Origin: Nigrospora sphaerica
Taxonomy: Eukaryota; Ascomycota; Sordariomycetes; Amphisphaeriales; Apiosporaceae
Reading direction: 5' to 3'
DNA: 64,000 bases
Assembly (NCBI GenBank): GCA_018287875.1
Contig: JAGVVL010000022.1
Location: 2,542,001 to 2,606,000, forward strand
Shown: in pieces, positions 1 to 64,000 of the stretch
Layout: each line of letters opens with the position of its first letter
Numbering within the stretch: position 1 is the stretch's first letter
Notes under the pieces: generated by a model
Told to the model about the DNA's origin: nothing
What the model saw: only the letters and a program-made list of their open reading frames with translations
Database searches by the model: none
Program-made: the position numbers and the translations under genes

Positions 1-714
1 ATATCAGTCTGAGCGGAATTGTTGGGCCGCCCCATGGCAGCTCGAAAAGGTGGTGCATTCGCTGCCTCCCCTGGCGGCCGTATGGCACAAAAGACGATGG
101 AAGGGAGGAGCATCCCTCCAAGGCGGGCTACCCTGCGGATAAAAGACCCAAGGGAGCCGGCGCCGCCTGGCGTCTTTGGTGCAAGATGGCTGCGTAGGAG
201 GTTGGTACGAAGGAAGTGCCACAGCAGGTGGCCAGCCGGGCAGCTTCTCCGCTCCATACTCCCAGCTATCGTGGATAACTGATGGATTGGTACTCTGAGC
301 GTATCGCGGACCGGCCGTTGGACCAGAGGCATTCAACCTCCCGACTGCCCGAGCAGCCGTGGAGAACACCCATCGGTCCCCGTTCCCAGCTCTTCGCCCA
401 AGTCGCGGCTCACCCCCCCGGCATGGCGTATTGGCGTTGCTACCACGGTCCAGACAGAGCCGCCAGGCTCGTGGTTAAAGTTCCTCGGAGATCTGAGGGG
501 CCTGTGTCCAAACCAGCCCCGGCCCCTATTCTCTTGCGACTGGCTACGTACATACTTACTGTACAAGTAACTGATGCCTACATTGGCCTTGCACTATCCT
601 CCTGCAGCCAATCGGCGCAGCGACTCCCTTACCCCCCAAACCAGGCAAGCAGTTCTTGCCGACCCTGAGTACTTAGAAGATGGCGAGGACGTTGGGCGGG
701 CTGCCGAAGTCGGA
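1..714. other. Left-edge stretch, no recognised gene
   Basis: Several overlapping open frames occur on both strands, but none shows recognisable domains, a hydrophobic or catalytic motif, or splice-compatible continuation. GC-rich DNA leaves such frames open by chance. It lies 3' of the cyclase gene, so it may hold that gene's 3' UTR. Confidence 0.5.
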
Positions 715-1890
715 TTAGCAAAGTGCCACGGCAATCCTCGAGAATAGTGGATAGGGGAGTATTGTGTACCTGGCCACGCCGCCCGGTACATTGCAGGGCT
801 CGCTCGCGACGAAAAAGCTCCATCGCTTCTCCCTCTTGCATTGCTCGGCAAGCTTCTCGAGGTCGAACAGCTCGCCGATAGGACAACCCCAGCCACCCAG
901 CAGGACCTCGTGCAGGAGCCAATCGGCCTGCGTGGGCCATGTCTCGAACGAGGGCTGGTCGCCGGCCACCGCGGAGAAATTGTCCCATATCCACCGCAGC
1001 ACGTCGGGGCTCTGTTGGACGCCGCCGAAGCGGTGCGGCATCGTGTCCTGGTACGCCCAGACCTCGTCGTCCGACTTGGTGGCCAAGGCCGCCATGAAAC
1101 CAGAACGCACGAAGAGTATGTCGCCGAAACGCACCTCGGTCTTCTGTGCCGCGAGGCAGGCCTGCAGATCCGCCAGCGGGATCGACGTGGAGTCGAAGGC
1201 GTCGTACGCAGCTATATCACTACCCTGCGATGCCCGCCAGCTGTGGTAGTCGACGAGCACGCCGCGGCCCACGATGCCTTGTTCGGACCAGGCTGCGTTT
1301 TGCGCGTGACAATGTGTCAGTAGAAACAGGCGCCTCGGCCCCGGGACCGGGCCGTTGGGGGAGGCCACGCACCGTGGATGCCGTTCACCGTAGCCTTTTG
1401 CCCGTTTTTATCGACGGCGTGGATGTCCTTCATGGTGACGCCGTTGTAGAAAAGCTTCTCCTTCTGGTACCCAAAGTGCCGCAAGCCGTCCCACTGCGTC
1501 GATACCTGTGAGTTGAAACACCACACGTCGTCGTTGACGGTGGCTGCTGCCTTCGGAAAGATGTCCTGGTGGAACAGGGCTCTCTGGAAGAAGGAGCGCT
1601 TCGACTGTGCATTGAGGGGCCAGTTCAGCGAGACTCTGTTTCCTTGCGAGTCAGCGGCGGGCGGCCCCGTCTCCTACTTTGGGCCCTAAGTACCTCTGCC
1701 CGGTCTTGATCTCGCTCCTGGCCGCGGCGGCCACGCGCTCGTTGGTTAGCCGGTTGAGCGTGCCCAGCTCGTCCGTGTCTCCGTATAGTCCCCATGCCGA
1801 GTAGGGCGGATCGCCCTTCCGGAGGGGCAGGTCTCCGAAGTCGGGCACGCCGTTGGCGTTGGTCTTGATGCCCGAGATGGGAGGCGCCAT
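715..1890 (-). CDS. Cyclase-family (kynurenine formamidase-like) metal-dependent hydrolase
   Basis: Three exons (1890-1694, 1635-1373, 1292-715) join into 345 residues. Intron 1 (58 bp) restores QRVSLNWPLNAQ and intron 2 (80 bp) restores NGIHAWSEQGIVGRGVLVDY; both junctions match the fungal branch of the putative-cyclase family (PF04199), where the segment STQWDGLRHFGY and the IHAW...GRGVLVDY block are conserved. Members hydrolyse amide or ester bonds using a divalent metal; the substrate here cannot be deduced. There is no signal peptide, so it is probably cytosolic. The start chosen is the first in-frame ATG (MAPPISG); the frame stays open further upstream only from a GTG. The gene is divergent from the 2OG oxygenase, which could indicate shared regulation in small-molecule metabolism, but that is inference. 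Confidence 0.85.
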
Positions 1891-2032
1891 GGTGTCTTCC
1901 GTGCCGAGGGGGTAGATTGTTTCCACGATGGACACACACGGGCATACACGAGCTTAAGCAGTTGGGCGTGTAGCTTGGGTATTAAATGTTCAATGTAGGT
2001 ACTCAAGGTATTTGCTTGCCTGGGCGTACATT

Positions 2033-2075
2033 TATGTATATATATATATATATATATGTATATGTATACATATAC
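2033..2075. repeat. TA-rich microsatellite
   Basis: An almost uninterrupted run of TA dinucleotides with GTA interruptions. It lies about 145 bp upstream of the cyclase start codon, within its probable promoter. Confidence 0.9.
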
Positions 2076-2516
2076 GCCTGCTAGCAAGGGCTTATATGCG
2101 TTTGGAATCCATGTTCGTCCCCCGCTTTCCCCGAGTGTGTCGGCGTCCAAGGCGCAGGGTCGTTGAGTGGGACGACGTATTAGCCGGTGACGCAAATCGG
2201 ACGACTAATAGCCCTCCCCCGCACCGGAAACTGAAGTCCCACATCTCGTCTGGCTTGGAGTCGTAACCCTGCATAAAAGAGCTCCGGACGGCAAGTGCTA
2301 GAGGGAGGAACTGTCGCCCTCCACCGATCACCCCAGGCCCAGTCACCCCGTGTTCGCCATGAAGAGTTCATGGTTAGAATGGGATCGGCAGAGTTGCCCG
2401 GTCACGGGGGTAGCAGTCACATTTCTTGGCGCTACCGTCGGCGTCGAGCATGCATGTCATGCCTGGTGCAATGTCAATGCCCCTTTGAGTGGTGCGTTGC
2501 GGGCGTTCGACCCCGG

Positions 2517-2602
2517 CGGGGGGGAGGACAAAGAGAGGAAGAGGGAGAGTCAGAGAGGCAGAGAAAGGGAGAGAAGGAGACGGACAGGGAGAGGGAAAGA
2601 GG
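2517..2602. repeat. Purine (GA-rich) tract
   Basis: A stretch of about 85 bases composed almost only of G and A on the plus strand, with GAGA and GGGA units. It sits about 420 bp upstream of the 2OG oxygenase start. Such tracts are common in fungal promoters and 5' UTRs. Confidence 0.8.
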
Positions 2603-3019
2603 GCGGACGCCGAAGGAGAAAAATGTCCCCAGAGATCCGGTCGACGCAACCTGCATAACCATCGGAGGTCAGCCCCGGGTGCGCCGGTGAACGCCGGGCT
2701 TGATAGCACACGAATGGGTTAGGTAGCCCCGCATTCATCCAAAACCAACCTCTTTATCTCTCTTGCGGCCATCTCCAACAACGGTATCGACTTATTTGGG
2801 GTTTCTGGTGGGCTCCCCCACCGAAAGGGGAGAGAGCCCGACTAGAGGGAAAGAAAGAGCTTACAACTAGGGGCTTTTTAAAAGATAAAAAACCGACCAA
2901 CGCAACGTCTGGTGGCTCTCCTCTCTCTTGAAGACTCCCGTCTTCATTTTGCCCGCACCCACTTCCAATCTCTATTCTCCGCCGAGACCCCAAGGCTCTG
3001 CCCGAGACATCCCGCCGCC

Positions 3020-4302
3020 ATGTCGGTAACGAAGCTTGAACTGCGTACCGCCCTTGGGCCCGTCTACCGGGACGTTCTATGCAACCCGCCCCGCGACTGC
3101 ACCCCGGAGGAGATCCCGGTCATCGACTTGGAACCCATCTTCTCCCATGACCTGGCCGAGCGCCAGAAGGTTGCGGCCCAGATCCGAACCGCCGCTGTCA
3201 ACACGGGCTTCTTCTACATTAAGAACCACGGGATCCCAGCCGACACTATTGCCAAGTGCAAGCAACAGGTATTGAATTTCATGGCCCAGCCGGCCGAGGC
3301 AAAGGAGCTCGTCTCGGCGCGCAAGTACAGCCGCTTCTTCAACGGCTACACCAGCCCTGCCAGCACCAACATCTCGCCCAGCGAGAGTGTTGACATTAGA
3401 GAGTCCCTGTCGTTCCGGTACCGTCCCGAGTACGACCCGGACCACCCGATGGACATTTCCCAACTTCCTGACGAAGTGAGACAGTGGATCCGCGGGGAAA
3501 CGTTTCTTTGGGAACGTACCAGGCACCTTCCCGGCTTCCAGGAGGACTGCCTCGCGTACTGGCGAAGTTGCCTGACCCTGGCCAGGCGGCTGGTCAAGAG
3601 CTTTGCTCTGTCATTGGACCTAGCCGAAAACTACTGGGACGACAAGGTGACGCATCCCGGTGCCGACGGCGTTTTCAATTACTACCCGGCCCGGGACGTC
3701 GAGCAGCTCGAACCGACCACTGTAGGCCTCGGCAGCCATACCGACCTACAGCTCTTCACACTTCTGTGGCAAGACAATGTGGGCGGCTTGCAGGTCTTGA
3801 CCAAGGAGGGTCAGTGGATTAGGGTCCGTCATCTATGGACTTGTCTGCAACCACCTGGGGCTGACGACGTTTGCAGGCACCGCCCATCGAGGGCACCATG
3901 GTGGTCAATATCGGTGACTACATGATGCGTCTATCCAACGATATCTACAAGTCGACAGTTCACAGGGTGCCCAACGAGTCGCGAGCCGAACGCGTATCGA
4001 TGCCATTCTTCTTCGGTAGGCGGCCTTGTTCAGAAATGTTCACAGCGCAGCATGACCGACTCTTCTAGGGCTTAACTTTAACTGCGTAGAGAGCGTCGTT
4101 CCGTCTTGCACCTCCGAGACCAACCCTGCCAAGTACGAGCCCATTTCGTGCGGCGAATGTAAGTCAGACCGAATCCGGTGTTGCTGTCCCGTGGGCTGAC
4201 TGGGTCGCAGGGTGCCAACGTCGTTTCAAGCTGGAGCGAGAGGCTTTCGACAAGAAGGCGACGTTGGAAGCAGCGCCCAGTGCGGTGGTCGTTGAGACGT
4301 GA
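3020..4302 (+). CDS. 2-oxoglutarate/Fe(II)-dependent oxygenase (isopenicillin-N-synthase-like)
   Basis: Four exons (3020-3823, 3877-4015, 4069-4158, 4211-4302) give 374 residues. The N-terminal DIOX_N region shows IPVIDLEPIF and the family signature GFFYIKNHGI. The double-stranded beta-helix carries the iron ligands H240 and D242 (HTDLQLFT) and H297 (HRVPNES), and R307/S309 (RVSMPFF) for 2-oxoglutarate. All catalytic residues are present, so an active oxidase or hydroxylase is likely; the substrate is unknown. ATG 3020 is the first ATG in the frame (the frame is open upstream only via a GTG). All three introns are 52-53 bp GT-AG. It is divergent from the cyclase gene and convergent with the PAC3-like gene, whose stop lies only about 265 bp away. 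Confidence 0.92.
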
Positions 4303-4566
4303 CCTTGCCGCTCCCGTGTGGTGTACAACCGAGTCCCAGTCCGCGCTCTGTTTTCCCTCCAGGGGGGATCCTCGTTACAAGCAAACACCTGTGCTTTCGC
4401 AGTCGTGACTGAAACTAGTATGTATGCATGGCGGCCAATTTCGCCATTGCGCGCAATGCTCGTAGCTCTTTTCCCTTTGTGATGACAGCTCGGGTGATTT
4501 CTGTTCGCCGATCCATGTAGTCCGGGCTGAGGGCACCGAGGAGATGCTTCGAGACGGGAAACAAGA

Positions 4567-5053
4567 TCAGAGGACCTTTTGGACCAGCTCAATCAGGTCG
4601 AAAAAAGACTCCCGATCAGGCTTGGGCTTGGCTATACCGAGCCCGACGAGTAATGTCCGCTGCTCTTCTGGGTTTCGCCGAGCCAGGTGGCTCGCGATCT
4701 GCACCGCGTACAGCTGGCCGGAAGACTCGCGCTCGTCCCCGCCGCCGCCGAGAAGGGTTCTGGGGGTTAAATGAGTCAGAGGCAGCAAACTGTTGTTTGG
4801 CAGCGCCATATCTGCCGCGGCGGGCGAAGGGGCCGAGAGCGGCACTTGTATCTGCGAGACGTCAGCTCGGCCCTGGCGGTCGACAGCATCAAGCGCATAC
4901 CCATTGTGCGAGCCTACCGCCTTGGGAAAGCGTGACCATGATCTTGTCTTCGAACAAGACACACGCGGCTTCGGTCTCGACGCCACCGATCAGGCCCGTG
5001 ACCTTCTTCGAGGGGGCCGGAAACGGCTCCTCTTTGACCTGGAGGATGTCCAT
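4567..5053 (-). CDS. Proteasome assembly chaperone 3 (PAC3/PSMG3)-like
   Basis: Two exons (5053-4901 and 4851-4567) join across a 49-bp intron to give 145 residues. The reconstructed protein begins MDILQVKEEPFPAPSKK and contains VTGLIGGVET, KIMVTLSQGGRLAQW and IQVPLS, a small beta-sheet fold, then LTPRTLLGGGGDERE and a C-terminal helix. This arrangement resembles fungal PAC3-family chaperones, which help assemble the alpha ring of the 20S proteasome in the cytosol as a PAC3-PAC4 heterodimer. Identification is from remembered family resemblance rather than a catalytic motif, so it is less certain than its neighbours. The gene is divergent from DHR1. The acidic/glycine loop GGGGDERESS is consistent with a surface loop. 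Confidence 0.68.
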
Positions 5054-5768
5054 TGCGGTCGAAGCCCGAATGGATGTACGGAGAGGCCGACGCGTTGTGG
5101 CCAGGCGAAAGCCTCTACGGGTTGCCGGAGACGGTGTGAAGTCGTGATGCCAGGTTTTTTAAAAGTATGGTGTGCTTACTCATGTAATTATAGTATGTAC
5201 CTTGTAGACAAGGGGGAGGCCGGTTTTCTGCTTGAATTCCTCTTAGTTAAAAGACCAAGAGAGAGCTCACAGGACATCAATGGTGTTGGATGGCATGGGA
5301 TAACCACAGTTACGTGCTGGCCGGTTCTACTGTATATGCCAGCGACTGGTAGTGGGGGAATCAGCTAATTACCCCGCGCTAACCTCCTACAAGCAGGTTG
5401 GGCAGGTACATCGGTATAACCTTGTCCAAGATCGGCTAGTTCGTTGATTGGCAGGTAGCGAACCCAGGCGGCGTGGAAGGTTCCGGTCAATCAATCAATC
5501 AATCAATCGGGTTGGTACGTACTTCACCAGCATCCTACCTCATGTGTAACCTTCAGTGGGTGAGTGGGTCGCGAATTCTGCCGGCAAGCGGTCAAAATTT
5601 ACAATTCGGATCTCCAGTCTTCTTCATGTGCAAGACTCTCAAAGCTCACTCAAGCGCACGCGAGTTCCTTGTTCCGCGAAACGGGCATCTCGTACTGCTT
5701 GAGGATTCGTGAGACCGCGGGTTCTGTGCACCGAACACCACGGGCTGTCCCGTCCCTTGCCCTGCACG
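5054..5768. promoter_or_regulatory. Divergent promoter region, PAC3-like / DHR1
   Basis: A 715-bp interval between two divergent housekeeping genes, including a five-copy TCAA microsatellite. No further gene or named regulatory site is visible. Confidence 0.5.
5487..5508. repeat. TCAA tetranucleotide microsatellite
   Basis: Five and a half perfect tandem TCAA units in the region upstream of DHR1. Confidence 0.95.
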
Positions 5769-8700
5769 ATGGTGAAGAAATTCGTACCCCGGCAGAGGAA
5801 GCACAAAGTGCTGGCGCGCCAGAACGATGCCGCCAATGCCGTGACCGAGGACAGCAACGCGCTGGAGATTACCGAATCGAAAAAAGACCTGGAGGCGAAG
5901 AAAGCCCGGCTTCGTGAAGAGCTGCAGGAACCAGGCGTCAAAGTCAGCGGCAAGAAAGCTCAGCGACTTGAGAAGTTCATCGAGCAGAAGCTGCGGAAGG
6001 ATGAAAACCGCGCGCTGAAGGCCAAGTTGGCAGCCAACAAAATCGACACCAACCTGTTCCTGCGCAGTAGCCATATAGGCCAGGGAAGAGATACCAAGAG
6101 GCAGCGGTACGAGCGACTCCTCAAGGAGCAGCGGGCTGGCATCGCCGACCACGAAGAAGAACTCCTCGAAGAGCGTCCCTTGGGCTCCGACAGCGACAGG
6201 GAAGAAGCGCTGCCTGCTAAAACTGCTACGCTTCCCTTGGAACAAGGCAGGGTGGCTGAGGTTGAAGCCAAGGCTGACGTCTCGCCGCCTGTCGCGCCTC
6301 AACCCAACCTTGGGTCGGGACTCAAGCGCCCGTTGGAAGTCGACGATTCGGGACGGCCAGTCATTCAGAAACGCCAGAAGCGGGGCGGTGTCAAGTCGAA
6401 ATTGAACCGGACAACGCCGCAACTCGCCCAGCCAGCGCCGGCACCGGGGCCAGAGTCGGCCTCGGACGACGATTGGAAAGGCTTCAGCTCGGAGTCTGAA
6501 GATCAAGAGTCTGGATCAGAGGGTATTTCGGGTGACGAGAGAAGCAGCTCCTCTGAGGGCGACGAAGAAATGGACTCGGACGACGACGATGACGACGACG
6601 ACGACGATGACGAAAACAGCGACGACGAAGATGAAGATTCGGAGGGTGGCAAGCCAGATACAAAGCAGAGGTCCTCGGCGTTTAAAGCCTGGGCGCATCA
6701 GCAGAGGAATCAAGCGCTTGGATACGAGCCGGTAAGCTCGTCAGCCGCAACACTGGATATACCGCGCCCGGAAAATTTCGTACCGCGCCCCTTAGAGCAG
6801 GAGCCCCTGCCGGCGGAGTTGCAGACGACTACCAACGACCCAGCGACGAACCGGAAAGCTTTCGCCGTTCCCGTCACCCGCCCGGCAGACATTCAAGATG
6901 CAAGGCTGAAGTTGCCTGTTGTCGGAGAGGAACACAGAATCATGGAGGCAATCCACAACAACAACGTTGTAGTCATTTGCGGCGCGACGGGTTCTGGAAA
7001 GACCACCCAAGTTCCTCAATTCCTCTTTGAAGCTGGCTATGGCTCTCCGGACTCGCCGACCCCCGGACTGATTGGCGTCACGCAACCACGAAAGGTCGCA
7101 GCCGTGAGCATGTCCAAGCGCGTTGGTCAAGAGTTGGGTGGTCATTCCCACAAGGTTGCTTACCAGATTCGGTTTGAAGGCACCGCCGACGAGAAGACAG
7201 CCATTAAATTCATGACCGATGGTGTCCTTCTGCGAGAAGTATCAAACGACGTGGCGTTGCGGAAGTACTCGTCCGTTATCATCGACGAAGCGCATGAAAG
7301 GAGCGTCAACACAGATATTCTCATCGGAATGCTAAGTCGTGTCGTCAAGCTCCGCCAGGATATGGCGAACGAAGACCCAACCGTACATCCGCTCAAGCTC
7401 ATCATCATGTCAGCAACGTTGAGAATCGATGATCTGACCAAAAACCCGCTTCTGTTCCCAGTGCCACCCCCTGTTCTGGACGTCGAGGGCCGACAATTCC
7501 CGGTAACTATGCATTTCGCACGACAGACACGTCATGATTATGTGGAGGAAGCCTTCAAGAAAATTACAAAGGGGCACCGCAAACTACCACCCGGCAGCTT
7601 CTTGGTCTTCCTGACCGGCCACGATGAGATTTCGCGTCTCAGCAAAATGCTGAAATCATCATCGGGGGGTTTGAACCCCATGGCCTATCCCAAGGTCCGA
7701 ATCTCCGCCAATGATGCGCCACTGGAGGTAGAGGATATCGACTTTGGCAACACGAATGACACGACGAGAGACGACTATGATGAAATGCGTATTGTCGACG
7801 CGGATGAGGAGGAGGACGAAGAAAATGATGACGCCGACTTCGTGATTCCCGACGAGGAGGGCGGCACCGGGCCCCTCAAAATGCACATCCTGCCGCTGTA
7901 CTCGCTTCTCCCGACAAAGGAGCAAATGAGAGTCTTCGACCCTCCACCAGAGGGATCGCGGCAGATTATCCTGGCAACCAATGTCGCGGAAACCAGTCTG
8001 ACTATCCCCGGCGTTCGCTATGTCTTCGACTGCGGTCGGGCAAAAGAGCGGCGTTTCGACAAGGAGAGCGGTGTTCAGAGCTACGAGATTGGCTGGATAA
8101 GCAAGGCCAGCGCGAACCAACGATCAGGACGAGCCGGCCGAACGGGTCCCGGCCACTGTTACCGGCTCTATTCCTCTGCCGTATACGAGAGGGACTTCCG
8201 GGAGTTCGCGGACCCGGAGCTGCTCAGGATGCCCATCGAGGGTGTCGTGCTGCAGTTAAAGTCCATGCGGCTACAACATGTTGTAAACTTCCCGTTCCCT
8301 ACACCACCTGAGCGCCAAAGCCTCGCCAAGGCCGAGAGGCTGCTGAGATATCTGTCAGCTGTAACGCCCGACGGACAAGCTACAGAAATCGGCTTGACGA
8401 TGGCGAGGTTTCCCCTACCCCCCCGGTTTGCGCGGATCCTCTTGGTTGGCCACTTGTACGACTGTATGCCTTACACTATCGCCCTCGTCGCCGGTCTTTC
8501 AGTGGCCGAGATCTTTGTCCCCGAAACCCAGGCAATACCAGCTTTGGCGGAACAGGAGGAGCGCACGTTCCGCACCAACGAGGATGTCATTGCCGAAACG
8601 AAACAGAAACAACTGCGGCAGAAGTTCAACGAGGTCCACAGGAACTTCCGGTCCCTCGACGACACATCTGACGCCATCAAGATGCTTCAGGTCGTTGGCG

Positions 8701-9407
8701 AGTTTGCTCACGACCCCACTGAGCAGTGGTCTGAGGACCACTTCGTCCGGTTCAAGGCCCTCACAGAAGCGCAGAAGCTGCGCCGCCAGATCACGAGTCT
8801 CCTACAGAAAGATATACCGGCTTTTGCCAACCTCACCTTCCATGAGAAGTTGGGTCGACCTAGCGCCAAGCAGGTCACGGCTCTGAAGCAGATGGTCGCC
8901 GCCGGCTTTATCGACCAAGTGGCGATTAGGGCCGATTTGGCGCCTGTGCCCCCGGAGATGCATCGAAAGCCGCGTCGCGCGATTGACGTCCCATACATTC
9001 CTCTTCACCCGATTGATAGTGGAGGCCGGGATGAGGCGGACAAGCTGGTCTACATCCATCCATCGTCGTGCTTGGCGCATGCCAGCCCGCAGGAGTGCCC
9101 TGAGTACATCGTTTACTCTCATCTCCAACGCGGCGCGTCCCTGGGCGACGAAGTCAGGAGACCCAAAACGAGGATGTTGGCGCTCACAGATGTGACGGGT
9201 GCCCAGCTAGGCGCACTTGCCAAGGGCACCCCCTTAATCACGTATGGCAAGCCCATCAAGGAGGCCAAGACGAACAGCGCGCTGGTGCGCGAAAGCTGGG
9301 TGGTGCCGTATCTGCGGGCCGAGGGAACGGGTGGCCAGGGCTGGCCACTGCCGGTCAAGAAAATAGTGCAAAGAAAGGTGCCGGGCAAGGGCTGGGTCGT
9401 CGAATAG
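5769..9407 (+). CDS. DHR1: DEAH-box RNA helicase DHR1/Ecm16 (DHX37 family)
   Basis: A single intronless frame of 1212 residues. The N terminus (MVKKFVPRQRKHKV) is basic, followed by a coiled, lysine-rich region and a long Asp/Glu/Ser tract near residues 255-300. Helicase motifs appear in order: GATGSGKT at about residue 405 (Walker A), DEAH at about 506, SAT, and QRSGRAGRTGPG (motif VI), followed by the winged-helix, HA2 and OB-fold regions typical of DEAH helicases. DHR1 binds U3 snoRNA and displaces it from pre-18S rRNA during small-subunit assembly in the nucleolus. An acidic insertion around DADEEEDEENDDADF sits in the second RecA domain, as in this subfamily. The start is an ATG in good context, and the length matches fungal orthologues. 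Confidence 0.96.
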   Translation: MVKKFVPRQRKHKVLARQNDAANAVTEDSNALEITESKKDLEAKKARLREELQEPGVKVSGKKAQRLEKFIEQKLRKDENRALKAKLAANKIDTNLFLRSSHIGQGRDTKRQRYERLLKEQRAGIADHEEELLEERPLGSDSDREEALPAKTATLPLEQGRVAEVEAKADVSPPVAPQPNLGSGLKRPLEVDDSGRPVIQKRQKRGGVKSKLNRTTPQLAQPAPAPGPESASDDDWKGFSSESEDQESGSEGISGDERSSSSEGDEEMDSDDDDDDDDDDDENSDDEDEDSEGGKPDTKQRSSAFKAWAHQQRNQALGYEPVSSSAATLDIPRPENFVPRPLEQEPLPAELQTTTNDPATNRKAFAVPVTRPADIQDARLKLPVVGEEHRIMEAIHNNNVVVICGATGSGKTTQVPQFLFEAGYGSPDSPTPGLIGVTQPRKVAAVSMSKRVGQELGGHSHKVAYQIRFEGTADEKTAIKFMTDGVLLREVSNDVALRKYSSVIIDEAHERSVNTDILIGMLSRVVKLRQDMANEDPTVHPLKLIIMSATLRIDDLTKNPLLFPVPPPVLDVEGRQFPVTMHFARQTRHDYVEEAFKKITKGHRKLPPGSFLVFLTGHDEISRLSKMLKSSSGGLNPMAYPKVRISANDAPLEVEDIDFGNTNDTTRDDYDEMRIVDADEEEDEENDDADFVIPDEEGGTGPLKMHILPLYSLLPTKEQMRVFDPPPEGSRQIILATNVAETSLTIPGVRYVFDCGRAKERRFDKESGVQSYEIGWISKASANQRSGRAGRTGPGHCYRLYSSAVYERDFREFADPELLRMPIEGVVLQLKSMRLQHVVNFPFPTPPERQSLAKAERLLRYLSAVTPDGQATEIGLTMARFPLPPRFARILLVGHLYDCMPYTIALVAGLSVAEIFVPETQAIPALAEQEERTFRTNEDVIAETKQKQLRQKFNEVHRNFRSLDDTSDAIKMLQVVGEFAHDPTEQWSEDHFVRFKALTEAQKLRRQITSLLQKDIPAFANLTFHEKLGRPSAKQVTALKQMVAAGFIDQVAIRADLAPVPPEMHRKPRRAIDVPYIPLHPIDSGGRDEADKLVYIHPSSCLAHASPQECPEYIVYSHLQRGASLGDEVRRPKTRMLALTDVTGAQLGALAKGTPLITYGKPIKEAKTNSALVRESWVVPYLRAEGTGGQGWPLPVKKIVQRKVPGKGWVVE

Positions 9408-9769
9408 ATGGTGGTTCGGGGGGGAGTCGAGACGTGGTGCATGACCAAGACGAAAGTGACGGCATCCTACCCTGTACAATGAAGAATATATTTTTTTGAT
9501 TGAACTGACGAGCAATGAATGGCCTCATCATGGCTACTACGTAGTTGGCCATGCAACTGGGTCCTTGGGTATCAATCCTTCCCATAGCCGGAAAACGCCG
9601 CTTCTATCCTATCCTAATGCAACAATTAATGAACTGGCGCCCCAAACCTACGCTTGCCCAGCGAGGATTGCCTCTGTCGCCGAGAGCCCCATACTGGAGT
9701 CTTCTTTCCCCCTCCGGCTCCCTCCTCACCAATCACAATCACGCTGCTGCTTTTTGCCAGCTCAACGCT
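9408..9769. other. Convergent spacer DHR1 / MED6
   Basis: A 362-bp tail-to-tail interval that should contain the 3' UTRs and polyadenylation sites of both genes. An AT-rich stretch near 9485-9500 follows the DHR1 stop. No gene is seen. Confidence 0.5.
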
Positions 9770-10786
9770 CTACGAGGCAATGGGCGTCGTGCCCGTTTTG
9801 CTCTTCTTCCGCCTTGGCTTCGACAGGCCGCCTGTTGGTGTTTTGGGGGTCTTGTCACCCTTGCCGTCCTTGGTCTTGGCGCTGCCGGTGAGATCAGGTG
9901 CGGCGATGGGACTCGGGTTGGCGAGGGAGGTGTTGAGGTTGGTCAGAGCCGGCGGGACCAGCTTGCCCCGGCGCCCCGTGGAAGACAAGTGGAAGTCGCC
10001 AGGCCGGCCGGTGATGGGGTTCTCGTCCATGTAGTCGCCGCCGAAGCGCACGTGGATGGCAAACGACTGCTCGGCCAGGCGGGCATCCAGGGCCTGGGCC
10101 GGCTTCTTGGCTTCGAGCGCCCCTCGGCTGGCCTGGCTCTCGGGCACGGGCGTCGGCTCCTTGGAGGCGAGTGTTTGCCCGCGCGCGTTGGTGGGGCCGG
10201 CGGCGGGCATTCGGTACTCGTGGCCCTTGGTGGGAGACCAGGTGGTGGCGCTGTCGGCGGCAGGGAAGCATTTGCGCAGGGCCGACGAAATGGTGGTCTG
10301 CAAGCACTGAAGTCAGCATCCCGCTGCGGCGGCGGTGGGGTAAGCGGCGTAAGGTACCATGCGGAAGCTGAGGACGTCGGCCAGCGTGGGCGCCATGTAG
10401 ATGTTGTCGCCCACGACGTAGTAGGTGGCCAACACCGTCAGCTCGTCCTCCTCGTTGGGCCTCTTGCGGCGTATCTGCTTGCGTATGACCCAGACGCCGG
10501 TGCCGAAGCCGGGGCCGGTGATGGCGGGTTGCTCGGCCACCATGAACTCAAGCCCGGACATGGTCTTGAGGCGGCCTTCGAAGGCCTCGCGGGAGGAGAC
10601 GTATTGCTCCATCCCGGGGTTGTACATGGCCTGCTGTTGCAGGACCGCGTTGTTCGAGGTGCGGTCGAAGAAGGGGGACTCGGCAAAGTACCACATGATA
10701 GTATTGGAGTGTATCCCGCGCATGTTGTTAACAAGCTGCGGATGCCGCCATTGGATCTCGTCGAGGGGGGTGTCGTTGGTCGCCAT
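9770..10786 (-). CDS. MED6: Mediator complex subunit 6
   Basis: Two exons (10786-10358 and 10297-9770), joined by a 60-bp GT-AG intron, encode 318 residues. The N-terminal half has the MED6 core: PLDEIQWRHPQLV, NTIMWYFAESPFFDRTSNN, FEGRLKTMSGLEFMV, GVWVIRKQ and YYVVGDNIYMAP. The second exon continues with TTISSALRKCF and then a low-complexity, Pro/Lys-rich tail, typical of filamentous fungi. MED6 is part of the Mediator head module and connects regulators to RNA polymerase II in the nucleus. The frame is open eight codons further upstream to another ATG, but MATNDTPLDEIQW fits orthologues better. It is divergent from the MMTAG2-like gene. Confidence 0.95.
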
Positions 10787-11445
10787 GGCGTTGGTTGTAT
10801 GGGCGATCACGCTCGCGGAGAGGCTGCTGGCGCGTATACTGGGGGTTTCCTAGGACACCGGGTAGGCGTTGAGGGTGCTAAACAACAGGGTCGGGCGGCC
10901 GAGGATACCGGGCGGCGATTGTATCTTTGGGATGTGCTTTGGACCTACATACATTATGTACGCACAACCTACATATGTTGCAATCTTCGGCAAAGAGAGG
11001 ACCAAATCAAGCTTCTACCTCTTAAGCCGGCAATCGGTAGGATGTAGTTACTCTCTACTGAGTGACTTACCAATCTTATGTGCCGCCACCTCGTACTTGC
11101 ATAATTCTGGCTGGCGGGGCTTTATGTATCATTGCAACGCAATGCCAGTCCCCAAAGCAATCCATTAGTCTTGCATCCGTTTATTGGGGTGCAGTTCGTA
11201 GCCTGCCTCGCTGCCACCAGCCCTCCCTCCAGCTCCAATCGCATCCCATTAGATTTCCGTCTTTGACTCTCGCCCGTCCCATTTCCCATCTACCCATCCT
11301 TCAACTTTACTCACCCCAACTCTGGGCCCAATCTCACACAACACCAGGTTTCCAATCCCCCTCTTGCTCTTCACGCCGAATCGACCAAGCGACCAAGCAA
11401 CTCCTACCTGTGCGCCACCGCTTCCCTACGCCTCGGTTGCCCCTC
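10787..11445. promoter_or_regulatory. Divergent promoter region, MED6 / MMTAG2-like
   Basis: A 659-bp head-to-head spacer. The half next to the MMTAG2-like gene is pyrimidine-rich on the plus strand (about 11200-11420), as expected of a fungal 5' UTR. No other gene is supported. Confidence 0.5.
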
Positions 11446-12228
11446 ATGGATCTCGTATCGAGTATCCGCAAGTCCGGCTCCCGTGGCGGAGTCAACTTCA
11501 GCTGGGATGAAGTCGCCGGATCATCACACCGCGAGAACTACCTCGGCCATAGTCTGATGGCACCGGTGGGCCGCTGGCAGAAAGGCAAAGACTTGTCGTG
11601 GTACGCCAAGGCCGATGGGTCAGGTGCGCCGACAGACGAGACCGACGAGGAGAGAGCGGCGAGGGAGCGCCACGAGGAAATCAAGAGGATCAAAGAGGCC
11701 GAGGAGGACGCCCTGGCCAAAGCCCTCGGCCTGCCGCCTCCCCTGAGGACACAGTCTGGTGCCAACTCGGTAGAAGTAGGCAAGCCGCGCATGGGGCCAA
11801 AGCAAGATGAGAGTAAGAAGCCCGACGACGCAGATGGCAAACCACCGCGCTGGCATCGCGATGATGCGGAGAGGCGGCACCGGAGGAGCCACAGAAGTCG
11901 CAGTCGTAGTAGAGACAGAAGACGTCACAGACCCCCCCACAGGGGAGGGGAGCGCGAAGGGCGTCACCGTAGGCGCTCGCGAGACCAAAGCCCTCGTCGC
12001 GAATCGGAACCGCACCATCGCCGCCGCGACGAGAGATTGCCAGATAGGCGCGAAAGGACCCACGATGCCGACCGGAAAGAGGCCAGGCCCAGGAGGGATC
12101 ACCGGCACAGGAGCTCTCGCAGTCCGGCGGCGGAGAGTCGGCGCGAGGAGGGCAGAAGGCGTCGCAGCTCTCAGAGCCCACCGCCACGGCGGCGAAGCAG
12201 AAGCCCCAGTCATAGAGAGCGCCCATAG
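11446..12228 (+). CDS. MMTAG2-type (kinase-phosphorylation domain) SR-rich protein
   Basis: An intronless 260-residue protein. Residues 1-85 match the MMtag domain seen in human C1orf35/MMTAG2: an SGSRGGVNFSWDEV block, ENYLGHSLMAPVGRW, KGKDLSWYAK, and a charged helix ending in EEDALAKALGLPPP. The remainder is a long Arg/Ser/His-rich tail with RS dipeptides and SP sites, resembling splicing-associated SR proteins. The molecular function of the family is unknown; a nuclear, RNA-associated role is inferred from the RS tail. The start is the first ATG that gives the conserved N terminus; the frame is open upstream, but that part is pyrimidine-rich and lacks family similarity. Confidence 0.85.
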   Translation: MDLVSSIRKSGSRGGVNFSWDEVAGSSHRENYLGHSLMAPVGRWQKGKDLSWYAKADGSGAPTDETDEERAARERHEEIKRIKEAEEDALAKALGLPPPLRTQSGANSVEVGKPRMGPKQDESKKPDDADGKPPRWHRDDAERRHRRSHRSRSRSRDRRRHRPPHRGGEREGRHRRRSRDQSPRRESEPHHRRRDERLPDRRERTHDADRKEARPRRDHRHRSSRSPAAESRREEGRRRRSSQSPPPRRRSRSPSHRERP

Positions 12229-13687
12229 CCATCGCCGAGCCCAGCCTACCACCAGTCGATGCTATGGCCTCGTACAACAGGCACGAGATGCATTTCTGTA
12301 GTTATTATCACATACCGGCCTTATGCATTCCACCTTTGGTACCCGTCTTGCACCCATTGACGGCAAAACTGCCATGTAGAACACGTGAGCATAGTACTGC
12401 ATAGGCTCGTGTCTCTCACGGCCATGGGCATCAAACGACACGGCCCGTCCGAATGTCGTTATCCGCTCGGACTGAACCACGTGCAGAGTCACAAATACGC
12501 ATGCATCTGAAGCATCGATTGCAGGAACCTGCGATGGCGAACGCATAGCAGCTGGTGCACACTCCGTACATGTACATGTTATGTACATGTAAGCAGGGAC
12601 GGCGGGTCAGGTGCTGAACATTTCACATGGTGGCGGGGCCGGGGGTCCAAGGCGGCAGACAGCCCGTGACGTGGGCATGGGCCCATGCCACATTGATGGA
12701 TGCCATTCCTTTTCCGTGTGGCAAGCCTCCCAGCGATCCCCATCCCCTATGAGCATCCATACATAGTACGGGCAGGTTGTTCTCATCAGGGGCGGCCAGA
12801 GTAAGGTTTCCCGGAGGGATTCCCCCGCATTCAGACTGAAGTGATCGGCGTACAAATCCATCGTGCATCGGTAACGCATGTACCTACAACTTACCTGCCC
12901 TCAGCGGTATCCCATAGATCTATAGACCTATGGACGTATGGGGTTGGAGGCGACCAAGACCTGGTGGGGACATCCCTGCTGTACTATACTTCAAATAAAG
13001 GTTAGGTAGCCGTTCCCGCAGCAGGCAGGTACCGAATGTACCTTACAACGGCATACATACATAAGGTAGTTAAGATGTACGTGCTGCGCAACTTTGGTAC
13101 AGGCTGCATGCGCAACGCGCATCCATCCGGGGCAGCATCGTAGTGCGAGCATCCATTCCTACTACATCATTATCCACTGCCCCGACAGTCTTTCAGGGTG
13201 CGTCTCGGTCCGCGGCGACATCTTCAACGTTGCATAGCGTCTGGTCACGCTCGGTCCGAAAGACGGCCAGCCTTCATTTCACCCGCAGTCGCCACCGCCT
13301 GCCGGCCTTTGTTTCCATCTCAGGTCTGTCCTCATGGTATATTCCGTCCTGGACTGACCGGTGTTTACCGCACCTCTCTTGGTACATCTTTCAGGCAACC
13401 CTCAGCCGCCCCCGGCCTACCGAGATCTAGATTTGCTCCTCACCCTCGCGCCCGCACCCGCGACTCGTCTCTCTACTTGCATCACTGCTTGTCTTGGGTC
13501 TTTGGCAGGGTATTCGTCTTAGCCCAGCTGAACGCATCCCATCTGCCCATCATCAGAACCCATCTGGAATCTCCGTCCCATCCCTTTCCCCCACCAACCA
13601 ACCCACACCCCCGAACGCCCGACCCCCGATACCCCCGTACCCACATCTCTCCGGCACGACGACTCGATCTCCGGTCTCGCGGCGAGT
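12229..13687. other. Gene-free interval before the sacsin-like gene
   Basis: About 1.46 kb. The middle (about 12880-13090) is AT-richer with many GTAC, TACCTA and ATACATAC motifs. The last 500 bp are strongly pyrimidine-rich on the plus strand, like the promoter and 5' UTR of the downstream gene. Open frames here show no domain. Confidence 0.5.
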
Positions 13688-16600
13688 ATGGATTACGGCA
13701 AGCTCCGGGCTGCTGCCCTCAGCCACGGCGAAGATGAGGAGGCCGTCACCGTCGACACCAGGGCCCTGATAGACAAGGTCCTTGCCAGATACTCCGGCGA
13801 GTGGACCACGCTTCGCGAGCTCATCCAGAACGCCGCAGACGCCCAGGCAAGCACAGTCAAAATCAAGTGGGAGTCGCATCCTTCCACATCTGTCCCGCTG
13901 CCGTCGACAGCAGACCGCTCTGAACTGCTGAAGCACGTAATACAGCATCACACGTTGCGACGGCTGGTCGTGTCCAACGATGGACAGCCCTTCACCAAGA
14001 CGGACTGGGGCCGACTCAAGAGGATCGCCGAGGGAAACCCCGACGAGACCAAGATCGGTGCCTTCGGTGTCGGCTTCTACAGCGTGTTCGCAGACTGCGA
14101 GGAGCCCTTTGTTAGTTCCGGCAGCGAGGCCATCGCCTTCTACTGGAAGGGGAACGCTCTTTTTACTAGAAAGTTGGTCCTCTCCGAGGAGCAGAGCAGC
14201 CGCGACACGGCCTTTGTGCTGGATTACAGAAACACCACCACGCCCATGCCCAACCTGTTGTCCGTCAGTCAGTTTCTCGCCACGAGCTTGACTTTCGTGG
14301 CTCTCCAGAGGATAGAGTTTTGGATCGATGATTATCAAGTGCTTTCTTTGCAGAAGAAAACGAGCCCGAGCGCCAGCTTGACCCTATCGCGGGATATCGA
14401 TACATCCACCAAGGATCGTCTGATGAAGATCCAACAGGTCGACCGTGCCAGCGCGCAAATCGACGCATCGTTCATGAGTGCCATAGGCTGGAAGCCGCAG
14501 GCGGCTGCCACAAAGACCAGCGACACCTACGGCATAGCCTCAGAAGCGCCCTCGCTCAGAAGCTTCTTCTCCAGGCTGACGGCCGGCACGGCCGCCTCGT
14601 CCAAGGCGGCCAAGGCGGCAAAGGAGGAAAAGGCGGCCCAGGAGGCCATTTCAGAAAATATCACCGCTCTTTCGACCTCCACCATATTCTTAAGAGTCAC
14701 TACGGCCGCCATAAAGACATCCGTTACTGCTGGCTTTTCCGCTGAGCTTGAGCGCGCCACCAAGAAACCGCCGCCCAAGGTGGCCAAGCTTGCCATTCTG
14801 ACGTCGTCCTATGATGAGGCCCAGGCCTCGGAAAGTGCCTCAGGTACGGGAGCGGTGTCAAAAGCAACTGACGTCTTTGCCTCGGTGTTACCGAGTAAGA
14901 AGCCGGGCGGTCGCATCTTCATCGGGTTCCCAACTACCCAGACCACAGGTGCAGGCATGCACATCTCAGCCCCCTCGGTTATACCCACTGTGGAACGCGA
15001 GGCCATCGACCTCAACGCACGCTGGGTACGGAGCTGGAACATTGAGATGCTGCGAGCTGCCGGCATCATGACTCGGCTTGCCTTTGCCCATGAAATGGAC
15101 CAACTGCAACAAAAGTTGCAGCACTCCCTGCCTTCTCCGGGTGGCAAAATTGGACCCGCCGAGGTGAACAAGCATATGCCTGAAGCTTTGCATATCCTAA
15201 ACTCGTTTACATTTGGCGACTCGACGCCCAGTGGTCAAGTCTCGCAGATTATTGAGGAGGCTTTCTGGACCTGCTACAAGAAGCCCTACATAGAGATCTA
15301 CAGCACCCGGGGCGTGCGGCCCACGACACAGGTCCGTATTGGATCCGAGGAACTCAGCAAGTTCGTCGGCGGTATTCCCGTGATACCAGCAGAGCTGAAG
15401 GATCTAGGGTTCGTCAGAAAAGTTACGGACTTCGATCTCATTTCCCATATCACGGTTGATGACGTGCGGCGGGAACTTTCCGAGTACCCCATGAACAAGA
15501 GTCAGCTCGTTGCCTTTATTCAGTGGGCTGCTAAGACGGCAGTCCGAGGCGACTTGGATCCCGCTGACAAGGACCGGCTATTCGACGCCGCTGTTGCCAC
15601 CCTCGCGGAGGAAGGCAGTGAGGAAGGCGGTATCATCCCGTTGGGCACTATCCGCAATTATTTGATTCCGAACAGAATTCCTGCCGGACTGCCGATCCCC
15701 CCGACGACGATTCCATTCGAATTTACGAGCAAATGCACGTCTAATGAGCTGCAAGCCTTGGGCTGGGATCCTCTGGAAATCGTTCCCTGGCTCAGGTTCC
15801 TCCTGGAGTCCGGCCCTCGCCGACCCGACAACCAGAACCTCACCAAGTCGGCGCCATTTGCCATTCATATCCTAGCCGTCTTGTCCAAAGGGTGGGACAA
15901 TATGAGCGTAGGCTCAAAATCTACGGTTGTGTCCTTGCTGCAGGCACACACGGTCATGCCGACCAAATTTGGTATGAAGAAGCCAGCCGAGTCCTTCTTC
16001 CCGTCGGTGAAGCTCTTTGACGATCTGCCCACGATCCAGGGTTGTTCGTCCTTGAAGGACAAGTTCCTCAACGCCATTGGTGTGCGAAAGACGGTGGATC
16101 TTGACACCATCTTCAAGCGGCTCCTGAACCCCCCCAAGGAGGAAGCTTCCGGACAGCCCCAGTGGAGCCATGTTGAGTTGATCAAATATCTTGCCTCTGT
16201 TCAGGCGGATATCCCCTCAGAGGATCTAAGAAAACTCAAGGAGTCACGAATTTGTCCGGCAGAGGAGGAGTCGGGCAAGCAAAATGGAGCATTATATAAA
16301 GTTTCCGAGTTGTTCGAACCCAAGGACACGCTTCGAGCCCTCGACGTCAAGTTGTTGCAGTGGCCGGGTGCTACTGCAGGCGGATATCGGTCGAGCTCGG
16401 CCGAAGGCCAGTTCTTGACCAAACTAGGTCTGCGGCCGTACCCCAGCGTCCCGGAGTTGGTGGAAATGATGTCCTCGCCAGATGTCAGTCTTCGAGCACA
16501 TGCCATGGACTACTACATCAGCTCCCACGTCAGTAACGGATACGGCTCGTTCGATATCAGCTCCAGTCCCAAAGCTTTCTTGCCCCTGGAGGGAGACTCG

Positions 16601-19009
16601 AAGCAGCTTGTGCCCCCGCAAGGTTGCTACACGAACGCAGCTGCCTCGATCATGGGCTTTAGGATTTTGAAAAGAGAGCTCTGGGCCCATGCCAATGTTC
16701 GTATTTATGATACGCCATACGTGTCCAGCCACTAACGAGAGCCATAGAAATTCGGCGTTGCCACCGATCCGCCCATCATGGAATGCGTCAAGCGACTGCT
16801 CAGAAGTCCACCGGCGAACCAGCAGGAAGCCATACCGCTTTTCCAGTACTTTGCATCGCGGCAGAACGATCTACCCGGAGGCCCAATCTTCAAACTTCGA
16901 GAGGCGCCTTTCGTTCCCGTGGTCCGGAAGCGAGGCTCATCCGCCACCCACTCCTCGGATAAGAAGAACGAAATCGTGACGCACATTAGTCCTCGCAATT
17001 GCTTCCTCGGAACTTCGACCAAATTTGGGGATATATTTGACTTTGTCGATTTTGGCCAGCAAGCGAATGCCTTCTTGTTCAGCTGTGGGGCGAAAAGCGA
17101 ACCTTCCAAGCTGGAGATCGCACACGAGGCAGCCAGCGAACCGGCTCGGTTGCTGAGCGTCTTCCAGAGCTCCGAAAAGTACCTCGACCTCCTCAGGACG
17201 CTGGCCGTGGATTTCACCACTTTGAAAAGAGACAAGGAACTTTGGAAAAAGATGAAGTCCTCGCCGTTCCTTCTGGGGTCCAAGGAAATCAGCGCACCGA
17301 AGGACAAACTCGTTGACGTGGAAGAGGAAGAGGGTCCGGTTAAGCATTACCAACTTGCCGCGCCAAATGAGATTATCATTCTGGACGACTACATTGGCTT
17401 CAGACTGTTCAAGGATCGCCTGCTTGTTGCGCCTGAAGAAGACCTGCTGGAGGATTTCTACAAGGCGCTCGGCTCCCGCAGCCTGTCAGAGTTGGTCTCC
17501 GAAGACTTGAAAATCGGACCGCAGTATGAGAAGCAAGACGGGGCCATGTGGCTGCGGAAACACGTCCTCGAGCGATCCAAGATCTTCCTCCACGAGTACG
17601 CCAAGTACAGCCGCGACCCCATCAAGCATGATGCCAAGTGGCTCGAAAAGAACCTCACGGTGGTCGTAGTTCGCTCAGTAGCCCTCCGCCGTACGCTCAA
17701 GGGCACAGGCCAGATGCACACCGAGGAGCGATCTGCTGCCAGCAGCAAGACGGCCGACGGCTGGGTCCTATACGTGGCTCAGAAGTCTTCCCGGCCTGAC
17801 ATGTACCAGGTGGGCCAGGCCATTTGCCAGCTCATTCTGAACCGACCGTCGCAACAGGCGTATACCTTTTTCGAGCCCTTCTTGAAGTTGGAACTATTGG
17901 ATTTGCGGTCGCGGGGGTACAACGTTGACCGAATCCTGCGGGCCAAGGCTGCCGAAGCCAGAATCGCCGAGGAGGAGAGGCGAAAGGCGCTCGAGGACGA
18001 ACAAGCACGTATCCGAGAGCGCGAGCGGCAGTTTCAGCAGAACCAGAGCCAGTCTAGCCAGGTCGCGGCTGCACCGGAGCGAGTGACAACGCCACCTCCG
18101 CGTCAGCGTATGCCTGGTGCCTTCGACCCCCCAGACTCGCCTCCTGAGTCGGCTCCGTCGCAGAATAGAAAGAGCCGAAGCTTGTTCTCGACCCTGTCGC
18201 GCAGGTTCGGCTTCGAGGATGCGAGCAGCGATAAGGACGAGCAGCTCGACAAGTTCCTCGAGCCCTCTCGGAACGGGCAGAATGGCGAGTCGTCCAAGGG
18301 CCCTGTGCAGCCCCCCAGGCCGAACCAGCATGACGGAGACAACGGCCACGTGACAAACCCAGCCATCATCCAACAGAACCTGCTCAACGCGGTCCAGGCG
18401 ACGCGGGGTCATAACTCGTCTTCGCTGTTTGCGCCGCCCACGACGACCGAGGTTAAGGAGCAAGCTAGCTATTGTGACAGTACTCCGTTAGCCAACCTCA
18501 ACTTTGCCGCCGAAGCGTCGAATGGAATGCGCTTCTTTGTGGCTAAGAACCTCTCGGTGGATCTCAGCTCGCTGCTTTCGGGGGTACACAGTCACATTAA
18601 CGCATTCGCCTGGCTACTGCGCGAGGTGGGCGGAGTGTACGCCATCCCGCCATCAGCCCTCCACATCTTCTACGATGAGTCGGGCGGCACCATCGCCTTC
18701 AACTCGTCGGGAAGCATCTTCTGTAACCTGCGCTTCTTCCTCCAGCTGCACTCATCGCAGTTCCATAACCCCAACACGAAGGCCGAGGCGGCTGTTTGGT
18801 GGTGGGTCGTCATCGCGCACGAGCTTGCGCACAACATCATCCAGCTGCACAACGCCGACCACAGCTACTATACCGAGAGCTTCATTCAGGAATACTTCCT
18901 TAAGATGGTGGTGAAGACTGGCGAGCTCGCGCGGGGTGGAGAGAGGGGGCAGCCTGTTCCGAGCGCTGCGGGCGATGCGAACGCCGGCGCCCCGCCCCCG
19001 TATAGTTGA
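13688..19009 (+). CDS. Sacsin-like GHKL-ATPase protein (DUF3684 type) with C-terminal HELAH motif
   Basis: Two exons (13688-16696, 16748-19009) give 1756 residues. The N terminus has the Hsp90/sacsin-type nucleotide-binding fold: LRELIQNAADAQ (N-box), the S-N-D-G-Q-P loop, and KIGAFGVGFYSVF (G-rich lid). The middle is the large fungal DUF3684 region. A coiled segment (about RAKAAEARIAEEERRKALEDE) and a disordered linker precede a compact C-terminal domain containing HELAHNIIQLH at residues 1694-1704. The 51-bp intron has a weak donor (GTTCGT) but a strong CACTAAC branch site 11 nt before its TAG acceptor and restores HANKFGVATDPP. Sacsin-like proteins are thought to act in protein quality control; the role of the fungal family is unknown. 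The HExxH box resembles zinc metalloproteases. Confidence 0.88.
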
Positions 19010-19300
19010 GGGATGGCGCAGCCTGGATCATCCGCGCCCAAATGCCGTGGAGTTGGGGCTGGCCGCCGTTGAGTGTCGTGGGTCTACAGAGGTAGACGGA
19101 GCGTAGCCGCTTAGTACGGAAGAAGGGTATCGGCACGAGAGCGTCTGTAGAGGCACGCATACAGGATTGAGCCTCCGCTCTTTATAGAGACAGCCCGGCG
19201 TTCCATAGATATACAGCGGCCTGTTTTGAGTAATGAAGATATGTTCGACATGTGCTACTGCAGTCCTGACCGCTCAATGGTGCCCAGTTCTACACGGCTG

Positions 19301-20902
19301 TCACTCGTCAGGGGTCCCATGCCCGTTGACAGACGTGTCCCCTGCTTTGGCCAAGCTAGCCGTCATCAAAGGACTATGCATCATCCGGTCCCAGTCATGC
19401 TGGCATTGGCACGTTAGTCTCTCCGTGTGTGTATGTGCGTGGGTGGGTCTCATTGGCCCCCCTCCCTCCGGGCTGGTTCGGAAAGGGGTAGAGAGAAAGT
19501 TGCTCACCATCATGTACGAGTTCGTCTCACTTAGACGAACCTCCTCGCCGGCACGGGTGCGCATCTCGTTCTCGTATTCGTCGATCAGCTCGCTTTGGGA
19601 CGTGGTGGCGGGCCGGCCGAGGAGCTTGACTATTCTCCCGGCATCTTCGAGGGCATGGTTGAGTCCCTGGCCGCGGTCTGATTCTGGTTTATCAGCAGAC
19701 GTGGGGCAATCGGGGGTGGAGAAGGGAGAGAAGGAGGGGTGCGGCGGGCGCACGTACGGTAGGTCATGGGGTGGGCAGCGTCGCCGACGAGGGTCACAAG
19801 GCCGGCGTGGTTGTCCCAGTGGTGCTCGGGCAGGCTGGGGTCCCAATTCGCGTTGGGGGTGTAGTAGACGGTCTCGAGGTCGTCGGGCATCCACTCGTAG
19901 GCGCTGCGGATGGGGTCGGCGTAGCACCGGCTCTTTTCCTTGGACTGGCGCAGGCGCTCGCGCGGTCCCATGACGGCGGCCTCGGCGTCCTGCTCGTCGA
20001 CGGGGGTCTGCCACGAGATGTAGAAGGAAAAGGTCCAGGTCTCGGGGCGGTCGGCGTCGGCGGCGTCGAGTGTCATCACCATGGCAAACATGCCGTCCGG
20101 GTGCACGACGGCGCTGACGACGGGGTGCAAGCGACGCAGGTACAGGGCCTGCTCGCGCGTGTAGCCGGAGCAGTTGATGAAGGTGGCGGCGAGCGGCAGG
20201 CGCTTCAGGGCGGCGCGCTCGGGGCCCAGCAGCAGGGAGCGCACGCGGCTGCGGCCGCCGTCGGCACCGAGCAGCAGGCGGCCGGTGACGGCGGTGCCGT
20301 CGGCAAAGTGCGCCGTCACGGCGGCGGGCTCGCCCGGGGCGGCGTAGGTGATGTCGACCAGCCTCTTGGCGTAGGTGACGTCGATGCCGTCGGCCATGAA
20401 GGCACGCAGGCGCGAGCGCAGGAGGCGGTAGAAGCGCGGGAAGGGCAGGCGGCGCACAATGTCGCCGGTGGCGCCGTGGACGACGGGCACCATGTCCATG
20501 GCGGGGGTCGGGCGATGGGGGTCCGTCTGCGTCTCAGCGATGCGCGCCCATTTCTCGGGGCCCAGCAGGTCGGCCAGGATGGACGAGGACCAGTGGCAAC
20601 CGATGGCCCAGTCCCGGGCCTTGCGCGGCGCGGCCGAGGGGTCCTGCTCAAAGACGCGGTAAGGGACGTTGGCCTGGCCACGGGTGTTAGCACACGGCAC
20701 GGGACGGCACGGGATACGAGGACGGCGGTGCCCCCCTTGCCTTTTTCAGTCCGTGGGCCATGGCCAGGCCACAACTGCCTGTCGGCCGAGGCCACGTCAG
20801 TCAAGTGCTCGCGCTCCGAGGGGGCCGGAGCGACTCACCGGCGCCGATGATGAGCACCGGCAGATCCTGAGGGGGTCGAGATGGTTCGGCGGCGGCGGCC
20901 AT
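19301..20902 (-). CDS. FAD-dependent monooxygenase (PHBH-type)
   Basis: Five exons (20902-20839, 20778-20741, 20673-19758, 19677-19508, 19399-19301) join into 428 residues. The N terminus carries the FAD dinucleotide fold LPVLIIGAGSCGLAMAHGLKKANVPYRVFEQ (written here as one conserved block split by two introns). LLLGADGGRSRVR is the DG motif, and GDAAHPMTYHRGQGLNHALEDA is the second FAD/ribityl motif; splice junctions restore both. Such enzymes hydroxylate aromatic or related substrates with NAD(P)H and O2, often in secondary metabolism or aromatic breakdown. Intron 2 (20740-20674) has GC-AG borders. The substrate is unknown. No transmembrane segment or signal peptide is seen. A 26-bp tandem repeat lies just upstream of the start. 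Confidence 0.9.
20674..20740 (-). other. GC-AG intron in the FAD monooxygenase
   Basis: The exon ends CTGAAAAAG and the intron begins GCAAGG and ends GGCCAG. Splicing here joins HGLKK to ANVPYRVFEQ exactly as in the family; no GT donor nearby keeps the frame as well. Confidence 0.8.
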
Positions 20903-20980
20903 GACGCCGAGAAAGTTGGGGGCGACGGTAACGAAGACGGAGACGGAGACGGGAGACGGTGGGCAAACCCGAGCACGGCA

Positions 20981-21054
20981 GTGCCTGGAGGGCTACGAGC
21001 ACGAAAGTGCCTGGAGGGCTACGAGCACGAAAGTGCCTGGAGGGCTACGAGCAA
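20981..21054. repeat. 26-bp tandem repeat, about 2.8 copies
   Basis: The unit GTGCCTGGAGGGCTACGAGC plus ACGAAA occurs at 20981, 21007 and 21033, with the third copy incomplete. Copies are identical over their shared length, so amplification is recent. It lies about 80 bp upstream of the FAD monooxygenase start codon. Confidence 0.95.
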
Positions 21055-23916
21055 AAGGAAGACGAGAAAGGCGCAGCGGACTAAAGACCAGCGGCGGTGA
21101 TGGAGGAGGGGGTTCCTGGAAAGGTGAGTGCAAGCAACGGCACCGGCGACGGCAGCCGAGCGGCATGGCATCTCCTCGCGCCATCTTCTCCCCCTGTTCG
21201 GTGGGTAGGATCAGACCCGCGGAATGGCCGGCGATCGGCAGCAAGGCGTTAGTGTCGCGAGCGTGCTCCGTTCTTCTGGCCCCTCCGGCCGGGTCCATTT
21301 GCATTTGGAAGCCAAGGGCCAAGGGGCGCCGCTGGGGCGTTTTTGCTGGTGCTCGAATCGTTGCGGCCCTTTAACATCCCTGTCGGCTACTACGGGAAGG
21401 GTTACAGGCTCGGCAGGGCGGGGATTAGGCCTCGTCACGGCGTTTTAACCGTGTTAAGAAACGAGGGCCCGGCGAAGCCATCGTCGGCGTGCCGGCCGTT
21501 TTAGGCCGGACAAAAAACACGCCGAGCCTCCGCGCTCTCGGCCGGGTCGGTTCCGTCGTGTCTTTTTTTGGGAGGGGGGGGGCGATTCTTTGACTGGCTG
21601 TGCCGGCCTAGTCGTCAAGGCTCCAGACGTGTAACCAGTTTTCCGGGACTCGTTGCCAGTACCGGGACGCTGGAAAGGTAGGTACAATCTGTGTACTTCT
21701 TACGTATCCGCGCCTCTATCTGCTACTTAGATGTGCTTAGGCACTCACCTCTCACTACATGTGGTCACCCCTCATGCATTAGGAGGCATGCGTATTCACG
21801 AGCCAGCAAAAAAGCTGCTTGCGACACGCCACGAGCTATGCGAGCGTGCGTACTTACCAATCGACCCTGAGCGCATCCCCGGATGGGTGTCATCAGAAAT
21901 GATTCATCTCTACCACCCGCCTCTCCCCATCTTCGCGCGTTATCTGCGAGGTCAAACAAAAGACGTACCGTGACCTCTGCTGTTGGTACGGCCATGGGCC
22001 TCCCTATCGCCGGGACGTGACAACCTCAGACGGCACGACGATTAAGCCGGCCACCCCCAGGTCCTCTTGTGCGCCAGGCAGCCAGGCAGCCCAAACAGCC
22101 ATGGCGTGCGTGGGGGGCACAGCCGCGCCGGTGTGAGATGAACGATGATGCTGTCTCGCTGTCGCCCCGTAAGGCTGCATTAGAGAAGAGAGAAGAAGGG
22201 GGGAATCGCAGGTAACGTAACATGAAGCCCCTCTGGGCACTTTCCCTCTCACCCTCTCCCTCTCTTTCTCTCGTGCCTACGCACACCCCCGAGAAATGAA
22301 AACCGTTAGTGGCCGTTCACACTCACGTCAGCACAAAGACCCATCACACACCACCACCCCACCACAGCCTATCGTCTGTTCACCATGCCTACGGGGGAGA
22401 TTCGGTACAGATCTGCCAAACTCAGCAAGTAAATAGGATAAGCAGGTTACGAGGATACGATGTACATCTCGTTACCAAACATCTGCAATGTGTGTCAACG
22501 CCGCCTTGGCACCTCGTGGCACCCTTGGCTCCGGTCGAGACGGCGCTTCCTACTGTTTCCAGTCAAGTTCCTCGACGTGTCACAGCAGCCAGATCACTCC
22601 AAACTCCATGGCCCCGAGGCTCCGAGCCAAGGAGGCCTCATTCAGAGCCGGAATTGGTACGGCAGGACAGCCCTGTCAGGATTTGGGTGCGGACCCCCAT
22701 ACACAACCGCTTCTCTTACCCGAACTGCCTTGCGTATGCAAAACCCAGCACCTGGCTGACTATCTCGACGTGAGATCCAAGTTGGGTAGGCCAGCGGTAG
22801 GGAACGTTTGTATCGTCCTCGCCGGCCGGCGCTGACTCATTCGGATGCCGGGTACCCTGTTGCGTGGAAAGGCATCCATCACTTCATCCTGCGGTAGTTG
22901 CGGTGAAAGGCAGGAGCAATCCGGCCCATGACTGTTCGCTCGGCCATAGCCGATCAGACACCAGCGAGAAGCATTCCGGTTGGTCAAACCCCGCCGTATC
23001 CCGAACGACGTGCAGGATATGAATAAGAGGTAGGCAGGGTATCTGCCATGTACTTATTTCTTACCAGCCCACCGAGCAAGACCCAAAGTACCTTGCCTGC
23101 ACTGCCACGGCACAAGTTCCGTCTGCTACTTTTAGCTGGCTGCGAGTCGGACGAGTCAACCCTCCCCCAAGAGACAACCACCCCCCATCTCACCCCTCGC
23201 TTTCATCCCGACTTCCACACCCAGTTTCTATTTCCAGGCACGGATCCGCGGCTCGCTTCGCATGTGTCCATCACCGTCCTGCTATGTCAGCAACCACATG
23301 GCTGTTCGGTGTCTGGTTCTTGGGTCCTACGTGCTTCGCCTGTTCCACTCCCCTGCCCTTCAGCCCTACGACGACAGGCCCCCCCTTGATGGGATGAGAG
23401 TACACGCCTGCTCTGCCTCGCTTCCTCATGCTCCCTCTCTGTCTCCTGCCGCTTCCCTCCTTTACCTGCCTTCCCTGCCTTTCTCTCTCCATTCTTCGAA
23501 ATACCGAACTCGGCACCCTGGCCCCATCCTAGGCCCGCTCCACCAACCACCATGCCCCTGCTGACTATACAGCAGCCCGGATGCTAGCTACTCACGGTCC
23601 TGGTCTGACGTGCGAGAGCTCGCCGGCTGACTTAGTGACCGACCAGCTTGGGCCACAATATGCTGATCCATCCCGCGCCTCGGGGCTTGGACGTTGTAGC
23701 TGATGGCTGGTCCGGCTTTGAGGCTCAGATGGGGGACAAAGAGCAGGGGGGGCCACGGGGGACACGACGCCAGGCAGCATCCTCATGGCCTTACACCAAC
23801 ACCGCCGGTGGCTGACCCGGGCTTCTGAGTGCTGCTATTCGTTACAATGCTGCTGTACCGTACGAACTATCCCGCCAGCCCTGCGTGCTTCACCTTCCGC
23901 CGCGGCCCGTCCGTAG

Positions 23917-23924
23917 TATATAAA
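23917..23924 (+). promoter_or_regulatory. TATA box of the repeat-peptide gene
   Basis: A perfect TATATAAA lies 209 bp before the ATG at 24126. There is no ATG between the two, so 24126 is the first start codon any transcript initiated from this box would contain. Confidence 0.65.
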
Positions 23925-24125
23925 CCCTCGAATCCTCCGTTACGAGGCCGCTATCTTGGTCGCCATCGCAGTAACAAACATCGAGATCCAGACGCCCGCC
24001 TCAACCCCAGGGGAGCCAGCATCGACGCAGAGCCACAGAAGTCGCCATCACGCAACACCGCATCAACACTGCTCATAATCACCCCTCCAAGTTTTTACTC
24101 TAATCAAGACGCAATCCTCCACACA

Positions 24126-24385
24126 ATGGCGGCCTTGACTTTTATCGCCTGCCCCCAGGCCCTTTTCGGCCGCTCTGGCTACAACAAGGACGGTGACGAT
24201 GAAGACGATAAAAAGTGCTTCGGCCGCTCTGGCTACAACAAGGACGGCGACGAGGAAGATGACAAGAAGTGCTTCGGGTTAGGACACGCTGCTCCACCAT
24301 CCTAACGAAATACTGTTCCACTGATGCCCTCTACAGTCGATCTGGCTACAACAAGGATGGGAACGATGACGACGAAGAAAACTAG
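24126..24385 (+). CDS. Small repeat-peptide precursor, three FGRSGYNKDG units
   Basis: Two exons (24126-24277, 24337-24385) join into 66 residues. After a 13-residue, mildly hydrophobic N terminus (MAALTFIACPQAL) come three units of FGRSGYNKDG followed by an acidic run; units 1 and 2 end in DDKKC, so KK-Cys separates them, and the last ends DDDEEN. The 59-bp intron (GTTAGG...CTACAG, with CCTAAC branch site) splits a Gly codon and restores KKCFGRSGYNKDG in the third unit. ATG context ACACAATGG is good, and the start is the first ATG after the TATA box. The layout recalls repeat peptide precursors cut at dibasic sites by Kex2, such as pheromones or fungal RiPPs, but the leader is too short for a confident signal peptide. 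I do not recognise the family; the function is unknown. Confidence 0.75.
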
Positions 24386-24834
24386 GCGCTGAAAAACAGG
24401 CCTTACGACTTTCGACCCCCCCCCATTGTCATCTCAGGGGAGGGCGAGCCATGTATTATCGTCCTCGCGTCCTTTCGGCTTTCGGCATCGCCGCCATTCT
24501 CGCCATCGCCCCTGGCCTCCACAACCAGCATCCTACTTTCCTTTGTTTTGCATTGGGCAGGCGTTTCGGCTATAGAATTCGTTGAAGGGGTCTATTTCCA
24601 CCGCGACGGCATAGAGATAGATGGGAAAGACGACGCGGCATACGCAGGCATGTACAACCAACCTGTTCTGGTATAGACACAGAGCCGAGGCCCTGAAGGC
24701 ATGAGCATAGCGGTATGGGGCAGGGTATAGGTTCACACGGATACCCTCCCCCCCCCCCCCCAAAAAAAAACCATTCATTCGAGACGACGGGGCTGTAGAA
24801 GGTGCGTAGCAGATTAGCCGCCCATCTAAATCCA
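24386..24834. other. Convergent spacer, repeat-peptide gene / MSS1
   Basis: A 449-bp interval, presumably 3' UTRs. It contains a run of 14 C followed by 9 A (24748-24770). No gene is seen. Confidence 0.5.
24748..24770. repeat. Homopolymer C14-A9 run
   Basis: Fourteen C bases directly followed by nine A bases. The length may be affected by sequencing error. Confidence 0.9.
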
Positions 24835-26684
24835 TTACTTTCCAACACAAAATCTGTTTGCAAGTGTCAGCCCGCAATGCGACCTAATTTTGGCTCAAGT
24901 TGACCCTTGAAACTCACTTCTCGAAGATGACGCCCAGGACTTCCTCCACATCACCGGCTTCGCCGCGGCCGGTAATTCGAGCCAAGCAATTGGCGGCATA
25001 GCGAAGGTCTTCGGCCGCCACCACAAAGTTCAATTCGTCCGCGGCTTCCTCTGAAACGGTGTTGCCGACGTAGTCCTCGAGGTGCTTCCGACATTGCACC
25101 AGTAGCTGCCGCTGCCGTTCGGTTACACCGTGCAGGTCCTGCTGCTCAGCTGGCAGCGCCGTCATATCCGAAAATAGCGAAGCCAGCCCGTCCACCACCC
25201 CATGAAGGCCACCCGGGTCCCGACTGTTGGCCCGGCGGCCCTGGGCTTCCTTGCACGAAATCAGGAGGGGCTGCCTCGGAACCCCTTCCAACTTGTCCAG
25301 GACCGAGGCCTGAAAGTCTTGAATTAGGTCCGTCAGCTCGGCGCCTGTCATACGATCTCGCTTGTTCACGACGACAAGGCCTCGTCCCACGGTCTGGAGA
25401 AGCTCGAGAGTCTCGGCGTCGTATTGTATGGTCAGGGCGCCCGATGCGTCCCGCTCGACAGACGTGAGTACCATGACGACGTCGGACTCCATCGCCTTGG
25501 TGCGCGCTCGTCGGATCCCTTCTCGTTCGACTGGCCCAATAGGGACAGCATCCGGCGCAGAGACTGGCGCGCGGCTATCGACACCCCTGAAGCCCGCCGT
25601 GTCGGCAAAGGTGCACAGGTAGCCGCGAATATCGAGATGGGCCTCGACTATGTCGCGGGTGGTGCCCGCCTCGCCCGAGACGATGGACGCTTCTCTGCCC
25701 ACGACCAGGTTCATCAACGAGCTTTTCCCCGCATTGGGTGGCCCCAGCAAGGCGATGCGGATGCCGTTCCTGAGGAGTTCGCTGCGCTGGCTGGCCTTTT
25801 CGTGCGCGTCGATGCTGAGGAGGATGGCCTCGACCTGGCTGGAGACGTTGGCCAAGAGTTCGACGGGCGATTCGTCGAAGTGCTGGTCTTCGGAAAAGTC
25901 AATGATAGCCTCGATCTCGGCGCGGGCGTCGAGGAGCTTCTGTCGCCACTCGTCATAGGCACGGCCCAGCGCGCCGGTTGCGCCACGGACGGCGGCACGT
26001 CGCTGATGCTCGGTCTGGGCGGCGAGGGTGTCGCCCAGGGACTCGACCTGGGCCAGATCGAGCCGGTCGTTCAGGAAGGCTCGCTTGGTGAACTCTCCGG
26101 GCTCGGCATAGCGCACACGGCGGACGGCAGCACAGGCGGGGATAGCGGATAAGACGGCTTTCACTGTCGCGCTTCCACCGTGTACGTGTAGCTCCAAAAC
26201 ATCCTCGCCCGTTACCGTCCGGGGGCCGGGCAGATACAGCACCATGGCGCTGGCATCCAAGACGTCGGCCCCGTTGGACCGGGGATGTAGCAGGGTCCTC
26301 ACGACAACATGGCGCGCCTTGGGCAGAGGCTTCGACGGACACAAGCCGTGGTAGACCTGGCGAAGTACAGTCAGCTCTGTCTGCCCGCCATCACTGACTG
26401 ACGGGACCGTTGGTTTTCACCTCTTGGCAAGCCGGGCCTGAAACGCGGATGACGGCTATACCAGCAGGGCCCTGCCCCGTGGAGAGGGCGTAGATGGTGT
26501 CATTTTCCAAGTGAAGGCTGAAGGCACGCAATCCCGATGCCTCGGCCAATCGAACCGGTGTTCTGGGCCTCGGACGGCACACTGTCCGAGGCACTCCTAG
26601 GGCGGCTCTGACAGGGCTGGCAGCGTGAAGGCTGGTTCTCGGCACACGAGTTGAAACCGCCCCGGCTATGTATCGTCGTAGCAT
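24835..26684 (-). CDS. MSS1: Mitochondrial tRNA modification GTPase MSS1 (MnmE/TrmE family)
   Basis: Three exons (26684-26421, 26356-24918, 24853-24835) encode 573 residues. The Arg/Ala-rich N terminus (MLRRYIAGAVSTRV) suits a mitochondrial targeting sequence. The TrmE-N folate-binding domain starts at DTIYALSTGQGPAGIAVIRVSG and includes GEDVLELHVHGG. The G domain has GPPNAGKSSL (G1), GTTRD (G2) and DTAG (G3). The last exon has only 19 coding bases and supplies the C-terminal KFCVGK, the diagnostic C-x-G-K motif of the family; without it the protein would end abruptly at IFEK. MSS1 with MTO1 modifies the wobble uridine of mitochondrial tRNAs. It is divergent from MAK16. Confidence 0.95.
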
Positions 26685-27421
26685 TGACTTGGCTATGTAG
26701 GGAAGAAAGTAGTCGGTTGCCGGCGAAAGCAATTCAACGGTCTTCTGCCGGCTTTTGGTATTTGCTTCCCTGCGTTGACTAGGCGGAGCTATGTAACAAC
26801 GAATATCCCCGAAAGTAGCGTAGGGAAGTACCGAGTCTAGGATGGGACTGACTCTTTACAGTAACGTCAGGACCTGCCATCCATATTTTTTTTTCCCTTC
26901 CCGAAGCTACGTGACAACCTTTGATGTTTAGAGTATTGAACCTATCCGATCGAATATTATACACATACCCGCATACATCACTTATACAAACGTGTCCATA
27001 TATGAATCGGTCTAGATTGAAGCTATCATTACATGTGCGTTTATACTTACTTGCAGGCACGGTTTGTTGGTGGGTAGTATGGATCCGTTAGAAAGCCTTG
27101 TACATGATGGATGTATGTACATACATAGTAGTAGATGTACCTGCGGGATCCGCGTTGCCGCTTCTGACCGCCCAAGGCCCCGCCAAAATTTCAAATCTGC
27201 TGGAGTCCATTTTATTCAGCCATTCGTCTATCGTTCGCCCCAAGTACACGAGGTCGCCGCCCGAGTCCAAACAGAAGGACGGGAGACGGAGAACCAGCTG
27301 CTAAAAACAGCCATCGTCTGCCTCACCTCCACCAGATCTCTCTCCAGCGAACAACTACCGCCTCGCGCTTTTCTCATCGATCGTCCGCAGTAACCGGATT
27401 CCGCAACCCCAAAAGCCCACG
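26685..27421. promoter_or_regulatory. Divergent promoter region, MSS1 / MAK16
   Basis: A 737-bp head-to-head spacer, AT-richer around 26880-27060, with several ATGTACATAC motifs near 27100-27140. No gene is supported. Confidence 0.5.
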
Positions 27422-28866
27422 ATGGCGTCCGACGAGATCGTTTGGCAGGTTATCAACGTGCGCGCGCCCCAACCTCTTGCTCTTGTTGGCCACGAGCGCG
27501 ACTGACCCGATTCATAGCAACAATTCTGCTCCTTCAAAATCAAGCTGTACGATCCCAACCTGCCACACGGTGCTCGAGGGAACTGACTGACAAACAACTG
27601 TAGCAACACCAAGGCCCAGACCTTCTGCCGGCAAGTTCGATTCGCCTCGACCGGTGACCCTGATTCTGACCGAAAGCCAGGAATGAATACAACATTACCG
27701 GACTTTGCGTATGCTATTTTCCTAGCCACCTGTGCTGACTGTCTGCTAACATACTGATAGTCAAGGCAAAGCTGTCCGTTGGCCAATTCGCGTAAGGATT
27801 GATTGTGACACCCGACGTCCGCTCCGACGAACTAACCCGTCGATTCCAGGTTACGCCACAGTTCGAGCTGGCGCCAACGGCACCATATACTTGTACATGA
27901 AGAGTAGGCTGGCGTTCCCCAGCCTTGCGCCGCCGCGTTCCCGTGCTGACCGACTATCTTATAGCAATTGAGCGCGCGCATCTGCCCTCCAAACTATGGG
28001 AGAGAAGGAAGCTGAGCGCAAACTACCAGACTGCGTAAGGCGCTACCAGCACTTGCCCACCTCCCTGTGGCCGTCGCCGTTTTGCGGGTTGCTAATCGGG
28101 CGAGGTACAGGCTCAAGCAGATAGACGAGTGGCTTATGTATTGGCCCAAATTCTTGCAGCACAAGGCCAAGCAACGTCTCACTCGACTCGTGCAAGTCGT
28201 GAGTCTTGACCCCCACCCGTGAATTGAAGCGACTGGGATTTGACAAGTGCGCAGGCAATCCGATCCCGCCGCCTGGCTAAAGAAGAGGCCCGCCTTGGCG
28301 AGACGTTGGTACCTAAGATGGCGCCCAAGATCCGGAGACGCGAGGAGACGCGAGAGCGCAAGGCCGAGGTAGCGGCGAAACTCGAGCGGACCATCGAGCG
28401 AGAGCTGTTGATGAGACTGCGCGAGGGCGCCTACGGCGACCAACCCCTGAACGTCAGCGAGTCCATTTGGAAGAAGGTGCTTCACGCCATGGAGCGCGAG
28501 GGCGAAGCGAGCCGTGACAAGGACATGGATACGGGCATCGAGGAGGAGGGCGAAGAGGAGGCCGACTACGAGATGGAACACGAGGAAGACGACGGCGCCG
28601 TCGAATACGTCAGCGACATCGAGGAGAGCGACGAAGACGACGACATCGACGATATCGAGAGCTGGCTCGGTAGTGACGACGACGCCGCCGAGGACTCGGA
28701 GAGCGAAGACGATGCCAGCGAAGAAGAGGCGCCCAAGAAGCCGGCCCTGGGCGACAAGCGAAAGCGAGGCGGCCCGGCACCGCGCCAGCCCAAGAAGGTT
28801 GCTCGACGGAAGGGCGAGAGAGAGCGGGAAGTCGAGTACGAGCGTGGGCGCGATCTTGCATTCTAA
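27422..28866 (+). CDS. MAK16: Ribosome biogenesis protein MAK16
   Basis: Nine exons (27422-27457, 27518-27546, 27604-27630, 27681-27708, 27761-27791, 27850-27903, 27965-28034, 28111-28198, 28255-28866) join to 324 residues. The assembled N terminus reads MASDEIVWQVINQQFCSFKIK, then TKAQTFCRNEYNITGLC, SRQSCPLANSRYATV, IYLYMKTIERAHLPSKLWE and KQIDEWLMYWPKFLQHKAKQRLTRL, close to yeast Mak16. The conserved cysteines (FCSF, FCRN, GLC, SCPL) are intact. The C terminus is acidic and then Lys/Arg-rich, typical of nucleolar factors. MAK16 acts in early 60S assembly with Rpf1, Nsa1 and Rrp1. Intron 3 (27631-27680) has GC-AG borders. The first eight exons are very short; only the last would be found by simple ORF search. 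Confidence 0.95.
27631..27680 (+). other. GC-AG intron in MAK16
   Basis: The exon ends TGCCG and the intron starts GCAAGT and ends AGCCAG; joining gives TFCRNEYNITG, an invariant MAK16 block. GCAAGT is the usual donor of GC-AG introns. Confidence 0.9.
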
Positions 28867-29732
28867 AGCGGTACTGTTGTGCTGCTGCTGCTGCCGCTGC
28901 CACCGCCGCCGTCTGCATGTGCTTGGGCGATGGCTGTGCACAAGCCGCTTGCCACACGTAGCTATGTGCCTGGGCATGGGCTTGGGTGCTCGTTTTGGAG
29001 GATGTTCCCGTCGTCTGATATTATAGCACGAGGCGTTGCATTGGTCCAAGACTACCTGACAGTACCCATAGCGGACTGCTACATACATGCTTGGCAAGGT
29101 GGTATGGATAAACGAGCCGGCAGGTATAATAGCGATTTATATACACTGTGTATGAAGTAAATAGGCGGCTGTGGCTGGGATGCCGTGTTTTTGTACTGCC
29201 GAGTGAGTTGAAGGAAAAGCCTGATGAGGCAGTTGTCGTGGGCATAAGTGATGTTAATAAGACGTTGGAAGGCATAAGTCGAGGGTGAAAGGTCATGTAG
29301 GTGGGGTATAATTGGCGTCCCTTGGTGGATGATGTAGCATGAATCCACCGGCCCAAAACGGCTTTCCATTCCTGGGAAACCTGGAACGTTTAGTTGTAGC
29401 ACCGACGCTCGGGACTTGAATCTCCACATGCGCACGGCGACTTTGGTTGGCATGAGCGCATCCCGCCCTCGCGCCCGTCCAGAAGAAGAATATCCCCTTC
29501 CACCATCACGGGGCTGTCCCTGACGCTGACACTACGAAAAGACACGCACCTCTACCGCTCCGCCATACTCAACGCGTTCCTCGCCCGAGTCCACGCAGGA
29601 CGTGTGTGAAGGGACGCCCCCAGACGCCGCCAGCCGAACCGACCGATCGACCGGCCGACCTCCTTGCCGTTCCCCCTTGACCCGCCCGACCTTTTGACTC
29701 GACGTGGGCGCAACTTGCCACCGGTCGCCGTC
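28867..29732. other. Spacer between MAK16 and the Mso1-domain gene
   Basis: An 866-bp interval. The first part is presumably MAK16 3' UTR and includes short CTG/CCG triplet runs. The last 250 bp are C-rich like a 5' leader. Open frames have no domains. Confidence 0.5.
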
Positions 29733-30497
29733 ATGTCGTGGTACTCCAACATTCTCACCAACACTACATCGCGCATTAATAACCTACAGAGGACCTTCCT
29801 GGGCGGCGAAACCGACGGCGACACCGAAGATGACACACACGTGTGCCGCGTGCTGAGGGGCTACTACACCGAAAAGGGCCGTCCGTTCCCCGGCTGGTTG
29901 CCGCCCGACCCCAAGGCCCCGCCGCCCGCCCAAGCTGCGGCGGCCCCGGCGAGCCAGGTGGGATCACGCTACGGCGGCCTTACGCAGCAACAGCAAGCCG
30001 GCGGCGGCAGCCTGAGCTCGCTGTGGGACAACAACCCCGTGTCGCAGCCCCAGGACGCCCAGAGCCTACGGCGCGGCCGCGGTGCCCCGCCACCCATGCG
30101 CCCGGGCACCGACCAGAGACTGAGCCCCTTCTCCCGCAACTCGGACCCGCAAGCCGGCGCCGGACGCGAGGACGTGCAGGCACGGCCGCTGCCCAGCCAG
30201 CGCGCCGGCAGCTACCAGACGACGGGCGCGGGACGGGACGGCCAGCCGGGAGGCGCCGGCGGCTCCGCCCAGGACCGGCTACGCCAGCGACTATGGGGCG
30301 GCTCTAGGACGGCCAGCCCCGCCGGCAACGGCCCCTTTCAGCCGCCGCCAGCGCAGCAGGTCGGACGGGGCTCGGGCGACTACGAGGACCGCTTCGCCCC
30401 CGGCGGAATGTACGACGGCGGCGCCGACACGGGCGGAGGGAGGTCAGGGGGCGGCCGACGGGGCCCAGGTTTGCCCAGCGGGCCCCGCATGCGGTGA
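29733..30497 (+). CDS. Mso1 Sec1-binding-domain protein
   Basis: An intronless 254-residue protein. The N terminus (MSWYSNILTNTTSRINNLQ, then DGDTEDDTHVCRVLRGYYTEKGRPFPGWLPPDP in two short conserved runs) matches the Sec1-binding region of Mso1. The rest is low complexity, rich in Gly, Pro, Gln and Arg, and shows no fold. In yeast Mso1 binds the Sec1/Munc18 protein at sites of exocytosis and supports SNARE-mediated vesicle fusion at the plasma membrane. The start is fixed by the conserved first residues; the open frame extends upstream into non-conserved sequence. The function is inferred from the domain only, since the C-terminal tail is much longer and less conserved than the domain. Confidence 0.85.
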   Translation: MSWYSNILTNTTSRINNLQRTFLGGETDGDTEDDTHVCRVLRGYYTEKGRPFPGWLPPDPKAPPPAQAAAAPASQVGSRYGGLTQQQQAGGGSLSSLWDNNPVSQPQDAQSLRRGRGAPPPMRPGTDQRLSPFSRNSDPQAGAGREDVQARPLPSQRAGSYQTTGAGRDGQPGGAGGSAQDRLRQRLWGGSRTASPAGNGPFQPPPAQQVGRGSGDYEDRFAPGGMYDGGADTGGGRSGGGRRGPGLPSGPRMR

Positions 30498-31935
30498 TGG
30501 CGACAGGGAGACGGCCACACAGGTCCGAAAGGGGCCTGGCCAGCGCGCACACGGACAAGGTGGCGGATGGGTAGAAACGGTCCAGCAAGTCAAGGTATCC
30601 AACAGCGGGGGTGGCATGCTCAGTAGCTACTGTTTCCCTAGACCTTTATCAACCTCGCCTACCTTGCTTCTACGTCTATATTTGCATTGCCGTAGTCAGT
30701 CCCACGCCGGGCCGCCCACGAAAGCCCGAGGGGAGGCAGGCAAACGCCGCTTTGGCCAGAAACCTGGGCAGCGGCTGTGGCCCTAAAAGTATACCCGTGG
30801 CAAGAGGGCGGGTAGAACAGCACATACCTAGACAAACGCGCCATGCTGCGCCCGAGAGCTGCGTCTTGCCGGCCTCTTCAAGCAGGTCTTGATTTCCACA
30901 TGGACGTACATACACAACTTATATCCACAGACCTAGCTGGGTCGTCTCGGGGCTCGGAGCGGCCCGCTATGGCCCGGGAAGGGTGCAGGGTGCCAGGCGT
31001 GCCCACCCAAGCCGCGACTTCCTTCACGCGCCTGCCGGTTCTCGCCCGAAAACGACGCCTTCGACGGAGAGGCAGAGTGCCCAGCGCGGTCCTTTTCAAC
31101 ATTTGGTGAGCACGGGGGTTGTTTCTCCGCCTTCCACTTCCTAGGTACCCACCTCCGTGAGTGTGCGATGACGACGCACCTCGCGCGGTGGCGTATACCG
31201 CGTGCGCGGCTGTGGCAGGGTTACGAAGTTGGCAGGTTCCAGGTTGGTTGGAAACGACAGCCTCCAACAGAAGATGTAGTCAGTTAGTGTGCACTTACAC
31301 TGCCTAGCACCGGCAGGGCCGGCTTGGCATCAAGTCGGCCGCTCAAGGTCCCAATGTTGCTGGAACAGCTGGCACCAGATAGTTCGAGAGTGGCCACATG
31401 TTCCCCTAGGGTTCCGTTTGCTGGGGGTTTTTCATACCTCTATGCGTGCCGCTTGTGAGGTGGACGATGCATGTACAGTAGATCCGGGGTCCATAGGATG
31501 TTCAGCACATTTGTCTTTAGCCTGGGGATTTCAGGCTCCTAGGCTCTAAATTATAAGGACATACTTTCATATCATGTAGATATTTATGTCAATCCAAACC
31601 TATGATAACCCCTCGGGACATGTACATATTTATATATAAAGTACCTACAGGATGGATTGTACATATCTATGTACATAATGTACTTTCCATAGCACCTACC
31701 TATGTAGGTATGGGAAGTACGTTTTAACCCACTCCCCCGCCTGAACGGGAAAGAGTGGCGGGGCAGCTTCAGGCAGCTGATGGATGACCCAACCGGTGAT
31801 GAAGCTCTTGGGTGGGCAGTGCTACTGCCGCTCACATGCACGCACATGCATCCCATCCTGCCATAGCACCAGCTGGGCTGCCGTATAACATACGTTGTGC
31901 ACACCAGCCCTTTGCCGCCGCCGCTGCCGCCGCTG

Positions 31936-31966
<31 letters not shown>

Positions 31967-32291
31967 TGTCGTTGTCGTCGTCGTCGTCTTCTTCTTCTTC
32001 TTCTTCTTCTTTCTGCTTCTGGACGCTTTGAATGGATCCATTCCGGCATTGCTTATGAGGCAAAACATCTAGTTGGCTACCTCCCTCTCACTTCTTGAGC
32101 ACATCTTATCTACCATCACCTTTTCCCATAGTGCTTGCCTCCCGTACAATTTGAACCCCCTCCCCCATCTTCCTCTTCTCCCATTCTTCAAACCACTTAC
32201 CACCTCCCCTTGTCCTTCGGGATTCTCTTGCTAGTCCGTCCAGCCAGACCCAGCACGTCTTCCGCCGGTCCCGGGCAGCCGCACTTGCAGC
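30498..32291. other. 1.8-kb spacer before GYP7
   Basis: This holds an AT-rich block (about 31540-31730) with GTAC and TACCTA motifs, a 100-bp triplet microsatellite, and a pyrimidine-rich segment just before the GYP7 start. Frames through the microsatellite encode only Arg, Thr, Val or Asp runs and are not genes. Confidence 0.5.
31914..32014. repeat. Compound triplet microsatellite GCC/GTC/GTT/TTC
   Basis: About 100 bases of CCG, then TCG (interrupted by TTG), then TTC triplets, giving strong pyrimidine bias on the plus strand. It lies about 280 bp upstream of the GYP7 start codon. Confidence 0.95.
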
Positions 32292-34854
32292 ATGACGTCA
32301 GGGGGGTCGTCTTCGCGACCGGCGTCGTCGGCCTCGCCCACGGGCAGCCTGTACGCCATGAGCGACGACGAAGAGGGCGACTACAACACAATCACCCATA
32401 CCGAGACGGGCCGTGGCGTTAAGTTGCTCTATTCCAAGAGCAAGGTCTACATCCACCCGACTCCCTCGGCCAAGGACAACATCCCCGGCTTCATCGCCCT
32501 TCTCCAACAAAAGGGCCCGTCGAGAGGCAACCGACCCGCGTCGCCGGCTTCGAGCTCGCCCGCCGCCTCCGATCTGCTCCTTGCCTGGCTGCCCGAGTCG
32601 AGCCTGGGCGATGCCGCCAGCATCTACGTCAAGGTCGATCTCACCGACGGCGACTCGCCGCCCAAGCAGAGCTACCTGGTGCCGCCCCCACCAACCGTTA
32701 CCGCCCACCGGGGCTCCATCGGCCACTACGCCTTTGCCATCCCCGTCAGTGCCATCTACTCACTGCTTGTGCGGCCCCCAAGCCTGGGTTGGTGGTTTGG
32801 CTCCCTCATCATCAACACCCGCGCTGGTGACAGCTTCCCCGCTCTGTTCTTTCACGATAGCGAGTGCCAGTCCACCATGCTCCAGAAGAAGAAACGTGCC
32901 CGGGACAGCTTCGACCCCTTTGGCGAAAACGGCCACATGTTCTGGGGTGGCGACGAGGTGCTGCGTTGGTTGAAGCGCTACCTTCACATTGAACGCAGCG
33001 GCGCTGAGCCCAACATTTACCTCGTCGAACCTACCAAGGAGGACAGCGAAGCCTTCGGGGGCAAGCTGACTTCTAGTGCGCCCTCGCGCGCCGATCGAGA
33101 AAGCGCCGGCCAGGCCAGCTCCAGCGGACGTCAGGGCGACGCGCAGATGGACCCCCTCACCAAATTCGTCAAGGAGACGGGTTGGAACATCATGGAGAAG
33201 TTCAGCAAGGTGACGACCTTCACGCGCCGCGCCGCCCAGGACGTCTTGGACAACCCCAAGCTACCGCCGCAGGTGCGGCGTCTTATGCGGAACCCCGAGG
33301 TGCAGACGCTTCAAGATGAGTTTGACAGTGCCCGCATTTACTTGGCCCGCTGGGCCATGGGCATCGCCGAGCAGAGCGAGAGAGATCGAAGCCAGCGTAT
33401 ATGGACTGCCCGGGACGTTCTTGAGATGGAAGACACGGACGTTGGCGAGTTCGAGCTGCTCGAGACAAGCTCCTTGTCCCTGGAGGAACGTAGGAAGCCC
33501 GTCACCCAGAAGGAGTGGAACACCTTCTTTGACCCAAGGACGGGCAGACTCTCGGTCACGATCGACGAAGTCAAGGAGCGCATATTCCATGGCGGGCTGG
33601 ATCCGGACGACGGCGTCCGCAAGGAAGCCTGGCTTTTCCTGCTCGGCGTGTACGAGTGGTATAGCACGGCGGAAGAGCGGCGGGCCCAGCTTGCCTCGCT
33701 GCGAGACGAGTACGTGAAACTCAAGGCATCCTGGTGGGAACGCCTCGTCGACCTGGGCGGCGAGGGGGAAGAAGGCGAATGGTGGCGGGAGCAGAGGGGT
33801 CGTATAGGTATGTTTGCCGTCCTCTGGTCCAAGGCGGGCTCGCGCCTCGCGCTGACAACCGTACAGAGAAGGACGTCCACCGCACAGATCGGACAGTGCC
33901 CATCTTCGCCGGCGAGGACATCCCGCATCCCGACCCGGACTCACCTTTTGCCTCGACGGGCACCAACGTGCACATGGAGCAGATGAAGGACATGTTGCTG
34001 ACCTACAACGAGTTCAACAAGGACCTAGGCTACGTCCAGGGCATGTCGGATCTCTTGGCACCCATCTACGCCGTCATGCAGGACGACGCTGTCGCCTTTT
34101 GGGGCTTTCAGCACTTCATGGACCGCATGGAACGCAACTTTTTGCGCGACCAGTCGGGCATGCGCAACCAGCTGCTGACACTCGACCACCTCGTCCAGTT
34201 CATGGATCCCAAGCTTTACCTGCACCTGCAGTCGGCCGACAGCACAAACTTCTTCTTCTTTTTCCGCATGCTTCTGGTCTGGTATAAGCGCGAATTCATG
34301 TGGATGGACGTGCTGCATCTGTGGGAGGTCTTGTGGACCGATTACCTGAGCAGCAGCTTCCACCTGTTCGTCGCTCTGGCCATCATGGAAAAGCATCGCG
34401 ACGTCATCATGACGCACTTGCAGCACTTTGACGAGGTGCTGAAGTACGGTAAGTTTACGGGACGCCCGGTACGGCACGAATCCATTCTGACGCTACGGCA
34501 GTTAACGAGCTCTCCAACACCATCGACCTCGAGTCGACCTTAATTCGCGCCGAGGCGCTGTTCCGTCGCTTCCAGCGCCTGGTCGACGCCATCGATAAGA
34601 AGCAGAACTTCCCGCCAGCACGCGTGCAAAGATCCTCGTCTTCTGCCGCGGCCGACACGCCGCCTCCGTCGTCCCCAAGCTCGCCCTCCAATACCCGACC
34701 CGCAACTGCCGCGGGCAAAGCGAAGGCCGAGGAGCCGAAGAAGGTGATCAGCCCCGAGCTCCGCAAGCTGTTGAGTCGGAACGTGGATGTGCTTCCCCGC
34801 AAGGTAGTACACAAACACGGCGATGGGTATACGGCCGAGGCTGGACGGAAATAG
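32292..34854 (+). CDS. GYP7: Rab GTPase-activating protein GYP7 (TBC domain)
   Basis: Three exons (32292-33807, 33867-34448, 34502-34854) encode 816 residues. The N-terminal half includes the GYP7-type DUF3548 region (VKLLYSKSKVYIHPT, NIPGFIALLQQ, LLLAWLPE). The TBC domain follows, starting near GRLSVTIDEVKERIFHGGLD. The first junction restores IEKDVHRTDR, which contains the catalytic arginine finger, and YVQGMSDLLAP carries the glutamine finger; both catalytic residues are therefore present. A disordered Ser/Pro tail follows the second junction (KYVNELSNTIDL). Yeast Gyp7 stimulates GTP hydrolysis by Ypt7 and controls vacuole fusion. The start is the first ATG of the frame, and the introns are 53-59 bp GT-AG. 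Confidence 0.95.
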
Positions 34855-35348
34855 AAGCGGGCATCATCTGGCAAAACTGGCAGGGGAACTAAGAACGGGG
34901 CGAACACGGTCCAAGGGCGTCGTGGAGAGCCTCAGCGGTCTGATGAAGCCCCCGGCTGCTGTGCAGGCTGCCAGGCCGGTCACGGTTCTGGCCTTTCTCT
35001 TGAGCATTTCGCAGACTACATTGAATTTACTAGGCTAGCATTACGGCGTACGGACGGCATTTTAAGAAGGAACCAACAATCGGGGATTCGGGTGAAACCG
35101 AGAGGGCCACAGGGCACATCCACAGGCGCAGAAAACATTCGAATCATGAGCTCCATGAAATGGGCATACCGGACACGTATCAATCCTTTCTCTCTACGGA
35201 GAATGGGTATATGCAACAAAAATGGACACCACTGACATGGGCTCACAAACGTGACAAATCCGCCCGAAGCGCTGCCGAAAACCGCCATCACGGACCTTTT
35301 CCGCCGTGGATTGGCGCGTCTCCGCGGGTAAAACACGACGCCGGGCCT
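34855..35348. other. Convergent spacer GYP7 / CWH41
   Basis: A 494-bp tail-to-tail interval, presumably 3' UTRs. No gene is seen. Confidence 0.5.
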
Positions 35349-37931
35349 CTACAGCTCGTCGTGGCCGGCAGAGCCGCGCGGCGGGATGTCGGGCATGGCC
35401 ATGATCTTAACCACCAGGCTCGTCCAACCGGTAAAGTGCTGCGTACGCTGTCCCTTGCCCGTTTCGGGATTATACTGCTCCCAGGCGAAGCCCGTCTCCT
35501 CCCAACTCTTGTAGACAGTGTCCACGAGGTTCTTGCGCAGGCGCGTGTATAGATCAGCGGCTTTGGCCTGGAAAGGACCGTTCTGGGTTGCCACGTTCTG
35601 GGTAAATTGTCAGCAGGCAGGCCCATAACGCGGCACGGGGATCAAGGAGGTTAACCTACGTGAAGCTGCAAGATAGCAAGGTAATTAATGTTCATCCACA
35701 CGGGGCTCCGCCAGTAGTTCTCCTCGGTTCCGTACAGGGCTGAGCGCTTGCTCAGACTCCGGATGCCGTGCGGGCTGAAGAGCTCCTCTTCGTCCCCTAG
35801 AAGATCCAAAGTCTTCCCCAGGCGGACATCGCCGGGCTGCAGAAGACCGACAAGAAAGGGGAATAGGGAGACGTAGCCTTTGTGGCACACCAGCTGGTGC
35901 TCCTCAAAGGCGTCGATGGTAGCATCACAGAAACAGCCCTCCGCCTCAGACCAGTGCAGGTCAACGAGGTTGTGTCGGATGTTGTCGAGCACGGCCTCGT
36001 AGTCCTTGGCGTCCTCGTGCTCGCCAATGGCCTGGGCCACCTCGGTCAACGTCTTGGCCATCAGACCCACCCACGACATCAGGTCGACGTGAAGCTCGCC
36101 CGGGTGCGGTGGCTGGGGCCGCGGATAATCGTCGAGGCCGCTCGTTAGGACGTGGGGGACGGTCCGGCCACGCCAGCGGTACGCCTCTCGGCTTGAGTAG
36201 GCCTCGCGGTCGTAGGACCGGATGTCGCCAAACTGCGTCTTCTTGAACCAGTAGAACTGACGGCGCAGCAGCGGGTACAGGTCGCGGAGATAGTGCAGAC
36301 CCAGTGAGGGGTTGTCGAGGTGGGCGCTCCCCAGAGCGGGCGCCTGCTGCGACAGCGTCTCCTTGGCCGCGGACTGGGTACCGTTGACCGTGTGCTGGAG
36401 CTTCTGCAAGAACTTCTCGACGATGAAGAACAAAGTCGGGGGGTTGGCGTAGTGGGGGTACTGCACCTGGAAAGCCTCGGGGACCTTGCTGCGGGCCTCG
36501 GGCCCTAGGATTTGTTCGCGCGCAATCCAGCCGTCGTCGTCCATCAAGTTGTACCAGCTCCGGACAATCTCCAGAGCCAGGTCCATGTCCCAGTCGGCAA
36601 TGGGAATCAGGTGGAATCCCTCGTCCCACAGGAAGCCGCGGGGGAAGAAGGGGCGCGAGGGGATGCTCGTGAAGAGATCGTAGGGGCCTTCCAGCTTCTC
36701 CTGCCGGCGCGCGCGGGCCGCCTCGGTCTCCTCCCAGAAACCCTCGTTTTCCTCCTCGTACTCGGGCGCATCGGAGCGATCCACCAGGTGCTGCCCATGG
36801 AAATACCCAATGCCACCAGCGAGGTTGGACAGCATGCTGCGGCCCAGCCGGCGGAACTTGTCGTCCTGGAATGGGGCCTGGGGGGAGAAGACCTGGGCGA
36901 AGCGTTCGTTGAAGAACTCGGTGGTCGACTTGATTTCACGCGTCAGGTCGTCGCTAGTGACGTCCGATCCGGCCGAGGCACTGGAGAACAGGATGTCGAA
37001 CTCGAAGGGGCCCTCGAAGGTCTTCTGGACAATCTGCACGTTGCCGGTCTCGGGTTTGTGGGGAATCTGGTAAACCTGCCAGGGCGGAGGGGCGTTCTCG
37101 GGCCCGTACTCTTCGACGACGCTATCGACACCAGTCTTGAGCAGCTGGAAGAGTACCTGCTTGGCCTGCCACACGTGCTCCTCGGGCACCGTCAGGGACT
37201 TGACCAGTGTTTTCGCCGCGTCCCGCTTGGCCGAGATGGGGTGGTCACTGATGGGGGGCTGACCACTCCCTTTGGTCACGACTAGTTTGTAGTCACCGAG
37301 GCCCGGCGAGGCGCCTTTCAGAGTGACAGGGCCCACGAAACCATTGGCCTCGCCCGGGCCAGCCACCTCCAGCACATTGCCCAGGCCTTCGGTGCTGGCG
37401 TAGAAGACGACCGTGGTCTTGAGGTCCTCGGGCGCATCGGCACGGGGCTGGCCCTTGATCCGGGCAGCCCAGCTGCCGCCATGGGCACCGCCGGGGATCT
37501 TGACAAAGCTGGTTGTCATGTCGATCTGGTTGCCGGCATCATGGACCGTCTGCACGCCACCCTTCCGCGTATCGTACTCATCCCAGCCGTAGCCGGCCAT
37601 GCCCTCGTTCTGCTCGCAGGTGTAGCGGAAGTCTACCGAGCAGTGGTCAGCAGGGAACAGACGAAGGCGGGAGGCGGGAGACTGGGGGCTCACTGTGCTG
37701 GACAGACTGGTAATCATCGACCCTGGCCCACATCAGGCCGGTCATCAGACTCTTGGGGATGCGCGGGCGTGTTCCGAAGTACAGATTGGGCCGGTAGGGC
37801 CCCCATAGCAGAGTCTGATTGTTCAGACGCGTCATCTCGGCGTGGAGGACCGCCTCATCGCCATCGTGGGCCCCGACCAGGCCAGCCGTCAGGCCCACGA
37901 CCAGGAGGAGGTAGGACAGCATGGCCGCCAT
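35349..37931 (-). CDS. CWH41: Mannosyl-oligosaccharide glucosidase I (GH63, Cwh41/Gls1)
   Basis: Three exons (37931-37694, 37632-35660, 35597-35349) give 819 residues. A hydrophobic N-terminal segment ([17 protein letters not shown]) acts as signal peptide or membrane anchor. It is followed by [32 protein letters not shown], a hallmark of glucosidase I. Later blocks include [57 protein letters not shown] and [21 protein letters not shown], carrying the acidic GH63 catalytic site, and the last exon gives [21 protein letters not shown]. The enzyme removes the outermost glucose from newly transferred N-glycans in the ER. The start is the first ATG (upstream only a TTG is in frame). Confidence 0.95.
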
Positions 37932-38963
37932 CAATTGAGTACGCAAGGCCAAGGAAGCACTACCACGAGACTCTCATCTGGCGGGCCCAGCAGGTGCGCG
38001 TACCGAGAAGGGTGGTGTAGGTTTCGAGGAGCGTCCCGCAACCCTCCTCCAGTCTGTTGGCTCGGGTGCCGTAACGGAGGTGGAAACGAGCTGGCACAAA
38101 TGGGCGGGGAGAGGGAGGGACAAGGAAGGGACGGAAGGGTGAATAGACAAGCGGATGGAGAGCGTGGGCAGGAAGAACACAGTGAAGGGCGTGGTTGGTA
38201 GGGTCCAGTGCAGACAAGCATGAAAAGTCGCCGAAGATGGCAGAGGGATGGCCAGCGCATGCAACAGCTACGTATCTACAAGAGAATGAACGTACGGAGT
38301 ACACCCACATACCAATATCGAAGAGGGTAGCACCTGCAAGCTGACAGCTGTTCCTGACGCCATGCGGTAGGGGGTGGGGCGACAGGGGTCGTTCCCTAGC
38401 GCGGGGTAGTTGTAATCGTACCTTCTGATAAAAACTGGGCTGGCTGTGTATAACGAGCACTTGCCTGACCGCTGCCAACCTGCCTGCTACTTATGTACGC
38501 TGGTATTCATATGCATCTTACTTAAGTACCTAAGTACATTTTACTCACTTATACAATAAGTAGCCAACGCATACAACGTAAGAGACCATTGTCCAGAGCC
38601 GTGTCCCCTAACAAGGCAAAAGAACTACGCAACGCAGTATCATCCGTCGATTTCGGAAAGCCTAGTGAGGCAGCGATCAGGAATCCTACAGAGTAGGTAG
38701 CTGGAGCCGGCGAGCCAGGGAGTCTTGCCCCACCACGCCTGTGCCAGAGACTGCAGCTATGAGCTTTGGCCCCCGGTCCCTCTGCTTGTCGCCGGCTCGC
38801 CCGATGCTTCCCTCGACCCCTTTAGCTATCGTGCCGACCGAATGCGAGCGCAGTATAAGCAAATACACGGCTATTCTGAACAGTGGTGATCTCTCTCGGT
38901 GAGGACTCAGAGCCGCCCAGGCGTGTGCCTGGCGGCCGACTGTGCTGTACCGGCCGGCCCAAC
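37932..38963. other. 1.0-kb spacer upstream of CWH41
   Basis: Between the CWH41 start and the stop of the SNRNP27-like gene, on the same strand. It contains the CWH41 promoter and an AT-rich TACTTAAGTACCTAAGTAC island around 38490-38580. No gene is supported. Confidence 0.5.
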
Positions 38964-39803
38964 TCATCGGCCCGGGCTGAGCGGCCGGTTGAAGCCACCC
39001 ACGCGGTTCATGTACTGACGGTACTCGGTCTTCTTCTGCTTCCGCACGGCCCCGACGTTGTTTCCCTTGACGTGCGTATTCTTGGTTGTGCCGAACCCCC
39101 CGAAACCCATCATGGCCGCCATGTCCATGTCCGCCTCCACCTCGACGTCGTCCTCGCCGGCTCCGTCCTCGCCTTCGTTTCTGTCGTCGTGCATGGCCTC
39201 GTCGCTGTCGTGGCGAAGGGCGCCCGGGCGCCCCCGGCCGTCCTGGTCGTGGTCCTGGACCCCGTCTTTGCCTGCATGCGCGTCGCTGTCGCCCTTGCCC
39301 ACCCGGAACGAGAGTGGCGCCGTATTGGTGTCGTGCTTGGGCCGCGTAGGCAGGGGCGAGTCGCGCCCGGCAGGGTCGGCCGTGCGAGGGGGGCTGCCCT
39401 TGCGCTCCAGGCCGTCTTGACGCGATGGGCGTGCCTCGTCGTCGTCGCGGTACCTCGGCCGTGTTCCGTCCCGATCATCCCGACGCGGCCGTTCCGTGTC
39501 GGGCTGGCGATCGCGCTCCCTGCGATCGCGGTCTCGGTCCCTACCGCGATCACCTCCGCGTGGGTGGTGCGGACGTGGGTCGCGGTCGCTCTCAGTGCCT
39601 CTGTCCCTGCGATCGCGCGACCGTTCGCGCCTATCCCTTCGCGGTGACGCTGATCGCGACCGGTGGCGGTGATCTCGCTGGCTGCGCCTGTCGTCGTAGC
39701 CGTCGCGGTCGCGATCGCGGCCGCCTCGGCGATCGTCCCGCCGATCGGTTCTCGGTGCGCCGTAGCCTCGATCGCGCCCGCGCCTGGGGGGGTAGTCGGC
39801 CAT
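38964..39803 (-). CDS. SNRNP27-type tri-snRNP protein
   Basis: An intronless 279-residue protein. The first two-thirds is an Arg/Asp/Ser-rich region (RDRDRD, RRDRRERSRD). The C-terminal 60 residues hold the SNRNP27 domain: MAAMMGFGGFGTTKNTHVKGNN, KKTEYRQYMNRVGGFNRPLSPGR. The human 27-kDa U4/U6.U5 protein has the same arrangement, and its conserved C terminus influences 5' splice site choice in the B complex. The organism's many short introns make an intact spliceosome expected. The final GFNRPLSP motif is complete, and the stop follows immediately. It is divergent from the PABA synthase gene. Confidence 0.93.
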   Translation of the reverse strand: MADYPPRRGRDRGYGAPRTDRRDDRRGGRDRDRDGYDDRRSQRDHRHRSRSASPRRDRRERSRDRRDRGTESDRDPRPHHPRGGDRGRDRDRDRRERDRQPDTERPRRDDRDGTRPRYRDDDEARPSRQDGLERKGSPPRTADPAGRDSPLPTRPKHDTNTAPLSFRVGKGDSDAHAGKDGVQDHDQDGRGRPGALRHDSDEAMHDDRNEGEDGAGEDDVEVEADMDMAAMMGFGGFGTTKNTHVKGNNVGAVRKQKKTEYRQYMNRVGGFNRPLSPGR

Positions 39804-40730
39804 GCTGGGCTTGGCGAGTTGCTGAGCTCTGTCGGTACAAACGGTGGGCGAGGACAGTCAGGAATGAGGCCTTGAAGGGCAAGAGTCGACGTCAATGATA
39901 GGAAGTCTGGAAAGCTCCGGTCGCTGTAGTACCTACGTCCAACCTGGGCGACTGGGCTGCTCGGGCCAGGTGGAGACTTTCGATGGTGGACGGAGCGGGC
40001 TAAGCAAGTACATCAAGAAGTACTTCTTATGTACGTACCGTAAGTAAGTACCGCCTAACTTTACCTGCAGAGTATACTGTGTAAGCGCAGAGGATGTAAC
40101 GATGCTGATTCAGAAGTGGGACAGCCCGGAACGCTATGAGGACGTATGGCGCCGCGTGCCCGGCGAGCCTGTTTGTTTCCCCTTCATATCCAACCCTATG
40201 TATTACATAACGTACATAAAGTACTCGTCAGTACAGACTTGGGGCCAGGGCGGCTCAACCCGAACGAGGATGGGTTCAGAGGGAGATTCTGGAGGCGGAA
40301 CGGTGTCGCTGACGCTGCTACAACGTACATGTATTCGAACCCGGGCTGTCCTGTCCGCCTCCCAGTGGCAGTTTCAAAGAGGACTCGGAAGGGACGAACC
40401 TACTAATTCTCCAGTCTTCACAGTCCGAGTAATGCGGACTAGTTGAAGCCTGACCGGACCCACTCCGAAGCGCCCTTGCCGGAAATCGTCGGGAGGCGAA
40501 AGCGATGATAGTACAAGGGCAAGAAGAAAAGAAGAAAGGAAACAGAAAAGAAGAGGAACCCCCCCTAACGATCTTTGTGTGCGCACTGCACCTGCCGCTC
40601 GCACTTTCTCTTTTTATTTTCACCTTCCGCCTGCCGCGGCCACGGGCCCAATCGGAAAACCTGAAAGAAAGAAAAAAAAAAAAGGAAAGAAAGACACCTA
40701 CGGTCCGAGTAGCGGGCACCGGCACCGGCA
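39804..40730. promoter_or_regulatory. Divergent promoter region, SNRNP27-like / PABA synthase
   Basis: A 927-bp head-to-head spacer with a GTAC-rich island (about 40005-40095) and an A-rich purine tract (about 40665-40695) just before the PABA synthase start. No additional gene is seen. Confidence 0.5.
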
Positions 40731-43244
40731 ATGGCGAGGCCGAAGATCTTGTTTCTGGATGCCTACGACTCCTTCAGCAACAACATCGTGTCGCTGCTGG
40801 TCACCCTTCTCGACGCCCGAGTGGACGTCCTGCCCATCGAGGCGCCCGGGCTGGCGCCGGCGTCACCGGGCTTCCACGACAGCCTGCGGCGGAAGCTCGG
40901 CCAGTACGACGCCGTCGTGTGCGGGCCGGGCCCCGGCGCACCGACGTCGGACGCCGACGTCGGCCTCATGAAGCACGTTTGGGAGCTGGACGACGAACAT
41001 TTGCTCCCCGTCCTTGGCGTTTGCCTTGGCTTCCAGTCACTCGCCGTCAGCTGCGGCGCCGCCGTCGGTAGGCTGTCCACAGGCCTCCACGGCATGGTCC
41101 GCGCCGTCGACCACGTTGGCGACGACGCCTTTGCCGGCGTCGGGCCCTTCAGCGCCACCTTGTACCACAGCCTGTGCGCCGACGTCGGCCAGTCACTGCT
41201 ACCGCCCGCTGACTGGCCGAGCCAAAAATGGGACACGCCCGCCGCCCTGCCCGATATTCGCCCTTTGGCCTGGGTCGAGGAGCCGCGCGACGGCTTAACC
41301 GAGCGCATCCTCATGGCCATGAGGCACCGCGTCAAACCCTTTTGGGGCCTGCAGTACCACCCCGAATCCATTTGCTCCGAGCCGGCCGGCCACCAGGTCC
41401 TTCGGAACTGGTTCCGCGAAGCTCAGGCGTGGAACCGCCGTCGGGGACGGCTAGTCCATCCGCCTCCCGAGCTCGAGCCCGCCACCGAGGCCAGGAGACC
41501 TAGTCTTCTTTCCCAGACCACTTCCTGGTCGCCGCCGCTGGACTGGGCCTTCGTCGACACCTGGGGCCCGTACCTCGGCCGCGGTGCGCAGTACGCCCAC
41601 AAACTTGTGCCTCTGCCTCCGCACGTCGAGGTGCCCGATGTCGTCGAGCTGCTCCGCCCCCAGGGCCGCGACCAGATCGTCCTCGATTCCGCCAGCGCAC
41701 ATGCGAGGCACATCGGCCTGGACGTGCGCGGGCGCTACAGCATCATCGCTCTCGATGTCGAGCAAGCCCTGCGCTTTGAATACCACGTGGGCGATGCCAT
41801 GGTCGTCGCGCGTGTGCCGTCACTTGCCCCCGACGCATCCCAGGCCATCCCGCTGCCGCCCCATCGCAACATCTGGCACATTCTGGCCGACTTCGTCCAC
41901 GACAGGGGGACCCTCGACATGCCGCGGGCTGAGTCGCCTTTTGTGGGCGGCTTCATGGGCTACGCCACCTACGAGCTGGGCCTGGAATCCATTCAGGTCG
42001 GCCTGGCCGCGGACCGAGGACACCACCGTCCCGATCTTTGTTTCGCCTGGATCACCAAGAGCGTCGTCATCGACCACTTGGAGGGTAACCTCCGCATCCA
42101 AAGCCTGCACACTTCGGCCGCCGAGGCTGGGGACTGGCTGTCGTCCGTCGCCAACACCCTCGAGCGCTCTGCTCTCTGGTCTCAAGGGCTAGGGCCCGTC
42201 AGGCGACCAGCCGAGGGTGCCGCAGATCCGACGCCGCCCATCACGCCGACGGGCGCCGTACCGCCTCCGACGATTCACACCCCGGAGCCCGCTATCTACG
42301 ATTCCAAGGTCCGCCGGTGTCAAGAGTACATCGCCGCCGGGGACTCGTACGAGCTCTGCCTCACAGACCAGACGTCCATCGAGCGCATGCGGAGCCCGCA
42401 CGAGACGGCGCTAGGCGCTTCCATCGGCCGGCACGGCTGGGTTCCCCCGACGGCCACTAAGAGCCCGAATTCGTGGCAGCTTTACCGCGGCCTCCGAACG
42501 CGCCAGCCGGCGCCCTTTGGCTCCTACATCCGCCTCGGGGGCGCGACCCTAGTGAGCAGCTCGCCGGAGCGCTTCCTCGAACACAGCGCTGATGGCCTGT
42601 GCTCGATGCGGCCCATGAAGGGCACGGTGCGCAAGTCCGAAGCGGTGGCCACGCTCGAGCAGGCTGAACGGATCCTGCACGTCCCCAAGGAGGAGGCGGA
42701 GAACCTGATGATTGTGGACCTCGTCCGCCACGACCTCCACAGCGTCTGCGGGCCGGGCCGCGTCTCGGTGCCACAGCTGCTCCAGGTCGAGGAATACGCG
42801 AGCGTGTTCCAGATGATCAGCGTCGTCGAGGGCCAACTGCCTGCTCCCGCGCCGGCGACGGCCGGGGCCAAGGCGCCCCGCGACCGGTACACGGGGCTGG
42901 ACGTGCTCGCCGCGAGTCTGCCGCCCGGCAGCATGACGGGCGCGCCCAAAAAGAGGAGTTGCGAGATCCTGCAGGGGTTGGAGGGCCGCTGCCGGGAGCG
43001 AAGCCTGTACTCGGGCGTCGTAGGCTACATGGACGCGACCGGCCGCGGCGACTGGAGCGTGACGATTCGCTCTTTGTTCCGCTGGGACGACGAGACCCGG
43101 CAGCAGAGCGACGGCTCCGAGACGGAGACGTGGCATATCGGTGCCGGTGGCGCCGTAACCGCGCTGAGCACGCCCGCCGGTGAGACCGACGAAATGTTTG
43201 TCAAGTTGAAGGGGCCTCTGGGTGTTTTTCGGGACGTGTCTTGA
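40731..43244 (+). CDS. ABZ1: Para-aminobenzoate (4-amino-4-deoxychorismate) synthase, fused PabA-PabB
   Basis: An intronless 837-residue bifunctional protein. The N-terminal glutamine amidotransferase has LFLDAYDSFSNNIV, the oxyanion loop GPGPGAP, the nucleophile in LGVCLGFQSL and the HPES catalytic pair. The C-terminal chorismate-binding domain has GFMGYATYELGLES, VSSSPERFLE, MRPMKGTVRKS, ENLMIVDLVRHDL, SMTGAPKKRSCEILQGLE and YSGVVGYMD, all expected catalytic and Mg-binding blocks. It makes 4-amino-4-deoxychorismate from chorismate and glutamine, the committed step to folate. Anthranilate synthase is the nearest alternative, but the single-chain order GATase-PabB and the KGT motif favour PABA synthase. 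Confidence 0.95.
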   Translation: MARPKILFLDAYDSFSNNIVSLLVTLLDARVDVLPIEAPGLAPASPGFHDSLRRKLGQYDAVVCGPGPGAPTSDADVGLMKHVWELDDEHLLPVLGVCLGFQSLAVSCGAAVGRLSTGLHGMVRAVDHVGDDAFAGVGPFSATLYHSLCADVGQSLLPPADWPSQKWDTPAALPDIRPLAWVEEPRDGLTERILMAMRHRVKPFWGLQYHPESICSEPAGHQVLRNWFREAQAWNRRRGRLVHPPPELEPATEARRPSLLSQTTSWSPPLDWAFVDTWGPYLGRGAQYAHKLVPLPPHVEVPDVVELLRPQGRDQIVLDSASAHARHIGLDVRGRYSIIALDVEQALRFEYHVGDAMVVARVPSLAPDASQAIPLPPHRNIWHILADFVHDRGTLDMPRAESPFVGGFMGYATYELGLESIQVGLAADRGHHRPDLCFAWITKSVVIDHLEGNLRIQSLHTSAAEAGDWLSSVANTLERSALWSQGLGPVRRPAEGAADPTPPITPTGAVPPPTIHTPEPAIYDSKVRRCQEYIAAGDSYELCLTDQTSIERMRSPHETALGASIGRHGWVPPTATKSPNSWQLYRGLRTRQPAPFGSYIRLGGATLVSSSPERFLEHSADGLCSMRPMKGTVRKSEAVATLEQAERILHVPKEEAENLMIVDLVRHDLHSVCGPGRVSVPQLLQVEEYASVFQMISVVEGQLPAPAPATAGAKAPRDRYTGLDVLAASLPPGSMTGAPKKRSCEILQGLEGRCRERSLYSGVVGYMDATGRGDWSVTIRSLFRWDDETRQQSDGSETETWHIGAGGAVTALSTPAGETDEMFVKLKGPLGVFRDVS

Positions 43245-43923
43245 CCGAGGCGCACGAGCACCGGTTTGAAGGCCTCGGGCTAAAGCCCACCTCCTTTCTT
43301 CATCCTCACCTCCTTTTCTCGTCGTGCACCTCTGCATCTAGACGTACCATGTGGTACTCAACGTACCAAGGCTCGGGCCTTTTTTTTCCCCTCGCTTTTT
43401 TCCCTTCCCCACTCTTCAGCTTATGGGGTCTCGCCTCTCATCGTCTATTTTCAGGACGGTCGGGAACGGAGTTCGAAGGAGCGCGCGGCAGGTTGGGCAG
43501 GCACCAAGGCACGTGCTTTTCTGCATTTTTCGAGGTAATGCATTGGCATTATACAACACATATGCGCCACCCAGACAACTCGCCGTGCTGCGATAGGTGT
43601 TCGACTACTCACAAATGAGTGCTTGCGGCCTCCTTTTACTGTACTTCGCTGAGAGCTAAGGGGAGGTCCAGTACCAAGATAGGAGGGCCATAGACACCGG
43701 GCCCGTGACCACCAGGGGCTGTGCCGACTTGTTGGAATTACGCTGCCGCCCGCCCATGGTATCCTGCTAATAGTACACCTCTTGCCACGCTCAACTCTGG
43801 CCCCGGATAATACTTTTCCATGCAACAGGCACGTCTGCCTCCTTGGCCTCCCCGTGCGACCCGGTGGCCACGCACATGGCCTATCTATACCGGTACGGCT
43901 TGGGGTCTCAAACGTCGGTCCGT
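43245..43923. other. Convergent spacer PABA synthase / SMC1
   Basis: A 679-bp tail-to-tail interval with pyrimidine-rich stretches. Probably 3' UTRs; no gene is visible. Confidence 0.5.
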
Positions 43924-46900
43924 TCAGACGTACTTGCGCAGCTATCCAGATGTCAGCGCTCGTGCTCCGCGTTCACGCCGCGGCCCAGGAGAAGTGGCAG
44001 AAACTTACATCGAGAGTGAGGGTGCGCGAACTGTTCACTTCTTGGTCCCTGTACACGCCCACCAAGCTCTCACTATCTTGGAACAGGCCTGTCTTGAGAC
44101 TGATGACGATGAACTGCATGCCCGGCCCTGCGTGGGTCCGAATGTAGTTCTTGATCTTCTCCACGTTGGCGTTGTCCAGCGCGGCATCGACCTCGTCCAG
44201 CACGAAGAAGGGACTCGGCTGGTAGCTGTGGATGGCGAAGAGTAACGCGAGGGCCGCCATCGTCTTCTCACCGCCCGACAGGTGCTCCATATCCCGGAAC
44301 CGTTTGAGCGGCGGCATCGCGTGGTACTTGATGCCCGACAGGTAGGGCGCGTCCGTATCCTCTTCGATGTCGAGATAAGCCTGGCCTCCCAGTGGGTACG
44401 CGTCGGATCGTGTGAGGTCCTTGTAAACCTGTGAGATCTGCTCCTGGATGTGGCTGAACGCCTTGCTGAACAGCTCATATCGCCGTGACTTGACGTCGTC
44501 GAAAGCGTCGCGCGCCACCTTGAAAGCCGCCTTGGCCGCCTCGTATTCCTGGTCCGTCATTTGCAACCTGTTCTCCACCACCTCGAGTCGTTCCATGGCG
44601 CGCATGTTCGGATTCAGCTTCTCGAGTTCCGAGGACAGAGAGTGGATCTTATCTTGTAACCTGTCCTCAATGTTTTCGTCGTGGGGCTGGCAGACGTCAG
44701 TCTGGGGGTGGAGCATGCGTAGGGGAGCGGTAGACGACATGGCCGCGGAAACTTACATTCTTGAGATCCTCGTCGAGGCTGTCAAAGTCTATCTCGATGC
44801 CGTAGTCGTTCATGGCGTGGTCCATGAGGTTCATCTCATCCCCCTCGTCGACATCCATAGCATCTGGATCTTGGTGTAGCAGGTTGTCCTCATTGGGGAG
44901 GTTGTCCAAGCTGCCCTCAGACAAGGGGATGGTAATCTGCTCCAACCGACAGCGCCTCAGCAGCGCGAACTTGCTGGCACTGTTCTTCTGGACCTCGGTT
45001 TCGAGGGCGTTGATCGACTTTTGCCTGGCTTCGATCTCCTTGCTCTTCCGTTGCACCTCCGCCTTGGCCTCGTTGACGGCTTCGGTTCGCCGGGCCAGCG
45101 CCTCCCTTTTTTCTTCCAGCTCCTCCTTCAGGGCTTCGAGAGTGTCCTGATCGGCACCCATGGACTCCTCGATGGCTTGCTTCTCGGCATCATAGCTCTG
45201 GATGTCCCTCTGGAGACGCTTGAGTTTCTCCTGCATGAGTACAACGCGCCTCTCAGTGTCGGCGTGCTTGGACTTCTCCCAGTTAAGGCTATTGGCTAGC
45301 CGCGACTTCTGCACCTCGAACTCGTTGCGCTTCTCTTCTGCTTCCTGTTCCAGGCTGCCCTGCTGCGCCTCGTACGCCCGGATGTCGGTATAGCCCAGCC
45401 GCTGGCAGAAGTCGGCAAAGATGGTATCCTCGACTTTTGCAATGGCAGTTTTGAACTTCTCCACCGACGAACGTGTTTTCTGCAGCTTGGTACTCTCCTC
45501 CTTGTACTTGGGTTGCCACTCCTTAAGCGCGCGCTTCCCGTGGTCCAGTTCTTTCTTCTTGCTGGCGAGGTTCTGTTCGTACGCCTCCAGCTCCCTACGG
45601 GCAAATGTGAGCTTCTGGTCGAGTGCCGTGAGGTCATTTTGAAGGTTCTCCTCGGCTGCTCCACGGCGATCGGCCCGAGGCAGCTTCTCGATCTCCTCAC
45701 GGAACCTATCAGCCATTTTCCGCAGATTCTGGACATCATGTTCTTCAAAGCGGCGCTTCCCGCGGAACTCGACGCCGCGTCCGCCCGTCATCAAGCCCGA
45801 CTTGTGAATCACGACGCCCTGAAGCGTCACGGCCTTTACATTGATTCTGCGACCGTAGCAGATCTCCTTGGCAACATCGAGGTCATCGCAAACCACCGAG
45901 TCTCCGCAGGCATGGGACATGGCCCGCTCGAGCGCCGAGTCGAAGTCGATGGTGTCGATAGTCAGGCGAGAACCGGGGTGTCCCTTGACGGCCGGGTTGA
46001 CGGCCCGGACCTTGGCATTGTCTAGCGGGATGAAGGTGATGGGAGAAAAGCGTTTGCCCTTTAGGTATTGCACGCACTCGCGACCTGTCTCGGTCGTGTC
46101 GACGATGACAGAGTCGAAATGGTGGCCTAGGGCGGTGATGACGGCCTCGTCGTACTTCTTCTGCTTGGGCTTACAGAGCTCTCCAATGCGTCCCTTGACA
46201 CCGGGGTGCATGCGCTTGAGCTCCGTCACCATTTCCTTCAGTCTAGCCTCTTTATGGTTCTGGCGGGCGCCGGCGTCAGCTTCGTCGAGTTTCTTACAGA
46301 CGTCCTGTAGTTTCTCATCCAGCTCGGTCCTCCGCTGGTTCGTCCGTACTCGCTCCGACTGGACCTGGTTGAATTCTTTCTTCTTGGCGTCCATGTCGGC
46401 CGAGATCTGCTTGACGAGGGCTTGGGTGGCGTCTCGCCGTGCCTTGATGTCGGCGGCTTCGGCCTCGAATTTCTCCACGCCTACCTGGTAGCTTTCTACT
46501 TTACCCTTCAGGCTGTTGACTGTCACCTCGTCCGTCTTGAGTTGGCGCAACAGGTTCTCCAGCTTGGCCTGGTTGTCCGAGGACTTGGCCATGGCTTGGG
46601 CACGCAAAGCATTGTACTCCTTGCGGTCGGCGTCGCTGAGCTCCTTGCCTTGGTTCCGCATCGTCTCCTTCCACTGCTCCTCGTACTGCTTCTGGGCCTT
46701 TTCGACGATGCCGAGATCCTTCTCCATCTTGGCAATGGCGGCGGCTTGTTCATCGCGCTCCTTGCCCACGAGTTCTATGCGTTTGCGCAGTTTTTCGGCC
46801 TCCTGCGTAGTCTGCTGCACCTTGGCATCGATGGGGACCAGGCTGTTCTCCTTGTCCTCCAGGTCCCTCTCCTGCCGTTTGATCTCGCGCTCGACTTTGT

Positions 46901-47828
46901 GGACCTCCCTAGCGGCGTCGGCTTGGTTGCGGCGGGCGGTTTCGAGTTTCTTCTCTAAAGAATCCACATTGCGGCGAAACTCTTTGAGGTTTTCTTGGTG
47001 GTCCTGGATCTTAGCGCTGGACTCGTCCATGACGCGTTGGAAGTGGTAGAGTTTCCAGAGAATATGCGTAACGATGGCGGCGTCGCGCTCCTCAGTCTTG
47101 GCCTGGAAGCTCTCAGCCTCCTTCTTCTGCTCCTGGTACTGCTTGATTTCCGAGTTGATGCCGCGGCGGCGCTGAAGCTGGAAGGCCTGCGTTTCGGAGG
47201 CCTGGTCAGCCTCGCTCTGGAGGCGTTCATACTCGGCCTTGTACTCCAAACTGCCGGAGATCTGCTCGATCAGGCGGGTGAGGTCTTGCGGAGATTGGGC
47301 AGCGATGGCCTCGACGTCTCCCTGGAAGACCAGGAAGTTCCGGGCCTTGATCAGGATGTTTTCGTTCTCGAGGCCGGCGTTGTACTCCTGGGCGTTTACG
47401 ACGCGCTCGTTGATGCGGTACTCGCTGGAACCTGCACTGGTGATGCTGCGCTTCCAGCGCTGCTCGTCGCCGGCGTCATCCTCGTAGACGGCCATGACCC
47501 AAGCCGTCTTGGGGTCGTTGCGGGCGGCGCGGTCGTCGTTGGCGTTGCCGTTGGTGTGGCCATTGGTGGCGGGGGTATCGGCCGATCCATCGTCGTTGAT
47601 CTTGGAGCCCTTCAGGACGCGCCCGCGGTATACAAGGTCTTTGAGATGGGTGGAACGCAGATGTGAGGATTTGATGCCCAGGACGAAGGAGATGGCGTCC
47701 ATGGAATTGGACTTGCCGGATCCATTGGGACCGATGATGGAGGTGAAGTAGGAGTCGCCGAACAGGAGGGTGTGGTGGCCCTTGTAGGACTTGAAGTTGA
47801 AGAGCTCAAGGCGCAAGAGTTTCCCCAT
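43924..47828 (-). CDS. SMC1: Cohesin subunit SMC1
   Basis: Three exons (47828-44757, 44686-44009, 43941-43924) encode 1255 residues. The N-terminal ATPase half has IIGPNGSGKSNSMDAISFVLG (Walker A at residues 33-40) and KARNFLVFQGDVEAIA, typical of SMC1. Long coiled coils flank the hinge (VKGRIGELCKPKQKKY; GGRGVEFRGKRRFEE). The C-terminal half has LSGGEKTMAALALLFAIHS and PFFVLDEVDAALDNANV (signature and Walker B). The last exon is only six codons (LRKYV and stop) and completes a typical SMC1 end. For the second intron an alternative acceptor 15 nt upstream would add five residues; the one given (44687) fits better. With SMC3, SMC1 forms the cohesin ring that holds sister chromatids together. 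Confidence 0.96.
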
Positions 47829-49806
47829 GTTGGCGAGGCAGGCGCGTCTGTGCCGCGTGGGCCGGGCGCGTGGGAGGAAGGCAACAAGTTGCGGCGAGCC
47901 TCGAGATGCGCGACTTGGTCAGGTAGTTAGGATGGGAGCGGGCAAACAAACACGCGCACCCAGGCGGGTTGGGCTGGTGCAGATGGGCGGATGAATGGGG
48001 GAACGGATGGGTTACAGAGAGGCGCGGGGCGCGTTCAATTCATGGTAGACTCTACGCGCGGGATCAGCCCAAGTTGGTCGCCATTCGGTGGGCCAGGCCA
48101 GCGATCGGGTATGTTCCTGCCTTGTACTATGTAGAGAGCAAGCGAAATGGGCGACTTGCGCACAGGGTGCCGGGGCCCAAGTCCTGGCCGACGGTCAAAC
48201 AGTCGGAACCAAAGCAGCGCGTATGTACGCGAGCAGTATGTGCACTGTATGTGAAGATTTAGGCTGTCCTGGCTGAGCAGCGAAGGCGGCGCGTGTTGGG
48301 GATAACTTCCACTCCGTATCGGGTATTATTGGTGCTGGTGGTGCTGGTACAGGTGTAGAAGCACACGCGTGAGTATTGAGAGCAGCGGGTGGGGGCCCTA
48401 TAGGCGGCCTTGGCTTCAAGATTGTCGTGCAGTGGCAGCCGCAGTCGTGGCAGGAATTTCGCGCGCCGTGAGGGGGAAAAAGAACGCGCCGGCGCACTCA
48501 CGCGCTTTACTCTCTGTACCACACTTGCTATGGCAGCTGGCAAGCCGGGCGTGGCAGCCCGCTCCACCCAGCCTTCGGGGCAATACAGGTACTGGTCTGT
48601 AAGTACATATGAATCTCTGCCACACCGTCCCCCCATCTTCCGCCACGCACACCCAGTATCCACCCGATGTACCAGAGCTGGCGACTCAGGTATCCAAACG
48701 TCCCGCGAGTGCTCCGGGTCCGCAGAGCTGTGTGGCTCCTGCATTCAAGGATCATGGGTATTGTATCGCGGAGCTGGGCGGTCTGGAGCGCCTGCACAAC
48801 TACGACGTCACATGCAGAGGACAAGCCGACAGCCCAAATCACCACAGCCTTGCATCGGCAGATGGGTGAGGACGCTCAAAACGAGGCTATCTGGCCATGG
48901 ACGGTGGAGCGGAATCCGGGAAAACGTGCATACACGTGGACGTACGAGGTGCAATATTCGCGTTGGGCACGTTTGAAACCAAGGAATCAAGACTATAACT
49001 GGAGGTAGATACCTAAGGGCTCGACATACATCATCGCCATCATCATCATGTACACCCACCCTAACCTGATAACAGCCCGGTCGTAAGCTCAGACAGCGGG
49101 TGCTTCGAGTGAGGTCGATTCGTATAGTTTATTATGCATACTAACATGCAGCCAGCCCGATATAACTAGGTACACCTGCGCATGTCCCTTTCTTTGCCTC
49201 AGACCTACCGAGTTGAATATTTGCTGCCTTTAATCCACTCACTGGAAGCTGGCCCAGCTCCCTCTGCCTCCCGCCGCGCACAACCAATTACAACCCCACG
49301 ACCCAACACGACCTCCCACTACCGCCGCCTACGGGCCAGCCCCTCCTCTCTTAGCAGCCACCCACAACTACTACTCGTAAAAAGCCGGTCGGTCGTCTTT
49401 GCGCCTCGTCCCTGCCAGCCTGCCAGACGGTCACGCTGTTGCCTCAGCCCACCGGCATTGATATTGGACCCCTGGAATAAGAGGGCACGTCACCCGCCAC
49501 TTGCTCCCACGTTGCTTGGCCTGGCTTCCCATCGCCCGCCACTGCGAACTCGGGCCACTTGCTCACCAACACTTCCACGCACCCCGTCTCCGTATCGTGA
49601 GTCTCGTTCTTGCTCCCCCGGCACCAGATTCCGGGCAACCATCTGCGCCTTTCCTCTTTCCCCTCCGCCATCATCCCGATGTGCATGCTTCCCGGAGGTA
49701 GATTAGGCCCGTGGCTGACGTATTTGTCCTCAGAGGTGCTGATGCTCTTGACCAAGCCGCCCTTGGCAACCATCTTGTCCGACATCTATCCCCTAAGGTA
49801 GCCGAG
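47829..49806. promoter_or_regulatory. Divergent intergenic region SMC1 / GPC1
   Basis: About 2 kb between head-to-head genes. Several overlapping short frames occur, with no domain. The last 600 bp before GPC1 are C-rich, like a long 5' leader. No additional gene can be supported. Confidence 0.5.
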
Positions 49807-51531
49807 ATGGCCGATCCGAACAGCCCTCCCCTTGCCGTGGCCGGTGCGAGGTCAGACGGCGACCTCCGCGACGGTGAAACAAAGCACATCGTGGACGGCG
49901 CCGGTACGCTTCCTCAGGACAACTCGCCAACCACATATGCCGTTGAGGACACGCCTCCTCTAGACGCCCAGCAGAGCCCGCGCTTGTCGCGGAACGACTC
50001 CTTCTCGGCCAGCAGCTCCTACCACGATGACTGGGATGCTTTCCCCCCGCTCGACCGCATGACGGTTCTGGACCTTCTCGATAATTTCGCCCTGCCCCAG
50101 CAGCTCGAAAAACTCCAGAAGGGCATTTCGGCCCAGACGCAAAAGGTCCGCCAGTCCCGCGAAGCCTTCAAAAACAAGGGGCAGGCTGCTAGGGAACGCA
50201 TGGTGGAAGAGTGGCGCCGGCGCGTGCCTTCGGCCGACGAGCAGCTCGACCGGTACCGCGCGCGCATGCGTACCAGTGTTGAGAAGTTGGGCCATCAGTG
50301 GAACGATACCAAGGTCATCACCTTGCGCGAAAAGGTCTCTTTCATCTGCGGCGTCATGAACATCTTCATCAGCGGCTACCTGTTGGGCGGCTATCCCGAG
50401 TACTTCCACCTGTGGTACACTGCCCAGCTACTCTACTTCATGCCCATCCGCTTCTTCACCTACCACCGTCGCGGTTACCACTACTTCCTGGCCGACCTAT
50501 GCTACTTCACCAACTTGCTGCTTGTCGTCAGTCTCTGGGTCTTCCCCGCCTCCAAGCGCCTTTTCATTGCCTCCTACTGTCTGGCCATGGGGAACAACGC
50601 CGTCGCCATCATCATGTGGCGCAATTCGTTGGTCTTCCACAGTTTTGACAAGGTCACGTCCCTGTTCATTCACATCATGCCGTGTGCCACGCTACACAGT
50701 ATCGTACACCTCATCCCCGAGGCACTGCAGAAGGAGAGGTTCCCCGCCCTCTGGGAAATCAAGACGTCGCCGCCGGGCTCACCCACGGCCTATGCTAACA
50801 TCATCTCCATGGTGGCCTGGAGCACCATTCCTTACACCTTCTGGCAGCTTTCCTACTACTTCTTGATCACTGTGCGCCGCCGCGACAAGATCGCCGCCGG
50901 TCGGCCCACCTCCTTCACCTGGTTGCGTCGGTCCTACTCCAAAACGTGGCTCGGCCGGCTGGTGCTCTCGCTGCCCGGATCAATGCAGGAGGCTGCTTTC
51001 ATGGCGATCCAATACATTTATGCTGCACTCACCATGCTGCCGTGCTCGCTCTGGTTCTACAGCCGCTGGGCCTCGGGCATATTTATGACAGTGGTCTTCA
51101 CTTGGAGCATCTACAACGGCGCCACCTTCTACATTGACGTCTTCGGCAAGCGCTTCCAGAAGGAGCTGGAGAACATGAAGGCCGAGGTCCAGAAGTGGCA
51201 GAATAGCCCCGAATTGGCGGAGCTGGCGTTGCAGTCGCCCCTGATGACGCCCGTGCCCGACAACAAGCCGGCACCCCTCGACGCCGCCGGCGAGGCAATG
51301 CGCATTGACAAGCTAGCCGCCAAAGAAGGCAGTGTGCGAGCCGTCGATCCCGCCACGGGCCGATCACTGGACTTGGACACCATCCCCATGCTGGACGACA
51401 AGAGTCTTCGCCGAACCGTGGTCGACCCTGAAGCCAACGTAATAGCGACGGCTGTCGACACGGACAAGGGCGCCACCGACGCGGCGCGAGAGCGGAGGTC
51501 TACGGCCGCGAACGACGGAACTACGACATGA
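49807..51531 (+). CDS. GPC1: Glycerophosphocholine acyltransferase GPC1
   Basis: An intronless 574-residue membrane protein of the fungal/plant GPC1 family (formerly DUF2838, yeast Ygr149w). The N-terminal 130 residues are hydrophilic, with a charged helix (LEKLQKGISAQTQKVRQSREAF). About eight hydrophobic segments follow, including VSFICGVMNIFISGYLLGG, LADLCYFTNLLLVVSLWVF and NIISMVAWSTIPYTFWQLSYYF, with the conserved MWRNSLVFHSFDK and IHIMPCATLHSIVHL blocks. The enzyme acylates glycerophosphocholine to lysophosphatidylcholine, recycling phosphatidylcholine breakdown products in the ER. The ATG at 49807 is the first in frame; upstream only GTG is available. The tail after the last membrane segment is hydrophilic and presumably cytosolic. 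Confidence 0.94.
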   Translation: MADPNSPPLAVAGARSDGDLRDGETKHIVDGAGTLPQDNSPTTYAVEDTPPLDAQQSPRLSRNDSFSASSSYHDDWDAFPPLDRMTVLDLLDNFALPQQLEKLQKGISAQTQKVRQSREAFKNKGQAARERMVEEWRRRVPSADEQLDRYRARMRTSVEKLGHQWNDTKVITLREKVSFICGVMNIFISGYLLGGYPEYFHLWYTAQLLYFMPIRFFTYHRRGYHYFLADLCYFTNLLLVVSLWVFPASKRLFIASYCLAMGNNAVAIIMWRNSLVFHSFDKVTSLFIHIMPCATLHSIVHLIPEALQKERFPALWEIKTSPPGSPTAYANIISMVAWSTIPYTFWQLSYYFLITVRRRDKIAAGRPTSFTWLRRSYSKTWLGRLVLSLPGSMQEAAFMAIQYIYAALTMLPCSLWFYSRWASGIFMTVVFTWSIYNGATFYIDVFGKRFQKELENMKAEVQKWQNSPELAELALQSPLMTPVPDNKPAPLDAAGEAMRIDKLAAKEGSVRAVDPATGRSLDLDTIPMLDDKSLRRTVVDPEANVIATAVDTDKGATDAARERRSTAANDGTTT

Positions 51532-52632
51532 GTACAATAGCTCGCCGTGCCGTCTTCTTCCCTTCTAGTACTCGCTCCCTTGTTTGTATAACGCCGACGA
51601 CGATAGCGGTGCATGTTGATGGGTCGTGGCAGGGGAGATAACGCCCCCGGTACTTCTACTCTCACACCAGGTCGGCCCCGGGCCCCGGAGGAGCGCCGTG
51701 TTTCTTTTCTATTTGCGGCAGCGGAAGTCAGGCTGTGGAAGGAAACGTACGTATGATTTTGTGCCGTCCCGAGTCCCATTTTTCAGCTTATCTTGATACC
51801 CTCGCAAATTGACCACAACCTGCTCTCTGCGTCCTACAATGCCCCTGCCCAGCCCTCTGTAAGCATCCACGACGCTGTACTCAAAGGTGCTGACGGGGCG
51901 GTCGCTTGATGGCCTCACAACCATGCAAAACAATACTATCGCCCAGCCGCTACTGTCGTCGTCACATCACGCTCAATAGGCCGGGGGCACTCCTATCGAC
52001 GTCCCGGTGCATTGCAGCGCCTCTTGGGTGCTCGCGTCGGGTTCCTTGGTGAAGATGTTTGTTTACTCTACACTTTAGGGGGCGCTGCTGGGCCAATAAG
52101 GCCTACTACTACTAAGTATCCACGAAGCCATGATACCGCTGGGCCTAGGGCACCGCAACATGCTTCGCACCAAAACTACACCCAACCGCCCGAGAAGCCC
52201 TTATACATGGCGAACCAGCCAAATAGTCCTCAATAATGATCAAATAAGATGAAAGAATCACGCTCTTGCCAGGTAACCGTTTTGACGCCAACCCCCCTTT
52301 CCCCCTCCTCCTTCCCCCCCGCCATGCTCCTGATGACAAGTCCCTAAAAGAGCCGTTGGAACGCCGATGAATGCTTCCAGCTCTCAGGGGTATTCATTGG
52401 TCCAGTGCCATAGTCGTCAAATGTCCGTTCCGTCCGCATCCACAAGCACAGGGCTGTGCCGACATAATGGTGTGTGGATGTGTGTGCGCATGCGCGCGCG
52501 GGGGCGCGCACCATGTGTCGCGTGTATGCGCTGAAGTCCCTGGCCGGGGCACAGCGGGCAGGCTGGGCCGGATTGCCGGGTGGCAACCGAAACCGAATGG
52601 ATGAGGTGTGGCCCAGAGGCCCTCACCATCCA
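51532..52632. other. Convergent spacer GPC1 / CDH1
   Basis: A 1.1-kb tail-to-tail interval. It includes a TGTG/GCGC-rich segment near 52470-52510. No gene is supported. Confidence 0.5.
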
Positions 52633-54521
52633 TCATCGAATGACGCCCCAGTCGGCAAGTCTGCCTCCGCCGCCATCGTTGTCGTCTCTCGTCCCGGGCC
52701 TTCGCCCAAAGACGGACCAGAACCGCAGTGTCTCATCTCCTGCTCCCGTCACCACAGTCCGCCCGTCAGGACTCATGGCCAGGTAAAGCACCCGATAAGT
52801 GTGGCCGGTGAGACTGACAACCTGCGTCATCGAGGGATACTTCCAGACGACAATTTGGTTTTGGCTGTAGCCGTGCGTAGAGACGATCTCGTTGGAATTT
52901 TTGGACCACGCGATATTGCAGACTTGGCTCCCTGTGTCGATCTCGTTAATGACGGCACCCCGCACAGTGTCGTGGAAAATGATCCTCCTATCGGCCGTTC
53001 CGCCCCCTGAAGCGAGCAGCCCGCGTTGATGTGGTGACCACGATATGGCCTTGACGGCCGCCGTGTGGTCGGAGAATTTCCACAGGGGGGTGTCTGAGAG
53101 CTTGTCCCAGACCATCAATTTGTTGTCATTTCCACCACTGGCGAGCTGGCCGTCATCGCAATTCCATTTCAGGCCACACACTTCCTGCTTATGACCGACA
53201 AGTTTCCGCGTCCACTGGTCTGGTGCCCGGACATCGCGATGGTATATCAGACGGTCTCGGGATCCTGATGTGAGGATGTGTGTGTTCCATGCCAGTGAGC
53301 CTACGCGGGCCGTGTGCCCCGTCATGGTCCGCAGCCGCCGCGTTTTTTCGGCATCCCAAATCTGGACGAGGCCTTTGCCTGTACCGATTGCGAGGTGGGT
53401 ACCCTTCTGGATCCAAGAAACGCTCGTAACCGTGTCATCTTCTAGTGTGCATAGTTTGTTAACTCGACTCGTCTGCGCATTCCACATGTAAACGCTGGAG
53501 CCGAGGCCCACGCCGAGCACGTTGGCGCTTCCCCAGTCCACTAGATTTAGATAGAAGTCGTCTGCGAGGTCGGGGGCGTCAAGAACCTTATAGGGCACCT
53601 TGGACACGGCGCGGGGCTGCCGCCGAGGGCTTAGGAGCATCTGCTGGCTCCCGAAGCGGACGGGCGACAGGCTGTACATCTCAGATCGCGTGTCAAGATT
53701 GGGCCCATGGCGGCTCTGCGGTGTTCTGGAGGGCGTCGGATGGCCAGCAACATGGGAATGGTGGCGGGGGGACATGTATGAAAATAGATTCTTGTGAGGC
53801 GTAGAGGGGGTAAACGACGAAGGCAACGTCGGCGGGGGCACATTTGGTGGTGTATGTGACCTTGTGGGATCGTGTGCGCGAGTGGAGTGGTTGGCGCCTG
53901 CGTGGTTGCCTTCTGGCAACAGGGCGCTCGCTGATGCTTGCGGGATGGTGTTCTCGAAAAGCTCGGAGCGCAGCAGCGTGGAAAAGGTCCGGTTAGCTTC
54001 CTCAGCTGCGTCGAAACCATTAGCAACAGGGCATGCGGAGAGCGTCGCGGTGCCTTACTTCTTTGGAAATGAAGCTCGCCGTGCGGCGTGCGTTTCTTTT
54101 GCCTTGATGGTGTCGCTGGCGAGCCTTCCTCATGGAGAAGACTGAAGCTCGCCTGCAAGTCCTGGCCTGAGCGCGAAGGGATGAACCTGTCGCCGTTTAT
54201 CCTCTGACGCTTTCTACTAGGGCTCGCTGCAGGGGCGCTGTCTCTGCGATCGGCCGACAGCTCCCTGGAGAGAGCACGTGTCAGCACATCCGGGTCGATG
54301 CCACTGAGGCTTCCGTCGCGGCGTCCATGCCGGGCGCTAGGGATGTTGGCGTTGTCGGCGTTGTGCCGGGCTTGCAACCGGCCCCGGTCGGAGGGCGGCG
54401 GCGGCGGTGTTGACACTCTCGGGGGCATCGCTCGAGAGCGGCTATTAGCATCACGAACCGGTCGCTTGTAAAGCAATGGTGGCGCAGCGACGATTGCGGG
54501 CTCGTCGGGCGCTCTAGTCAT
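52633..54521 (-). CDS. CDH1: APC/C activator CDH1 (FZR1/Hct1), WD40 protein
   Basis: Two exons (54521-54059 and 54005-52633), joined over a 53-bp intron, encode 611 residues. The N terminus holds the C-box DRFIPSR at residues 111-117, the APC/C-binding element, in a Ser/Pro-rich tail with several S/T-P sites that are likely CDK targets. The junction restores ELHFQRTEEANRTFSTLLRSELFENT, conserved in fungal CDH1. KVPYKVLDAPDLADDFYLNLVDW leads into seven WD repeats, and the protein ends with the Ile-Arg (IR) tail. It recruits D-box/KEN substrates to the anaphase-promoting complex in late mitosis and G1. CDC20 is the alternative, but the long N terminus and LDAPDLADDFYLNL favour CDH1. Confidence 0.95.
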
Positions 54522-55288
54522 GGTGGCGGGGGGGCGAGGTTGCCGGCGGTATTGTCGATGGGGCGGGCGGCGCCCAGAAAGATGGGCGTTGATGGGGCAA
54601 CAGGCGGGATGGGGGCAGCGAATGACGGGGGGTAGGAGTGACGGCGGCGGCGACGATTTTATTAATTCAAGTGGCAGAGTTGATGTTGTGTCTCGCATGT
54701 ACCGTGTAGGCAGAGCCGTCTGTGTACCAAGGTCGCACCGCGCCGGGTGGTGAGTGCGGTGTAGGGTGCTGCAAAGCAAGCCTATCCGGCTTTCTTCTCG
54801 GGGCTCTCGCCAGTATTGTGCCCCTCGGCTGGACGTGTCAAGGCGCCTACCGCATCTCTCACAGGCGAGGGAAGACGGCGGGGAGCAGAACGGGTGAGTA
54901 GGAGCGGCGACGGCACAGGGTGGTTCCGTTGGCCGCTCAATCGCTTCGGGATACGGGCTACTTAGGAATCCAGACGAGACCGAGGCCGCGATGGTTTGGG
55001 GGCCGGAAACGACTTCAGGTATGCAAAGTAGGTGTGTATGTATGCGGTAAGTGGGTGGGATAAAACGCACGGATAGCGCTGCGGATCAGTAGACGTAGGT
55101 AAGGTCCGGATGGAGGTAGGTAGGCCGGTAGCGATTGTTGTCGCCAGGATAAGACGGGCAAACGCACGCGCCGACGGGTCAGTTCGCGTGGAAGCTGGAC
55201 GACAGCCCAGGGCAGAACGGAGCGGTGGGGGGAAGGGGGAGGACGCAAGAGGTAAACCGGGAATCCAGGTGTAGTAGGTGAGTTGAGT

Positions 55289-55308
55289 GAGCGAGCGAGC
55301 GAGCGAGC
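55289..55308. repeat. GAGC tetranucleotide microsatellite
   Basis: Five perfect tandem GAGC units, followed about 70 bp later by a CT-rich block (55380-55440), all upstream of CDH1. Confidence 0.9.
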
Positions 55309-55989
55309 CACAATGGGATGGTGTCGAGGGCCGGGCTGGGTTGAGTGAGGTTCTTGGTTTCTCGTCTCGCTGGCGCGCAGTCTCTCTGTGTGTCCCTCTC
55401 TCTCCCGCTCTTTCTCCCTTGCTCTCGCTTTCTCTAGGTCAACTACCTCTTCTTTGGCTGGTCACTGTTGGGGGCCGGTTGGTCGATGTATTGTAGGTTT
55501 AGCAGGAAGTATGTAGGTAGGTAGGTGACGCCGTCACCCTAGTACCTGGAAGCGAACGTCTTGTCAGGTAAACGCGTAGTAGTAAACAGGCACTGCGGGT
55601 GGGTGGGCGGCAGGGTAGGGGGAGTGGGAGTGGGAAGCGTTGGTAGATGTGTTGTGGTTGTGTGCGTATGTGCGCGTCTGCATGTCTGCGTGGCAATACC
55701 TCCAATGTGAATGTTGTTGTGTCGTAGCTCGCCCGGGCAGGGCAGGTACCTCCTGTTAGCGCAGGTACTCAAGCGGCGCTTGCGAGGTAGGACGGGGATG
55801 GGCAAGCGGATTGGCCCGAAGCGACGACTGCCACAACCCGACGTCGTTGGAGCCCGGATGAAGAGGGCAAGAAGAGTCGCGGTACAGTCAAGGGAAGAGA
55901 CGGGCAGCATAAACCATGAGCAGGCATCCGCAGGGGATGGAGACTTCCAATGCCGCCGCGCGAGGGGTAAAACGTAGGCGTATGAGGCA

Positions 55990-56050
55990 GGCGTGTGTGC
56001 GCGTGCCTGTGTGTATGTATGTGTGTGCGTGCGGGTGTTGGTGTTGTAGG
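55990..56050. repeat. GT-rich tract
   Basis: A run of imperfect GTGT/GTAT/GCGT units on the plus strand. It may form a Z-DNA-prone stretch. Confidence 0.7.
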
Positions 56051-57942
56051 AGTAATTCCGGTTCGTTTGATATGGACAAGATCCCATGGGCCTGGATGCC
56101 ATGTAGGATGTATGCTATGTACATATGTAGTATGTAGGTACGGGCAAACGGCCTGTCGCCAAAATCGCGCTACGGACGCGCTCAGGACACACACACATTA
56201 ACCCAAAGCGTCTGTAGTAAACTGAAGCCATCCACACTTGTCTCTCCCACCGCGCGTATGCTTCGCGACTGGCCTGCGGCCCGCCCCCGGCTCGTGTGTC
56301 TATGTGGACGTCCTCACCATCATATACGGTAAGCTAGTATTTGTCTGCATTTCTCGCCTATTCCCAAATTACAAACACCATCTAGTCGTTCCCACCGGCC
56401 ACGTCGGCAGGCCGCCACCATGATGGTGGGATCTGCCTTGTACAAGTAACTAGCTTACAGGACGCTCGCACACATCCAAGGTGCACCATGGCCGGCAAGC
56501 GCATCTGCGTATGCCTCACATCTCGAGTCAAGCAGCTGCGTGATTAGGTGCCTCCTTGCGCGCCTACTCACGCAGCTGCCCCCTCCTATACGTGTGCTTC
56601 TCGTGCGCGATGCTGGTCAGCAACCCCTTTTGAAAAGTAATAGGAGGGGGGCGAAACGCCTTGCCATGGCCGGCGTATTCTTCCCTTCCTTGTACATGCC
56701 TTCAGTTTTTGCTAAGGACGAGGGGAAGGGAAGGAGGAGGAGGCTGGGAATCAACACACGGCGTCGCGACTCAGGCACGCCACCAAAAGGAAAAATATAG
56801 GATGCAGCCCCGCGCACCCAAACAAACCGACCCAACACATACGGTCTACCCGGCCGGGGCCTCGTGCCCGGGTATGGTCTACCAGAAGCCGGTTGCTGTA
56901 CACGCGCGTTTGACAACAAGCCAATAGTGGCCAACTGCGGACGCGGACAAGGTCGGGCCAGCTCTCACCCAACGCTTGTATGCGACTCTGCTGCATCCTA
57001 CGTTAATCCCCTTCACTCTTTTTGATGCAGAGAGGTACGTATGCTTGCCCTTCCGGGGGGGGGGGTTGTCGCCTCCGTCGCGTCGCGCGTGTTGTTGTTT
57101 ATTATTATTGTCCGAGCCCTTGTTATGCTCTGTCCTCTCTTCTCCCATCCTGGGCCCAGACGGGATGCCGTCCCATATTCTTCTTTCTTCTCTGCACCTT
57201 CGCCTTTTCTTTTCCCTCCCGCTGTCTTGTCGCTAGAAGGCGGGCGCGCTTGCGGACGATCTGTGTGGCTCAGGGATCCGACCCTCGCTTTTCCGTGCCC
57301 CCTTTCCTTTCTCTACGTCCACGTAGGCCTCCCGTAATCTTGGCCGGAACGTTTCTTCCTCGCTGTTAGATGCACCACATAATAGGCACTTTACCAGCCG
57401 GCACTGGGGCACAAGTCGGATACCTGCTGAATGAGCTCACCCAATTTGGATATGCTAGGGGGGAGAGGACTGTACACGTATACTAGCCCACTAGTAGGCG
57501 TGTATGGATAGGCGCTTTTCTCCAAATATACTACTACTTACCTGCCCGGGCAACACTCCCTCCTATGGGGGCACGCTCTTGCATGGATGCTATTCCAGAC
57601 GGAGAGTTGTGCTGGCTACCCGTGAAGAACACAAATCCCGAATTCAACGCCAGGCCCGCGCTCGTCTACCCCCAGCCACCTTTTCATGGCTTCGCATCTG
57701 CTGCCACCTTTAGCGTGTGCGATGCCGAACCGCGCACTGAAACCCGCCTTACACAGAGTTCCGACGGGGGCTCCGTCGTTGAGTCCCTGCATCGAGCAAG
57801 ATCCTTGCCCCGCCCCCGTAAAATGTCATCCCATCGGCCCTTCCCTTGCCCCCCGTGATGCCACTCCCAGGAAAATGTCAATACGCCCGCGTGCAGGGGC
57901 AAGGCAGCCGCGCAGCCCTCGTCTTGGGTCGGGTCTGGACTC

Positions 57943-59343
57943 TTAATCAAACAAATCCCCGGCTTTTTGCCGCCGACGCTGCGGTATGCTGTCGATTTTA
58001 TCTGAGAAAAGCTCCTTGCCGGCATTGGTTCCAAACTTGTCAGGAAACAACTCCTTGGCCGACTTGTTGGCACCGCCCTTGATGGCGAATCCCTGATCCG
58101 ATCCCCGCTGGCTCGCTGCGCCCCGTATGTTGTAGCCAGAGTTGGCAGCAGGATCCGTGATCCGGTCTGCTAAACGCCCACTGGGAGCCGTGATCCGATC
58201 TGCGAGCTTTGCCGCCCGAGGCCTGGGCTCAACTTGGTCGGTGTCGTTGAGGGGCAGAGAGAACCGACTCGAAAGGTAGCCCGACGTCTCATCGGCATCC
58301 TCCAGCCTATCGCTCTGGGACGGCGGTTGGGTAGGAAACAGTTCCTTCGACCTATTGTCGCGAGACAGGCGTTCCTTGATGCTCCTAGCTCCCCGTCGGT
58401 TTCGATCGGCCGCAGCCTTGCTGCGGTCTGCATCCGTCTCTGCATCGCCACGGCCGCTTCGCGCTGGGGATGCAGACCGATCCCTTCGAGAGCCCTTCCG
58501 GCCGCCATACTTCTCGTCCGCGGGGAAAAGTTCTTTGTCCCTGTTGGCGTCACGGTAAGATGATCGCTGCCCCCTGTCGTAGCCGTCATCTTCGGGCGTG
58601 TAGGACCGACGCCGTCTGGGCGGCCTTGTTATCCGGGAGGCAAGCGCACCGGCGTCGTCGTCGTAGAGATTGACGTCGAAGCTCTCTTCTTCCTCCTCCT
58701 CGTCGTAGACGGGTCGGCGGCGGCGATGTCCAGCATGACCAGGGCCGTCTCTGTCGCGATACCGCGGGCGGTTCTCTGGGTCGTATTCGGGGTTCAGGAG
58801 ATAAAAGCGGCTGCGTTGGGCCGCGCCCACTTGTTTCCTATCTCCGAGAACCGCCAATCGTACCTGCAATGTGACCTCGCCTCTCTTTGAAAAGGGCTTG
58901 GCTGGCAGCAGCTCCAGCAGAGGCAGCTGCGCAATGTCGTTTACCTCGACGGAGCTGAGAGCCACTAGGGCCTCCTGTGCGATCGCGTCGGCCGAGAATA
59001 TCAGGTTGGCCGACGAGTCGTCGATCCACTCAATTTTAAGTACCTTGCCATCGGGGAAGTGCTCAGCGACGTAGGCTTTGACCTCGTCGGGGTTCATGGA
59101 GTCCAGACCGTGTATATAGACCTTCCGAGGCGCTATCGTCTTGGATTCGGGCTCCTCGTCGTCGGCTTTGGGCGCATCGGACACTTCACCGGGGGACTGG
59201 AGAAACGGGCGAGGTCAGTGTTTGGGAGCCAGTGGCGACGGGCACAGGGCTCATACCGGCGTGTCCTGAACTAGGGCGGTCGGGATAGGCTCATCCGCGA
59301 CAAAGTCGACGTCCATGTCAACATCCAGGTCCATGGTGTCCAT
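57943..59343 (-). CDS. NCBP3-like RNA-binding protein
   Basis: Two exons (59343-59257 and 59196-57943) give 446 residues. The acidic N terminus (MDTMDLDVDMDVDF) precedes an RRM-like NCBP3 domain: RKVYIHGLDSMNPDEVKAY, DGKVLKIEWIDDSSANLIF, EALVALSSVEV. The remainder is Arg/Asp/Ser-rich and has four ELF[PS] repeats (KELFPADEKYGG, KELFPTQPPSQ, KELFPDKFG, KELFSDKID), seen as recurring lysine-flanked motifs. NCBP3 proteins associate with the nuclear cap-binding complex and mRNA export factors in animals; in fungi the family is uncharacterised. The start is the first ATG; the alternative ATG three codons on changes little. The intron is 60 bp GT-AG. Confidence 0.82.
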
Positions 59344-60535
59344 TGTGTCGGTATATAGGTGACGAACTCGGCACGCTGCAGATAGAGACGAGGGTAGAAT
59401 TCCTGGGGGGGGGTAGCAAGCGCCGTGGGCAGAAGGGCGCGACGGGTGCGTAAGAGAAGGGTTGCAGTGGCTCACACCCGTAAAGGCCTTGAATGCAGGA
59501 CGTGCCGGGTTTTCTGTGTTCGCATTTGCTTCGCCTGTCGTTTCCGGCGCGTGATGCACGCGATAGAGGGCGCAGGGGAGGTAGGTTGTCAGGCACAGGA
59601 CGGAGTGTGTTGAAAGAAGTATGGATGTCTGGAGTATACCGAAGTACATGGATGGGTGGTACTGTGTACCTCCTAGGTAGGTATGTACTTATCAGGGTAG
59701 GTGGGGAGATACCTAAGTACATTCACAGGTTAAGTAGGAGGTGTAATAAGGAAGCACCTGCCGGTTGGAGTCGGGAGTCGGAGGTTGATGTACTAACCTA
59801 GGTTACATAAGTAATAAAGCAAGCAAGCAAGCACAGAAGCTGCGCTAGTAATTACACACTTCCTCAAAATATCCGTGACTACGAGGTGGTAGGGAAACGA
59901 AAGAGCCGGTTCACAAATCCGACGAATCCGACATGGCCGTCAACTAGTCCGAGACAACATAGGCTAGCAAGCAATCAGCGTGGGAAGTCGCATGCCATCT
60001 GCTGTAAACAGGAGCCGCATGAGCCCTCACAGGTCTTCAACTACCGGCATTCCTGTCAATAAAAAGTCGGTATAATTACCGACAGCAGTGGCTGTGCAGC
60101 GGAGCGTGAGTAACCAAGGTTTCCTAAGGTGGTTGATTGTTAGATACCATGGATCTGTAGGTTACATATCAAGTACTTCAAGTTTATGCTGCATGATATG
60201 GATGTTCTGCACTCATCCATTCCTTAGGACCTCGCTCCGTGGGGGCTGGCGACCATCCGATCAATGCATGGTCGATGGTCGGTGTGTGTTGGGCGACACG
60301 AATTTGTGGTGAGGTGGGCGGTACGCTGTACTTACGTTATATTGTCCATATGCTCAAAACTGCCTGGGCAATAAACGGCTGGGAGTTTGGTAGGAATAGT
60401 GCAAGTAGTATATATCTCGGCATCCATGTAAGTAAGAAGGCGTACGGTAGGACCATCAGCATCTTACCAGAAGTGCAAAAGGAAGATATTTAGATATTCG
60501 CCACGATGTCTCTCCCTCTGGATTGGCCTGCCGCG
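59344..60535. other. 1.2-kb spacer upstream of the NCBP3-like gene
   Basis: Contains a GTAC/TACCTA-rich island (about 59640-59800), an AAGC microsatellite (59817-59832) and AT-richer DNA beyond. It is the likely promoter of the NCBP3-like gene plus the 3' UTR of the next gene. No gene is supported. Confidence 0.5.
59817..59832. repeat. AAGC tetranucleotide microsatellite
   Basis: Four perfect tandem AAGC units. Confidence 0.9.
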
Positions 60536-61924
60536 CTACACAGTCTCGACGCGTCTGCGCACCTCCATGGGCGCTTGTATACAAGTTTTCCTCGCCACTT
60601 TGGCTTTCGATCCCTCTGCCTCGCTTGTCTTCGGAGCAGTCCTCTTCAACGACGGCAAAGCTGGGAGAATATCGCCCGCCGGCGGGTGATGTCCTGCCAG
60701 GGCCTCTTCTATCTCGGGATGCTCGCCATGGTCCAGTAACTCGTCGTAGGCCCAGCTATTCTCGAGGCCATCCATGTAAGGTCGAGCCCGCCGCAGGAAA
60801 GGCCATGACAACGTATCTCTAGCCATGGCGATGTAGAGCGAGTCCAGCCGACCGCCAGGCCCGCACACGGCGCAGTGCCGGCGGAGGAAGTCGACGTCGT
60901 ACCCCATGCCGAGGAGAGGGTCCTCCAGCTGCCGCAGCATGGGTAGCCCCTGCAGGGAGGCGGCATCGCAGAGCCGCGCCTGTAGCGGCACCCACGGCCT
61001 TCCCTGGAGGACATCCGCAAAGGCCGCCGTAACGGCCGTGGTGAAGGACTCGCTGTCTGTTCCCTGTACTGCTACCACCTGGTGGAGCCCGCGAGACAAG
61101 CATCGCATGTAGGCCGTCGTGTCCTTCTCGAATGGAAAAGCCTGCAAGGCACTCGGCAGGAGGGAAACGTGCACTGTCCAGTGCTCCGCGGGCCTTTGGG
61201 ATGGGCCCGCGGCAATCTCTGCACCGGACTCATGGCTTCTCTCCGACGTTGGCGTGGGCGATTGGCTTGGTTGTATTTGGGGCTGCCTTTCGTGGCCTTC
61301 GAGGCCGTCAACACGTTCTTCTAGTTCCATGGCTGCGTCGTCATACTCAAGCAGTCGGTCCTCAAATCTCTGAATATGTTCCTCGTACCTGTCGAGGCGT
61401 CTATCCACCTTGGCCAGGTGTCTTTCCAGCGAACCTTGGCGGTTGCCCGTCTGCTCGATGGAGTCCCACACGCGCGAGATCTGCTGGTAGATCTTGCGGC
61501 TTTCTTGAGCAACATCCTCCCCCCTCATCTCGACCTGCTCCTCCAAGTGGACCTGGCGTTTGACCAGGTCGCCCATGGCGCAGCCTAATCCCCCCTGGGA
61601 CTCTCGGTCCAGTTGCTCCTCGAGTATCTGGATGCGCCGCGAGAGGTGCCCCAATACGGCCGCATCGACAAGTTGCACGGTCTCTTTGAGATGGTAGCAC
61701 GACAAGTGTCCACACTCGCATGTGACGGACGGGAGGGTACGATTTAGTGTAAAGCAGACACAGCCGCACCTCTGGCCCCGGATTTCGGGGTTCAACAAAA
61801 TGTACCGGCATTGGCCGCTGGGTAGCCTTGGCTCGGGGACGGGCACAGTCACCGATAGGCGTGGTGAAGAGGGGAATTCGGGCGAAGAGGACATGCTGGG
61901 AACCCCGGCTCCTGGGTGTGACAT
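60536..61924 (-). CDS. Uncharacterised Cys-rich coiled-coil protein
   Basis: A single-frame protein of 462 residues from ATG 61924. A short disordered N terminus precedes a compact cysteine region, CRYILLNPEIRGQRCGCVCF then CECGHLSCYHL, whose C-x-C...C-x-C-x-H-x-x-C-x-H spacing resembles a small zinc-binding module of SWIM type. A long, charged coiled coil follows (about VDAAVLGHLSRRIQILEEQL to ELEERVDGLEG), then a globular C-terminal half (WTVHVSLLPSALQAFPFEKDTTAY, RDTLSWPFLRRARPYMDGLENSW) and a Lys-rich tail. I do not recognise a named family. The frame remains open upstream to 62116 from a TTG only; an upstream exon cannot be excluded. Its function is unknown; zinc binding and oligomerisation are inferred. 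Confidence 0.7.
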   Translation of the reverse strand: MSHPGAGVPSMSSSPEFPSSPRLSVTVPVPEPRLPSGQCRYILLNPEIRGQRCGCVCFTLNRTLPSVTCECGHLSCYHLKETVQLVDAAVLGHLSRRIQILEEQLDRESQGGLGCAMGDLVKRQVHLEEQVEMRGEDVAQESRKIYQQISRVWDSIEQTGNRQGSLERHLAKVDRRLDRYEEHIQRFEDRLLEYDDAAMELEERVDGLEGHERQPQIQPSQSPTPTSERSHESGAEIAAGPSQRPAEHWTVHVSLLPSALQAFPFEKDTTAYMRCLSRGLHQVVAVQGTDSESFTTAVTAAFADVLQGRPWVPLQARLCDAASLQGLPMLRQLEDPLLGMGYDVDFLRRHCAVCGPGGRLDSLYIAMARDTLSWPFLRRARPYMDGLENSWAYDELLDHGEHPEIEEALAGHHPPAGDILPALPSLKRTAPKTSEAEGSKAKVARKTCIQAPMEVRRRVETV

Positions 61925-63882
61925 CCTTCTGGCCGTCCGAGGTCGGGTTAAAGAGGCCAGATCACTATCGCTGGAGGCCGCACGCTTCAGTCGTGTCGCT
62001 AGATTTTGGTCGCGAGTGGCAATTTTGGCAGGGACGAGGGGGAGGCCACGGCCCTGCGGTGCTCTTGCTCCATGGAATGCGCGCGCGCAGGTGGTGATTA
62101 GACAAGACGATGCCAACAGCGGGGTCAGCAGGAGACCTCCCTGCCGGATCTAAGAAGGGAACAGCGACGGCGCAAAATGCAGGATAAGTCCAGACCCCAA
62201 TGAGAGATTGAGACGCTGCAGAATCGGAAGGGGGGTGGGCTCGGACAGCGGCCTGTCCAGAGGCAGGTAACGGTTGCCAACCCAGGCTGAAAGCGATCGA
62301 GGCAAGGCGTCGATGACGGTACGGTATAGCATGGGCAACGGGATGAACAGAAAGTCAGTCCTGCCGGCCAACAAAAGAAAAAGACAGCCAGTAGCCCACG
62401 GAGATTGGATTTGACCGAGACCATACATCGGCTATGCTGGCTACACATGGATGCCGGCGACTCACATCCACAGGGTTGAGGACATGAACGGAAACCCGTG
62501 TCAGTACAGAGTACCTGAGTAGCGAAGCGGGCAAAGGCCGCAGCCCAGACAGCCAGCTTAGTTAGGATTCATGCAAGTACTGAGCAGGTAGGTACTTGGT
62601 TAGGTAAGTAGATATGCACGGCTATGCACACACAGAAATTTACCAACCGCGACGCAGATATGGAGGTACTGTGATGGTATCAAGAGCAGGGATCTTGATG
62701 CCATTGCATGATGATAGGAAGGGGGTTGGGTTGGGTGACAGCCCTCCAGCCGCCCGCAACTCCCGGCCTATCCATCTCTAGGTACCGCAGCGACCAGGAC
62801 GGGCGTGTTCTGTTTGTATCGGTTGGATGGGATGGCGAGGGTGGTGAATGCATGAGATTGAAGGGGCGGGGAGTGACGGGGGTGGGGGGTTCGATAAGGT
62901 CCAGACTTCTGGTTCGCCCCCCATTGGGCCGCCAGTCTCCGGGGATGCGCCCCCCCCCCCCGAGAGAAGGGGCGAATGGTAGGAGGTCGGCGAGCTGCCT
63001 GGGAATCCCCTCGGGGGCCGAGGTCGAGCAACTACGCAGAGGTAGACGGCGGTTGCACGTCCATTACGTGTTGGGACGTTGCCGACTTCGTGGGGGGTCG
63101 CTAGCCGAGACTACACTGTGCACAGCTCGGGAGGGGGGGGAGCGCGAGAAAGAGATAGCAAGAGAGATCGGACGGTCGTGCTTCGGCAGTCGCCGAGGTG
63201 GAAGAAGGCGGGGAGAAATTGGTGTTCCTGGCCGGTGGGGGGGGGGGGTGTCGATCCAGCCAGAGGGGTCCCTATGTAAGTACCAACTGGCCCCCACGCC
63301 AGTGCAACGACAATCGGAAGAGCAGACACTGCCGATAAGTAAAATCTACCTCTGTAAGCAGAGGGAGGGTACAGATACAATGTACGCACATGGATGCTTG
63401 GGTAAAGCCCATAGGCCCACAGCGACGGGAGTTCGTCTCGTTGTGACTGTAAGTAATGTAGGGACACCCATCATGATTGGCCTGCGCGCGGTTGCAAGCC
63501 CCTGTGCCGGACGGCGGTTGGAAACTTACAGGTGTGCATTTTCGATGTATGGGCGCCTGTTGAGAGCTTTACCCCGCACAGCGGCAACCTCGTTGGAGGC
63601 CTGTGAGTAGGATACTATCTACCACCTCATTGGCAAGGGATACACGGCATGTAGGTAATGAGATGTATACCAGGGAGCCTAGGCGGTTCTTGTGTGGTTT
63701 CGCAGCGTGCACTTCCTACCCTGCCAAAACTCGATACTCGGGAAAGAGCCTGCCCGGTGTTAAGCTCGTCCCATCTGTTTTCTCCCTTCTCTCCTTGTCC
63801 ATCTCGGCGTCTTTTAACCTGGCTTCGGGCCAAACCCACAGGACTGCGCGAGCACCGTCGCCCAGCAGGACGTCTCTTAAGT
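61925..63882. other. Right-hand stretch without a recognised gene
   Basis: About 2 kb. It contains a GTAC-rich patch (about 62560-62630), homopolymer C and G runs near 62950 and 63130-63250, and one long plus-strand frame (62708-63610) whose translation is low complexity with no domain. The latter part is pyrimidine-rich, as in a promoter of the ORF at the right edge. Confidence 0.45.
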
Positions 63883-64000
63883 ATGTGCGGTTTCGGAGAA
63901 GGCGTGTCGACGCTGCTCGACACCTACACCAGATGCCTCGAGCTGTTAAAGACGCCAGTTCCGAAAAGACACCGGGATCCTGACGGCATGTCCCGATCCG
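63883..64000 (+). CDS. Partial ORF running off the right edge
   Basis: From ATG 63883 the frame is open to the window end (39 codons). It begins MCGFGEGVSTLLDTYTRCLE, with an amphipathic pattern (STLLDTYTRCLELLK) resembling N termini of some fungal proteins that carry a leading helix before a zinc finger or ankyrin region. Both the start and the family are uncertain, because most of the gene lies outside the window. Confidence 0.3.
   Translation, partial: MCGFGEGVSTLLDTYTRCLELLKTPVPKRHRDPDGMSRS

Follow-up and report, generated by a model that had tools for sequence, protein, structure and literature searches.

Amu1/Par32 of yeast is, in the accessible part of PMC4501750, predicted to be disordered; its orthologues carry three to six GRGGAGN motifs, the motif arginine is required for interaction with Mep1 and for inhibition of Mep1 and Mep3. 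KEPs are defined, in the portion of PMC6339444 that is available, by a signal peptide, internal repeats (three or more in the pipeline used there) and Kex2 sites between the repeats, and for dikaritins the criterion is a UstYa (PF11807) gene close by. In a window of 64,000 nucleotides of Nigrospora sphaerica DNA (by which we mean the whole stretch analysed), a small gene shares features with both groups. Like KEPs, alpha-pheromone and ustiloxin-type precursors, its product contains near-identical repeat units, three in number, with dibasic pairs between them. Like Amu1/Par32 (DUF3602, PF12223), as far as that protein is described in the accessible text of PMC4501750, it is fungal, predicted to be disordered and built on a repeated Gly-Arg-x-Gly motif that ends in Asn and varies in number. 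The motif itself differs, GRSGYN being one residue shorter than GRGGAGN and containing Tyr, and the protein has 66 residues as compared to 294 in yeast Amu1. Membership in DUF3602, which is recognised by a PF12223 match or GRGGx[AG]N repeats, was rejected: none of 22 members of the protein's own family matches PF12223. A comparison by hhalign to one DUF3602 protein of the same genome returned a probability of 0.1 percent, with the limited power of a single-sequence template; the genome holds separate PF12223 matches, five of six over the cut-off.

Re-reading of the sequence agreed with the coordinates given in a preliminary description of the gene: 24126–24385, two exons and three FGRSGYNKDG units, with the TATA box in place upstream (Table 1). 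The leader had been put at 13 residues, a count that holds for the residues before FGRSGYN, while 14 precede the first GRSGYN; it lacks a basic n-region. The intron interrupts the Gly codon of the third GRSGYN and contains a branch-like CTAAC at 24302. As a 54-bp tandem repeat the gene heads the 12 tandem-repeat rows reported for the window (score 191, 91% matches). Between units 1 and 2 there are five differences in 54 bases, every one at a third codon position and a single one altering the residue (D to E). Over the 30 bases that encode FGRSGYNKDG, unit 3 departs from unit 1 and from unit 2 at four positions each, all third-position and silent. Such third-position differences are the pattern expected of a selected protein sequence and, together with the many relatives, make the gene look coding as judged from sequence. 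The listed relative of highest identity, P0006 (90%, with 77% of the query covered), stops right after KKCFG, exactly where exon 1 ends, as an intron-blind gene caller would produce. Elsewhere in the window, a second tandem repeat (20970–21053; 26 bp, 3.2 copies, 96% matches) lies within an ORF span at 20901–21374, and two ORFs of a large DUF3684/sacsin-type protein occupy 13688–19009.

Table 1. Features of the GRSGYN gene and its neighbours (window coordinates).
Feature	Position	Strand	Basis and remarks
TATATAA box	23917..23923	+	Sequence; ~0.2 kb 5' of the ATG; putative function
Exon 1: leader MAALTFIACPQALF, units 1 and 2, beginning of unit 3; ATG at 24126	24126..24277	+	Sequence and homologues
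Leader, 14 residues, in exon 1	24126..24167	+	Sequence
GRSGYN core, unit 1	24168..24185	+	Codon-pattern match, genome coordinates G000:C13:2566168-2566185
GRSGYN core, unit 2	24222..24239	+	Codon-pattern match, genome coordinates G000:C13:2566222-2566239
Intron, 59 nt, GTTAGG...CTACAG	24278..24336	+	Sequence and protein continuity with homologues
Exon 2: remainder of unit 3, then NDDDEEN as acidic tail and a TAG stop	24337..24385	+	Sequence
tRNA-modification GTPase, MnmE/TrmE type	24914..26344	-	Pfam TrmE_N, MnmE_helical
Mak16 match	28321..28659	+	~4 kb downstream of the GRSGYN gene

A search of 5.8 billion proteins, confined to candidates with 5-residue words in common with the query, returned 139 relatives at E ≤ 10 (best E 1.3e-32). 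The best 120 of these 139, together with the window protein, make up the 121 proteins of what we call the first family, and all counts given for it refer to this set; the further relatives found only with a profile of 22 members (at least 320 matches among 7986 candidates scored) enter none of them. An organism name is attached to 76 of the best 120, and all 76, among the matches listed, fall in taxa that we take to be Sordariomycetes: Xylariales and allies, Glomerellales, Hypocreales, Sordariales and single genera of other orders. A taxonomy look-up placed Thozetella, Phialemonium, Coniochaeta, Magnaporthiopsis, Anthostomella and Truncatella in this class, and the genera among the matches listed also include Neurospora (the homologue P0057), Fusarium, Colletotrichum and Xylaria. 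Among the same matches only one deposited name states a function, 'Protein MAK16, partial' for P0014 of Pestalotiopsis. Since a Mak16 match lies downstream of the window gene, this name suggests a label borrowed from the adjacent gene and a long-standing gene order, a hint of synteny that consists of this single name. The other neighbour, of MnmE/TrmE type, is presumably MSS1-like.

The preliminary description knew of no described family with this core, and the searches bear this out. Pfam gave no match better than E 0.08 to the 22 members, neither NCBIfam nor the PDB sequences matched the window protein, and in the PMC literature, the only literature covered, the motif strings and 11 locus tags of relatives were not found and topic searches returned nothing on point beyond PMC4501750. 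GRSGYN family 1 is thus a conserved family of small proteins for which no description was found in the PMC literature or Pfam.

Comparison of the 121 proteins locates their conservation. The core reads exactly GRSGYN in 358 of 365 copies, an identity that the shared 5-residue words needed by the search have partly selected for; copies beyond those words were free to vary in each protein. Column conservation is 98–100% within the core and then falls to 85% for K, 75% for D and 62% for G, after which an acidic run varies in length and letters. Linkers likewise vary in sequence and length, with a core-to-core period of 15–22 residues in 220 of 244. Loss of the repeats among orthologues would have spoken against the gene; the relatives keep them and, as anticipated, in variable number: two units in 28 proteins, three in 63 and four in 30. 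At the N-terminus, a Met stands 12–17 residues before the first core in 115 of the 121 proteins (as residue 1 in 100, internal to a longer gene model in 15) and is missing at this distance in six. Leaders have 15 residues in 74 proteins and 14–17 in 98, the commonest starts being MAAF (51), MAAT (15) and MAGF (14). The window protein has the family's Met at 12–17 residues, two to four cores and acidic linkers. What is conserved, as read from the alignment, is therefore GRSGYN itself and a short MAAF-type leader; the KK-Cys spacing, which had been described as separating the units, is local. Three gene models have a segment lost or broken at the first GRSGYNK (P0069, P0111 and P0091, compared to P0014, P0033 and P0037, respectively), which suggests introns at or within the cores in some species.

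A near-invariant core on freely varying acidic linkers, in variable copy number and with no predicted fold, is, on sequence and model evidence, the pattern of a multivalent linear motif. AlphaFold2 prediction of the relative P0013 from 37 sequences gave a mean pLDDT of 56.5, a pTM of 0.11 and no secondary structure; the protein is probably disordered, although a low pLDDT from a short protein and a shallow alignment is a weak indicator. We give about an even chance to the reading that the product of the window gene is disordered, acts inside the cell as a multivalent linear-motif protein and works in the manner of yeast Amu1/Par32, though it stands outside that family. Such a small acidic protein would remain inside the cell and display two to four GRSGYN short linear motifs on acidic spacers, each copy probably docking onto one conserved putative partner. 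Weak copies in series would gain avidity, and through this avidity the array would serve as a multivalent adaptor, a tether or a competitive inhibitor.

Arrays of the same hexapeptide occur elsewhere in the genome. Protein and codon-pattern searches located five more multi-copy GRSGYN loci (C33:3717163, C11:131617, C11:741946, C13:350531 and C28:16503). The codon pattern matched 19 times as compared to 13 for a reversed-pattern control, so that the raw count by itself barely exceeds the control. Exact GRSGYN accounts for 14 of the 19, with 12 in the six multi-copy loci (the window gene and the five others); the two single copies, at C1:1341258 and C10:2731769, are within chance expectation (3.6 in six frames). 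Candidates rejected as GRSGYN loci were C1:1255078, which reads LLYGYNKDG, and L049 and L050, neither of which contains GRSGYN in six frames. The five loci (L037, G000:C33:3712500-3722400, and L038–L041) hold array genes of a secreted type, and classical-looking signal peptides such as MKTRTISFLLASLGLGVLAAP are found in the proteins of three. At L038 and L039 (C11:741946 and C13:350531) the repeats are open and a signal-like leader lies in a different frame; we read these as decayed copies or as loci with an unrecognised intron. Four of the five loci are segmental copies forming two near-identical pairs, L038/L039 being 98% identical and L040/L041 99.9% identical over most of 10 kb. Neighbouring ORFs include a GH18 chitinase, a CVNH and a Fringe-like protein at L038 and a Fringe-like protein at L040, and L040 and L041 contain a reverse-transcriptase-like ORF recognised by eye only.

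A profile of two proteins from these loci, scored against 757 candidates, matched 19 database proteins at E ≤ 10 (five at E ≤ 0.01), and the 19 matches (P0121–P0139) plus the two own proteins define a second family of 21, for which, too, we found no published description. Among the matches are GRSGYN arrays from Cytospora, Diaporthe, Colletotrichum and Schizothecium (E 2.2), Cytospora and Schizothecium being Sordariomycetes by taxonomy look-up. At least one exact GRSGYN is present in all 19 database proteins and at least two in 17; over the 21 proteins 76 of 82 cores are exact, in two to eight copies when near variants are counted. The two families share GRSGYN cores and an acidic context. They differ in that the leaders of the second are mostly signal-peptide-like, whereas those of the first are short and mostly weakly hydrophobic; in that the residue before the core is D in 57 of 82 second-family copies but mostly F, Y or K in the first; and in that second-family linkers are of types such as SVEVxARD or KER/KRE, unlike those of the first. 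Two Colletotrichum proteins, P0122 and P0135, carry six and eight cores (counted by eye) after an internal hydrophobic segment; since this segment takes the place of an N-terminal signal peptide, they are possibly membrane-anchored.

The core stands in proteins with apparent signal peptides, which suggests that the motif, in those proteins at least, works outside the cell and raises the question of whether the first family also does so, either leaving by an unconventional route or by means of a short leader that is functional after all. We consider this unlikely. In its favour are the exact core shared with the mostly signal-peptide-like family, the proteins of both families that end with a core (26 of 121 and 12 of 21) and an hhalign match between the two profiles (probability 97.7, E 1.7e-12); this match, however, spans 29 columns by way of the core, and the second family was gathered with words that include the core. 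The link may reflect common descent, motif exchange or convergence. We gauged secretion by a proxy, the best 12-residue hydropathy near the N-terminus, which has a median of 0.96 in the first family (at least 1.8 in 4 of 121) and 2.02 in the second (at least 1.8 in 14 of 21). The mostly weak leaders of the first family argue against export; the window protein, at 1.65, lies well above its own family's median and above six of the 21 secreted-looking entries, and since it overlaps both families the proxy gives no clean separation for it.

It is rather improbable that the repeats are mere filler and the protein an acidic one of stress or hydrophilin-like type, in which bulk charge and disorder would count and GRSGYN would be just a slowly diverging repeat. 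Both the net charge (-8 in the window protein, family median -5) and the low-confidence fold would fit such a protein, but the negative charge resides in the linkers, which vary, and not in the core, which hardly does.

The preliminary description had favoured a Kex2-processed peptide, and we now regard a pheromone or dikaritin-type RiPP precursor of this kind as very improbable. The window protein itself has KK between its units, and dibasic pairs occur in 53 of the 244 first-family linkers (28 KR, 21 KK, 3 RR and 1 RK); the remaining 191 lack them, and only 16 of 121 proteins have a pair in every linker, so that dibasic sites are not kept as a family trait. By the hydropathy proxy the family's leaders mostly lack the form of a signal peptide, less clearly so in the window protein. 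Among the matches listed, no UstYa match at E ≤ 0.001 lies nearer than 1.33 Mb to the window gene, on contig C13; the genome contains at least 52 such matches, the nearest of those listed to any GRSGYN locus being 47 kb away. Section 10 of PMC6339444, in its available portion, names conserved KEP cores, of which GRSGYN is not one, and neither GRSG nor SGYN was found in the accessible main text of PMC7329392. The second family offers the Kex2 idea a partial rescue: dibasic pairs occur in 14 of its 61 linkers, and KR or RR directly follows cores in 3 of the 19 database proteins (P0122, P0132 and P0135), behind three cores each in P0122 and P0135. Finally, an EF-hand-like calcium binder, suggested by the local likeness of NKDGDDEDD to a loop, was rejected as scarcely credible, with 0 of 290 twelve-residue stretches from the core Asn matching a simple EF-loop pattern.

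Beyond the intracellular multivalent array that we prefer lies a bolder and tentative proposal, which we hold to be unlikely: that one recognition code, GRSGYN, serves both inside and outside the fungal cell, with a conserved intracellular array and more variable secreted arrays addressing the same ancient putative partner, the two competing or signalling and the secreted ones serving as mimics or as messages between cells. That a hexapeptide hardly changes across Sordariomycetes, in a protein with no apparent structure, makes a conserved partner probable, and the Neurospora homologue makes the motif question accessible. If the secreted arrays share that partner, they would amount to a code for signalling or effector function that has gone unrecognised in fungi although it is present in many genomes.
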